DNA of 41,174 bases from a virus: IMG/VR virus record IMGVR_UViG_3300047409_000291, positions 1-41,174 of that record; one strand, given 5' to 3'. Within the stretch, counting starts at the first letter, position 1, and each line of letters begins with the position of its first letter. The notes under the pieces were generated by a model. That model was not told the DNA's origin, searched no databases, and was given only the letters and a program-made list of their open reading frames with translations. The position numbers were made by a program, and so were the translations under genes. Below are positions 1 through 41,174 of the stretch, one piece after another.

Positions 1-127
1 TCGACATGCAGAACGCGGGCGCGCTGGTGCAGTTCTTGGACATCAACGACCTTGCACACGAAACCATTTACGGCGCTCTCATGGAGCAGTTGCAGGTGGT
101 GAGCGCGCATTACCCGCTATTCACGAC
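1..127. repeat. Direct terminal repeat, left copy (circular closure)
   Basis: The first 127 bases are identical to the last 127 (41048-41174). A short exact end repeat that cuts through an open reading frame, which then reads on without interruption, is what an assembler leaves on a circular contig; 127 is also a common k-mer size. It is therefore probably an assembly overlap and not a packaged terminal redundancy. A true short terminal repeat is less likely because it sits inside a gene. Confidence 0.9.
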
Positions 128-314
128 GGGCGGCATTACCGAGGACTGGCTGAACTTGCACGCCGAGGTTCATGCCTCGATTGCGACGGCGCTCGGGCTG
201 CCGCTTCCGGTTGATCTCGACACGCTCGACGTGAAAGACAGCGCGCAGGCCGAGGACTGGCAGCAGAATCACACGTTCGCGCACCAGCAGATTGAGCAGG
301 CACTAGGACTTTAA
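1..314 (+). CDS. Small phage protein with repeated His motifs (3' part; 5' end at 41023)
   Basis: This is the 3' part of a 112-residue gene whose ATG is at 41023; joining base 41047 to base 1 keeps the frame. An ATG at 6 exists inside the gene, but the 41023 start overlaps the previous stop (ATGA), the usual arrangement here. The protein is acidic and helical, with two related C-terminal segments: LHAEVHASIATALGLP and NHTFAHQQIEQALGL both read H-x3-H-x2-I-x2-ALGL. It lies between a fibre-type gene and the ejection-protein candidates. Function unknown; a small virion or assembly protein is likely. Confidence 0.8.
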   Translation, partial: DMQNAGALVQFLDINDLAHETIYGALMEQLQVVSAHYPLFTTGGITEDWLNLHAEVHASIATALGLPLPVDLDTLDVKDSAQAEDWQQNHTFAHQQIEQALGL

Positions 315-316
315 TC

Positions 317-1867
317 ATGGCACTTCCGCAAGTATCTCCCACCTCGGGCGGCATGGCGCAACCGGGTGGCGACCCGTTGATTGATGCTCTGAGCAAGAGT
401 ATCTACGGCATAGGGTATCAGCCTGGGTACGCTTACGGCGACGACGGGAGCGTAAGCGGATACGACACGGCGAAGAACACACCGACCAACGATCCGAGGA
501 TTGCCGAAGTTGCGCAGATGATTCGGACTGCGATGGGGCCGAATTACGTCCCCGATGCCGCGACGCTCGCCAAGATCAACGCGCTTACTACGCAGCAGTA
601 CGAGCGCAGCGGCGGTAGCGTTTCGGCCGGAAACACGCCTGCGACGATTTTCAGGCTTATCAGTTCGACTGATCCTGCGCTCGGGCAAGGCTACGCGAAG
701 TTTGCCGCTACGCCGCAGGGCGCGCAGTTGGCGCAACAGGGGCAAGCGGCGCTCGATTATCAAGCTCCGTCCGGCGCCAAGTCGGGGTTGATGGAAGCGA
801 TCAAAGGCATAGGCATCGGTGTTGGACTGCCGGCGGCAGGCGCGGCTGCATTGGGCGCGTTTGCTCCGGAAGTCGCCGGAGCCGCAAGCGACGCAGGCTT
901 GGCGACGGCGGCAAACGCATCGGCGCAGGGCTTGCCCTCGGCGTTGCCGGAAGCGACCGCGCCTGCCGCCGCGCTGCCAGAGACGGCGCCGACGCCTCCG
1001 GCTGCATCGCCTGAACCGGCTGCGCCCGGCCCGCCGTCCGGTACTGCGCCGACCGCGCCAACTGCACCTGTTACCCCGACGCCAACACCGCCCGGCGGGC
1101 CGGGTTTCCCGCTAGGTCAGGCGGCGCAAGCTGCCTCGGCTGCAGCTTCCGCCAAGACGCTGCTCAGCGGTTCCGGCGTCAGTGACGAACAGCTCCTGAC
1201 CGGGCAGGCGCCGGAGGCAGGCGGGAATCAGGCGGGCGACGTTTCGAACGGGTTTTCAGGGCAAGGCGCGGGGCCGGACGGTTCCGGCGTGCCTACGGGG
1301 CTCCCTTCGGTCGATGCGCCGGGATCGAATCTGCCTAATCTGCCTGGCTTGCCAAGTAACGCCAGCGACCTCCTGAAGCTCGCCCCGGCCATCGGCGGGC
1401 TTGCTGGTCTGGCCACATCGAGCAGCAACGCGAACAAGTACTTCGACGAAATCAAGGCGCTCGGCGGGCCGCAGCGCGATATCGCCAATCAGTTGCTCGC
1501 GCAGTACAAGGCCGGGACAATCAACGCCGCCGACGCCTTCAATATCCAGCAGACCAAGCAGGCGGCGATCAACCGGGCGAACGACTTCTATGCGAAAGCG
1601 GGGATCCCAGATAGTAGCCAGTTGCAAGGCACGATCGCCAACATCAACCAACAAGCCGACGCTCAGACAGAGCAGGCGCGGCAAAACCTGCTCACCCAGG
1701 GCCTGAACGAGTTGAACGTGACCGACCAGACGCAGGTTGAGGCGATCAAGGCGCAAATCGCAGGGGATCAGGCGGCGGCGAAGGCGCTACAAGATTTTAT
1801 GGTGATGCTCGGCACCCTGGGCGCGCGCCTCCCGGCCACTCAATCCGGTGTTGCCACGACGAAATGA
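317..1867 (+). CDS. Ala/Pro/Gly-rich virion protein, ejection (internal virion) candidate
   Basis: A 516-residue protein starting 2 bp after the previous stop. It has a structured N-terminus (about 1-155), a short Gly/Ala hydrophobic stretch near 160-185 (GIGIGVGLPAAGAAALGAF), a long low-complexity Pro/Ala/Thr linker (about 185-290) and a polar helical C-terminal third rich in Gln and Ala (about 365-500). It is the first of three consecutive large genes after the tail genes, the place where podoviruses keep the proteins ejected with the DNA. The role is inferred from position and composition; no named family was recognised. Confidence 0.8.
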   Translation: MALPQVSPTSGGMAQPGGDPLIDALSKSIYGIGYQPGYAYGDDGSVSGYDTAKNTPTNDPRIAEVAQMIRTAMGPNYVPDAATLAKINALTTQQYERSGGSVSAGNTPATIFRLISSTDPALGQGYAKFAATPQGAQLAQQGQAALDYQAPSGAKSGLMEAIKGIGIGVGLPAAGAAALGAFAPEVAGAASDAGLATAANASAQGLPSALPEATAPAAALPETAPTPPAASPEPAAPGPPSGTAPTAPTAPVTPTPTPPGGPGFPLGQAAQAASAAASAKTLLSGSGVSDEQLLTGQAPEAGGNQAGDVSNGFSGQGAGPDGSGVPTGLPSVDAPGSNLPNLPGLPSNASDLLKLAPAIGGLAGLATSSSNANKYFDEIKALGGPQRDIANQLLAQYKAGTINAADAFNIQQTKQAAINRANDFYAKAGIPDSSQLQGTIANINQQADAQTEQARQNLLTQGLNELNVTDQTQVEAIKAQIAGDQAAAKALQDFMVMLGTLGARLPATQSGVATTK

Positions 1868-1876
1868 GGCGAAAAC

Positions 1877-3376
1877 ATGGCTCTTGACCAATCCACCGTC
1901 GATTCCGCTGGCCTTGGGCAGCAGTTTGACTCCAGAATCTTCGATCTGGAGGGCAAAAGCGCGGCACAGACGGCTGACGTGGCGGACCTGCAGCAGCAGG
2001 AATCCGACCTTTCGGCCAGCCGTGCGCAGCGGGCGCGGGATGCCGCTGCGGAGCTAAAACCGTCCTCGGACAAGCTGAAAGAGGCGGCGCACAAGGCCGC
2101 GGACGAGCCAATCCAGAAGGAAGAGCGCATGGAGCCGTTCCGGCGGCCCGCTTTGGACCCGCAGGAGCTTCAAAAGACCTTCGGCATGCTGCTGGTAGCC
2201 TCAATGTTCGCGGGAAAGGCGTCCAGATCGCCGTACAACAACACGATGACGGCGCTTACCGGGGCCATGAACGGGTTCATGAAGGAAGACGATCATCAAG
2301 TCGCCCAATCCCTGGCGATTTACGACACGAACCTCGCCGCGATGAAGGAGCGCAACGCCGCCCTACAGCGCGACATGGCCGCGAACGACCGGAAAAACAA
2401 GAACAACGTCGCCGCGTGGACGCTGGAGCACGATTTAATCCTGGAAAGGTACGATTTTGACGACAAAGCAGCCGGCCACGAGCAGAAATCGCTGTCGGAC
2501 AAGGTGAAACGCGGCGAAACCATCAAAAGTTCGACCGAAAAGGCCATAGATAGGCTGATTACGGTGCGGGGACAAATCGGCGAGCGGCACGATGCGAACC
2601 TAGAGCACAAGCGCCACGACGAGGAAATGGAAAAGGTTGCGCGCGAGAATGCGGAGTCTCGCAAGACGGCGGCGGAGAAGTCGGTAAGCACTGGTGCTGT
2701 AGAGCAACTGACTCCTGAAGGGGTGAAGCTGGCAGGCGAACTCACGCGCGCGGGGATCACGCTTCCCGGCGGCTGGAGCAAGCAGGGTCAATCGCGCGGC
2801 AATGCGATCTTGAACGCCATGGCTGCCGAGGAAAAAGGCGGTGCCGGTTCAGGTTCCGTGGTGGCGGACAGGGCTGAGACCAAGGGGAATACCGCTGCGC
2901 TTACCCAACTCAGCAAGGACTTGGCTTCGATCAGGCCGTACAAGGTCATGCTGGACACGAACGCGAACATTGCGAAGGAATTGGCGCAGAAGATCATCAA
3001 GACGGATTCTCAGCTTGCCAATCGCCCCATCAACTGGCTGCAAACCCACCTAACCGACAGTCCAGACGTGGGTGAATTCATCGCGCAACTGCACTTCGTC
3101 ACAACGGAAGCGGCCAGGGTGCTGAACAACCCGCGTTTGGTCGGGCAACTGACCGACAACGCGCGCAAGGACATGCAGGACGTAATCAACGAGAACATGC
3201 CTCTTAAAACGACTATTCGGATTCTTGAGCGCATGCAAAAGGACGGAGATAACCGCGTCAACGCCATGACGAAAGAGGCTGCGTACCTGAAAAAGAAGAT
3301 TGGCGGCAGTGCGGCCATGCCTACCGCTGCCGGCGAAAATCCTGCCGCTGTTGGCGGCTGGTCGGTGGTGAAGTAA
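1877..3376 (+). CDS. Coiled-coil virion protein, ejection (internal virion) candidate
   Basis: A 499-residue, highly charged and mostly helical protein. Residues about 20-75 and 150-270 are rich in Lys, Glu, Ala and Asp and look like coiled coil. A small uncharged segment near 95-130 (FGMLLVASMFAG) could touch membrane. The C-terminal half contains LTDNARKDMQDVINENMPL and ends in a Gly/Ala tail. GAGGCGAAAAC precedes the ATG. It is the middle gene of a three-gene block of large virion-type proteins, and its stop overlaps the next start (TAATG). Function inferred from context. Confidence 0.8.
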   Translation: MALDQSTVDSAGLGQQFDSRIFDLEGKSAAQTADVADLQQQESDLSASRAQRARDAAAELKPSSDKLKEAAHKAADEPIQKEERMEPFRRPALDPQELQKTFGMLLVASMFAGKASRSPYNNTMTALTGAMNGFMKEDDHQVAQSLAIYDTNLAAMKERNAALQRDMAANDRKNKNNVAAWTLEHDLILERYDFDDKAAGHEQKSLSDKVKRGETIKSSTEKAIDRLITVRGQIGERHDANLEHKRHDEEMEKVARENAESRKTAAEKSVSTGAVEQLTPEGVKLAGELTRAGITLPGGWSKQGQSRGNAILNAMAAEEKGGAGSGSVVADRAETKGNTAALTQLSKDLASIRPYKVMLDTNANIAKELAQKIIKTDSQLANRPINWLQTHLTDSPDVGEFIAQLHFVTTEAARVLNNPRLVGQLTDNARKDMQDVINENMPLKTTIRILERMQKDGDNRVNAMTKEAAYLKKKIGGSAAMPTAAGENPAAVGGWSVVK

Positions 3377-5922
3377 TGCACGAGCAATCCGAAACCATCC
3401 AAGGTCCAGACGGTTCATGGATCAACGTCTACGGCGCCAACACGCCGAACGCTGGCAAGCAATTGCCCGACACGCCGAGTTACCCAACGGTGGACGAGGC
3501 GGTAACGGCTGCCAAGGCGCGCTCGCACGACTTCGGCAACAGCCAAATCTATAAGGTGCGCGACCCAACCGGCGCAATACGGGAAATCAAGGGGCCTGCG
3601 GGCGCGACGGACGAAGAGGTAATCGCGCAGGCGAAGGCGCTGCTTGGCGACACGGCACCCGACCCGTCTATCCCCGTTCCCGGCCACGCGATGGACGCGC
3701 CGCCCACGCCTGCGGAAGCGCCGGCATCCATGCTCAGCACCGTGGCCGACAAGGCGGGCAAGTTCGCGCGCGGCAAACTCGGCGACCTCGAGGCGGCCGG
3801 CGCACTGCTCACCGGCATGGCCGGCGCCATCCCCGGCATGGTGCTCGGTGGCGCGAACGCCGCTGTTCGGCAGGCGATGGGGCGAGGCGGTCCAGGCTTC
3901 AAGGAAGGGGCGATGGAGGGCGCCAGCGCACTTACGCGCGCACCGCGCACGCCGGAGGGCGAGGAAGCTCTGGGCAGTCTCCAAGAGGCGGTATCGGCAA
4001 GCAAGATGGAAGGGCTTGGGCCGACTGGCGGGATGCTGATGGGCGGGCTATCCGGTAGCGGAAAACTGGCAGGGCCGGCGCTGCGGCAAGTGGGCGGGCC
4101 TGCCAGCGCGTTGCTTTCGCGCGGGGCTGAAAAGATCGGCTCGGCCGGCGCCAAAGTGGGTGAGTTTGCCGGCGACGTGATCGGCAGGCGCGTTGCTCCG
4201 TCGCGCGCAGCGGCTGGCGTCGAGGCGCGCAAGGCCGTCGAGGAAGGCATGGCGAAGTTGAGCAAGGCCGGCCAGCAGGACGAATTGCGCGTGAAGGCGA
4301 TCGGCGACGTTGAAAAGCGGCTGGATGCGCAGCTTGAGACCGAGCGCACCGTGCCGGCGGACCTGGGCAAGATCGGGGCTTCGATCCGCACCACGTTCAA
4401 CGAGACGATGGAAAACGCGAAGACCGTGCGCGCCGACATCGCCAAAGAGCAGTTCGCCGAGGTGATGGAAAAAGCTGCGGCCAAGGAAGCGACTGGCGCG
4501 CGCGTGGATACGTCAGAAATTGAGGGCGAACTGAATGCGATGCTGGAAAAGGCTGCCGGTATTCCAGATCTCGAAGTTGCGCTGAAAAACGCGCTCTCCA
4601 CTGTGGCCGGGAAGGAAGTCGATCCAGCGGCCGGCGCAGGTCGCGCGCCTGCCGCGTTTCAAGCCGAAAGCCTTCTGGCCGCGATTCAGAAAAAGGGCGG
4701 CATCTCGATCAATCAAATCTCGGACCTTACGGGCGAAGGCCGCGTTGGAAATGGGGTCAAAGGTCTTCGCCCTGGTCTATTCACTCGGAACGGTCAAGGC
4801 CTGGGCGATCTTGCGAATGCTCTGCGCGAGGAAGGATGGGACATACCAAACGATATGGTCGACGGCGGAGTTCAGGCGCTGCGCGACTTGATCCAGAAGG
4901 AACTGCGTGGTGAAAAAGTCTATTCGATTGCCGATACTGACCGGGAGACGGCGCACCGGCTTAGCGCACTTGGGCGCGATGCCGCGCTAGAGCAGGAACC
5001 GTACCGCCCCGGCAAGACGTTTGAGCAGTTGGAGGTGGCGCGGCGCAAACTGAACGACATCGCGTTCTCGCGCGATATGGAGGGGTACGGCGCCATATTC
5101 CGAGGTGAAGCCAAAAAGGCGGCGAAGGCGTTGGACAGGGCCATGCAGGAATTCGTGCCGGAGTTCGGCGAGTACAAGGCCAAGTATCGGCAAATGTCGG
5201 AACCACTGGAAACGCTCGGGACGCGGTTCGGGCGGGCGCTGCACGATACCGAGGGCGGCTTGCAAGGCGAGGCTTACGCCAAGGTCTCTGACCAGAACCT
5301 GGCGGGCAGAATTTTTTCTACGCGCGAGGGCATTGAGCAGATGATCGACGCGGTTGCCGGCGGCAAGGGCGCATCGCCGCAATATCGCTCGATCGCAACG
5401 AAGCAAGTCGGTGTGTGGGTCGAACAGTGGATCAGGGAAACAACGCGCACGATGCAGCCGACGAAGGCGCTCGAAAAGCTATCCGAGCCCGGCATGCGCG
5501 CCTCGCTTCAATCCCTGCCGAACGTCGAAGCGGCGCTAAAAAAGCAGTTCGGAGATATTTCCGGCATGGACCGCACGGCCAAGCAGTTGGCGAAGATGCA
5601 CGGCGATCTCGCGGACCGCGGCGCGGAAAAGACCCAAGCCGCGGCGGCAGTCAGAACGGAAATCCAGAAGGCCGACGACCTTGCTTCTCTTCCTGGCGAA
5701 AAGTCGAAAAAGAAGGCGCTTTCGATCTTGACCAAGGCGCTCGATTCCGGGTTGGACAAAGAATTGATTCCGCGTGCGCAGTGGAACGCGGCGCGCGTCT
5801 TGATCGACAAGGCCGAAACCATCGAGGAAAAGACCAAGGTCGCGCGCAGGATCGCTACTTTGATTGGTGTGACGGCGGGCGCTGGCGCGGTCGGGGCCGA
5901 AGGCGTGAAGTACCTGCAATGA
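3376..5922 (+). CDS. Large virion protein, probable internal/ejection protein
   Basis: At 848 residues this is the largest gene apart from the intein-containing terminase. Residues about 1-95 form a compact N-terminal region with GPAGATDEEVIAQAKALLG, a motif type seen at the start of large podoviral virion proteins. A Gly/Ala/Met-rich region (about 130-260, AGALLTGMAGAIPGMVLGG) could insert in membrane. A long helical charged body follows (about 270-800), and the protein ends in a hydrophobic segment (IGVTAGAGAVGAEGVKYL). No peptidase or transglycosylase motif was seen. The start overlaps the upstream stop and the stop overlaps the next start. Confidence 0.8.
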   Translation: MHEQSETIQGPDGSWINVYGANTPNAGKQLPDTPSYPTVDEAVTAAKARSHDFGNSQIYKVRDPTGAIREIKGPAGATDEEVIAQAKALLGDTAPDPSIPVPGHAMDAPPTPAEAPASMLSTVADKAGKFARGKLGDLEAAGALLTGMAGAIPGMVLGGANAAVRQAMGRGGPGFKEGAMEGASALTRAPRTPEGEEALGSLQEAVSASKMEGLGPTGGMLMGGLSGSGKLAGPALRQVGGPASALLSRGAEKIGSAGAKVGEFAGDVIGRRVAPSRAAAGVEARKAVEEGMAKLSKAGQQDELRVKAIGDVEKRLDAQLETERTVPADLGKIGASIRTTFNETMENAKTVRADIAKEQFAEVMEKAAAKEATGARVDTSEIEGELNAMLEKAAGIPDLEVALKNALSTVAGKEVDPAAGAGRAPAAFQAESLLAAIQKKGGISINQISDLTGEGRVGNGVKGLRPGLFTRNGQGLGDLANALREEGWDIPNDMVDGGVQALRDLIQKELRGEKVYSIADTDRETAHRLSALGRDAALEQEPYRPGKTFEQLEVARRKLNDIAFSRDMEGYGAIFRGEAKKAAKALDRAMQEFVPEFGEYKAKYRQMSEPLETLGTRFGRALHDTEGGLQGEAYAKVSDQNLAGRIFSTREGIEQMIDAVAGGKGASPQYRSIATKQVGVWVEQWIRETTRTMQPTKALEKLSEPGMRASLQSLPNVEAALKKQFGDISGMDRTAKQLAKMHGDLADRGAEKTQAAAAVRTEIQKADDLASLPGEKSKKKALSILTKALDSGLDKELIPRAQWNAARVLIDKAETIEEKTKVARRIATLIGVTAGAGAVGAEGVKYLQ

Positions 5923-6161
5923 CCAAACCGAAGGCGAAGTCAAAGGGCGTCGATCCTAAGCTCGTCAAGGCGATAAAGGACTTGATGGAAGAGGTAATGG
6001 CGAAACCTGGACCGGGCGAGCAGCCCGCGTACTCTTTGAGCGAGCGATGCAAGATCATTGACCGCATGATTAAGATCGAGTCCATCCGGTTGAACGTGCA
6101 GCAGGACGACAGTGCCGGTGAGTTTTTCAAGCAGAAGGAGGAAGACAATGAACCTGAATGA
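5919..6161 (+). CDS. Small charged hypothetical protein
   Basis: The 80-residue frame starts at an ATG overlapping the stop of the 848-residue gene (ATGA); longer in-frame extensions lie inside that gene and are not expected to be used. The sequence is basic at the N-terminus (MTKPKAKSKG), helical (SLSERCKIIDRMIKIESIRL) and acidic at the C-terminus. Its translational coupling and position suggest a small accessory virion or assembly protein. Function unknown. Confidence 0.75.
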   Translation: MTKPKAKSKGVDPKLVKAIKDLMEEVMAKPGPGEQPAYSLSERCKIIDRMIKIESIRLNVQQDDSAGEFFKQKEEDNEPE

Positions 6162-6402
6162 TATCGGCGTACCGGACATAAGCGCACTCGTTCGGTTTGG
6201 ACGTCTCGGCGTGCAAATGATGGCGAGTCGGATACTGAGCCTGACGGCGCTTTTCGGCATCATCGCGCTCTCGGCCTATTCCGTGTATGATGCGTCCTAC
6301 ATAGGGGCGGCGATTTGTTTGATTCTGGCGCTGTTCGTCTTCATTCCTGCGTTGAAAAGTGAGACCGGACGCGCGCAGGAGGTGAAAAATGACCAGCCGT
6401 AA
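6148..6402 (+). CDS. Small membrane protein, two transmembrane segments
   Basis: An 84-residue frame whose ATG at 6148 follows a strong ribosome site (AAGGAGGAAG, 6134-6143). Two hydrophobic helices are visible, about residues 28-47 (ILSLTALFGIIALSAYSVY) and 51-69 (YIGAAICLILALFVFIPAL), with a charged tail. The topology would fit a holin-like protein, but it lies more than 4 kb from the better holin candidate and among structural genes, so the role is open. Confidence 0.7.
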   Translation: MNLNDIGVPDISALVRFGRLGVQMMASRILSLTALFGIIALSAYSVYDASYIGAAICLILALFVFIPALKSETGRAQEVKNDQP

Positions 6403-6643
6403 GCTCGCCGCACCCACTCCCGCCCTGGTCGGCAGCGTCCTTGCCCCAGAACCTTCCCTCAAGAAACAGTCCCGCTACGGCGCCGCGCCGTGGCAGCCGG
6501 GCGAGATTCCAACGCGCACCGGATCCCTGATGCCGATCACCGAACCGATTGAAGTTCCGGTCAACGCGCCGTATGGCGAATTCCTCGGCGTCGAAGTGCC
6601 GCGCAATCGCGGCTCAGGCTGGCCGAAAAAGGAGGACGCATGA
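6389..6643 (+). CDS. Pro-rich hypothetical protein
   Basis: An 84-residue protein starting at an ATG preceded by AGGAGGTGAAAA and overlapping the end of the membrane-protein gene. It is rich in Pro, Glu and Gly (APTPALVGSVLAPEP, PITEPIEVPVNAPYGEFLG) with little predicted secondary structure. It sits in a chain of overlapping small genes ahead of the fibre gene, so a small virion or connector role is possible. No family recognised. Confidence 0.7.
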   Translation: MTSRKLAAPTPALVGSVLAPEPSLKKQSRYGAAPWQPGEIPTRTGSLMPITEPIEVPVNAPYGEFLGVEVPRNRGSGWPKKEDA

Positions 6644-6978
6644 ACAACGCCGCATTCTCGCCGATGGCCAGCAGCACCTTCTTTGTCGATTCGAGCGCGG
6701 CGGTTCAGGTCACGTCAGCGAGCACCTTGCAACTCACGAATTACCGCGTGCGCAACCTGAGCCTGACGGCGCAGGCGTGGTTTCAGTCCTCGCCGCCGGG
6801 GCCGTCCGCCGCGGCGCCTGCCGGCATGGTCGCAACTGCGCCTGCGTTGGGCACGCCCAGTCCGCGAACAATCGGGATGCTTCCGGCGAGCGTTGAAGTC
6901 TTCACGCTCTCGCCCAATAGCTGGTTCATCGCGAGCGCTGGCGCCTCGTTCGAGATTTGCGTCGGCGACGGGTTGTAG
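6640..6978 (+). CDS. Small beta-rich structural candidate
   Basis: A 112-residue Ser/Ala/Val-rich protein; the ATG overlaps the previous stop and follows AAAGGAGGAC. The alternating pattern (VQVTSASTLQLTNYRVRNL, SVEVFTLSPNSWFIASAG) suggests beta strands. It is immediately followed, with no gap, by the lectin-like fibre gene. A small fibre-associated or decoration protein is the best guess. Confidence 0.7.
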   Translation: MNNAAFSPMASSTFFVDSSAAVQVTSASTLQLTNYRVRNLSLTAQAWFQSSPPGPSAAAPAGMVATAPALGTPSPRTIGMLPASVEVFTLSPNSWFIASAGASFEICVGDGL

Positions 6979-8169
6979 ATGCTCCACGTCGGCGCAGGCA
7001 AGCGGACTTTGCGCATCTTCGGTTCTACCGGGGGCGGGATTGGGTTTCCCTCTTTCAACCTGCCTTTGAACGACCTCGGCAACGGCATCGTCAACACGGT
7101 TCCGGCGCAGTCAGCGGGCTCGCCTGTCGCCACCTTCACCCGCGCCTCGGTCGCGTGGGCGAAGATGGCAAGCGGCTTGTGGGGACAGGTTGCAACGGGC
7201 GTCGCCAGATCGCATTATTTGGGCCGCGATACCGGTGTCGGTCCGTATGGCGGATATTGGCCTGAACTTGCGAGTGTGCAGCTTGTTCCGACTACCCGCG
7301 CCATTCGGGATATGACTGATCCAAGTTGGGTAGCAGTTGGCATCACGCCGACGCTCACCGCAACCGGGATCGACGGCGCAGCGAACGCCTGCACCACGCT
7401 CACCTGCACCGCGCCGAACGGAACCATCCTGCAAACGCTTGTCGCGGCGGCAAGCTCTCGCACGAATAGCGCGTTCGTGCGGCGCAGGACTGGCGGCGGC
7501 GCGATTCTGCTAAAGCAGGGAACAGCAACTCTGGACATTACAGCCAGCCTCTCCAGCGTGATCTTCACGCGCCCACAGTTGAACGACAACGAGCTTAACG
7601 TCACCTATGGTTTTCAGATGGCAACGATCGGGGATCAGATCGACGTGGATTTCAACCAGTTCGAATCGCTTGCGGCAACCCAGTTCGCGACTTCGCCAAT
7701 GGCGAGCGCCGGGGCAGCACGCTCTACTGATCTGTTGCAGTACTTGAACGCTGGAAATATCAATAGTTCGACTGGCGTTTGTTATGCTGAGTTATCCAGC
7801 AATTGGACAACGTGCATTAATTTTGTGGCAGTAGGTGTTGGTTCGGATAGCGCTGTTTTGTGGGGGCAAAATTTTGCATCTACGTCGATTACAGTTTTTG
7901 ATGGAGCGAATTCTGTTACAAAAAATGGACTCAGTGATCTTTCCACCGGAGTAAGAAAACGTGTCGTCTCATGGGGAGCGGGGGGCCTAAACATTACTGG
8001 AGACGGCGCCGCGGTCGCTACTGGCGCATTTGATGGTTCTATGGTAGGAGCAGGTAATATACAGATAGGGGCATTCAGTAATGGCTCACAATGGAATGGC
8101 ACTATTCGCAATGTACGTATTTACCCAACGCAACTCACAAATGCGCAGCTTTTGGCACTAACGGCGTGA
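6979..8169 (+). CDS. Tail fibre/spike-type protein with C-terminal lectin-like (concanavalin/LamG-type) region
   Basis: A 396-residue protein starting on the base after the previous stop. The N-terminal part has ATFTRASVAWAKMASGLW and VATGVARSHYLG, a pattern (xFTRAS...G...VASGVxR) that recurs in phage fibre proteins just ahead of a sandwich domain. The C-terminus (TIRNVRIYPTQLTNAQLLALT) matches the usual last strand of LamG/concanavalin-like phage domains. Likely a host-recognition protein on the virion. The 3' half (about 7740-8160) is visibly more A/T-rich than the 5' half, consistent with exchange of the receptor-binding end. Confidence 0.75.
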   Translation: MLHVGAGKRTLRIFGSTGGGIGFPSFNLPLNDLGNGIVNTVPAQSAGSPVATFTRASVAWAKMASGLWGQVATGVARSHYLGRDTGVGPYGGYWPELASVQLVPTTRAIRDMTDPSWVAVGITPTLTATGIDGAANACTTLTCTAPNGTILQTLVAAASSRTNSAFVRRRTGGGAILLKQGTATLDITASLSSVIFTRPQLNDNELNVTYGFQMATIGDQIDVDFNQFESLAATQFATSPMASAGAARSTDLLQYLNAGNINSSTGVCYAELSSNWTTCINFVAVGVGSDSAVLWGQNFASTSITVFDGANSVTKNGLSDLSTGVRKRVVSWGAGGLNITGDGAAVATGAFDGSMVGAGNIQIGAFSNGSQWNGTIRNVRIYPTQLTNAQLLALTA

Positions 8170-8212
8170 GCGAGCGCAGCCTCACTCAATCATTTACGAT
8201 AAGGAGATCACG

Positions 8213-8416
8213 ATGCCGCAAATCACCCTGACAGCCACCGCGGGCCAGGCAGCAAGCGTACAGCACGATGTCGGGAAGGCGCTCAATCTCGGACGCGATG
8301 CGACGCTCGCGGAAGTAACACAATGGGCTCGCGATCAGTTTGAAGCGTTGCATCAACAAATTTTACGAAACGAATCCAATGCGGCGCTGGTGATAACGCC
8401 GCTGAATTTGACCTAA
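8213..8416 (+). CDS. Small hypothetical protein
   Basis: A 67-residue frame with a good ribosome site (AAGGAGATCACG) before the ATG. Short beta-like N-terminus (ITLTATAGQAASVQ) then an amphipathic helix (TLAEVTQWARDQFEALHQQIL). It lies between two fibre-type genes. Function unknown; a small chaperone or connector for the fibre is conceivable. Confidence 0.7.
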   Translation: MPQITLTATAGQAASVQHDVGKALNLGRDATLAEVTQWARDQFEALHQQILRNESNAALVITPLNLT

Positions 8417-8429
8417 ATAGGAGAACATC

Positions 8430-8843
8430 ATGACTGCAACACCGCAAAGCCCGGACAACCTCGCGCAATACCGCTATCTCACCGCCACGAATACCGAAAC
8501 CGGCATCGTCGCCACGCCAAGCGGCGTGCAGGCGAATGCCTATCCCTTGTCTGCTCAGATTAGCCGCATCGACACCGTTGGGACTACCGGGGATTCCGTC
8601 GCGCTGCCGGAGATTCTTCCGCTTGCAAACGGGGATGCTCGCTTGGCCGCTGTCGGCGTGCTCATGTTCATACGCAACGCAGGCGCGAACGCCTGCCAGG
8701 TGTTCGGGACCAACACCGACACCATCAACGGCGCGGCGACGGCGACGGGAATTTCTCTACCGGCTGGAAAGTCGATGATCGCATGGGCAAGCTCGCTCGG
8801 TCCGACCGGGGTAGGCACGTGGGCTGCGGTGATTTCAGCTTGA
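8430..8843 (+). CDS. Small beta-rich virion protein
   Basis: A 137-residue protein after ATAGGAGAACATC. The Ala/Gly/Thr-rich body, with VGVLMFIRNAGANACQVFG and GISLPAGKSMIAWASS, resembles small phage surface proteins with a single beta-sandwich. It is compositionally similar to the gene at 40391. Decoration or fibre-accessory function is inferred, not shown. Confidence 0.7.
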   Translation: MTATPQSPDNLAQYRYLTATNTETGIVATPSGVQANAYPLSAQISRIDTVGTTGDSVALPEILPLANGDARLAAVGVLMFIRNAGANACQVFGTNTDTINGAATATGISLPAGKSMIAWASSLGPTGVGTWAAVISA

Positions 8844-8848
8844 ATTCC

Positions 8849-9757
8849 ATGAAACGAATTTTTGCCGTACTTGCCGTATTCGCCGCCGTAGCGTCTGGCC
8901 CCGCTCTCGCTCAGGTAAGCCCGTACTCCGGTGGATCGGGAGCTCGTAATCCAAATACTTCCATTATCACCGTGGCCGGGCCGCTTACCACGGTCGGAAA
9001 CTTCCTGACCACCTTGACGATCACCGCGCCGACTGCGATCACGCTTCCGACCAGCGGCACGCTCGCCACCACCGCGCAAATCACTGGCGGCACACTTCCT
9101 GGTAGTTTCACTACTCTTTCTGCTAGTGCAAATTCTCAGATTTTGGCAACAGCAACAGGTTCGGATTTACGATTCATTGTGCAAAACAACGGAAATACAG
9201 CGCCTTCTACAGCTTCAATTGGTATTACCGCTGGCGGTGGCGCGGATGCGTTTCTAATATTTACTCAAACGGCAGTAACCAATTGGTTAACCGGTATTGA
9301 TTCGTCTGATTCAAATACCTATAAAATTTCAGCGAGCGCAGCGTTCGGCACAAATGATGTGGTGCGCGTCGCATCTACTGGTGTTGCTGTTATCGGTGCT
9401 TTTTCGCCCACATCTTTCAATGACGACGCCGGCAACCTGATAATCAGTTCGACGAATCCGACGATTGCAAGCGGCTTCGGAACCGGTCCAACGTGCTCGC
9501 CTTGCAACAATACGGCGGCATTCAAAGTCACTGTTGGCACAGGTGGTCTGGATTCAACAGGTGTAATCACCATGCCTGTCTCTGGTGGCGGATGGGCATG
9601 CCACGTTCTAAATCTGACCGACACCAGCACCGCGCACATGCTGCGCATGACAAGCATGAGCACTACTTCGCTGACGGTCACGAACTCGATAATTGGCGGC
9701 GGCAATCAGCCATTCGGCGTTGCAAATGTGCTGCTCTTTCAGTGCGCAGCATTTTGA
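8849..9757 (+). CDS. Fibre-like protein with an N-terminal signal peptide
   Basis: The ATG at 8849 gives 302 residues beginning with a textbook Sec signal (MKRIFAVLAVFAAVASGPALA, cleavage before QV). The body has fibre-type repeats (TAITLPTSGTLATT, GGTLPGSFTTLSAS) seen in tail fibres of proteobacterial prophages, and a C-terminal part with a Cys pair (CSPC). Part of the frame (9100-9420) is A/T-richer than its flanks. The export signal on a phage fibre-like protein is unusual: it may be a secreted or periplasmic accessory, or the signal may anchor it for assembly. A longer frame from 8783 overlaps the upstream gene and was not chosen. Confidence 0.75.
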   Translation: MKRIFAVLAVFAAVASGPALAQVSPYSGGSGARNPNTSIITVAGPLTTVGNFLTTLTITAPTAITLPTSGTLATTAQITGGTLPGSFTTLSASANSQILATATGSDLRFIVQNNGNTAPSTASIGITAGGGADAFLIFTQTAVTNWLTGIDSSDSNTYKISASAAFGTNDVVRVASTGVAVIGAFSPTSFNDDAGNLIISSTNPTIASGFGTGPTCSPCNNTAAFKVTVGTGGLDSTGVITMPVSGGGWACHVLNLTDTSTAHMLRMTSMSTTSLTVTNSIIGGGNQPFGVANVLLFQCAAF

Positions 9758-9864
9758 TGCCGCGCCGCTTCCTCTATACCTCGCCGCGCGACTGGTTCGC
9801 CCTTGTCGTCACGCTGATATTCACGGCATTAGTCTGGTTTCTTCGCTTGCACTACGCGCAATAG
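9757..9864 (+). CDS. 35-residue single-pass membrane peptide
   Basis: The ATG overlaps the previous stop (TGATG). The peptide has a basic, aromatic N-terminus (MPRRFLYTSPRDW) and one hydrophobic helix (FALVVTLIFTALVWFL). It heads the lysis region. Such peptides are often lysis-associated in phages, but nothing specific can be assigned. Confidence 0.6.
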   Translation: MPRRFLYTSPRDWFALVVTLIFTALVWFLRLHYAQ

Positions 9865-9865
9865 C

Positions 9866-10177
9866 ATGGACATGCCTGGGCTCCGCGGGGAAATTGTACG
9901 CACCGCCGTTATGGCGATGACGACGACGATTTTGGGCTTTGTGGTGGCTGGCGTTACCGGCGTTTTCGGGAAGATCGACGCTATTGCAGACATCAAGAAA
10001 TCGCAGGATGCGCAGGCCGCCCAGGTCCTCGTGTTGAAGGAGCAAATGGACAAGGCCAAAGACAATGCCAACGATCTTAAAAGCGCTATCGTCGGATTTT
10101 CCGCTGAGCACAAGTTTCTAATTGAAACCGTAAAGGAATTGCGGGACGACTTGGCAGCCGCAAGACGAGCGCGGTAG
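9866..10177 (+). CDS. Membrane protein with coiled coil, spanin-like topology
   Basis: A 103-residue protein with one N-terminal transmembrane helix (about 12-34, TAVMAMTTTILGFVVAGVTG) followed by a charged coiled coil (about 40-103, QDAQAAQVLVLKEQMDKAK). This N-in, periplasmic-coil layout is that of an inner-membrane spanin, and the gene lies ahead of the holin and endolysin candidates. No lipoprotein partner nested in it was recognised, so spanin is a hypothesis; a small anchor protein is the alternative. Confidence 0.65.
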   Translation: MDMPGLRGEIVRTAVMAMTTTILGFVVAGVTGVFGKIDAIADIKKSQDAQAAQVLVLKEQMDKAKDNANDLKSAIVGFSAEHKFLIETVKELRDDLAAARRAR

Positions 10178-10180
10178 AAT
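10151..10180 (+). promoter_or_regulatory. Possible sigma70 promoter for the lysis genes
   Basis: TTGGCA (10151-10156), an 18-bp spacer and TAGAAT (10175-10180) form a plausible promoter at the end of the upstream gene, about 65 bp before the next start. The 68-bp gap downstream holds no other gene. Confidence 0.35.
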
Positions 10181-10245
10181 AGGCGGACCGGCAGGCGCAT
10201 TCAACGCCGTGCGCGGTCCTAATCAATCAGCGTTGGAGGCGCTTC

Positions 10246-10539
10246 ATGACTGCCGATATTGTAAGGCCAGAAACAGACGTAGTGCGCGAGGGTGTGCGAC
10301 TCATAAAGGAATGGGAGCAGGCCGTAGCCTATTTAAAAGCGGCGCAGTCATCTGAATGCCAAGCGCGCAATGATCTTACTGCGGCTACGCGAGCTTTAGG
10401 AACATGGATGCTACCGCCGGATGCAAAAGTAGGTGAATCGTTCAATATCGCGCATGGCACGGCTTATTTGCAAGTTGATTATTTATCTACAAATACATTC
10501 GATATTAGATGGCGCGGCAATCGGAGGCCGCGCGAATAA
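10246..10539 (+). CDS. Hypothetical protein
   Basis: A 97-residue protein after GTTGGAGGCGCTTC. The N-terminal two thirds are helical (VREGVRLIKEWEQAVAYLKA) with a short beta-like C-terminus (YLQVDYLSTNTFDIRWRG). The stop overlaps the holin-candidate start (TAATG). Unknown function. Confidence 0.65.
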   Translation: MTADIVRPETDVVREGVRLIKEWEQAVAYLKAAQSSECQARNDLTAATRALGTWMLPPDAKVGESFNIAHGTAYLQVDYLSTNTFDIRWRGNRRPRE

Positions 10540-10895
10540 TGGACCCATTGCTCCAAGCTCGCTTAGAGTCCGCCGGCCGCGCCGTTATCCTGGGCTGCGG
10601 GGCGATTGCAGCCGCCCTTGGGCACCACCTATCCGACGCGACCACGGCGGCGATAGCGGAGGGATTTGGCGGCTTCCTGGTGCTGCTCTCAGTCGGCTTG
10701 AGCCAGTGGAATGTGTATCGGATGGACCAAGCCGTGAAGGAACGCGAAGCGCGGGCGCTCAATACCGGCATCGTCCTAGCGAACCGCGTGACCGGTGCGA
10801 CGCCTCTTGTCCCGGCCGAGGACGCACAGAAGGTGATTGCGATTGTTGCGCCAAGCCTTCCCGACGTTATCGCAAATCCGCTCTCAGGCCATTAA
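10539..10895 (+). CDS. Putative holin, Pam3-gp28-like
   Basis: A 118-residue protein from the ATG at 10539, which overlaps the previous stop. Two membrane helices are visible: about 12-30 (AGRAVILGCGAIAAALG) and 41-60 (FGGFLVLLSVGLSQWNVY), separated by a short turn (HHLSDATTAAIAE). That arrangement, with a Trp after the second helix, matches the Pam3-gp28 family of putative phage holins as I know it. It would form the inner-membrane lesion that releases the endolysin encoded 1.6 kb downstream. An earlier ATG at 10509 lies inside the upstream gene. Confidence 0.7.
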   Translation: MDPLLQARLESAGRAVILGCGAIAAALGHHLSDATTAAIAEGFGGFLVLLSVGLSQWNVYRMDQAVKEREARALNTGIVLANRVTGATPLVPAEDAQKVIAIVAPSLPDVIANPLSGH

Positions 10896-10904
10896 AATGC
10901 ACGC

Positions 10905-11126
10905 ATGGCGAACAATCCGCGCCCGGTTTCAATTGACCGTTACTTCTGCTTCGAGAGCGGCGGCGGATTCATTTTCAACGTCGTGGGCAAGACGCGGGAC
11001 GGGGACGACGTGGTAATCGCCCGGACCTATCGTTATCGCAATGTTGAGGACATGATTCACTCGGCTCGATTGGCGCGCGGCAAAAACACCGAGATTCCAA
11101 TCATCTGGGCCGGCAAGACTTTCTAG
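10905..11126 (+). CDS. Hypothetical protein
   Basis: A 73-residue, basic, beta-leaning protein (FCFESGGGFIFNVVGKTRDG, DVVIARTYRYRNVEDMI). It is flanked by the holin candidate and a 31-residue membrane peptide. No family recognised. Confidence 0.6.
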   Translation: MANNPRPVSIDRYFCFESGGGFIFNVVGKTRDGDDVVIARTYRYRNVEDMIHSARLARGKNTEIPIIWAGKTF

Positions 11127-11128
11127 GT

Positions 11129-11224
11129 ATGGCGTTCACTCTGGAGAACATGGCAATCGCCGTAGCAGCCTACGCGCTCTGCTGCAGCGCGGTCATGCTG
11201 CTGTGCAAGTTTTTGAAGTGCTGA
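11129..11224 (+). CDS. 31-residue membrane peptide
   Basis: An ATG 2 bp after the previous stop opens a 31-residue frame with one hydrophobic helix rich in Cys (AIAVAAYALCCSAVMLLCKFL). It resembles in size and topology the peptide at 11535. No clear ribosome site, but the tight spacing suggests coupled translation. Confidence 0.45.
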   Translation: MAFTLENMAIAVAAYALCCSAVMLLCKFLKC

Positions 11225-11260
11225 ACCGACAAGAATTCCTTGTATGTTGAGGCGACAATA

Positions 11261-11533
11261 ATGGGTTGCGGAACTGTAATCAATAAGGAACGTCGTGTAG
11301 TCGGATTCGTCTGCGGCCGCGGTATTACGCCGTGCGGAGAATGTGGTTCTCCGTCTGATTATCTCTGCGACTTTCCGACTGGGGACGGGAATACCTGCGA
11401 TATTCCTTTGTGCGGATTTCACTCATGCGAAGTGGGCGAAGACAAGCATTTTTGCCCTATACACACGGCTATGTTTAGAGCGACCGGCGCATCAAAGCTC
11501 ATTGAGCGCGGCAAACTTGAGATTGTGAAGTAG
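11261..11533 (+). CDS. Cys/His-rich probable zinc-binding protein
   Basis: The ATG at 11261 with GAGG at 11249-11252 is preferred over an ATG at 11240 that lacks a ribosome site. The 90-residue protein has CGECG, then YLCDF, TCDIPLCGFHSC and HFCPIH: eight or more Cys/His ligands spaced like a double zinc-binding fold of B-box type. Such proteins are common small phage genes of unknown function; protein or nucleic-acid binding is likely. Confidence 0.7.
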   Translation: MGCGTVINKERRVVGFVCGRGITPCGECGSPSDYLCDFPTGDGNTCDIPLCGFHSCEVGEDKHFCPIHTAMFRATGASKLIERGKLEIVK

Positions 11534-11534
11534 C

Positions 11535-11633
11535 TTGAAAGAATTTGGCTTTATCCGTTGGACCGACATCGGCATGGCCGTGATCGCCGCGCTGCTGTTC
11601 GAAGCTCTGCTCGTCATGCTCGCTGAACATTGA
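11535..11633 (+). CDS. Possible 32-residue membrane peptide, TTG start
   Basis: A TTG at 11535 opens a frame ending at 11633 whose product (KEFGFIRWTDIGMAV then IAALLFEALLVMLAEH) is a single hydrophobic helix. It is a counterpart of the 31-residue peptide at 11129 on the other side of the zinc protein. There is no strong ribosome site, so the call is tentative. Confidence 0.4.
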   Translation: MKEFGFIRWTDIGMAVIAALLFEALLVMLAEH

Positions 11634-11680
11634 TTCGACCGCGCTGGTGCGGAACGCCAGCAACTTGTAAGGAGTGAAAA

Positions 11681-11887
11681 ATGGAAGATTTTCAGCAGCG
11701 CGTGGCAGACGAAAAAAAAGAACTTGATGAAAAATTGACCCGGCTTGACGCATTTATTCAGAAAGAAAAAATGTATCAGCAATTGGATCACGCAGAGCAG
11801 GGACGACTTGCAAGACAGGCGGTCATCATGCACGGATATTCCGCCGTGCTTGCCGAGCGCATCGCAGCATTCAAGCAGGTGGCGTAA
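11681..11887 (+). CDS. crAss001_48-related small helical protein
   Basis: A 68-residue protein after TAAGGAGTGAAAA. The pattern FQQRVADEKKELDEKLTRL, an FI segment, then YSAVLAERIAAF matches a widespread small phage family annotated as crAss001_48-related. It is an all-helical, highly charged protein of unknown role. The stop overlaps the next start (TAATG). Confidence 0.75.
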   Translation: MEDFQQRVADEKKELDEKLTRLDAFIQKEKMYQQLDHAEQGRLARQAVIMHGYSAVLAERIAAFKQVA

Positions 11888-12285
11888 TGCCTATCGTGCG
11901 CCAAATCTGGTCTATCCTCGCCTCGGTTTGCGTCGCCGCTGCGCTCGCCGTCGCCGTGCCGCAGTTCGGGGGTTGCGCGGCAGGAACAAACGGCATGGGC
12001 AGCGTGCTCTTGCCCGACGTGGACACGTTCAACAAGCGGCTGGCGGTGGGCAAGATCGCCGCGACCACGGTAAGGCAGACGGCCACAGCACTGCTGGATG
12101 CCGGGAAGCTATCCTCGGCTGACGGGGAGAACGTTTTGCAGTCCACTGATGTCGCCCGCGCCGGATTGGACATCGCCGAAAAGCTCTCGGCGACGGATCT
12201 GACTTCGGCGGATGCGAAACTGACCGCAGCTAAGACGATCCTGGATAGCCTGCGGGCGTACTTGCTGACGAAAGGAGGGGCATGA
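11887..12285 (+). CDS. Exported or membrane-anchored protein of the lysis cassette
   Basis: A 132-residue protein with an N-terminal signal or anchor (IWSILASVCVAAALAVAVP) followed by GGCAAG, a weak lipobox-like site at Cys30. The rest is helical (TTVRQTATALLDAGKLSSAD, then ARAGLDIAEKLSATDLTSAD). Small proteins of this pattern sit just upstream of endolysins in several proteobacterial phages. A lipoprotein or outer-spanin-like role is possible, but the lipobox is non-canonical. Confidence 0.65.
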   Translation: MPIVRQIWSILASVCVAAALAVAVPQFGGCAAGTNGMGSVLLPDVDTFNKRLAVGKIAATTVRQTATALLDAGKLSSADGENVLQSTDVARAGLDIAEKLSATDLTSADAKLTAAKTILDSLRAYLLTKGGA

Positions 12286-12494
12286 TGGGAACCGGCGCAG
12301 AACTGGCTTTGACGCTGCTATTCGGGCTACTGGATCGGGCCACAGAGATTACAGCGCTGCTGAACAAGGCGAAGGCGGAAGGCAGGGACGTGACGCAAGC
12401 CGAGCTTGATTCGCTCTCGCTTGCTGACGACGTGGCGCGGGCCGAGCTCGTCATCGCAATCGCCAATCGGCGTGCGCAGGAAAAGACGGCGTGA
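12282..12494 (+). CDS. Small helical protein preceding the endolysin
   Basis: A 70-residue protein starting within the previous stop and ending within the next start (GTGA). N-terminal hydrophobic helix (ELALTLLFGLLDRATEI), then an amphipathic region (DVTQAELDSLSLADDVARAE). Strict coupling on both sides places it in the lysis operon. It could be a membrane-associated accessory; nothing firmer. Confidence 0.65.
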   Translation: MMGTGAELALTLLFGLLDRATEITALLNKAKAEGRDVTQAELDSLSLADDVARAELVIAIANRRAQEKTA

Positions 12495-12961
12495 GCTTCA
12501 CGGCATTCGGTGCGATCTGGAAGGCCACGGCAACGCTCCTGCCGCCTGCGCTGGACTCAAAGCCAGCCTGGGCCGTGCTCTACGCAATCGCGCGCCAGGA
12601 GTCCCGACTGGACGCGCGTAGGCAGATCGGCGGGCCCGCCCGCGGCTTTTGGCAGTTCGAGCTTGGCGGCATCCGGGGCGTACTCAACCACAGGGCAAGC
12701 GGGCCGCTGATCCGCTCAGTGCTTGACCGGCTTGATTACAACTATGCCCCTGAAACCAGCTACAACGCGGTAGACGACAACGACGTGCTAGCGTTCTCAT
12801 TCGCCCGTTGTCTGCTTTGGAGCGATCCGCGCCCGCTCCCAGGTCAACACGAATCCGAGACCGGATGGGAAATCTACCTAGATTGTTGGCGGCCAGGGGC
12901 GCCCAGGTACGCGACTTGGGCGGCTTTCTACAAGCAGGCGTGGGAAGTGGCGCTCGCCTGA
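12491..12961 (+). CDS. Endolysin, lytic transglycosylase/lysozyme-like
   Basis: A 156-residue protein from a GTG overlapping the previous stop. YAIARQESRLDARRQIGG places a Glu (residue 37) at the end of the first helix, as in SLT/lysozyme-fold enzymes, followed by ARGFWQFELGG, the usual glycine-rich substrate-groove motif (G-x-WQFE). It would cleave the glycan strands of murein at the end of infection. No cell-wall binding domain or signal sequence. It is the last gene of the rightward late block; its stop is 4 bp from that of the opposing operon. Confidence 0.8.
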   Translation: MSFTAFGAIWKATATLLPPALDSKPAWAVLYAIARQESRLDARRQIGGPARGFWQFELGGIRGVLNHRASGPLIRSVLDRLDYNYAPETSYNAVDDNDVLAFSFARCLLWSDPRPLPGQHESETGWEIYLDCWRPGAPRYATWAAFYKQAWEVALA

Positions 12962-12965
12962 CCGC

Positions 12966-13166
12966 TCACCACGCAATCCCGCCGTCTGAATCCTGCTGCG
13001 CCGGTTCTTGCTTCAGGAGGCACTTCGGGCAGATGTACTCTCCGCGGCGGCGTTCGAGCAGTTCCTTCGCCATTAGCGTGACAATGCTTACGCGCACGCT
13101 GCCGATGCCGTCCGCGGCCAAGTCTTTGAGTATGGCGTCCGACACGCGATCGTCAGGCTTGTTCAC
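12966..13166 (-). CDS. Small zinc-finger-like protein
   Basis: A 66-residue protein ending the leftward operon. Residues 1-40 are helical (VSDAILKDLAADGIGSVRVS) and the C-terminus carries YICPKCLLKQE, a CxxC pair. The start overlaps the upstream stop. Unknown function. No terminator hairpin separates it from the convergent endolysin gene. Confidence 0.65.
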   Translation of the reverse strand: MNKPDDRVSDAILKDLAADGIGSVRVSIVTLMAKELLERRRGEYICPKCLLKQEPAQQDSDGGIAW

Positions 13167-13366
13167 GACTTCCTCTTCACGGCATCGCGCAATTCTCCCA
13201 GCGCATTGATGGCGGCGAGGCGGTTTCGCAAAGTCTTCACTTCTGATTCCAATTTTTCCACGTGGTCAAGCACGGCTTTGCGTTTCTTGCCATAGCCTGC
13301 CGCTGCCGGATTGTTTTCCTGCGCTGCCCGTTCCATCGCGTTCAGCTTGTAATCGAAGTCGCTCAC
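13163..13366 (-). CDS. Small coiled-coil protein
   Basis: A 67-residue, helical, charged protein (VLDHVEKLESEVKTLRNRLA is a heptad-like stretch). Starts and stops overlap both neighbours (ATGA). Function unknown. Confidence 0.65.
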   Translation of the reverse strand: MSDFDYKLNAMERAAQENNPAAAGYGKKRKAVLDHVEKLESEVKTLRNRLAAINALGELRDAVKRKS

Positions 13367-13578
13367 GACTTCACCTCGCCCCGTTCCAGCGCGCGTACTG
13401 CGTCCACAAGCGCCAAACCCCGAACGACAGACTCCGAGCCTTCGCTATTCACGAACGACTTTGCCGCCTCGGCGACGGCGCGCAGGCGATTCAGTTCCGT
13501 CCTTTCAACCAGAATTGCTTCAATAAACTGCTCGTCCGGTTCATCGGTACAATCTTCGATCGGCGGCTCTGCGCTCAT
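13363..13578 (-). CDS. Small acidic hypothetical protein
   Basis: A 71-residue protein with a strongly acidic N-terminus (EPPIEDCTDEPDEQFIEAI) and a helical C-terminus (ESVVRGLALVDAVRALERG). Coupled by ATGA overlaps to both neighbours. No family recognised. Confidence 0.65.
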   Translation of the reverse strand: MSAEPPIEDCTDEPDEQFIEAILVERTELNRLRAVAEAAKSFVNSEGSESVVRGLALVDAVRALERGEVKS

Positions 13579-14402
13579 TTTTTCCCCATTACCATGGCTG
13601 CATCAACTGTTGCATCAAGATATTTATCACTCAACGGCTCAACTTCAAATGGTCCGTTAAATATGCATGGCCAAGTCTCATTATTGCGTAGCCACCGATA
13701 GCGCTCTGCGTCCTGTTGCACGCTCGCCGCATCGCCCGCAGGGACGGGCGCAACAAGAGAGTTGGCGGAAATATCCATATGCTCAGTGATATATGCGCTG
13801 GTAAGGCACGGCAGCCGACTGGTTACAAACACCCCAAGCCCGCCAACTTCCTCGGCAAATTGCTTGCTTTGAAAGTGAATGGCGTGATCCGCAAACTCAG
13901 TCCAAATTGCCACTACCTCTCCTGCAACATGATGGCGCAACCCTTTTAACCATTCCTGACAACCATTGACGCGCTGCTCAATCATCCAATACGAAGCCTG
14001 CTCCTGCCTCGCTGCAGCCGCGAGCTTGGCTTCGGCTGCTTCTGCGCGACGATTAGCTGCAAATACTTCTGAATCATCAGCAGCAACAATGTTCGTGTTC
14101 GGATGTCGTTTATTCCACCAAACACGATAGCAAACAGGACACGCTTCTTGGTCGATAGCGCAGTCTGAGCATCCGCAGCCTTCTGGTGCAGATGCGTGCA
14201 TAGCCGTACTCTGCGTCTTATTAAATAACGTCGCGTACTTCTCATTCAACTTGGCGATTTCCTCGGCCTGGGCGCCGATCACAGCAGAAGCATCAGCCGC
14301 CAACTGCTTATAGACAATTATTCCGGTGGGAAGCATCGGATGCTCTTTATTCCTGGCTGTGCTATCCAGCCGCTCGAGCAGGGCTTCTACTTCGGCGGTC
14401 AT
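13575..14402 (-). CDS. Hypothetical protein with Cys cluster and C-terminal RDAERYRWLR-type motif
   Basis: A 275-residue protein. N-terminal helical region (about 1-60), a Cys cluster (GCGCSDC then ACPVC, about 75-92), a coiled stretch (FAANRRAEAAEAKLAAAARQ) and a C-terminus with QQDAERYRWLRNN followed by LDATVDAAM. The last motif (xDAERYRWLR...LDAxIDAAM) recurs in many phage accessory proteins and is present a second time in this genome at 18714. The middle part (about 13600-14250) is A/T-richer than its neighbours. Function unknown. Confidence 0.75.
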   Translation of the reverse strand: MTAEVEALLERLDSTARNKEHPMLPTGIIVYKQLAADASAVIGAQAEEIAKLNEKYATLFNKTQSTAMHASAPEGCGCSDCAIDQEACPVCYRVWWNKRHPNTNIVAADDSEVFAANRRAEAAEAKLAAAARQEQASYWMIEQRVNGCQEWLKGLRHHVAGEVVAIWTEFADHAIHFQSKQFAEEVGGLGVFVTSRLPCLTSAYITEHMDISANSLVAPVPAGDAASVQQDAERYRWLRNNETWPCIFNGPFEVEPLSDKYLDATVDAAMVMGKK

Positions 14403-14539
14403 ATCAAGTTTCCATAGTCATCATGATGCCGCCACCAAATCGCTTGCAGCGCATCCAAATCAGTTTCGGACCATCCGATCGAAAGGCAAAACGACAGCCA
14501 TTCCGCGCACTTTGCAATCGCTTGGCGGTTCCTGCTCAT
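14399..14539 (-). CDS. Small hypothetical protein
   Basis: The 46-residue frame from the ATG at 14539 is chosen because it overlaps the stop of the upstream gene; a longer frame would run far into that gene. The sequence (AKCAEWLSFCLSIGWSETDL then ALQAIWWRHHDDYG) is Trp-rich and helical. Its stop overlaps the next start. Confidence 0.6.
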   Translation of the reverse strand: MSRNRQAIAKCAEWLSFCLSIGWSETDLDALQAIWWRHHDDYGNLI

Positions 14540-14730
14540 TTTTCCATCACAGCCACAATGCGTATCCCGCGCCTGACCAATTCCGGCCACCACGTGACGC
14601 CGTATGCGCGCATGGCGTGCTCTGCCGCGCGCAGCGGGCAGCGGAACATTCTGCCGCTCAGGCGCCCATCGGTACGGCGAACGGCGAACCATTCTCCCTT
14701 GTGCGCGATGCCGTTCCGGTCGGCGCTCAC
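14536..14730 (-). CDS. Small basic hypothetical protein
   Basis: A 64-residue protein (GEWFAVRRTDGRLSG, RCPLRAAEHAMRAYGVTWWP). Positive charge and Trp pairs could fit nucleic-acid contact, but no family is recognised. It follows the Sak4-like ATPase gene with an ATGA overlap. Confidence 0.65.
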   Translation of the reverse strand: MSADRNGIAHKGEWFAVRRTDGRLSGRMFRCPLRAAEHAMRAYGVTWWPELVRRGIRIVAVMEK

Positions 14731-15800
14731 TTGGCTACCTTTTTGTAAGCCGCCGCGATGCGCTCAAGCGTCGCGCCGCGCAGCGCGTCGTCTGCAATCA
14801 AGCTCGCCGTGTCGGCTGCACTCTGGTACTTGCGTTTGGCAATGAATTTGTCCACGTCCTCGACGATTTTCGCGTCTGGAACCGGGGCAACAGCGGACGC
14901 AGGGGGCGACTCGGGACCGGCATCGCCGCCAGTACTCCCGTTACCCTGCGCCGCTGCTGACTCCGGCCCAGCACCGCCGCCCGCACCGTTCGGCGAAGGG
15001 AGACTTACGCCGTCCGTTGGCAACTGCTGCACCGGCGGCGGGCTGGATTTTGTGCCGGTTGCCCAGGCTGCGATCAGGCGCCCGGATTCCTCGGTGATTT
15101 CCTTGTCGAGCGGAAACAGGGCGCGGTGTTGACTCTGCAACTTGATCGGCAGCGGAACGCCGGGCCGCGACGCCATGAGCAGGAAAGATGCCGTGGCCTC
15201 GAATGGCAAGCTTTTCTCGCACACCGGAATCCAGCCGTCAAGTCCGGTCAGTGATTGCTTCGGTTGCACCTCCATCTTTCCATCCCTGCCTTTTACCATT
15301 TCGATCTTGGGTTCAGCGCGCAGGCAAAAGAGAATGTGCGCTTTGACTTGAAGCAGTTTTTGCACCATCTGCTTGTGCGCCATCTTCGGCTTGATCCATG
15401 CGGCCATCTTGCAGGCTTCGCGCTTTTTCCAATCCGTTCCCGCCATGCGGTCAAGTTCCTCCTCTTGCCAATCGAGCACGCCGCCGTCGCCCGCCCAAAC
15501 ATGCGAGCCTGAGTCGATCATGATTACCGGATACCCGGCCTTGTCCGCCGCTACTACGGCATCGGCGTATGCGGCAGGTCGGAATGGCGGACGCAGTTCG
15601 GTATGATCGAATTTGAACTGATCGGCGTAGTGCAGCGCGCGGCGGTTTTCCGTGTCGATCACGGCGAACGGTTTTCCGCCGCACATCCCGCTCGCAAGGC
15701 GGAATCCGGTGAAAGTTTTTCCGCTCCCTGTTCCGCCAACGAGGTTCATCCATAGGCCGACGTTTTCCCTGACTGCCGGACGGAACATAAAAGCGCCCAT
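14727..15800 (-). CDS. P-loop ATPase, Sak4-like single-strand annealing candidate
   Basis: A 357-residue RecA-fold protein. Walker A GGTGSGKT is at about 22-29, followed by a strand with AVIDTENRRA, and a Walker B strand YPVIMIDSG near 90-98. The C-terminal fifth is a Gly/Pro/Ser linker (about 255-300) leading to a short helical tail, as in single-strand binding or recombination proteins that recruit partners. This architecture fits phage Sak4-type ATPases, which promote annealing of single strands. The nearby RecE-like gene (16531) supports a recombination module. A general AAA ATPase is the alternative. Confidence 0.75.
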   Translation of the reverse strand: MGAFMFRPAVRENVGLWMNLVGGTGSGKTFTGFRLASGMCGGKPFAVIDTENRRALHYADQFKFDHTELRPPFRPAAYADAVVAADKAGYPVIMIDSGSHVWAGDGGVLDWQEEELDRMAGTDWKKREACKMAAWIKPKMAHKQMVQKLLQVKAHILFCLRAEPKIEMVKGRDGKMEVQPKQSLTGLDGWIPVCEKSLPFEATASFLLMASRPGVPLPIKLQSQHRALFPLDKEITEESGRLIAAWATGTKSSPPPVQQLPTDGVSLPSPNGAGGGAGPESAAAQGNGSTGGDAGPESPPASAVAPVPDAKIVEDVDKFIAKRKYQSAADTASLIADDALRGATLERIAAAYKKVAK

Positions 15801-16072
15801 TAGTATCCAGCCTCAACGTCACCGCCAGCGGCCTTGACGGTCATTTGCCACCATCCCGGCTGACGCTGGAAGCGCATAAACCCATCGACTTCAACCGGAA
15901 AACCGGCGCGCAGGCGCATAAGGTTTTCGTCGTCAGCCGCGGCTATCGCCTCGAATAGCGCACGCTTGAAGTCGCCGCAGGTACGGTATTGCCATGCGAT
16001 TACCGCACGCTGTTGCTCGTCCAGTGCGTTGTAGCCGGGAATGTGCAATGGTGGTAGTGAATCAACCTTCAT
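15800..16072 (-). CDS. Small conserved-type phage protein
   Basis: A 90-residue protein (LPPLHIPGYNALDEQQRAVI, then FKRALFEAIAAADDENLMRL). The N-terminal PPxHIxGYxxL pattern is familiar from small early phage proteins, usually without function. It overlaps the ATPase start and the upstream stop, so it is translated together with the recombination genes. Confidence 0.65.
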   Translation of the reverse strand: MKVDSLPPLHIPGYNALDEQQRAVIAWQYRTCGDFKRALFEAIAAADDENLMRLRAGFPVEVDGFMRFQRQPGWWQMTVKAAGGDVEAGY

Positions 16073-16263
16073 GCCTTTCCCTCCTTCTTTGCCGGTTGCG
16101 CACGCGGTTCCCTCGGTTTGCGCGGTTTAGAGTTGACCGCAGCGATGATCTTCGGCAAATCGATCGCCTCGACAGATTGCGTGTAGCGCTCGAACACCTC
16201 CGGTACGGGCCGCTCGTCTGACTGGGTCGCGGGCGTCCACTCCGTAATAACGATTTTGAACAT
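16069..16263 (-). CDS. Small protein with basic tail
   Basis: A 64-residue protein. Compact N-terminus (MFKIVITEWTPATQ) and a C-terminal tail rich in Lys, Arg and Pro (PRKPREPRAQPAKKEGKA), which would suit DNA or RNA contact. Overlaps its neighbours by a few bases. Function unknown. Confidence 0.65.
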   Translation of the reverse strand: MFKIVITEWTPATQSDERPVPEVFERYTQSVEAIDLPKIIAAVNSKPRKPREPRAQPAKKEGKA

Positions 16264-16529
16264 TACTTTTCTCCGATCATCATCTGCGTCACGGCCTGCG
16301 CCAGTTTCGCGCGCAGCAGCAGCGATTTCAATTTCCGGCCTTCGCCTTTTTTCTTTGCAATTTCCACGCGCTTGTCGGATTCAGCCTTTGCGCGCTCCTG
16401 ATCCTTTTGCGGAATGAGCACTGCATGAAGCATTTCGCCAATGAGCATGTCGCTGTTCGATTCTTTCTCCCAACATTCCAAGGCCGCGTTGATCGTTTCC
16501 AATTCTTCCTGGGTTAATTCGATTTGCAT
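16263..16529 (-). CDS. Small charged helical protein
   Basis: The ATG at 16529 is chosen because AAGGGGGACTGAA lies just upstream at normal distance; a longer frame from 16556 enters the upstream gene. The 88-residue product is helical (LTQEELETINAALECWEKES) with a Lys-rich C-terminal half (KRVEIAKKKGEGRKLKSLLL). No family recognised. Confidence 0.65.
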   Translation of the reverse strand: MQIELTQEELETINAALECWEKESNSDMLIGEMLHAVLIPQKDQERAKAESDKRVEIAKKKGEGRKLKSLLLRAKLAQAVTQMMIGEK

Positions 16530-16530
16530 T

Positions 16531-17421
16531 TCAGTCCCCCTTGAAAATGTCGGCAACGTTGAACGGGATGCCGTCCGCGTCGGCGTCGGACTGCTGGCGC
16601 CCTTCCTGCTCCGCCAACATCCAGGCGCGCGGCTCAGCCCAATGAATCCTGGGCGAGTACGCGGGCCACTTACCGGCCTCCAGGCACGATTTCCAGGTTG
16701 CCAGGGCTACGGCCAGCTTCGCCTCGGCCAGCGCGTTCCACGCGGGCGCCAGCCCTATCAGCGAGCAGGAATAGGGCGGCTTCTGCTCTTGGACGAGAGT
16801 AACCACGCGGCAGTCTCCGTGCATATCGGCAATCGAGCGGACCCCGCGCTCGTAGAGCACGATGCCGGTGTCGTATCCGGGGAGCTGCGTTCTGATCCAG
16901 CTATCCGGCGCCGCGGAGCCCGGTGTGGTCTTGAAACTCAGGCAAATCCTGCGATCCGCGGTCAACCAATCCGGGCGCACCTTGCAACGCACGTCGTCCA
17001 CATCGAAGATGATGGTCGATTCCGCTTCCCCGGTACTGAATATCCCGGCGATCTCGCTGGACGCCACGAACGCCTGCGCCGCCTTGACCATCGTCCAGAC
17101 CTCGGAAACTTTCCGCTCCAGGATCGGCAGTTTGCCAGCCGCGCGGGCCTCATCTCGCGCCTGCTGCGCCGCTTTCGTGCGCCAGTCGGGCGCGTCCACC
17201 ACCACCAGCGAGGAAGTTCCGCCCTCAAGTAAGCAGGCATGGGCAAAGGTTCCGATGTCGGCGTCATTGTTGTCCTTGCGCGCGCGGTCCGGGTTCCAGG
17301 GGCTTTCCGTCCAGGCATGCAGGGGACTATGGTCCAGCAACGTCTGGGCGAGGCCGGCGCTAAACGCCTGCTCGTCAAGGTATGCGGCCATCGGCAACGC
17401 TGAAAAGATACCCGGTTTCAC
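16531..17421 (-). CDS. RecE-like PD-(D/E)XK exonuclease-family protein with altered active site
   Basis: A 296-residue protein from a GTG after AAGGGAGGGAACAAA. Features of the RecE/DUF3799-type nuclease fold are visible: DIGTFAHACLLEG (helix with His, about 55-67), KVRPDWL (Asp151) and a QxxxY motif (QLPGY). The strand that should end in D-x-K reads LSFKTT: Ser162-Phe-Lys164 replaces the usual Asp-x-Lys. The fold is therefore recognisable but the second metal ligand seems lost. With the Sak4-like ATPase it forms an exonuclease/annealase pair; whether it still cuts DNA is uncertain. Confidence 0.75.
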   Translation of the reverse strand: MKPGIFSALPMAAYLDEQAFSAGLAQTLLDHSPLHAWTESPWNPDRARKDNNDADIGTFAHACLLEGGTSSLVVVDAPDWRTKAAQQARDEARAAGKLPILERKVSEVWTMVKAAQAFVASSEIAGIFSTGEAESTIIFDVDDVRCKVRPDWLTADRRICLSFKTTPGSAAPDSWIRTQLPGYDTGIVLYERGVRSIADMHGDCRVVTLVQEQKPPYSCSLIGLAPAWNALAEAKLAVALATWKSCLEAGKWPAYSPRIHWAEPRAWMLAEQEGRQQSDADADGIPFNVADIFKGD

Positions 17422-17436
17422 TTTGTTCCCTCCCTT

Positions 17437-17556
17437 TCAAAAATCACAGCACACGGCGGCGACGATGCAGGCGAAAAAAAGCGCGAGGCAAATCGATCCG
17501 CCGATAACGTGTCCGAAGGAATAAAGCACAATTGCCGCGACCAGAAATAGAATCAC
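17437..17556 (-). CDS. 39-residue membrane peptide, GTG start
   Basis: A GTG at 17556 follows an excellent ribosome site (AAGGAGGGAGAGC). The product has two hydrophobic stretches (ILFLVAAIVLYSFGHVIGG and ICLALFFACIVAAVCC) and ends in DF. It is the first gene after the structured RNA region and is followed 15 bp later by the RecE-like gene. A real small membrane protein is likely; the role is unknown. Confidence 0.65.
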   Translation of the reverse strand: MILFLVAAIVLYSFGHVIGGSICLALFFACIVAAVCCDF

Positions 17557-17691
17557 GCTCTCCCTCCTTTTTTCGCCAAACCCCAAAACCTTCCGGAAAG
17601 CTCCGGACGGCATTTACTCAGGCAACCCCAATAAAAAAACAGGGCAACCCCTTAAAACCTTCAACAAAGCCCCCCTTCCCCGCAAAAGCGG

Positions 17692-17746
17692 AAAAAAAAG
17701 AGGGGCACCTTCAGGGTAGTCGCGCAGTGGTCGAGACCGCGACCCC
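17692..17746 (-). terminator. Possible intrinsic terminator of the structured RNA
   Basis: GUCGCG (17743-17738) pairs with CGCGAC (17724-17719), flanked by G-rich and C-rich arms, then CCCCUC and eight U residues (17699-17692). The outer stem is interrupted by a small ACC/GGU hairpin, so efficiency is uncertain. A second U7 tract (17639-17633) follows a weak 4-bp stem farther along. Confidence 0.45.
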
Positions 17747-18054
17747 ACATCGATGTTACGTCGCCCGACACGTAATCCTGCGGCTTCGATGTCCGCCCAG
17801 CCGGGAAGTGTTCGGGTAGTTGCCCGGTGTAACCTTCCTGCCTCTGTCGCGTGGGTTCCCCCGAGGTTCCGGGAATTAGCTGACGCGCCCTGACGGCGCG
17901 CAAGAAAGTACGTTAGGCGGTGCGCCCTGGCAATGGAATCCTGGTCGGCGGGACTATGGGCGCTGGCAGGTTGCCAAGACGCACCGCATAACAAACGTTG
18001 AACCATAGTCCTGTGTAACCGGCTTCCATACCGGTGCGCCTTTCTTGAGCGCGC
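17692..18054 (-). ncRNA. Structured RNA of about 360 nt (novel ncRNA or riboregulatory leader)
   Basis: No convincing gene occupies this stretch. The predicted start (about 18054-18052) falls at the 5' strand of a long helix: 18054-18040 pairs with 17908-17896 (6 bp, a 2-nt bulge, 7 bp). Inside it are a 5-bp hairpin (18035-18031/18022-18018), a perfect 9-bp helix (18011-18003/17959-17951) and a 14-bp helix with two G-U pairs (17987-17974/17930-17917). The last two interleave as a pseudoknot. 3' of the closing helix are a 6-bp hairpin that competes with it (17900-17895/17889-17884), a 6-bp hairpin near 17775-17755 (UUACGU/ACGUAA) and a final stem before U8. It could be a free RNA or the leader of the recombination genes. 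Confidence 0.6.
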
Positions 18055-18058
18055 AAAT

Positions 18059-18087
18059 ATCATACTTTCCCCATTTTTCGTTGTCAA
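18059..18087 (-). promoter_or_regulatory. Consensus sigma70 promoter for the structured RNA
   Basis: TTGACA (18087-18082), an optimal 17-bp spacer and TATGAT (18064-18059) make the strongest promoter match noticed in the window. The -35 box begins on the base after the stop codon of the upstream gene. The expected start falls at the first base of the closing helix of the structured RNA. Confidence 0.75.
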
Positions 18088-18342
18088 CTATGAACCACTT
18101 TTCAACGGCCTTCCGGCCAGGTCCAGGTCGCCCGCGCTGGTGGTGACGTGTTTGTCCGCGCGTTCGTCCGGTTTGTCGTCGTGAAAATCGGCTGGAGTCA
18201 AATTGAGTGCCCAGTAAGCTCCGCGCGCAAATCCAAGCATGTACAAATCGTCAATCGCAGGTATGCGAACAATTTTTGGCATTTCGCCAAGGTCAACTTC
18301 AAGCTGGCTGCGAGCAGCGGCTTTAATATCTGATAAATTCAT
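18088..18342 (-). CDS. Small hypothetical protein
   Basis: An 84-residue protein (LSDIKAAARSQLEVDLGEMP, LYMLGFARGAYWALNL) with an acidic/polar tail. Its start overlaps the stop of the zinc-ribbon gene, and its stop directly abuts the consensus promoter for the structured RNA. Function unknown. Confidence 0.65.
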   Translation of the reverse strand: MNLSDIKAAARSQLEVDLGEMPKIVRIPAIDDLYMLGFARGAYWALNLTPADFHDDKPDERADKHVTTSAGDLDLAGRPLKSGS

Positions 18343-18530
18343 TTCTCACCCTCCCTGATCCGGCGCTCTTCCCATCCGTCACCCGGCGGATCGCGCACTA
18401 CCTTCGCTTTCCATGCAACCATCGGCATTCCGCAAAGATCGCACATCGGATGATCGCCAGGCGCAATCTCGCCCGCGCGGATTTCCCGCGTTTCGCCGCA
18501 ACCGATGCACTTGGCGACTACGCTTTCCAC
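18339..18530 (-). CDS. Zinc-ribbon protein
   Basis: A 63-residue protein from a GTG inside the end of the upstream gene. KCIGCGETREI and MCDLCGMPM form two CxxC knuckles about 20 residues apart, a typical four-Cys zinc ribbon. The C-terminal half is basic and acidic mixed. Small zinc ribbons of this kind are common in phage early operons; the target is unknown. Confidence 0.65.
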   Translation of the reverse strand: MESVVAKCIGCGETREIRAGEIAPGDHPMCDLCGMPMVAWKAKVVRDPPGDGWEERRIREGEK

Positions 18531-18682
18531 TTTGGCGCCCTCGCCCCGCGATCGAGAACATAGATCCCGCGCTGCCTAAGGTAAGCAATCGCCCTTGCCC
18601 TCTTTTCGTCCATCGTCACCGCGCGGGGCAGGGGATCAGCCGGGCGCTCGATTTGCTTTACCAGTCTCAATCGAAATTGCAT
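18518..18682 (-). CDS. 54-residue basic protein
   Basis: An ATG at 18682 with a near-perfect ribosome site (AGGAGGAAGCC). The product is strongly basic (MQFRLRLVKQIERP, DEKRARAIAYLRQRGIYVLD, RGARAPKWKA) and overlaps the zinc-ribbon gene by 13 bp. Likely a genuine small early protein, perhaps nucleic-acid binding. Confidence 0.65.
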   Translation of the reverse strand: MQFRLRLVKQIERPADPLPRAVTMDEKRARAIAYLRQRGIYVLDRGARAPKWKA

Positions 18683-18713
18683 GGCTTCCTCCTAGAAAAT
18701 CCTCCCTGCGGTT

Positions 18714-18902
18714 TTACTTATTCGCCTGCATTGCCGCGTCGATTGCGGCGTCCATTTCGTGTGGCGCATCAATAAATGCACCGCTCGCCAAGTCGGTGAT
18801 GCCAAACCGGTCTAGCTTGCGAAACCAGCGCCAGCGCTCTGCGTCCCGTTGAAGTTCGGCAAGCTCGGACGCGCGCACCGGGATTACATCGTGCTCAGTC
18901 AT
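18714..18902 (-). CDS. Small protein with RDAERWRWFR...DAAIDAAM motif
   Basis: A 62-residue protein consisting almost only of the module also found at the C-terminus of the 275-residue protein at 13575: ELQRDAERWRWFRKL, then MDAAIDAAM. In many phages this module ends longer accessory proteins. A free-standing copy in the same operon suggests duplication or recombination. Function unknown. Confidence 0.65.
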   Translation of the reverse strand: MTEHDVIPVRASELAELQRDAERWRWFRKLDRFGITDLASGAFIDAPHEMDAAIDAAMQANK

Positions 18903-19087
18903 TTCCTTCCGCTCTCTGCAATTAATTCGCGCGCCATTTTTCCGAGCGGCGCATCGGTGTCCTGGAAATACTCGGCAACCGCAAGCGCGAGCACTAGAAG
19001 ATTGTCTCGCTGCCGTATCAATTGTTCAACGTCAGGCGGGTGATCTGTGATTGCCGCGTGAAGTCTAAATATGTCTTTTTCAGTCAT
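18899..19087 (-). CDS. Small helical protein
   Basis: A 62-residue protein (FRLHAAITDHPPDVEQLIRQ, NLLVLALAVAEYFQDT) with starts and stops overlapping both neighbours. The middle is hydrophobic but too interrupted for a clear membrane helix. Function unknown. Confidence 0.6.
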   Translation of the reverse strand: MTEKDIFRLHAAITDHPPDVEQLIRQRDNLLVLALAVAEYFQDTDAPLGKMARELIAESGRK

Positions 19088-19380
19088 CTTGTCGCCTTTT
19101 CGATCACACGGCTAATCTCGTCATGCACATCTAGTCCGAGTCCGCCTTTACGATCCAGCCATTGCAGGCACTCCAGCAGATCGGGCGCGGCGGCGATCAG
19201 CGTGGCGTTGGCTCGATCTTCATTTGGGCTAATGCAGTGATCGCGATTCATCGTATCCGCGATAGGCCCATGCCGATTGAGAATCGGCGCATTAATGGTG
19301 AAAAAACCCGGATCGTCTGGAAACGGTTTTGGATCGCACTGCTCGTGCTCGGCTTCCCACGGTCCAGGCGTGTGACTCAT
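19084..19380 (-). CDS. MSHTPGPW-type conserved phage protein
   Basis: The ATG at 19380 gives 98 residues starting MSHTPGPWEAE, the invariant beginning of a common early phage family, and has AGAGAGGG upstream; an ATG at 19434 adds 18 residues that do not fit the family. ANATLIAAAPDLLECLQWL, also typical, follows. The role of the family is unknown to me. Confidence 0.75.
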   Translation of the reverse strand: MSHTPGPWEAEHEQCDPKPFPDDPGFFTINAPILNRHGPIADTMNRDHCISPNEDRANATLIAAAPDLLECLQWLDRKGGLGLDVHDEISRVIEKATR

Positions 19381-19420
19381 TTTCCAGCCCTCTCTGCAAG
19401 CGTACCATGCGGCGTCATAA

Positions 19421-19624
19421 TCACGGCATATCATCTATTTCAGAATACCCACACTCGTTGCAGGTCCAGACGTAATAACCGCATCCGTCCATGTCGAATT
19501 CTTTCCTGCGCGTCCCGGTTTCATGCGGGCAGTTACCCATCGCGCGTTCCATCGCGTTATGTTCGCGCAGGGCCGCAGATTGCGCTTGCTCGCGCTCGAT
19601 CTTCGGGAAAGCGTTACGCGACAT
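19421..19624 (-). CDS. Small zinc-binding protein
   Basis: A 67-residue protein: helical N-terminus (KIEREQAQSAALREHNAMER), then NCPHETGTRRKEF and WTCNECGY. C-x-H and CxxC could bind one zinc. No named family recognised. Confidence 0.6.
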   Translation of the reverse strand: MSRNAFPKIEREQAQSAALREHNAMERAMGNCPHETGTRRKEFDMDGCGYYVWTCNECGYSEIDDMP

Positions 19625-19668
19625 GGTTCGTCCTTTCTCGCGTTAAAATTCCATCGCCTCGGCCAGAC

Positions 19669-19830
19669 TTACGATTTCTTGTACGCCGCGAATTGCCGCT
19701 GTTCGTACTCGTCGCGCGCTGTGAGCCAGCCTGCGACATATGCGTCACCATCAACATCACGCGGCGGGATAACTGCGTGCTCCTGTTCAAACGCTATGCG
19801 CCCCGCTTCAAAACTTTGCCGTTTGTTCAT
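19669..19830 (-). CDS. Small RMF/CrpP-like protein (tentative)
   Basis: The ATG at 19830 with GGGGGGAACGGA upstream is preferred over 19869. The 53-residue product (SFEAGRIAFEQEHAVIPP, then YVAGWLTARDEYEQRQ) has the size and the A-x2-G ... GW-x-A-R spacing of ribosome modulation factor/CrpP-type proteins, several of which occur in phages. The resemblance is weak and rests on a few residues. Confidence 0.55.
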   Translation of the reverse strand: MNKRQSFEAGRIAFEQEHAVIPPRDVDGDAYVAGWLTARDEYEQRQFAAYKKS

Positions 19831-19872
19831 TTCCGTTCCCCCCTTTTCGCGCCGCCGCTCAGCACACAAATG

Positions 19873-20034
19873 TTACGATTGCTGCGTTTGATTGGCTGCG
19901 CGCTCCGCCACTTCAACGGCATCATCGCGCTGCAGTCCGTCCACCAGTCTGTTGCGCTGTTGCGTGGTCCAACCGCGTCTGCGCAAAACTTCAAGTGCTG
20001 CGGTGATTCTCGCGTTGGCCTCGGTGCGTTCCAT
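19873..20034 (-). CDS. 53-residue helical protein, first gene of the leftward early operon
   Basis: An ATG at 20034 preceded by TAGGAGAGAACGAAA. The product (ERTEANARITAALEVLRRRG, LVDGLQRDDAVEVAERAA) is short, helical and Arg-rich. It is the promoter-proximal gene of the leftward operon, about 45 bp downstream of the predicted start, so it is probably expressed early and strongly. Function unknown. Confidence 0.65.
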   Translation of the reverse strand: MERTEANARITAALEVLRRRGWTTQQRNRLVDGLQRDDAVEVAERAANQTQQS

Positions 20035-20077
20035 TTTCGTTCTCTCCTAATTTCCCGCGCAATTGCGGTATGACTGC

Positions 20078-20106
20078 ATCATTCCAGATTATAATTAATT
20101 TGTCAA
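20078..20106 (-). promoter_or_regulatory. Leftward early promoter
   Basis: TTGACA (20106-20101), 17 bp and AATGAT (20083-20078). A perfect TATAAT (20093-20088) lies inside the spacer and could serve as an alternative -10 with a poor -35. The -35 overlaps the operator palindrome. Confidence 0.55.
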
Positions 20107-20125
20107 CAGGAAAAACAAATTAATT
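20093..20125. promoter_or_regulatory. Operator: perfect 11-bp inverted repeat between divergent promoters
   Basis: AATTAATTTGT (20093-20103) and ACAAATTAATT (20115-20125) are exact inverted copies separated by 11 bp, so the half-site centres lie two helical turns apart. The element covers the leftward -35 and abuts the rightward -35. This is the geometry of a dimeric repressor or switch site. The HTH protein encoded at 20175 is one candidate ligand. Confidence 0.7.
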
Positions 20126-20153
20126 TTTAATTGTCGTAACTATCTGCTATATT
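20126..20153 (+). promoter_or_regulatory. Rightward early promoter, extended -10
   Basis: TGC-TATATT (20145-20153) is an extended -10; a poor -35 (TTTAAT, 20126-20131) lies 16 bp upstream. It faces the HTH gene at 20175. Confidence 0.5.
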
Positions 20154-20174
20154 GCAGTTTTGAGGAGGAACAAA

Positions 20175-20351
20175 TTGATTACCACAACACAATGCGCAGA
20201 AAAATGGCAGTGTACGCGCCAGCGGGTGCTTCAATTGATTATGTCTGGCAAAATCAAGGGCGCACGCAAGCAAGGGCACGTGTGGATGATCCCGGAACGT
20301 GCGCGGATGCCGCTAAAGGGCAAACCTGGGCCGAGGCCGAAACCGGCATGA
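20175..20351 (+). CDS. Small helix-turn-helix DNA-binding protein (excisionase/HTH_17-like)
   Basis: AGGAGG (20163-20168) sits 6 bp before a TTG at 20175, so this start (58 residues) is preferred over a TTG at 20160 that would place the ribosome site inside the gene. ITTTQCAEKWQCTRQRVLQL is a MerR/excisionase-type winged HTH, followed by MSGKIKGARKQGHVWMIP, the wing, and a basic Pro-rich tail. First gene of the rightward early operon; it likely binds the adjacent palindrome or acts as a DNA-bending factor. With no integrase seen, a regulatory role is favoured. Confidence 0.75.
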   Translation: MITTTQCAEKWQCTRQRVLQLIMSGKIKGARKQGHVWMIPERARMPLKGKPGPRPKPA

Positions 20352-20545
20352 TCGAAACCACCACGCCGGAACTGCCTGCCGAACGCTGCGGCAACTGCGC
20401 AAACTCTACTGCTGCAGAGGGGCGCATGGGTGAAGCGGGTTATGTGCAATGCCGTTTTGAGCGAGCCTACGAATACCGTTCAGCGCACTATCCGTGCGTG
20501 TTCCTGCCGTCGCGTTGGATCGCCAAACTTGAGCGCAAACCGTGA
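20348..20545 (+). CDS. Small Cys-rich protein
   Basis: A 65-residue protein; ATG overlaps the previous stop. RCGNCANS, YVQCRFERA and YPCVFLPSRW give four Cys spaced like a small zinc fold common in phage early genes. Its stop overlaps the next start (GTGA). Function unknown. Confidence 0.65.
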   Translation: MIETTTPELPAERCGNCANSTAAEGRMGEAGYVQCRFERAYEYRSAHYPCVFLPSRWIAKLERKP

Positions 20546-20844
20546 AAGAACTGATCCCGCCGATCCTGCACCGCCTGGGGCCTCTATCAATCGAGCGCAT
20601 CGGCGCCGAGCTCGGCAATCCGAACGATCGTACCCTGCGCGCCTGGCTCACTGCGCTGCGCGACGAAGGGCGCATCCGTCAGTGGTACTCAGGGCGCTCC
20701 GCCGACAACGGCCGCATTTACACATACGAGATATCGCGCGCCTCGCTTCCATTGCCGACGATGCGCGCGACCGAGTACCGGCAGGCGCGGCCATCGCGCA
20801 CGCCGCCCGAACGGGTGCGCCGCCTGTTCCGCGCCGAGTGCTAA
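20542..20844 (+). CDS. Winged-helix-like regulator candidate
   Basis: A 100-residue protein from a GTG. LIPPILHRLGPLSIERIGAE, then RTLRAWLTALRDEGRIRQW, reads as a helix-turn-helix with a following wing strand (GRIYTYEISR), and the C-terminus is Arg-rich. The pattern is that of small winged-helix proteins that sense or set promoter state. Gene identity is not certain; the region downstream is non-coding and structured. Confidence 0.65.
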   Translation: MKELIPPILHRLGPLSIERIGAELGNPNDRTLRAWLTALRDEGRIRQWYSGRSADNGRIYTYEISRASLPLPTMRATEYRQARPSRTPPERVRRLFRAEC

Positions 20845-21113
20845 ACTGACGCGCAACCGGCCGCGGTAAGTTCCCTCCTGCCGCCGGCTAGGCCCCGGAT
20901 CGCTTTCCTATGCCGCGCATGCGTTCCGGGGCCGACCCGAGATGCTCGGCGCGTGCGGCAACCGGGGCCACGCGCGGCTGAGACAGCCCCCGGCGTGCGG
21001 GTTGCGCCGGGGGCGAACAGAACGCTCGACCGCGTGCACCTATCAGCGCGCCGGAGAAGCTAGGCCCGGATCTGGCGCACCGTCAGTCCGGGCCGCCCAC
21101 GGAGCACGATGGT
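20845..21113 (+). other. GC-rich non-coding region with four perfect hairpins (structured RNA candidate)
   Basis: No credible gene. Four perfect inverted repeats follow one another: 20891-20899/20925-20933 (9 bp), 20949-20955/20969-20975 (7 bp), 20986-20995/21005-21014 (10 bp) and 21063-21070/21087-21094 (8 bp). None is followed by a U tract, so they are not ordinary terminators. The strand is inferred from the flanking rightward genes. The frame at 20942-21226 is a compositional accident (Arg/Cys/Gly-rich, no ribosome site). Confidence 0.5.
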
Positions 21114-21293
21114 GTGATTGTTTCCCGCCGCAAACCAGGCCCCGATCACAGCGCGGTGATGCGCGGGATTGCGCGGATGAAACGATTCGAGCGCGAGCGG
21201 GCAGCCTGGGTCAGATTACACCCTAACTACACTCAGGACGAACTGCGCCGGGCGATGGATGAACTGGCGGCGAGGCTGACGCCGGGGGCGTAG
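21114..21293 (+). CDS. 59-residue basic protein, GTG start
   Basis: GGAG (21101-21104) lies 9 bp before a GTG at 21114. The product begins VIVSRRKPGPDHSAV and ends RAAWVRLHPNYTQDELRRAM then DELAARL, a convincing helical sequence with natural codon use, unlike the overlapping frame. Upstream stretches of the same frame are non-native-looking, which supports this late start. Function unknown. Confidence 0.55.
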   Translation: MIVSRRKPGPDHSAVMRGIARMKRFERERAAWVRLHPNYTQDELRRAMDELAARLTPGA

Positions 21294-21432
21294 GCTCTTG
21301 ATTTCAGGCGATTGATGGTCTAGGATTGAATCTCGTCCGGCCTGCAACCGGATTGCCCGAAGCGAGTACGACCGGCGGCGCCCAACACGCCGCCGGCCTC
21401 GCCTTCATGCCCTTGTTGGGGGAGACCCAAAA
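21294..21432 (+). other. Non-coding leader with two hairpins
   Basis: A 139-bp gap. UCCGG/CCGGA (21336-21340/21348-21352) and a perfect 9-bp stem CCGGCGGCG/CGCCGCCGG (21372-21380/21388-21396) with a 7-nt loop precede the ribosome site of the next gene (GGGGGAG). There is no U tract. It may be a translational or processing element. Confidence 0.4.
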
Positions 21433-21765
21433 ATGACTCAAGCCGTGTTGTTCATCGAAGACCGGGCGTGCCCGTTCTACGTTTGCGACGTCTGCAAGCT
21501 CAATATTTATGACCCCGGAATGGCAATGGTTGCGTGGGGTCAGTCCATAAAAGATACTCCCAAACGCATTCTTACCATTCATGTCCACAAAGGCGATTGT
21601 TTGGACCTGTTCGAGCATGATTTGCCGAAAGGCGAAGAGTTGATGACGGTTGAATTGACGCACAACGTCAGGATGCTGCTCGACAACACATTCAGGAAGG
21701 ATAAGCGCGCGCTTGATCGTATCGTTGGGGAGCTTTCGGGCACGGTAGAACGCATGGATTTTTAG
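21433..21765 (+). CDS. Conserved-type early phage protein with Cys pair
   Basis: A 110-residue protein with a strong ribosome site. The N-terminal VLFIEDRACPFYVCDVCKLN carries C-x3-C-x2-C, then IHVHKGDC; the C-terminal half is helical (RMLLDNTFRKDKRALDRIVG). Cys/His ligands suggest zinc. It is 3 bp upstream of the helicase gene, so the two are probably co-translated. Function unknown. Confidence 0.7.
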   Translation: MTQAVLFIEDRACPFYVCDVCKLNIYDPGMAMVAWGQSIKDTPKRILTIHVHKGDCLDLFEHDLPKGEELMTVELTHNVRMLLDNTFRKDKRALDRIVGELSGTVERMDF

Positions 21766-21768
21766 TCC

Positions 21769-23124
21769 ATGAGCCCGGAAGAAGATGCCATCCGTGGCAT
21801 GGAGCCGGGTGACTTCGTGCTTTGGTGGAAGAGTCTTACCGATGATCAACGCAGCCAGATGCCGGAAGGGTTCCGGCGTTACCGGGAGCTAGTGCCGGAA
21901 GTCGGCGCCACGATTGCGCGGCTGGATCGGCAGGTTCGTAAGCATAAAGGTAACGGAAACGGCGAGTGGGACGATTCACCACCACCCAAGGAATTGCCCA
22001 CCTGGCCCGCGCCGCTCGACCTCGAATACCTCGCCGAGAACGAGCCGCAGCCGCCGGCATTCATAATCGAGGATTGGCTACCGTGCGGATACGCTACGCT
22101 GCTCGCAGGGCATGGCGGGGTCGGAAAGTCCGCAATTGCGCTGCATTTGGCCGTTTGTCTCGCCGCCGGAATCCCGTTTTTCGGGAAAGACGTGCGGATG
22201 CGCAAGCGCGTGCTCTATCTGTCCTGCGAAGACCGTAAATCGCTGTTGCACTGGCGCTTGTGGCGGATTTGCGCGCACTTGGGGCAAAACCTGTCGCAAT
22301 TGCGCGGCTGGCTAGATATTCTGGACCTCGTCGGGTTCGATACCATCCTGATTGAGCGCACAATCGCAGGCGCGTTCACCACCAACGCCTACAATTTGAT
22401 GTGCGATCGCATAGCGCAGCAAATCACCGAATTCCTCATCATCGACGGCGTAAACGACACCTACGGCGGCAACACCGCGAGCCCGTCGGACATTAAGAAA
22501 TTTGTCAATTCGCTGGTGGCGAAAGTCCCACCCGATACCGGCGCTGTGCTCCTGGCCGGCCACGTCAACAAGCCGTCATCGACCGCAGGCGCCGCTGGCG
22601 ACGGCTACCTCGGCCCGACCGCTTGGCATAACGCCGTTCGCGCCCGCTGGTATCTGTACCCGGAAACCATTGAGGACGAGGAATCGAAGCGCGTAGAGCA
22701 CACCGGCCGCCTCAACCTCGACCTCCAAAAGTCCAACTTAGGCAAAACCGACCAAAGCATGCTGTTCGAGTGGGATGACGACGCCAAACTGTTCCTCAGC
22801 ACCGGCACTTCCCATGCGCTATCCAAATTCGACAAAGCCCACCGCGACCGCACCGAACAGGCCGGCATCCTCGCCGCCATGCGCGCCTGCGCCGCACGTT
22901 CTGAACCCGTTCCGGCCGCAACCATGGGCAGGCGCACCGCCTTCCACGTGCTCTCCGTTTGCGCCGAATTTCCCGATTCTTTGCGCTCCGGAAGGCCCGG
23001 AATCCGCCGTTTTTGGCATCAAGTCGAAATTCTGCGCGCTAATGCCGCTATCAAGAGCGTTGAGCTTAAGCGCAATAACCGCAAAATCATTGATACGCTT
23101 GTACTGCAACAGTCTGTTTTGTAA
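21769..23124 (+). CDS. RepA-like hexameric replicative helicase (AAA_25 type)
   Basis: A 451-residue protein. An N-terminal region (about 1-85) leads to the RecA-like core: Walker A GHGGVGKS (114-121), LYLSCEDRKS, Walker B FLIIDGVNDTYGG and VLLAGHVNKPSS with the sensor His. This motif order is that of RSF1010-RepA/AAA_25 helicases, which unwind the phage origin and act as the DnaB equivalent. The C-terminal region (about 350-451) looks like a small wing domain. Iteron-like repeats begin 7 bp after the stop codon, as expected for an initiation locus. Confidence 0.8.
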   Translation: MSPEEDAIRGMEPGDFVLWWKSLTDDQRSQMPEGFRRYRELVPEVGATIARLDRQVRKHKGNGNGEWDDSPPPKELPTWPAPLDLEYLAENEPQPPAFIIEDWLPCGYATLLAGHGGVGKSAIALHLAVCLAAGIPFFGKDVRMRKRVLYLSCEDRKSLLHWRLWRICAHLGQNLSQLRGWLDILDLVGFDTILIERTIAGAFTTNAYNLMCDRIAQQITEFLIIDGVNDTYGGNTASPSDIKKFVNSLVAKVPPDTGAVLLAGHVNKPSSTAGAAGDGYLGPTAWHNAVRARWYLYPETIEDEESKRVEHTGRLNLDLQKSNLGKTDQSMLFEWDDDAKLFLSTGTSHALSKFDKAHRDRTEQAGILAAMRACAARSEPVPAATMGRRTAFHVLSVCAEFPDSLRSGRPGIRRFWHQVEILRANAAIKSVELKRNNRKIIDTLVLQQSVL

Positions 23125-23130
23125 CTGTTT

Positions 23131-23229
23131 GCGCTTATGCGCCAATGCGAAAACTAGCATTAGCGCACCCAGGCCCCCATTAGCGCATTTGCAGCGCGCC
23201 TTTGCGCCTTTGCGCTAATGCGCTAATGC
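23131..23229. repeat. Iteron-like 8-bp repeats, candidate replication origin
   Basis: Four tandem 8-bp units fill 23196-23227: GCGCCTTT twice then GCGCTAAT twice. The motif GCGCTAATG also occurs inverted at 23158-23166 and 23178-23186 (20 bp apart), and variants GCGCTTATG and GCGCCAATG lie at 23131-23147, again with an 8-bp step. One more copy is inside the helicase gene near 23036. Location just downstream of the helicase gene suggests an initiator-binding array. Confidence 0.6.
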
Positions 23230-23313
23230 TTAGGGGGTATAAGGGGGGTATTGCGCACCTTTTCAGAAAGGGCGGCTTCGACTGCCGCGGCCGACTGTAT
23301 ACTTTTTATATGC

Positions 23314-23341
23314 ACCCCCTGTCGAACTTTCGACACCCCCT
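23314..23341. promoter_or_regulatory. Palindromic operator-like element
   Basis: TGTCGAA (23320-23326) and TTCGACA (23329-23335) form a perfect 7-bp inverted repeat with a 2-bp centre. Direct repeats ACCCCCT overlap its two ends (23314-23320 and 23335-23341). A TATACT hexamer lies at 23298-23303. It looks like a protein-binding site near the candidate origin. Confidence 0.45.
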
Positions 23342-23713
23342 CCAGGCGATCGTCGACGAGATCAGGCAGCCGGTCTGTTTTTTGCGCCGCACAATGCCGT
23401 TTTCTGGCACGGCGGATCACTACTCCGTCTATATGCATTGATTTAATTGACTAAATATGAAAGTTTGGCATCCTACCCGCCACTTTACCCGCCACTTGGT
23501 CGAAAAAGGGGCGATTTGGGCGATCGGTCGACCGGGCCTGGCGCGTCGAGGTGCTGGCGGCTGGAGGGCGTTGGCGGCGAGGTCCTGGCCATCTGGGCGC
23601 CGGGCTGGCCGCTGGCTGGTCGGGCTGGCCGTCGAGCCGGCGGGGCGCCGGGCCAGATGGGTCTGAGGGCGGCGTGTGCGCGTGCCATTGCTGCTTCGCC
23701 CCCATTTTTTTTC
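23342..23713. other. Non-coding region with tandem and inverted repeats
   Basis: No frame here looks native. Contents seen: a tandem 12-bp repeat TACCCGCCACTT (23474-23497), direct repeats CGGGCTGGCCG (23601-23611 and 23621-23631), and an 8-bp inverted repeat CCATCTGG/CCAGATGG (23589-23596/23653-23660) enclosing 56 nt of GC-rich sequence. Together with the iterons upstream this makes a 700-bp regulatory or origin region. Confidence 0.5.
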
Positions 23714-23741
23714 TTGACATTTTGCACAATTTAGCTAGAGT
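23714..23741 (+). promoter_or_regulatory. Sigma70-type promoter for the middle operon
   Basis: TTGACA (23714-23719), 16 bp, then TAGAGT (23736-23741), in a locally A/T-rich stretch after the GC-rich block. It faces the gene at 23834 with a leader of about 85 nt. Confidence 0.55.
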
Positions 23742-23833
23742 TTCACTGCTGGTCCGTGGAGACGGCGCAAGGGTGAAGGCGACCCGATCGCCCGAACCGC
23801 CAGCCTTACTCAACCTCAATCGGGAGCCTGGTC

Positions 23834-24289
23834 ATGCTGCTGGACATAAACGACAAATGCTGTATTGAATCAGACGCATATCAGTGGTTAGCGATGCGCA
23901 AGCGGGAGGGAATTGCGCCAATTGCCGAGGCGTGTTACCGGACGCTCGGATTTGCGCTCGATACGCTGGTAAGCCTGGGGCTGTGCGCCGAGGACGAGTT
24001 GAAAGCGGCGCGGGCGGTATCGGCGCAACTGGAATCGACGAAGGGTAGGATCAACGCGTTGCTTGGAAAGCATCGGTATGTGCCGGTGCCGGAGGAAATA
24101 GCGCAGTGGGGCGACTTCATGACGGCGGCCGACGGGATCAACTACCGGTTTTTGCGGCAGGTGTGGTGCGCGGAGTCGGTGGCGGAAATCGAGGGGTTTG
24201 CGGCGGCGGCTGTTTTGCTGGCCGAGAAACTCGATCAGGAAGCCGGATGTCGGTCACCAGTCCGTCCGGTGGGCGAGGTGGCGTCATGA
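23834..24289 (+). CDS. Hypothetical protein of the middle operon
   Basis: A 151-residue, helical protein (APIAEACYRTLGFALDTLVS, ELKAARAVSAQLESTKGRIN) with a hydrophobic C-terminal helix segment (IEGFAAAAVLLAEKLDQEAG). GGGAG precedes the ATG. First gene after the promoter at 23714. No family recognised. Confidence 0.7.
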   Translation: MLLDINDKCCIESDAYQWLAMRKREGIAPIAEACYRTLGFALDTLVSLGLCAEDELKAARAVSAQLESTKGRINALLGKHRYVPVPEEIAQWGDFMTAADGINYRFLRQVWCAESVAEIEGFAAAAVLLAEKLDQEAGCRSPVRPVGEVAS

Positions 24290-24570
24290 GCGCGCAAACT
24301 CCGTCCGTTACCACGTCCAAGCCTGTTTTGACCGAGGAAGAGAAGCGGGAAGCGCATGTAGGCCGATGCTTGAAGCTGTACCGGATGGGGCTGCGCAAGG
24401 CATTGGATGGGGAAGGGAGCCCGAGAGAGGCGATCAAGGCGAAGTGCCTGGACTGCTGCAACTGGGAGCGGGCGGAGGTGGCGAGTTGCACGGTGGTGAT
24501 CTGCCCGCTTTGGCGGTGGCGCCCGTACCAGCCGGGGACGCAGGACGAAACGGAACCGGCCGGGGAATGA
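24286..24570 (+). CDS. Zinc-binding small phage protein (KCLDCC...CPLW type)
   Basis: The ATG at 24286 overlaps the previous stop and gives 94 residues. AIKAKCLDCCNWERAEVASC, then CPLWRWRPYQPG, is a very common phage motif (IKAKCxDCCxxxxxEVxxC...CPLxxxR), predicted to bind zinc, function unknown. Its stop overlaps the next start. Confidence 0.75.
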   Translation: MSAQTPSVTTSKPVLTEEEKREAHVGRCLKLYRMGLRKALDGEGSPREAIKAKCLDCCNWERAEVASCTVVICPLWRWRPYQPGTQDETEPAGE

Positions 24571-24752
24571 GCAAGTGGTGTCCATCCTGCGAGCGGGAGT
24601 TGAAGGAGACGGCGTTCGGGCGGAACGAGAGCTTGGGAGACGGCTTGGCGGCGTACTGCAAGGCGTGTTACGCGAGCAAGATCAAGGAGTCTCGGATCAG
24701 GACGGGCCGAGTCAAGGCTGGTCGTGGTGTAGGCAGACCAAGGAAGGGGTAG
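24567..24752 (+). CDS. Zinc-ribbon protein related to the Cys module of the HNH protein at 26615
   Basis: The ATG at 24567 overlaps the previous stop; 61 residues. WCPSCERELKETAFGRN, DGLAAYCKACYASK is a CxxC ... CxxC ribbon with FGxN and DGL in between; the tail is basic (GRVKAGRGVGRPRKG), an AT-hook-like end. The same ribbon pattern occurs in the middle of the 26615 HNH nuclease. Likely DNA binding. Confidence 0.7.
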   Translation: MSKWCPSCERELKETAFGRNESLGDGLAAYCKACYASKIKESRIRTGRVKAGRGVGRPRKG

Positions 24753-24755
24753 GGG

Positions 24756-25187
24756 ATGGACGAGGACAAGGGTAGGGGTAGTCTAGGGGTAGGCATGGCT
24801 TACCCTAGCAATGTCCTGGAGGGCTTCGGAACCGGAGCACTGCTCGACCTGCGGGTTAGGCTGGCGATGGACCTGCTGCGCACGAGCCCGATGTTCACGA
24901 ACTTTTTGCCTTTGAGCAGCGGAGAATCCTTGGAGCAAGCTCCTGGAATGCTGGCGGTCCTCGCTTTGGATGTAGCGACGGCCCTCTTGGCGGTTTCGGA
25001 GGCGCGCGGGTTGGTCGAGCCCTTGCCTGACGACGACGGGCTGAACCGGCAGCTTCGGTTGCAGGCGGCGCGCACGGCGCGCTACTCGGTCTGGCAGCAG
25101 CTTGCCGGGGCGCGGGTGGCGGCGGAGGAGCAGCCGCGGGTGGGGCCGGTCGGCGGGATGCCGGGCGGGCGGGTGTTCAACGGGTAG
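24756..25187 (+). CDS. Hypothetical protein
   Basis: A 143-residue protein with a hydrophobic, helical middle (MLAVLALDVATALLAVSEA) and a Gly/Pro-rich C-terminus. ATG 3 bp after the previous stop, with AAGGGGTAGGGG upstream. No family recognised. It is the last gene before the DnaA-box-containing gap. Confidence 0.65.
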   Translation: MDEDKGRGSLGVGMAYPSNVLEGFGTGALLDLRVRLAMDLLRTSPMFTNFLPLSSGESLEQAPGMLAVLALDVATALLAVSEARGLVEPLPDDDGLNRQLRLQAARTARYSVWQQLAGARVAAEEQPRVGPVGGMPGGRVFNG

Positions 25188-25204
25188 GTGGGTCAAATGC
25201 CCCA

Positions 25205-25235
25205 CCTGTGGATAAGTCTGTATCCCTGTGGATAA
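25205..25235. promoter_or_regulatory. Two perfect DnaA-box matches in tandem
   Basis: TGTGGATAA (the inverse of the DnaA box TTATCCACA) occurs at 25207-25215 and 25227-25235, each preceded by CC, with a 20-bp step. They lie in a 113-bp gap (25188-25300), next to a 7-bp inverted repeat AGGTGGG/CCCACCT (25186-25192/25201-25207). Host DnaA binding is likely. Confidence 0.6.
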
Positions 25236-25300
25236 CCTTTTGCATATTCCCCGGTGGCTCACCACCCTCGAAGCGGCCGAAGTGACGGTCCGGGGAACCG

Positions 25301-25915
25301 ATGGAGGACAGGGTGGTGATCCTGGGACTTGATCCTGGCACGACGGAGAGCGCCATCGTTGCGCTGGAGGCGGGCGGCGTGGTCGGCATGCACGACAAGC
25401 TGCCGAACGATGGTTTGCTTGTGCGCCTTCGCAGTTATTGCGATGCCGGTCACGACTTGCTTGCGATCGAGGACATAGCCAGCATGGGCATGGCGGTAGG
25501 CCGGGAAATATTCCAGACGGTGAAATGGATAGGCCGCTTCCAGGAAGCGTGGGAGCGCCGCGGCGGGACAGTGCGGTTGATTTACCGGCGCGAGGTCAAA
25601 CTGTTCCTGTGCGAATCGAGCAAAGCCAATGATTCCAACATTCGCGCCGCGATCATCGACAGGTACGGCGGGCAGGCTGCGGCAGTCGGTGTCAAGAAGT
25701 CACCGGGTCCGCTTTATGGCATCAAGGCGGATCGTTGGTCGGCGCTGGCGGTTGCGCTGACAGCAGAGGGCAAGCCTGCGCCCGCAACGCCGCTTATTCT
25801 CGGGCCGAAGCCATTAAACGCAAACCATGAATTTGTTGGCGGATACGAAATCGACTCAGGCAATCCAGAGCTATGCCAAGTGTGTGGGAAACGTCACGAA
25901 GATTTGCCGCTCTGA
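25301..25915 (+). CDS. RuvC-like Holliday junction resolvase
   Basis: A 204-residue protein. ILGLDPGTTESAIVALE is the first RuvC strand with the catalytic Asp, LLAIEDIASMGMAVG carries the second acid (Glu), and KADRWSALAVAL places a further Asp on the last helix. The C-terminus adds CQVCGKRHEDLP, a small zinc knuckle. It would resolve branched replication intermediates before packaging. ATG 25301 is used; GTG codons at 25313-25316 with GGAGG upstream are a real alternative. Confidence 0.75.
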   Translation: MEDRVVILGLDPGTTESAIVALEAGGVVGMHDKLPNDGLLVRLRSYCDAGHDLLAIEDIASMGMAVGREIFQTVKWIGRFQEAWERRGGTVRLIYRREVKLFLCESSKANDSNIRAAIIDRYGGQAAAVGVKKSPGPLYGIKADRWSALAVALTAEGKPAPATPLILGPKPLNANHEFVGGYEIDSGNPELCQVCGKRHEDLPL

Positions 25916-25925
25916 AAGCGTACCA

Positions 25926-26135
25926 ATGAAGATGCACAGGTGCTCAAGTAGTTTGATTGAGGCTTACGGCTTCGATAAGAACACACTGGACCTTGACATT
26001 ACGTTCCGCTCAGGCCCTACGTGGCGCTACTCTGGCGTGCCGCTTGATACGTTTCTTGAGTTTCTTAGGTCGGGCAGCAAAGGGAAGTACTTCAACGCGC
26101 ACATAAAAGGAAAATACAGGGAGGAAAAGCAATGA
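25926..26135 (+). CDS. KTSC domain protein
   Basis: The ATG at 25926 gives 69 residues: SSLIEAYGFDKNTLDLDITF then RYSGVPLDTF and GKYFNAHIKGKY match the KTSC family (SSxIxxxGYD...L.v.F..G..Y.Y.gVP...F......GKyfn..Ik..Y). The family occurs in phages and as a lysyl-tRNA synthetase fusion; its biochemical role is unclear. Earlier in-frame starts lie inside the RuvC-like gene. Confidence 0.75.
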   Translation: MKMHRCSSSLIEAYGFDKNTLDLDITFRSGPTWRYSGVPLDTFLEFLRSGSKGKYFNAHIKGKYREEKQ

Positions 26136-26248
26136 ACTGCGCCGGAGTCGTGATTGCCGTGTTGTGTGGATTGATGCTCGCTAACGGGCATATCGTTCTT
26201 CCGTTGTTTCTGCTGTTCGCGTTAGCAATGGGAGAATATACGCCATGA
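26132..26248 (+). CDS. 38-residue membrane peptide A
   Basis: ATG overlaps the KTSC stop and follows GGGAGGAAAAGCA. The product (GVVIAVLCGLMLANGHIVL, PLFLLFALAMGEYTP) is almost wholly hydrophobic. It is the first of two tandem peptides of equal length, joined by an ATGA overlap. Real coding is supported by the ribosome site and coupling. Confidence 0.6.
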   Translation: MNCAGVVIAVLCGLMLANGHIVLPLFLLFALAMGEYTP

Positions 26249-26361
26249 CTGATACGCAGTTGTTTATCGTCACGGTAGTATGTTGCATTGTTGCCGCCAA
26301 CGGGTACGGTATGCTCGCGGCGGTCTTGATTGTTGCCGCCGGCGTGTATGCAAAGCAATGA
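26245..26361 (+). CDS. 38-residue membrane peptide B
   Basis: ATG overlaps the stop of peptide A; the stop overlaps the next ATG. The product (LFIVTVVCCIVAANGYGM, LAAVLIVAAGVYAKQ) has the same length and the same hydrophobic-ANG-hydrophobic layout as peptide A, so the pair may be a duplication or two partners of one membrane complex. Confidence 0.6.
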   Translation: MTDTQLFIVTVVCCIVAANGYGMLAAVLIVAAGVYAKQ

Positions 26362-26618
26362 CTGTCGGCATTGAGTCGAAACCAATTTACCGCTTGAAGC
26401 TCAATGCGGGCGCGCATCGCTTATTATGGTGGATGTTGTGTCGCATGGGCGAAGATTGCATGGTCACAGGCGGCTGGCGCGCGCGCGCATCGAAAGACAT
26501 CGGCTTGAACCGCACGCACGTGCAGGAGTGCGCGGATTTGCTTGAGCGCGAGGGCGTGATCGAGAAAGAGCCACAGGCGCGATGGGCGCGCGTGAGGGTC
26601 AGCGCGATTACGGGATGA
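26358..26618 (+). CDS. Winged-helix DNA-binding protein
   Basis: The ATG at 26358 overlaps the previous stop; 86 residues. KLNAGAHRLLWWMLCRMGED, then ARASKDIGLNRTHVQECADL and LEREGVIEKEP, is a clear helix-turn-helix with a C-terminal wing (RWARVRVS). Located before the HNH and terminase genes, it could be a late regulator or small-terminase-like DNA binder. Confidence 0.7.
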   Translation: MTVGIESKPIYRLKLNAGAHRLLWWMLCRMGEDCMVTGGWRARASKDIGLNRTHVQECADLLEREGVIEKEPQARWARVRVSAITG

Positions 26619-27382
26619 GAGGGGATACCTACATCGGTTTGGTTTGCAAACGCGGCCACAGTGGTTTGCGGTACGTGTACGGTGACCATTGCGTCGAGTG
26701 CAGGAAAGAAAAGTACAAAATCAAAGCTGGAACAGTGGGGCACAAAGAACACGCTAAATTGATCAGACGGAAATCATATCTTGTCAACAAAGAAAAAGTT
26801 GCCAAAAAGAAAATCGAGCGGTCAGAAAAAACGTGCATCTTGTGCAAGCAGTCACTTCCTGTGTCGTCATTCGGCATCAATCGCGCCAGCAAGGACGGTC
26901 TGCATAAAATGTGCAAGCCTTGCAGAAAAGAGGATGCGACCAGAATTAGAAAGTTGAATCCTCAAGCTCAAGCTAAGGCTGGCAAGAAGTGGAGGATACG
27001 GAATCCAGAAAAGGTAATTGCTCTTCGCGCAAAGTGGCGCTTGGTACCTCGTAAATACAATACGGCAAAGTCAAAAAAATGGATGAAAGAACATCCTGAA
27101 TGGAAGGCCACATGGACGCGCAACAGACGGGCTCGGATTAAAGGGTTAAGCGGCAAGCATACGACCGCGCAACTTAAAGCCATGATGATCGAGCAGGACG
27201 GCAAGTGCAATGCTTGCGGCTGCGACATAACCCTCAAGCCGTCAGTCGATCACATCGTTGCTATCTCCAAGGGCGGAAGTAACGACATCAGCAACATTCA
27301 ACTGCTGTGCAAGTCTTGCAACTCCAGAAAATTCAACAAAGATTATTCCGTGTTCGTTCAAGCTCTCAGGGCTTCGTCTTGA
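26615..27382 (+). CDS. HNH endonuclease with two Cys-rich modules
   Basis: The ATG at 26615 overlaps the previous stop and gives 255 residues. An N-terminal Cys module (CKRGHSG then HCVECRKEK), a second ribbon (CILCKQSLPVSSFG, GLHKMCKPC), a basic helical linker with K-rich repeats (about 110-175), and the HNH domain at the end: CNACGCDITL, SVDHIVAISKGGSND, NIQLLCKSCNSRK. Catalytic His and two CxxC pairs are intact. HNH proteins next to TerL can assist DNA packaging; a mobile endonuclease is the other reading. The gene is markedly A/T-richer than its flanks. Confidence 0.8.
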   Translation: MRGDTYIGLVCKRGHSGLRYVYGDHCVECRKEKYKIKAGTVGHKEHAKLIRRKSYLVNKEKVAKKKIERSEKTCILCKQSLPVSSFGINRASKDGLHKMCKPCRKEDATRIRKLNPQAQAKAGKKWRIRNPEKVIALRAKWRLVPRKYNTAKSKKWMKEHPEWKATWTRNRRARIKGLSGKHTTAQLKAMMIEQDGKCNACGCDITLKPSVDHIVAISKGGSNDISNIQLLCKSCNSRKFNKDYSVFVQALRASS

Positions 27383-30177
27383 AATTTGATATCAAACGCT
27401 TCCGCGCTTTTTGTAATCAATTATCCGTTAGCTCTAAGGAGCAAGGCGTAATTAGGCTCGACAAATTACTTGGCACGCAAGAATATCTACTGCAAGAAGT
27501 TGTGAGAGGGCTTGAGGATGACATTCACGCTTTCGTTTGCTGTAAAGCTCGCCAACTCGGGATAACGACCATTCAGTTAGCAATTGACCTGTTTTGGCAC
27601 TATGAGTATACGGGGATGCAGGGTACTCTCGCCTCCGATGGGGAAGAAAACAAAGAAATGTTTCGCTCGACACTAACGCAGTTCCACAACGGCCTACCGC
27701 GCACGCATCGTCTGAGGTTACTCACCAACAATCGCAACATGCTCGAATTTGAAAACGGATCACGCATGTTCATGCAGATTGGCGGCGGCGTGAAACGAAA
27801 AGGCGGTAAGGGACGCGGCAAAGGAATCACCTTCATTCATGCGACCGAATGCTCGTCTTGGGAAGATGAAGAATCGCTTGCATCAATCCAATCTTCGCTT
27901 GCAGAAATAAACCCGCTGCGATTTGCGATGTGGGAATCAACTGCACGCGGATTTAATTTGTTCCATGACATGTACGTAGAAGCAGAAGATGCTGTTACGC
28001 AACGAGCGATATTCATAGGGTGGTGGAGAAACGAACTATATCGTAAAGAGAAAGGCTCCAACGAATATGAAGCGTACTGGGATGGAAAGCTAACCAGCAA
28101 CGAACACGAGTGGTCTCAAGCTGTGAAGATGCAATACGACTTTGACATCGTACCGGAGCAAATCGCGTGGTGGCGCTGGATCGTTGCGGAGAAACTTCAC
28201 GACCAAGACTACGCCAGACAAGAAATGCCCTGGACGGCGGAGATGTCGTTCATATTGACCGGCAAAAACTTTTTCAGCCTGACGCGCGTGCATGAGATTG
28301 CGACGGCGATCGATGCGGAGCCTGCGCCCGTGGAATGCCTGCGCTTTGGTTTCGGTTCGGACTTCATGCAGACGGTGGTGGAAGGCTCGCCTGAGCCCCG
28401 CGCGCAGTTGCGCATCTGGGAACAGCCCGACGACGCGGCGTTTTATTCCATCGGCGCCGATCCCGCCTACGGCAGCGCGCACTGGGCTGACCGCTCTGTC
28501 GTCGAAGTGTACCGCTGCTACGCCGATCGCTTCGAGCAGGTGGCTGAGTTCTGCACGCCTGAAATCACCACGTACAAGTTCGCCTGGGTGATTTGCTACA
28601 TCGCCGGGTGCTACCGCAACAGCATGGTGAATCTTGAGATCAACGGGCCGGGGGAGGCGGTGCTAGGCGAGATCGACAACTTGAGGCGGCAGGCATCCAT
28701 GCTCGGCGCCTCGCCGCAAGGCAAGGCGATCCGCGATGTCGTTGGCCACATGCGCTACTTTCTCTACCGGCGGCTGGATTCCCCGTTCGGCGGCGGCGTG
28801 TACGGCTGGAAGTGCCTTGCTCTCGATACGCCGTTACCTACTCCAGACGGCTGGACTACGATGGGCAAGGTGAAAAACGACGATACGCTTTTCGATGATG
28901 AAGGCATGCCGTGTAGGGTGGTGGTTGCGCATCCTGTGCTACGAGATCATCAGTGCTACAGAATCACATTCTCCGATGGTTCTTCAATAGTCGCGGATGC
29001 CGATCACCTGTGGGAATTATCAGGCGGGCAGATGTGCTCTACGTGGATACTTCGAGAGGGTGACAAGATAGATGCAACTGCGCCTCTATTTGCGCAAGAC
29101 AAAGAGCTTCCGATTCATCCGTATGTGCTCGGGTTGTGGTTGGGCGATGGACATTCCGCTAACGGCAGGATTTCCGGGGCAAAGGAAGATTTGGACAGCA
29201 TCATCGAAAATATAACCGACCTTGGTCTAAAGATTTCAGGTTACGGGAAAGACAAGCGAAACAAGGCATGCCGTGTAAATGTTGTTGGTCTTGCTGCTGA
29301 ACTTGCAAAACAAAATATGATCAACAACAAGCATATTCCAGCTTCGTACTTGAGGGCGTCATTCGACCAGAGATTGAGTTTGCTTCAAGGTCTGATGGAT
29401 ACTGACGGCTCCATCACGACGGGAAGAAAATGCACCTTCACAACTACAAGCATACCGTTGCGTGATGGGTTCTCAGAGCTTCTTAGAACTCTTGGCGTTA
29501 GGTCTCATTACTCAACCAGAACTAGAACTCTGCTGTACAAGGGGAAACAAGTGGAGTGCGCCGAGTCATACCAGTTTTATTTCGTGTCGTATCCAGAAAT
29601 GCCGATGTTCAGATTGCTCAGGAAGCGCGCGTTGATGAACGACAAAGACAACCGCCACGGAAAATCTGCGTATCGACCATTCAGAACAAAAACGCACCTA
29701 ATCGTTTCCGTTGAACAGGTTGAGTCCGTGCCGGTGCGCTGCATTGAAGTCGATTCCAAGTCGCACCTGTATCTTGCCGGTGAATCCATGGTTCCTACGC
29801 ACAACACTACCGGGGAAACCAAGGACCGCGCCTTCAACACCTTCCGCGATCTGGTCGATAAAGGCCACGCCGTGCTGCACTCCAAGCTCCTTGCCGACGA
29901 AATGAAGATCATCGTGCGCGAGAAGGACGGCTTCCTTGGCGCATCCGGCCGCGGGCACGATGACTGCACCGTCGCCTCGGCGATCGCCGCGGAAAACCAC
30001 GTGCGCTATTTCATCATGAAGCTAAAGCAGATGGGCCTCACCTGGGCGAAGGAAGCCGACAAGCGGGCGAAGGTGGCGATTACGGGGCGCGCGGAGACGC
30101 CGGTTGAGAGTACGCTTAGGAGCACGGTCGGTGGGTACATGGATAAGGTCGGCATCCGGTACGGGGTGAACAAGTGA
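27379..30177 (+). CDS. terL: Terminase large subunit with an in-frame intein
   Basis: TTG at 27379 overlaps the HNH stop and starts KFDIKRFRAFCNQL, the usual beginning of this TerL group; an earlier in-frame start lies inside the HNH gene. The 932-residue precursor holds an ATPase domain (variant Walker A ARQLGITT near residue 55, acidic Walker B HATE) and a nuclease domain (GADPAYGS, LEINGPGEA, RGHDDCT). A 331-residue intein (residues 479-809) interrupts the nuclease domain between GVYGWK and TTGETK. Removal leaves about 601 residues, normal for TerL. The motor packages DNA into the prohead through the portal encoded at 31048. Confidence 0.85.
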   Translation: MKFDIKRFRAFCNQLSVSSKEQGVIRLDKLLGTQEYLLQEVVRGLEDDIHAFVCCKARQLGITTIQLAIDLFWHYEYTGMQGTLASDGEENKEMFRSTLTQFHNGLPRTHRLRLLTNNRNMLEFENGSRMFMQIGGGVKRKGGKGRGKGITFIHATECSSWEDEESLASIQSSLAEINPLRFAMWESTARGFNLFHDMYVEAEDAVTQRAIFIGWWRNELYRKEKGSNEYEAYWDGKLTSNEHEWSQAVKMQYDFDIVPEQIAWWRWIVAEKLHDQDYARQEMPWTAEMSFILTGKNFFSLTRVHEIATAIDAEPAPVECLRFGFGSDFMQTVVEGSPEPRAQLRIWEQPDDAAFYSIGADPAYGSAHWADRSVVEVYRCYADRFEQVAEFCTPEITTYKFAWVICYIAGCYRNSMVNLEINGPGEAVLGEIDNLRRQASMLGASPQGKAIRDVVGHMRYFLYRRLDSPFGGGVYGWKCLALDTPLPTPDGWTTMGKVKNDDTLFDDEGMPCRVVVAHPVLRDHQCYRITFSDGSSIVADADHLWELSGGQMCSTWILREGDKIDATAPLFAQDKELPIHPYVLGLWLGDGHSANGRISGAKEDLDSIIENITDLGLKISGYGKDKRNKACRVNVVGLAAELAKQNMINNKHIPASYLRASFDQRLSLLQGLMDTDGSITTGRKCTFTTTSIPLRDGFSELLRTLGVRSHYSTRTRTLLYKGKQVECAESYQFYFVSYPEMPMFRLLRKRALMNDKDNRHGKSAYRPFRTKTHLIVSVEQVESVPVRCIEVDSKSHLYLAGESMVPTHNTTGETKDRAFNTFRDLVDKGHAVLHSKLLADEMKIIVREKDGFLGASGRGHDDCTVASAIAAENHVRYFIMKLKQMGLTWAKEADKRAKVAITGRAETPVESTLRSTVGGYMDKVGIRYGVNK
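28813..29805 (+). mobile_element. LAGLIDADG intein in the terminase nuclease domain
   Basis: Starts at Cys (CLALDTPLPTPDGWTTMGKV, splicing block A), has SSIVADADHLWEL (block B with the His), two dodecapeptide motifs, VLGLWLGDGHS (about intein residues 105-113) and LLQGLMDTDGS (about 189-198), both with their Asp, and ends YLAGESMVPTHN followed by Thr as the +1 residue. All splicing residues (Cys1, block B His, penultimate His, Asn331, +1 Thr) are present, so splicing and homing are both plausible. 993 bp, in frame, more A/T-rich than the exteins. Confidence 0.9.
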
Positions 30178-30554
30178 AGCAGGAGGAAATCATGCGGCGG
30201 CTGCGCGCCTTGTTCGCCACGCCTCCGAAGGAGCGCCCGTTCTCTGTGTCGGTGCTTGCGCACGTGAGCGGTATCCGTGAAAGTCACTTATGGCGGGCAG
30301 CGAAAAGCCATAAAGGCATGTACCGCGAGCAGCAGCGCAGGCTTGAGCGCGCGTTCACGCTGCTGGAAAATGGGCAGGTGGAAGCGCGGCGGGTGAGCAA
30401 GGCGCGCGGCACCTACGAGATTACCGTGTACGACGATCCGCTGCCCGAGCAGACGATGCTCACGCGGATCAGGATCACCGAGCGCGGTCCGGTGCTGGAT
30501 TTTATTGCTGTGAACAAAGCTGCCTTCCCGGTTTTGCCGGAAATCTTGAAGTAG
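30174..30554 (+). CDS. HTH-containing protein after terminase
   Basis: A 126-residue protein from a GTG overlapping the terminase stop. SVSVLAHVSGIRESHLWRAA is a helix-turn-helix, preceded by EEIMRRLRALFATPP and followed by a helical stretch (REQQRRLERAFTLLENGQ) and a beta C-terminus. Position and fold could fit a small terminase subunit or a regulator; no family match was recognised. Confidence 0.65.
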   Translation: MKQEEIMRRLRALFATPPKERPFSVSVLAHVSGIRESHLWRAAKSHKGMYREQQRRLERAFTLLENGQVEARRVSKARGTYEITVYDDPLPEQTMLTRIRITERGPVLDFIAVNKAAFPVLPEILK

Positions 30555-30568
30555 CGTATCGTGCGCGC

Positions 30569-31051
30569 ATGGTCGCAAAGGAATATAGGTGCATCGCGCA
30601 CGCGCTGTCGTTCACATCGAGCGACAAGCAGCCGCGTTGCCCGCACGGCTGCTCCACAATCGTCCGTGAGTTCCTGACCGCGCCCGCCCTGCGCTCCGAG
30701 CGCACGAAAATCTCCGACCGCGCGCTAGACCGGCTCGCCGCGCGCTACCAGCTCACCGACCTTTCCAATCGCAACGGATCGGTGGGGGCATCCAGGAAGA
30801 CCCCGAAGGGCATGGAAGCAATGTGGCAGCCGCTGCCGGCGGGGAATGTGTACGAAGTCGGCAAGGGCGAAGTCCCGCGCGAAGGCTCAGCGGGCGGCGC
30901 AACAGCCGCGCTCGCAGGCATGGGCATGACCGACACGGGCGGCGCAATCTCCGAACTGATGAAGGCGCTACCTCGGCCGCGTCCGCACGCCGTGGGGCAT
31001 GAGCCTGGGTCGGCCAAGGACTTCGATTCAGCACTGGCGAGTGCGCCGTGA
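30569..31051 (+). CDS. Small zinc-finger-like protein ahead of portal
   Basis: A 160-residue protein. YRCIAHALSF and PRCPHGC form a Cys/His cluster within the first 30 residues; the middle is basic and helical (KISDRALDRLAARYQLTDL); the rest is Gly/Ala-rich and disordered. Placed between terminase and portal, it is probably a packaging or assembly accessory. Overlaps the portal start. Confidence 0.65.
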   Translation: MVAKEYRCIAHALSFTSSDKQPRCPHGCSTIVREFLTAPALRSERTKISDRALDRLAARYQLTDLSNRNGSVGASRKTPKGMEAMWQPLPAGNVYEVGKGEVPREGSAGGATAALAGMGMTDTGGAISELMKALPRPRPHAVGHEPGSAKDFDSALASAP

Positions 31052-32721
31052 AGCTGCCGCGGCAGGATGCCCAAAGGCTCGACTTTTTCCAAGAGGTGTC
31101 GCGGGTGTGCATGTCCTCGCGCGCGACGCGATTGGAACAATACACTCTGAATAGGGCTTACTATTTCTACGGCACGGCCGATGGCGCGCCGTCGCCGTGG
31201 AATCTGCTGTATTCACACCTTGACACGGTGACTTCATTCCTCTACGCCAGCGACTCGACGCGGTTCAGCGTGACGATGGGAAGCCATGCCCCGAAGTCAG
31301 ACCGCAAGCGCACCGGAGCCTTTGGCAAACTTGTCCAAGAAGAGTGGAAAAAGTCCAACGCCGACGTCATCATGCAGATGGCGATCCTGTGGGCGCTCGT
31401 GTACGACTCGACCCTCGTCAAGCACATTCGCCGGCGCAATGGCCGCGTGGACCCCTACGTCATCGACCCGGCCTGTTTCGGCGTGTACCGCGACGACGTG
31501 CCCATGCTCGACCGGCAGGAGGCGTTCGTCCACGTGTACTACATGACGAAATCGGACTTGGCCAAGCGCATCAGCCTGCACCCGAAGCGCGAGGACATCC
31601 TGAAAGCGGCGACGGACGCCTACACGAAAAAGGATACCGCGTCGTCCACGCCGCCGATGTTGGACCGCATCCTCTTGACTTCCGGCATCCCTGGCGAAGG
31701 CTTGCAGAGCCTCCAGGGCGAAGTGAACGTGAATATCGGGACCATCGCCGACTACGCAGCGCAGCTCGCTGTGCCGGTAATCGAGATGCAGGAAATATAC
31801 GTATGGGACGATTCGCAGGACGACTACCAGGTGTGCACCATGGCGGGCGAGCAGGCGATCGTGTTCGACCGCAAGAACATCTTCTTGCCGCGATCGAAAG
31901 ATTTTGAGGGCGAGCACGGCTTTGTGCAGGTCTGCCCGAACCCGCTGCCCGATTATTTCTGGGGCCAGTCCGAGGTGTCGAAGCTGACGCCGATCCAGAA
32001 CAAACTGAACGAACGAATGCTCGACATCGAGCGGCTTGAGCAAAAGCAAGTCGATCCGCCTTCGGCCTGGGGCGGCATGGGGCTCCCCGACAAGATGGAC
32101 GCATTCAACTCGCCCGGCGCGAATGTAGCAATCAGCGATCCGAACTTCCGCCGCGAGACTTTCGTTCCGAACATCCCGGAGCACATCTACGCCAGCCTCG
32201 CGCGCTATCAGGACTACATGGACACGGTATCGGGATTGAGCAACGTGGTGCAGGGCAGGGGCGAATCGGGCGTGCGCTCGGCGGGGCACGCGGGCAAGCT
32301 CCTGACGGTAGGGACGGCGCGACCGAAAAAGCGCGCTATGATTATCGAGGATTCGCTCGATCAGTCGGCGACGCTGTTCGGGAAATGCCTGTACGTGGGA
32401 ACGACCGAGGAACTGTACGACGAGAACGACGTGCCGTTCATCCCGGCGGAAATGTCGCCGAACTTCACGGTGGGCGTGGACGCGCACAGCAATTCGCCGA
32501 TATTCGTTGAAGGCTCTCAGCTTTTGAGCGATCGGTTACTGAAAGCTCGCGCCATCACCAGAAAGCGTTACGTGATCCTCAACGCGCCCCCGGATGAGGC
32601 ATCTATCCTGCGAGAACTGGAAGAAATTATTGAGCCAAGCGAAGCCAAGGCAGCGCAACAAAAAATGCAGATGGAAGCAGCGAAAAGTGCGCCTAAACCG
32701 CCTTTGAAATCCGTTGGGTGA
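31048..32721 (+). CDS. Portal (head-to-tail connector) protein
   Basis: A 557-residue protein from a GTG overlapping the previous stop. The size, the position right after terminase, and features such as [40 protein letters not shown] and [20 protein letters not shown] (portal-crown helix) are those of podovirus-type portal proteins. It forms the dodecameric ring through which DNA is packaged and ejected. The C-terminal tail is helical and charged. Start and stop are coupled to both neighbours. Confidence 0.8.
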
Positions 32722-33329
32722 TGGCTTACCAAAAGGAATACATGGCGAAGTGGCGCGCGGCCAATCGTGAAAAGATTCGTGCGTATAAAAAGGCCGCGTA
32801 CCAAGCAAACATAGAAGCCGCTAGGGCGACGTTAAGGCGGCAGCGCGCAGCGAATCCGGAGAAAGCCAGAGAAAGTGTTCGCGCTTGGCAAAGAGCCGAC
32901 CCCGAAAGATACAGGGCAAAAAACCGGGAGTACTACGCCAAAAACATAGAGGGCCAGAGGGAGAGAAAAAGAAAGTACGCCGCTGAAAATCCAGAGCTTA
33001 TGAAGGCGAAGCGTCTGAGAGAGGCAAAAGATAGTGAAAGGAGAAACGCTCTAGCGCGCGCTCGTTACCGATTAAATCACGACCGGGAACTAGCTAAGAA
33101 AAAGGAATATATTATTGTACGCAAGCGCATGATCGGCGGCCAAGCCTTGGCTAAAACCTACCGGAAAGAAAATATTGCGTTCATCAAGGCATGCCCTGCC
33201 GGTTTCCATGTTGACCACATCGTCCCGTTGCGCGGGAAACTCGTATGCGGCCTTCACACGCCCTGGAATTTGCAGTACCTTCCTGCAAAAATAAACATTG
33301 CCAAGGGCAATCGGTTTGTTGTAGAGTGA
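32721..33329 (+). CDS. Free-standing HNH endonuclease
   Basis: The ATG at 32721 overlaps the portal stop (TGATG); 202 residues. A long basic helical N-terminus with Lys/Arg/Ala repeats ([38 protein letters not shown]) leads to [20 protein letters not shown], then [19 protein letters not shown], an HNH domain with its DH pair and N. The repetitive arm resembles DNA-binding arms of phage homing nucleases. Insertion between portal and the next structural gene suggests a mobile HNH gene. Confidence 0.8.
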
Positions 33330-33552
33330 AGTCGCAACATGGGCATTCCGATCAATCACCATTGGAGAAGCCATCATCGCACGTAGGCGCGGCCGTAGAG
33401 GACGTCGGTAGGCCACCGACAAACAGAAAGCCCGGTGCTCAGACCGGGCTTTTCCATTCCTACTTGACGAAACAGTGATTTAGGCACAGAGTCACGCCGG
33501 AACGGGGCCGTGGGCAGCGGTTTACCGTCAAAACCAGGCCGAAAGACCTTCA
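33330..33552 (+). other. Non-coding gap with hairpins and a terminator
   Basis: 223 bp after the HNH gene with no gene seen. It holds GTCGGT/ACCGAC (a 6-bp stem around 33404-33420) and the terminator at 33428. The gap separates the terminase/portal block from the scaffold/capsid block. Confidence 0.5.
33428..33453 (+). terminator. Rho-independent terminator
   Basis: AAGCCCGGT (33428-33436), a 6-nt loop and ACCGGGCTT (33443-33451), followed by TT: a perfect 9-bp stem with a short U run (TTTT in all, counting the stem end). Same strand as the upstream genes. It would end or attenuate transcription between the HNH and capsid-side genes. Confidence 0.65.
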
Positions 33553-33942
33553 ATGCCCCTGCCCGATTCCGCTGCACCCTCCCCCTCCCCAGGCGCTGGC
33601 GGTTCCGCTACCGGCCCAGGCTCAGGCGGTCCGGGCAGTGCGCCGATGGCCACACCGCAGCCGCAGGAAGGCATCCAGAAAGCCGCGCGCGTGCAGATTC
33701 AGGTGGCGAGCGAAATGCTCCAGCGGGAACTCCCGCACTTTCCCTTAGACAGCCCAGAATTCGACGCCGTGAGCAAGGCGCTCGCCACGCTCTCCAAGGC
33801 GTTCGGCAAGTCGAAAGACGAAGACCGCCGCCTCTTCCCCGCCGAGATCATGAACATGCTCGGCGCCGTCAAGCCGCCGGGCATGGGTGCAGCACCCGGC
33901 CCAGGCGCCGGCTCACCAGCACCTCAACCAGCACCAGCTTAA
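33553..33942 (+). CDS. Pro/Ala/Gly-rich assembly protein
   Basis: A 129-residue protein with a disordered Pro/Ser/Gly-rich N-terminus (about 1-38), a helical core (VQIQVASEMLQRELPHF, AVSKALATLSKAFGKSKDED) and a Pro-rich tail. It lies between portal and scaffold candidates. Probable small head-assembly protein; no named family. Confidence 0.65.
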   Translation: MPLPDSAAPSPSPGAGGSATGPGSGGPGSAPMATPQPQEGIQKAARVQIQVASEMLQRELPHFPLDSPEFDAVSKALATLSKAFGKSKDEDRRLFPAEIMNMLGAVKPPGMGAAPGPGAGSPAPQPAPA

Positions 33943-33954
33943 TAGGAGCAAATC

Positions 33955-34146
33955 ATGCCCGAGCAACCAGGAATTGGCGTCAGACCGAGCGGACGCGGCA
34001 TCCGCGATCCGCTCACCAACGCGCAGAACAACGGGCGGGTGGTCAATCCGCCGCGATACCCGGTTTTCGGCGGGTTTTCCTCGGCCGGAAAGGCGTTCTT
34101 CAAAAACATGATGCATATCGTCAAGCCCGGCAATGGGACCAAGTAG
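33955..34146 (+). CDS. Small basic protein
   Basis: A 63-residue protein after AATAGGAGCAAATC. Gly/Pro/Asn-rich (VRPSGRGIRDPLTN, NGRVVNPPRYPVFGG). Its stop TAG is the first TAG of the 11-bp tandem repeat that follows. Unknown, probably virion-associated. Confidence 0.6.
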   Translation: MPEQPGIGVRPSGRGIRDPLTNAQNNGRVVNPPRYPVFGGFSSAGKAFFKNMMHIVKPGNGTK

Positions 34147-34193
34147 GCACTAAGTAGGCACTAAGTAGGTACTAAATAGGGACCAAGTAGGAG
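34139..34193 (+). repeat. Five tandem copies of an 11-bp unit
   Basis: Units of the form CTAAGTAGGCA repeat five times with small changes (starts at 34139, 34150, 34161, 34172, 34183). Every unit contains TAG, and because 11 is not a multiple of 3 the TAGs fall in all frames. The last unit becomes the ribosome site (GTAGGAGCAAATCC) of the next gene, so the array looks like slippage expansion of a stop-plus-Shine-Dalgarno unit. Confidence 0.85.
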
Positions 34194-34200
34194 CAAATCC

Positions 34201-34494
34201 ATGACCATCGAAATCAAGAACTCGGGGCCTGAAATCGCTGCGGTGCTGATCGGAGACCCGAAAGAACCAAGCGAAGTGAAGGTGCTCCAAAACGGCGAAA
34301 CGTACCATTCGACCGCCTCCACTCTGACCGTGGTCGACGACAGCTATCCGGGCCTCAAAGACCGGCGCGCGAAAGATCAGGCGTTCGCCGGCCGACGGAA
34401 GGCGGACCCGAACGTCGATCAGCGGCAACTCAAGAAAGCGAAGCCGGCCGCGGAGAAACCTGCTGAGATGCAAGGCAAGGCAGCCGTCAGGTGA
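34201..34494 (+). CDS. Small hypothetical protein, head region
   Basis: A 97-residue protein. N-terminal beta-rich part (IEIKNSGPEIAAVLIGDP, VKVLQNGETYHSTASTLTV), then a basic tail (RQLKKAKPAAEKPAEMQG). Likely a small capsid-associated protein; overlaps the next start. Confidence 0.6.
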   Translation: MTIEIKNSGPEIAAVLIGDPKEPSEVKVLQNGETYHSTASTLTVVDDSYPGLKDRRAKDQAFAGRRKADPNVDQRQLKKAKPAAEKPAEMQGKAAVR

Positions 34495-34694
34495 ACGACG
34501 AACGCTCAGACCTCGACAAGCACGCCGAGGCGGACGCGGCCGGCGTGGTCAGTCACACCTCGCAGGGGCAGCCGATTCCAGCCGATGCGCGCTTAGCGAT
34601 GGCGCGGCGCAGTGAAGTTCACGACTTCGCCAATGCGCGCGCGCAGACCTTGGCGGCGAACGACGATCCGACCCCCATTCCGCCAGCAGCATAG
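34491..34694 (+). CDS. Small acidic hypothetical protein
   Basis: A 67-residue protein from a GTG overlapping the previous stop. Asp/Ala-rich (ERSDLDKHAEADAAGVV). Unknown; located just before the scaffold candidate. Confidence 0.55.
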   Translation: MNDERSDLDKHAEADAAGVVSHTSQGQPIPADARLAMARRSEVHDFANARAQTLAANDDPTPIPPAA

Positions 34695-34704
34695 GAGCTA
34701 GACC

Positions 34705-35265
34705 ATGCCCCCGCTCGAGGGAAAAACCGACGACGAAATCCGCGCACTCGCGGCCCTGGCCGACGACGTGCTCTCCAAGCCCGACACCGCAGGCGTGTTT
34801 CAAAGGTTGGTCAAAAAAAACAACCCGAACATCTCCATGCCGATTGTCGAATTGGAGGACAAGACGGTTGCCGCGCTCTCGGCGCGCGACAAGCGCATCG
34901 AGGAACTGGAGAAACGCGGGCAGATGTCCGACGCAGAGCGCGAAGCGAGCAACCTCTACGAGAACTTGCGCGATGCCGGGCACGTCAACACGCGCGCTTC
35001 ATTCTCCGACCTCGTGAAGTGGGCAAGCGAGAATGGCTTCATGACGACGCAGACCGGACTGACCAAGGCGGCGATGCAGCGCGCAATCGAGCAGGAGGCC
35101 GCCGAGCCCACGCCGTCAACGTCGCACCAGCAAGGCTTTGAGCTCGGCCAAGGCGATCTTGGCAAGGCGTTCATGAAAGACCCGATTGGGACGGCGCGCG
35201 CGCAGGCAATGGCGGCGATGGACGACATTCGGAAAGAACGGGCGAAGGCGGCACGCACGCATTGA
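34705..35265 (+). CDS. Scaffold protein candidate
   Basis: A 186-residue, helical, charged protein (KTDDEIRALAALADDVLSK, AALSARDKRIEELEKRGQ, AMQRAIEQEAAEPT) ending in a basic tail (DIRKERAKAARTH). A coiled coil plus a basic C-terminal helix immediately upstream of the major capsid gene is the usual scaffold layout. No sequence-family match was recognised, so the call rests on position and composition. Confidence 0.65.
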   Translation: MPPLEGKTDDEIRALAALADDVLSKPDTAGVFQRLVKKNNPNISMPIVELEDKTVAALSARDKRIEELEKRGQMSDAEREASNLYENLRDAGHVNTRASFSDLVKWASENGFMTTQTGLTKAAMQRAIEQEAAEPTPSTSHQQGFELGQGDLGKAFMKDPIGTARAQAMAAMDDIRKERAKAARTH

Positions 35266-35300
35266 ACAGTTTCTAATCGGGGCGGATTAGGAGAAAGACG

Positions 35301-36407
35301 ATGACCAAGATTTCAACACTGCTGATACGCGCCCTGCTGTGGCTGTTCGAGCCGCTGTACTTCAAGCTCACTGAGTACATGCAGGGGGCAGGGCTCATGC
35401 CTTCGGTGGTGTTCGGCACCGGGATCGTCCCAGCGGCGAATGTTGGCCTCGAGTTATCGAGCATAACTAGGCGCGCATACGTTCCAAAACTCGTAGTACA
35501 AATCTACAACAACTCGCCGACGATGGCGTCGCTACTTGCCGGCGCGCAGCCCGCTTACGGTGGCGTCAGTTCGATCAGCGTCCCAGTGCAGGGCGCGCCG
35601 TTTGTCACCGGGCAATGGTCGGGCTACGACGGCACGTTCAATCAGCCGTCCGACTTGCAGGGCGCGTTCCTATTCGAGGGGAACCTGAAACTTTTCATCG
35701 TGCCGATTCCGTTCCTCGGAATGGAAGGCATCCTGCAACTCGATCACGCGATCATTCCGAAGATCGAGGCGAAGATGAACGACGCAGGGAACGTCGTCAT
35801 GGACGTGTTCTCGACCGCGCTATTCAACAACACGACGAACTTGCAGGCGCTGATCGGCTTTCCCGGCGCGATCGACGACGGCACCAATATGGTGACCTAC
35901 GGCAACATCAACCGCACGCAGAACGTGTGGTGGCAGTCGAAGGTGTACGCCGCGACCGGCAACCCGACGCGGCAGGCGCTCCTGCAGTACATCGCGGGCA
36001 CGGCGAAAAACGGAGGCGAGAAACCGAGTTTCGGCGTGTGCGGCTTTGGCACCTGGGCGCTGCTCGCGCAGGACTACCAAGGTCAGGAGCAGTACGTCAT
36101 CACGCCGGGCACCGGGTTCGACGGATCAGGCGACGGGCCGCGCTCCGGGTTCGATGCGCTCATGGTGTGCGGCGTCCCGATCTACGCTGACCAATACTGC
36201 CCCGAAGGCATCGTGTACTTGCAGAACTCGAACTACATCAACCTGTATGTGCATGTAATGGGCTCCTTCGCGTTCACCGGCTTTGAATCGACCATCAGCA
36301 ATTTCCAACTCGGCTACGTCGGCGCTCTCGTGTGCATCTTGGAACTTGCCAACGTAAAGCCGAAGGCATCAACGCGCATCAGCGGCTTCAACAGCCTCAC
36401 GCTCTGA
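35301..36407 (+). CDS. Major capsid protein (HK97-like fold candidate)
   Basis: A 368-residue protein with a strong ribosome site (TTAGGAGAAAGACG). Features: MEGILQLDHAIIPKIEAKM, AGNVVMDVFSTALFNN, VWWQSKVYAATGNPTRQALL and an SGFDALMVCGVPIYADQYC strand fit the P-domain pattern of podoviral HK97-fold capsid proteins. Residues 1-32 (STLLIRALLWLFEPLYFKL) are strongly hydrophobic and look like an N-terminal extension; an internal Met33 precedes the more usual start (MPSVVFGTGI). It would build the icosahedral head. Confidence 0.7.
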   Translation: MTKISTLLIRALLWLFEPLYFKLTEYMQGAGLMPSVVFGTGIVPAANVGLELSSITRRAYVPKLVVQIYNNSPTMASLLAGAQPAYGGVSSISVPVQGAPFVTGQWSGYDGTFNQPSDLQGAFLFEGNLKLFIVPIPFLGMEGILQLDHAIIPKIEAKMNDAGNVVMDVFSTALFNNTTNLQALIGFPGAIDDGTNMVTYGNINRTQNVWWQSKVYAATGNPTRQALLQYIAGTAKNGGEKPSFGVCGFGTWALLAQDYQGQEQYVITPGTGFDGSGDGPRSGFDALMVCGVPIYADQYCPEGIVYLQNSNYINLYVHVMGSFAFTGFESTISNFQLGYVGALVCILELANVKPKASTRISGFNSLTL

Positions 36408-36433
36408 CCTACTGACCCTCAAGGAGAACATTC

Positions 36434-37546
36434 ATGGGAATTAATCGCATGGGGGCCGGGAGCTACGACCAAGGCCACACGCCGCTGCCAATCAACCTCA
36501 CCTCGGGGCAGTTGTTCATGATCCCCTCGGGGCAGTATCAAGTGCTACCGGGCCTGTACACGTTCTTGCAATGGTGGGACGCGGCGACGCAAGTTTGGCG
36601 CGTGCTGACGACGCCCGCGCAGTCGGCGGGGGCGATCGTATCGAGCGACGGGGCGAACTGGCGGCTTGCGAACCTGACCGGGACGATGGTTGGGGCGTCG
36701 CTCCAGACCGCGGGCACGGGCCTCGTGAACGGCATCTATCCGGCAGGCACCGGGAACGGCACGGCTTCCGCGCCTACGGTTACGATGTCCGCCGCCGGCG
36801 GCTCGATCGTGGCGACGGTCAATGCGATTGTCGGCGGGGCGATCAATTCGACCATCGCCATTACGAATGCGGGCACCGGCTACACGCGCGCGCCGATCTT
36901 GCAGATCGGACCGCCTCCGCTTGGCGGCGTGCCGGCGACGGCGTTCTGTACCGTGTCCGCCGCTGGCCTCATTAACGCGGTGACGGTGACGAATCAGGGC
37001 GCCGGGTACACGGTGGCGCCGCCGGTGACGGTGACGCGGGCGCCGGGTGACACAACTGGCACCGGTGGGGTCCTAACAGTTAACCCCGTGCTCACGGGTT
37101 CTGGCGGCTATACGGCGCTGACGCAGGCGAATAACGGCGCGGGCATGACGTCCGTTCCGACCTTCACCTTCGCGCCGACGACGGGCACCCCGGCTGCGAC
37201 CGCCGTCATGTGCTTCACGATCACGACGGGCGTGGCGCAGACCGCGGCATCGAACCTCGGAACCGGCAACATCGGATTTGCAATCGGCGCGTTGGCTACG
37301 GCGCAATCCATCAACACGAATCCGGCAATCACGACGGGGCTATTCGTTCCGCGTCCTGGCTACACGGCGTTCAACACCACGGCCACGGGCGGCGTGACGT
37401 TCTTGGATGGCGGGCTGCACCAGATCATTCCGACCGGCATTGCTTACGCGAGCGATTCCAACGGCACGATTTCCGCCGCGGTCACGATCGTTGCGCAGAC
37501 CGTCGGCGGAGCGGCGTCGGACCTGTCGTACCTGCTTCCGCTGTAA
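36434..37546 (+). CDS. Beta-rich head decoration candidate with GxGY repeats
   Basis: A 370-residue Gly/Thr/Ala-rich protein following the capsid gene at AAGGAGAACATTC. Two modules read AITNAGTGYTRAPILQIG and VTVTNQGAGYTVAPPVTV, the same GxGYxxAPxVTV pattern found inside the adaptor at 37998. The repetitive beta structure and position suggest a head-decoration or head-fibre protein. Confidence 0.7.
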   Translation: MGINRMGAGSYDQGHTPLPINLTSGQLFMIPSGQYQVLPGLYTFLQWWDAATQVWRVLTTPAQSAGAIVSSDGANWRLANLTGTMVGASLQTAGTGLVNGIYPAGTGNGTASAPTVTMSAAGGSIVATVNAIVGGAINSTIAITNAGTGYTRAPILQIGPPPLGGVPATAFCTVSAAGLINAVTVTNQGAGYTVAPPVTVTRAPGDTTGTGGVLTVNPVLTGSGGYTALTQANNGAGMTSVPTFTFAPTTGTPAATAVMCFTITTGVAQTAASNLGTGNIGFAIGALATAQSINTNPAITTGLFVPRPGYTAFNTTATGGVTFLDGGLHQIIPTGIAYASDSNGTISAAVTIVAQTVGGAASDLSYLLPL

Positions 37547-37562
37547 GGTTCCACGTGGAATA
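37547..37562. promoter_or_regulatory. parS-like palindrome
   Basis: A 16-bp site GGTTCCACGTGGAATA agrees with the bacterial parS consensus TGTTNCACGTGNAACA at all defined positions except the first and the fifteenth. The inner 12 bp TTCCACGTGGAA (37549-37560) are a perfect palindrome. It lies in the 28-bp gap between two late genes. No ParB was found in the window. Confidence 0.4.
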
Positions 37563-37574
37563 TAGGGGCAGACT

Positions 37575-37985
37575 ATGATCCGCCAGCAAACCGTTTTCGT
37601 AGCGAACCACGGCGCGAAGCCGTTCCGCGACCGCTACAACGGCGAGGACTTCACGATTCCCGCTGGCGGCGTCGAGGAAATGCTGGTAGAAACCGCCGAA
37701 CTCTGCCTCGGCTTCGGCGAAGAGGACAAGACGCGCGTCATCCGCCGGCTCGGGCTCGCCTTCACGCTGGACGACATGCCGAAGGCGCTGGAACGGCTTT
37801 CGGAATTCTCATTTCATCTTACCGAGAAAGAAGCGCGCGCGCATCAACCAATCTCCGGCCCCTCCGTCCCGGCTGGTGATGACGAAACCGGCGCGGGGAT
37901 GACTGCCTACCCCGCGCCGGGAGTAGCGCGAAAATTGGGACCACTGGACAAGCTCGCAGCCGCCAGACAAGCGCAAGCGGGCTAA
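37575..37985 (+). CDS. Small head/connector protein
   Basis: A 136-residue protein after AGGGGCAGACT. N-terminal beta strands (QQTVFVANHGAKPFRDRY, FTIPAGGVEEMLVETAEL) and a helical charged C-terminus. Located between the decoration and adaptor genes; a capsid or connector accessory is likely. Confidence 0.65.
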   Translation: MIRQQTVFVANHGAKPFRDRYNGEDFTIPAGGVEEMLVETAELCLGFGEEDKTRVIRRLGLAFTLDDMPKALERLSEFSFHLTEKEARAHQPISGPSVPAGDDETGAGMTAYPAPGVARKLGPLDKLAAARQAQAG

Positions 37986-37997
37986 CAAGCCCGCGCA

Positions 37998-38849
37998 ATG
38001 GCGCTCAATCAGTACGTCATTCAAGTTCAGAGGCTCCTTCACGACGCGGCCGGGCAGTTTACGAGCGTCGCGGAGATCGGCGACTACGTAAACGCCGCCC
38101 GCACGCGCGTAGTCCGCGACACCGGCTGCAATCGCCTTCTGCAAACGCTGTACCTGTCCACTGGCGTTGAGGTCTATCCATTTGGAGGCATCAGTGGTTT
38201 CCAGATCACCGCGCCCGGTACCGGCTACGTCACCGCGCCCGCCGTCACCATCGCCGGACCGGGAGTAACGGGCGGTGTAACCGCGACTGCCGTTGCCACA
38301 GTCACGGGGGGCGCGGTGACGGACATCGTAGTGACCAATCCGGGGACGCTGTACGCGAGCACGCCCGCAGTCAGTTTCGGCGGGCCCGGCACGGGCGCTG
38401 CAGCAACCGCCTATTTCATCAATTCAAGCACCATCGATTGCGTGAATCTCTCGGTGTATTCGGGCAATTCGCGCATCGTGCTCGCCTACAGGGACTGGTC
38501 AACCTTCAACGCGCTTGCCCGCAGTTTTGTCGGAACCCCCGGCAGGCCCGTTGTCTTCTCCATCTACGGCTACACGCAAACCTACGTCGCCAAAATCCCG
38601 GATCAGGCATACAAGGCGGACTTCGATTCAGTGCAGCAGCCGCCGCCGCTTGTCGATAACACGAGTCTGGAAGTGATTCCGATTGTGATGCAAGACCCGG
38701 TGCAGTATTTCGCTGCGCACTTGGCGAAGATCAAGGCGCAGAAGTGGAGCGAAGCCGAGATGTTTTATCAGCGCTACAACAACGAGATTATCAAAGCGAT
38801 CAACTCGGCGTACACGCGCAGACTCAAGCACCCCTATGCTGTGAGTTGA
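37998..38849 (+). CDS. Head-to-tail adaptor with an inserted beta module
   Basis: A 283-residue protein. The N-terminus (YVIQVQRLLHDAAGQFTSVA, YVNAARTRVVRDTG) and the C-terminus (EVIPIVMQDPVQYFAAHLAK, QRYNNEIIKAINSAYTRR) are those of podoviral adaptors. Between them, about residues 65-150, is a Gly-rich beta module (ITAPGTGYVTAPAVTIAGPG then VTNPGTLYASTPAVSFGGP) like the repeats of the decoration candidate at 36434. It would dock the tail nozzle onto the portal ring. Confidence 0.75.
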   Translation: MALNQYVIQVQRLLHDAAGQFTSVAEIGDYVNAARTRVVRDTGCNRLLQTLYLSTGVEVYPFGGISGFQITAPGTGYVTAPAVTIAGPGVTGGVTATAVATVTGGAVTDIVVTNPGTLYASTPAVSFGGPGTGAAATAYFINSSTIDCVNLSVYSGNSRIVLAYRDWSTFNALARSFVGTPGRPVVFSIYGYTQTYVAKIPDQAYKADFDSVQQPPPLVDNTSLEVIPIVMQDPVQYFAAHLAKIKAQKWSEAEMFYQRYNNEIIKAINSAYTRRLKHPYAVS

Positions 38850-38850
38850 C

Positions 38851-40380
38851 ATGGTGAACGCGCGCGCACTCGCTGCTGAAACGCTAGACCAGGATTTGGC
38901 GATAAAGGACTTCGCCGGCATCAACACGCAGGCGCAGCGCACGGCGATTGACGAAAAGGAATTCTCCTGGCTTGAAAACGTGATGCCGGTAGGCTATGCG
39001 AACCTGCGCTGCATTCCTGCGCCGACGCTGGTTGCGACGATACCGGCAGTGACGATCAACTATTGGAAGTACGCGAACATCGGCAACGTGGACTTTCAGT
39101 TGTGCTTCAACGTGGGAGGCGGCGGGCACGCGTTGAACCTCGCCACGTTCGCCGTCACCGTGATTGCGGCGGGCGGAACCTTTGTCGGTCAGGTGTCAAT
39201 GGCGCAGTGGAAAAACGAGCGCGCGTTGATCGTCGCGGCGAACGGCTACTGGAGTTGGGACCCTATCGGCGGGCTCGTCGCGCTTGCCTCGATCACAGGC
39301 GCCCCCGCGTTCGGCGCGCTGATCGCCACTTACGCGGGCCGCGTGTGGATCGGGTTCCTGCGCACGGTCACTTTCTCTGGGCCGAACAGTTATCAGGACT
39401 TCACGACGGCGAGCTCGGGCGGCGCCTTCATCGTCACCGACGAAACGCTCCATTCGAATATCACGGCGCTTTTCACGGCGAACAATTTCCTCTACATCGC
39501 TGGCAGCACGTCATTCAACATCGTGTCGGATGTGCGCCTTGGCACCGGCACGCCGACACCGACGCTTTTTTCCAACACGAACATTTCGGCGCTGATCGGC
39601 TCGTCGCAGCGCATGTCGATCTTCGCCTACTACCGGCTTATCGCGTTTGTGACCGATAGCGGCTTCTACGTGTTGAACGGCGCGACGCCGCGGAAAATTT
39701 CGGACAAGCTGGACGGCGTATTCCGAGACTTGGTTTATCAGGACTTAGTTTCAGGGGGTCCTGCGAACATCTATCAGATTTTGTGCCTCGCGTTTCTGTT
39801 TCGTTATAACGATGCGGCGCGCGGCGAACGGGCGCTCATCGCGATTCTTTTCAACGACAAGTGGTTCTTAGCCAGCCAGGGCGACGCGCTGACCCTCATC
39901 GCGGGCGGCTTTCAGGCGGAGAAAACGGCGCTCTTCGGCACGGACGGCACGAACATCTACAAGCTCTTTTCCGATACTACGGCGCCGATTGATACCAAGA
40001 TTCAGACGGCGCTATGGCCGATGAAAGAGCCCACGCGCATGAAGGAAGGCCAAAAGGCAGGGGTCGAAGTGACCACGGTTGCGCATCCTTTCTGGTTGAG
40101 CTTGTCGCTCGATTCTGACTTCGGCACCGTGCCCGTGATGCTCTCGGCAACGAACACCGGGCAGTGGTTCAACGCAGCTGGGCAGTTGGGGCAGTGGTTC
40201 AACGCGGCGCTCGTCACCGGGGACTGGATATTTTCGGGCTTCAACATTTTCCAGGGCGATGCCGAATTCAAGGGCAGGTATCTTGGCTTCACGATGACGT
40301 CGCAGTCTCCCGCGTACATCGTCGAAGGGTTCTTGACGCAATACAGCCGCTCGACCGACTGGGCGACGCGCGCACAGTAG
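38851..40380 (+). CDS. Tail nozzle/stopper-like protein (gp10-type)
   Basis: A 509-residue protein starting 1 bp after the adaptor stop. DFAGINTQAQRTAIDEKEFS, then WLENVMPVGYANLRC is the N-terminal signature of podoviral tail-nozzle proteins (F-x-GIN...R...E...LEN..P..NLR). Repeated strand motifs (WLSLSLDSDFGTVPV, QWFNAAGQLGQWFNA) fit a beta-propeller body. It closes the tail tube and triggers ejection. Confidence 0.8.
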   Translation: MVNARALAAETLDQDLAIKDFAGINTQAQRTAIDEKEFSWLENVMPVGYANLRCIPAPTLVATIPAVTINYWKYANIGNVDFQLCFNVGGGGHALNLATFAVTVIAAGGTFVGQVSMAQWKNERALIVAANGYWSWDPIGGLVALASITGAPAFGALIATYAGRVWIGFLRTVTFSGPNSYQDFTTASSGGAFIVTDETLHSNITALFTANNFLYIAGSTSFNIVSDVRLGTGTPTPTLFSNTNISALIGSSQRMSIFAYYRLIAFVTDSGFYVLNGATPRKISDKLDGVFRDLVYQDLVSGGPANIYQILCLAFLFRYNDAARGERALIAILFNDKWFLASQGDALTLIAGGFQAEKTALFGTDGTNIYKLFSDTTAPIDTKIQTALWPMKEPTRMKEGQKAGVEVTTVAHPFWLSLSLDSDFGTVPVMLSATNTGQWFNAAGQLGQWFNAALVTGDWIFSGFNIFQGDAEFKGRYLGFTMTSQSPAYIVEGFLTQYSRSTDWATRAQ

Positions 40381-40390
40381 AGAATTCACC

Positions 40391-41026
40391 ATGCCAGCAC
40401 CCGTAACGATCACCACCTTTGCGAATCTCTCGGCGCCGTGGAGCCTCGTGCAACTCGATGCGAATTTCGCGGCGATCAAAGCGGGCATTGCCAGCACGAA
40501 CACGTTCGGAAATTATCTGGTCGATACGGGCGCGGCCAACGCGTATGTCGTGAGCTTGCCAGCCGGCGTAACGGCGACGCTCGCGGCGGGGCTTGCGATT
40601 CAGTTCCTCGCGGCCACGACCAACACCGGGGCCTCTACGCTTAATGCCTATGGCACGGGCACGGTTCCGATCACGAACTTCGATGGCAGCGCGATTGCCG
40701 CGGGCACGATCCGGGCGGGCGCGGTGGTGTCGGTGGTGTACGACGGAACGCAGTACAAATTGGTGGGGCAGGGCGCGAGCGGCGCGGCGTTCGTCTATGG
40801 CGAAGTTCCCGGCGGCGTGGTGAACGGCGTAGGCGCAAGCGGGAACACCGTTTTTACGTGCGCCTTCGCCCCTTCGCCCGCTGCAAGTCTTGTTGTCTAC
40901 CATAAAAACGGGCCTCCATTTATGGGCTTCGGCGTGGATTTCACCCTGGTAGGCCAGACATTCACGTTCAACGCCCCATCGACGCCTCAGGCGGGCGACC
41001 TCTTGCGCATCAACTATCAGCGATGA
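40391..41026 (+). CDS. Short fibre-type protein
   Basis: A 211-residue protein after GAATTCACC. FGNYLVDTGAANAYVVSLP, LAAGLAIQFLAATTNTGAST and AGAVVSVVYDGTQYKLVGQ form the conserved N-terminal domain of short phage fibres, ending in a beta C-terminus (FTLVGQTFTFNAPSTPQAGD). Probable receptor-binding or fibre-base protein. The stop overlaps the start of the gene that crosses the end of the window. Confidence 0.7.
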   Translation: MPAPVTITTFANLSAPWSLVQLDANFAAIKAGIASTNTFGNYLVDTGAANAYVVSLPAGVTATLAAGLAIQFLAATTNTGASTLNAYGTGTVPITNFDGSAIAAGTIRAGAVVSVVYDGTQYKLVGQGASGAAFVYGEVPGGVVNGVGASGNTVFTCAFAPSPAASLVVYHKNGPPFMGFGVDFTLVGQTFTFNAPSTPQAGDLLRINYQR

Positions 41027-41174
41027 ATTTATCCGCACTCCAAGATTTCGACATGCAGAACGCGGGCGCGCTGGTGCAGTTCTTGGACATCAACGACCTT
41101 GCACACGAAACCATTTACGGCGCTCTCATGGAGCAGTTGCAGGTGGTGAGCGCGCATTACCCGCTATTCACGAC
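41023..41174 (+). CDS. Small phage protein with repeated His motifs (5' part; continues at base 1)
   Basis: The ATG at 41023 overlaps the previous stop (ATGA) and adds MNLSALQDFD to the frame that resumes at base 6. Joined, the gene encodes 112 residues. Bases from 41048 onward are the repeated copy of 1-127, so this entry and the entry 1-314 are one gene; see that entry for the protein. Confidence 0.8.
   Translation, partial: MNLSALQDFDMQNAGALVQFLDINDLAHETIYGALMEQLQVVSAHYPLFT
41048..41174. repeat. Direct terminal repeat, right copy (circular closure)
   Basis: Identical to bases 1-127; see the left copy. Removing one copy gives the 41,047-bp circle. Confidence 0.9.

Follow-up and report, generated by a model that had tools for sequence, protein, structure and literature searches.

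A structured RNA encoded on the minus strand of a viral genome belongs almost certainly to a genuine RNA family, with a conserved structure made of two modules. The window, i.e. the 41,174-nucleotide (nt) stretch of viral DNA analysed here (IMG/VR record IMGVR_UViG_3300047409_000291), carries one copy: a 5' module (18053-17896), which begins at the predicted transcription start, followed by an element named E (from 17895 to a putative end at 17706); the RNA and the operon behind it lie on the minus strand. Judged from sequence comparison, the RNA may be a portable leader cassette that acts in cis and brings its own promoter. It would control read-through and the access of ribosomes to phage genes; we give this reading about an even chance. 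A first-pass annotation had proposed a single, stand-alone structured RNA of about 360 nt driven by a promoter. The promoter and the RNA structure were confirmed; the single unit was not, as there are two modules and E is separable, and an mRNA leader is more likely than a stand-alone RNA because a start codon forms the end of E and a gene often lies next to it.

The promoter is of the sigma70 type (18087-18059): the -35 box TTGACA (18087-18082) and the -10 box TATGAT (18064-18059) are separated by a 17-nt spacer, and the -35 box begins one base past the stop codon TAG (18090-18088) of the upstream gene, just as annotated. Transcription is expected to start near 18053. The promoter match alone is not beyond chance, since it is the only promoter-like site in 3 kb and shuffled sequence yielded 1.1. 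Near relatives were found in IMG/VR via the proteins of neighbouring genes, and all relatives are metagenomic or uncultured records. Between the -10 box and the first RNA hairpin there are mostly 6-7 nt in the relatives, so that the RNA begins with the hairpin; this constant distance supports a promoter-driven structured RNA. A different phage (L010) retains AGTTGACAACGAAAAA at the promoter site.

The 158-nt 5' half of the RNA folds better than shuffled sequences (z=-4.3). The 3' half does not (z=+0.6) and, taken together, the 360 nt have an ordinary folding energy (z about -1), so that folding energy alone cannot decide the case. The 5' module consists of a small hairpin, a pseudoknot strand and a long hairpin, an architecture common to other modules. 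The small hairpin (ACCGG/CCGGU, 18018-18035) was recognized by direct reading and by folding. The long hairpin (17908-17996) has basal pairs and 17 pairs without interruption (17987-17971/17933-17917), then a GUUA/UAAC extension; z was -5.3 for the 93-nt hairpin, and none of 500 shuffles was equally stable. It was also among the top two candidates in a scan of nine phage contigs for hairpins combined with pseudoknots, a scan that gave many coding false positives and was taken only as a lead. The helices noticed in the first-pass annotation are present. One of them, of 9 bp, with GGACUAUGG (18011-18003) paired to CCAUAGUCC (17959-17951), is a pseudoknot in which the upstream strand pairs with the loop of the long hairpin; by shuffling of the window alone, a 9-pair pseudoknot has a chance of about 2%. 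Another helix, of 13 bp with a 2-nt bulge (18054-18040/17908-17896; duplex -16.9 kcal/mol), had been placed at the 5' end of the transcript. It exists, but it is not conserved in the family: it is private to the window and kept by no homologue, and consequently has no covariation support.

Evidence that the loop pairing is conserved came from the family. Fifty-nine non-redundant 5' modules were read, and the test was limited to the 50 that have the common 5' hairpin. The loop 7-mer of this hairpin had its exact complement in the downstream part of its own module in 49 of the 50 metagenomic relatives, compared with only 16 of 2,034 mismatched module combinations with different 7-mers; 15 distinct 7-mers occurred. 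Covariation, which the annotation had named as the support to be sought for the 9-bp helix, is therefore found for the loop pairing in relatives, and the window GGACUAUGG/CCAUAGUCC pairing is the same interaction in a subclass, shared with G005 and L083, whose pseudoknot strand is not part of the small hairpin. This test replaced an earlier score test that allowed any helix and was weak (16 of 59 modules above the 95th percentile). In most relatives, a terminator-like stem and a U-rich stretch close the 5' module just ahead of E.

Among the near relatives, L010 has the same promoter start and downstream block as the window and a wholly different interior, which again makes a long hairpin (26 positions, one mismatch); a strand upstream of this hairpin pairs with its loop. 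The contig of L010, G007, carries two 5' modules: a further hairpin of this architecture, with a 9-bp loop pseudoknot and no E (z=-3.9), lies ahead of other genes at 33140-33325 (+), equivalent to L061 13140-13325, and ends at a gene start before the terminase genes. In contig G005 a similar unit with a consensus promoter occupies another genome position, between structural genes, and is 80% identical to window positions 17900-17842.

The core of E (CGUCAGGGCGCGUCAGCU..GAACCC, 17842-17895) was identified in the window with CM R1, a core covariance model trained on 23 other loci with the window excluded. The match reached 37.0 bits, with E=5.6e-8 in 361 kb (the E-values of the model are rough), and held-out family members score 33-75 bits. 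Together with G005 and L083, the window copy forms a divergent subclass; a hairpin that is CCGGG/CCCGG in the window and L083 is CCGUG/CACGG in G005. The fold of E was tested within the main subclass, on 40 of its members chosen to be diverse. Pairing was found in 94% of the cells, compared with 75.4% in shuffles and 25-45% in slid controls, and 330 cells were compensatory, compared with 105 in shuffles. Changes on both sides occurred in 31 of 46 pairs, which form 12 helices including four loop pairings, and none of 500 shuffles reached any of the covariation measures. The fold was partly derived from a set overlapping the test set and is to that extent favoured over the slid controls; given the effect size, this bias is unlikely to matter. 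In short, a model built from other phages recognizes the core of E in the window, and E covaries strongly in its main subclass; a covariance search was the check that the annotation had named. A GGG/CCC loop pairing around a hairpin is invariant and thus carries no covariation test. PK-B is a pseudoknot between a loop and a downstream strand (UAGCGA/UCGCUA and variants), and PK-C comprises two pairings of the fourth loop, GGUG(G/A) with (C/U)CACC, and CAAG/CUUG or CUAG/CUAG.

The 18-nt pattern CGTCAGGGCGCGNNAGCT, taken from the stretch conserved between the window and G005, matched at least 120 viral stretches, most of which continue conserved (..GNACCCAAGAAACACC), and another pattern, drawn from elsewhere in E, matched 92 stretches; at least 176 matches carry E or its core. 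In many members the first 18 nt are invariant, in part because the search itself selected for them. The set found with the second pattern is unbiased, and its members vary in these 18 nt, including CCUCAGGGCGGG, in which the CG/CG mini-hairpin is compensated. E is also found in places where promoter and 5' module are missing, behind different 5' contexts and with a sharp border. Such a solitary E was seen in the 3449 region of L100, where the end of the upstream protein gene reads into the first bases of E (CGT CAG GGC GCG TAA), and similar cases are L077, L149 and L153.

In the main subclass a start codon lies about 8 nt past the last pairing of E. Among 110 sequences the codon at this fixed offset is ATG in 83, ATT in nine, GTG in six and TTG in six; five E sequences have a GTG one base before the fixed offset, and L107, outside the 110-sequence count, has CUG at the start-codon position. 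Counting genes of at least 60 codons, a gene start was found no more than 45 nt from the end of E in 32 of 51 non-redundant loci, compared with 10 and 11 of 51 in shifted controls. The gene begins on E's own codon in L104, L311, L322, L337, L116, L160 and L343. The genes after E are mutually unrelated (YbcO-like nuclease, small terminase, DUF5710, replication protein). In about 19 of the 51 loci E is followed only by a tiny non-conserved open reading frame (ORF), with no gene nearby, and between the close relatives L071 and L179 the frame from the E start codon to the gene shifts; these two observations show that translation from E's codon is not what matters in every case. In the capsid-gene group E leads no gene, since a new promoter and a second leader follow directly, then the major capsid gene.

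The promoter, the pseudoknot and the core are intact in the window copy. The 3'-end pseudoknots are demonstrated for the main subclass, and equivalent pairings may exist in the window. By analogy, E would end on GUG 17708-17706; the ORF opened by this candidate start has 15 codons, and L008 does not preserve its frame. The U8 tract noted at the end of the RNA is indeed found at 17699-17692, behind a GC-rich stem, and is a likely end or attenuation site of the transcript. Beyond it lies a conserved block (CCGUCCGGAGCUUUCCGGAAGGUUUUGGGGUUUGGCG, 17575-17662) common to L010, L008 and two other contigs, where it stands behind unrelated terminators. The operon continues with an ORF for a small membrane protein (17437-17556), which has a GUG start, the Shine-Dalgarno sequence AAAGGAGGGAG and a start region kept in L008, and then with an exonuclease VIII-like gene (DUF3799, 16531-17421; PHROG 412, E=7.9e-43; Pfam PF12684).

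In the leader reading, the promoter would start a transcript whose 5' module folds at +1 into a kissing-loop, terminator-like hairpin, and this hairpin would set how often polymerase reads on. The last pseudoknot of E (loop GGUG.., CAAG with CACC, CUUG) would hold the ribosome-binding site and the start codon in a fixed geometry, and E would thereby control ribosome entry to the following gene or to a short leader ORF. The window copy would act on the recombination operon, that is, on the small membrane protein and exonuclease VIII genes. Unrelated downstream genes, and the apparent presence of two copies in some phages (L088/L133; the modules of G007), are what an element acting in cis would lead one to expect. 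More tentatively, E may be an IRES-like, RNA-only element in which a chain of pseudoknots recruits and positions bacterial ribosomes with little or no Shine-Dalgarno sequence, within a portable cassette of promoter and kissing-loop terminator; we regard this further step as possible but rather doubtful. If the leader reading holds, the functional kind, a cis-regulatory RNA, is familiar and the RNA itself is not.

The main rival to the cis leader is a trans-acting non-coding RNA of about 360 nt, which would work as a free molecule, for instance by binding ribosomes via its start-codon end or by sequestering a host factor, and whose location in the genome would be incidental. The RNA has its own promoter and starts exactly at the first hairpin; the family sits at unrelated genome positions, in the early region as well as before the capsid gene and ahead of recombination genes; tiny ORFs and no adjacent gene are seen in 19 of 51 loci; and the window RNA can be terminated at the U8 tract. 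All of this is compatible with a free RNA. However, relatives have no consistent terminator past E, gene starts cluster at the end of E, and the start codon is kept where only codon function seems to be shared. On balance we consider a trans-acting RNA unlikely, while still a serious competitor of the leader. The leader could also work in the manner of the put RNA of phage HK022 (PMC9378689), its 5' module binding its own polymerase and rendering it terminator-resistant. Both are structured nascent phage RNAs of early phage operons, a likeness of placement, and the module is compact, terminator-like and located at +1. Nevertheless its structure is different and looks unlike put RNA, it has its own U tract, and E with its start codon, which put lacks, would be left unexplained; a put-like function is improbable.

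Slightly less probable still is that the family is real and the window copy a decaying recombinant remnant. L008, the only close homologue, is 93.5% identical to the window over the 17.4-18.0 kb region, and its promoter and first 45 nt, hence the 5' strand, are gone and replaced by a cut-short HNH gene; the poor folding of the window 3' half would fit decay as well. Against this, promoter, pseudoknot and core are intact in the window, and L008 preserves about 160 nt in the 3' part of E without any change, although the flanks differ. The HNH gene remnant of L008 (4350-4614) stops exactly where RNA homology to the window starts, and a free-standing HNH endonuclease gene occupies the same spot in L003, L009 and L010, near the end of the homologue of the window 18342-18088 gene. 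A mobile RNA element or ribozyme, intron- or HEARO-like, inserting behind terminators and genes is very unlikely: the separability of E, its varied 5' contexts with a sharp border, the two copies in one genome (L088, L133) and the nearby HNH genes could suggest mobility, but no intron or HEARO model of Rfam matched, no reverse transcriptase gene or ORF lies inside, the element ends on a start codon and no empty site was identified. The L088 and L133 loci lie on the same contig (3300003375_000008, a 36 kb phage) with identical model scores, and look like two E copies, the alternative being one repeated stretch. Finally, a protein gene or chance hairpins can practically be dismissed: the sole long ORF that spans the region (157 aa, 17614-18087) matches no Pfam or PHROG family and its frame is disrupted by a 1-nt deletion in L008, in agreement with the annotation, which saw no convincing gene across the RNA, and the main refutation comes from the 7-mer test and from the covariation of E in hundreds of cells of the family.

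The annotation had seen no signature of transfer-messenger RNA (tmRNA), RNase P RNA, 6S RNA or group I/II introns, and had considered the RNA undescribed; database searches agreed on both counts. Rfam 15 gave no match in the window at gathering thresholds, and solely far-below-threshold matches at the window locus when E-values up to 10 were allowed. Nothing except one unrelated tRNA was found in 18 loci with E, and the L078, L010 and L039 copies had no match. ARAGORN detected no tRNA or tmRNA in the window or in 12 E loci. The model of HEARO, which is counted among the large ornate RNAs, matched neither the window nor the 18 E loci. An IscB or reverse transcriptase gene beside the RNA would mark a HEARO or retron RNA; the flanking window genes covered by the protein searches encode exonuclease VIII and unassigned small proteins. 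Three other candidates were rejected: tRNA-like T-arms ahead of E in some loci are not tRNAs, an attC-like site was dropped as the repeats are wrongly oriented, and a group IIC intron was dropped as there is no domain V and no Rfam match. The open-access literature contained no description of the family, subscription papers and preprints being largely outside this search. Based on Rfam, the literature searched and its architecture, the family appears to be new. A covarying RNA of several hundred nt that is present in more than 100 phage contigs and absent both from Rfam and from the literature searched represents a large unexplained class.

The nearest known systems share features with this RNA. 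The intergenic-region IRES of dicistroviruses contains a triple pseudoknot (PMC8002689) and has prokaryotic activity (PMC9458429). Like E, it packs several pseudoknots into about 200 nt and stops right at a translation start; its start codon is placed by the structure, as that of E may be. In contrast, E belongs to DNA phages, uses AUG, GUG, UUG or AUU starts, sometimes with GGAG in the spacer, and is preceded by its own promoter and 5' module; the likeness is one of architecture only, with no sequence or fold homology shown. The preQ1 and SAM-II riboswitches act on translation through a pseudoknot at the ribosome-binding site, and E resembles them in having a pseudoknot beside this site and a strongly conserved core; it differs in that it has no Rfam riboswitch match and in that its downstream genes are mutually unrelated. 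GOLLD, ROOL and OLE are large ornate RNAs, some of them phage-borne (PMC12286853). Compared with these and with HEARO, the phage RNA is smaller and has a start codon at its end, and no covariance model match was found. If the leader reading is correct, phages carry ready-made cassettes for combined transcription and translation control that can be placed before any gene, and if it is the structure of E that places ribosomes, E would represent the bacterial equivalent of a viral IRES.

In blastn searches, the window locus had no similarity among cultured phages or plasmids, and the L010 RNA gave only short weak matches with Salmonella, Escherichia and Yersinia phages. Matches of the L107 E in Klebsiella, Providencia and Pseudomonas phages were rejected as a common terminator hairpin. 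Pattern matches in bacterial genomes are ascribed to chance, as they reached at most 24.8 bits with the covariance model, and 399 genomes from the order of an Aquabacterium genome gave no family match with strict filters and no positive control; on these two grounds the family looks phage-specific.

Other elements were observed in the same phages. Directly past E in L080, L073, L082, L084, L094, L185 and L186, a second promoter and a structured leader (GGACAACCGAAAGGCCCATGA..GGAGAAAACAAATG) precede a T7-like major capsid gene; this leader looks like a further undescribed phage RNA. The conserved block mentioned above (CCGUCCGGA..UCCGGAAGGUUUUGGGGUU) stands behind unrelated terminators in the window (17575-17662), G005 (28669-28730) and G009 (30298-30359), its small hairpin appears compensated (CCGGA/UCCGG, CCGGA/UUCGG), and it is possibly a separate repeated phage signal. 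Contig G008 (3300045242_000078) repeats itself at a shift of ~41.46 kb (4009 = 45471), so at that length this phage probably has a circular or terminally redundant genome, and its TGCGCAC repeats (23950-24082) may be an origin. Lastly, window 27307-30177 (+) encodes a large protein, probably the terminase large subunit to judge by its sequence and location. A LAGLIDADG homing-endonuclease domain (Pfam LAGLIDADG_3, Hom_end) is inserted in it and is likely an intein.
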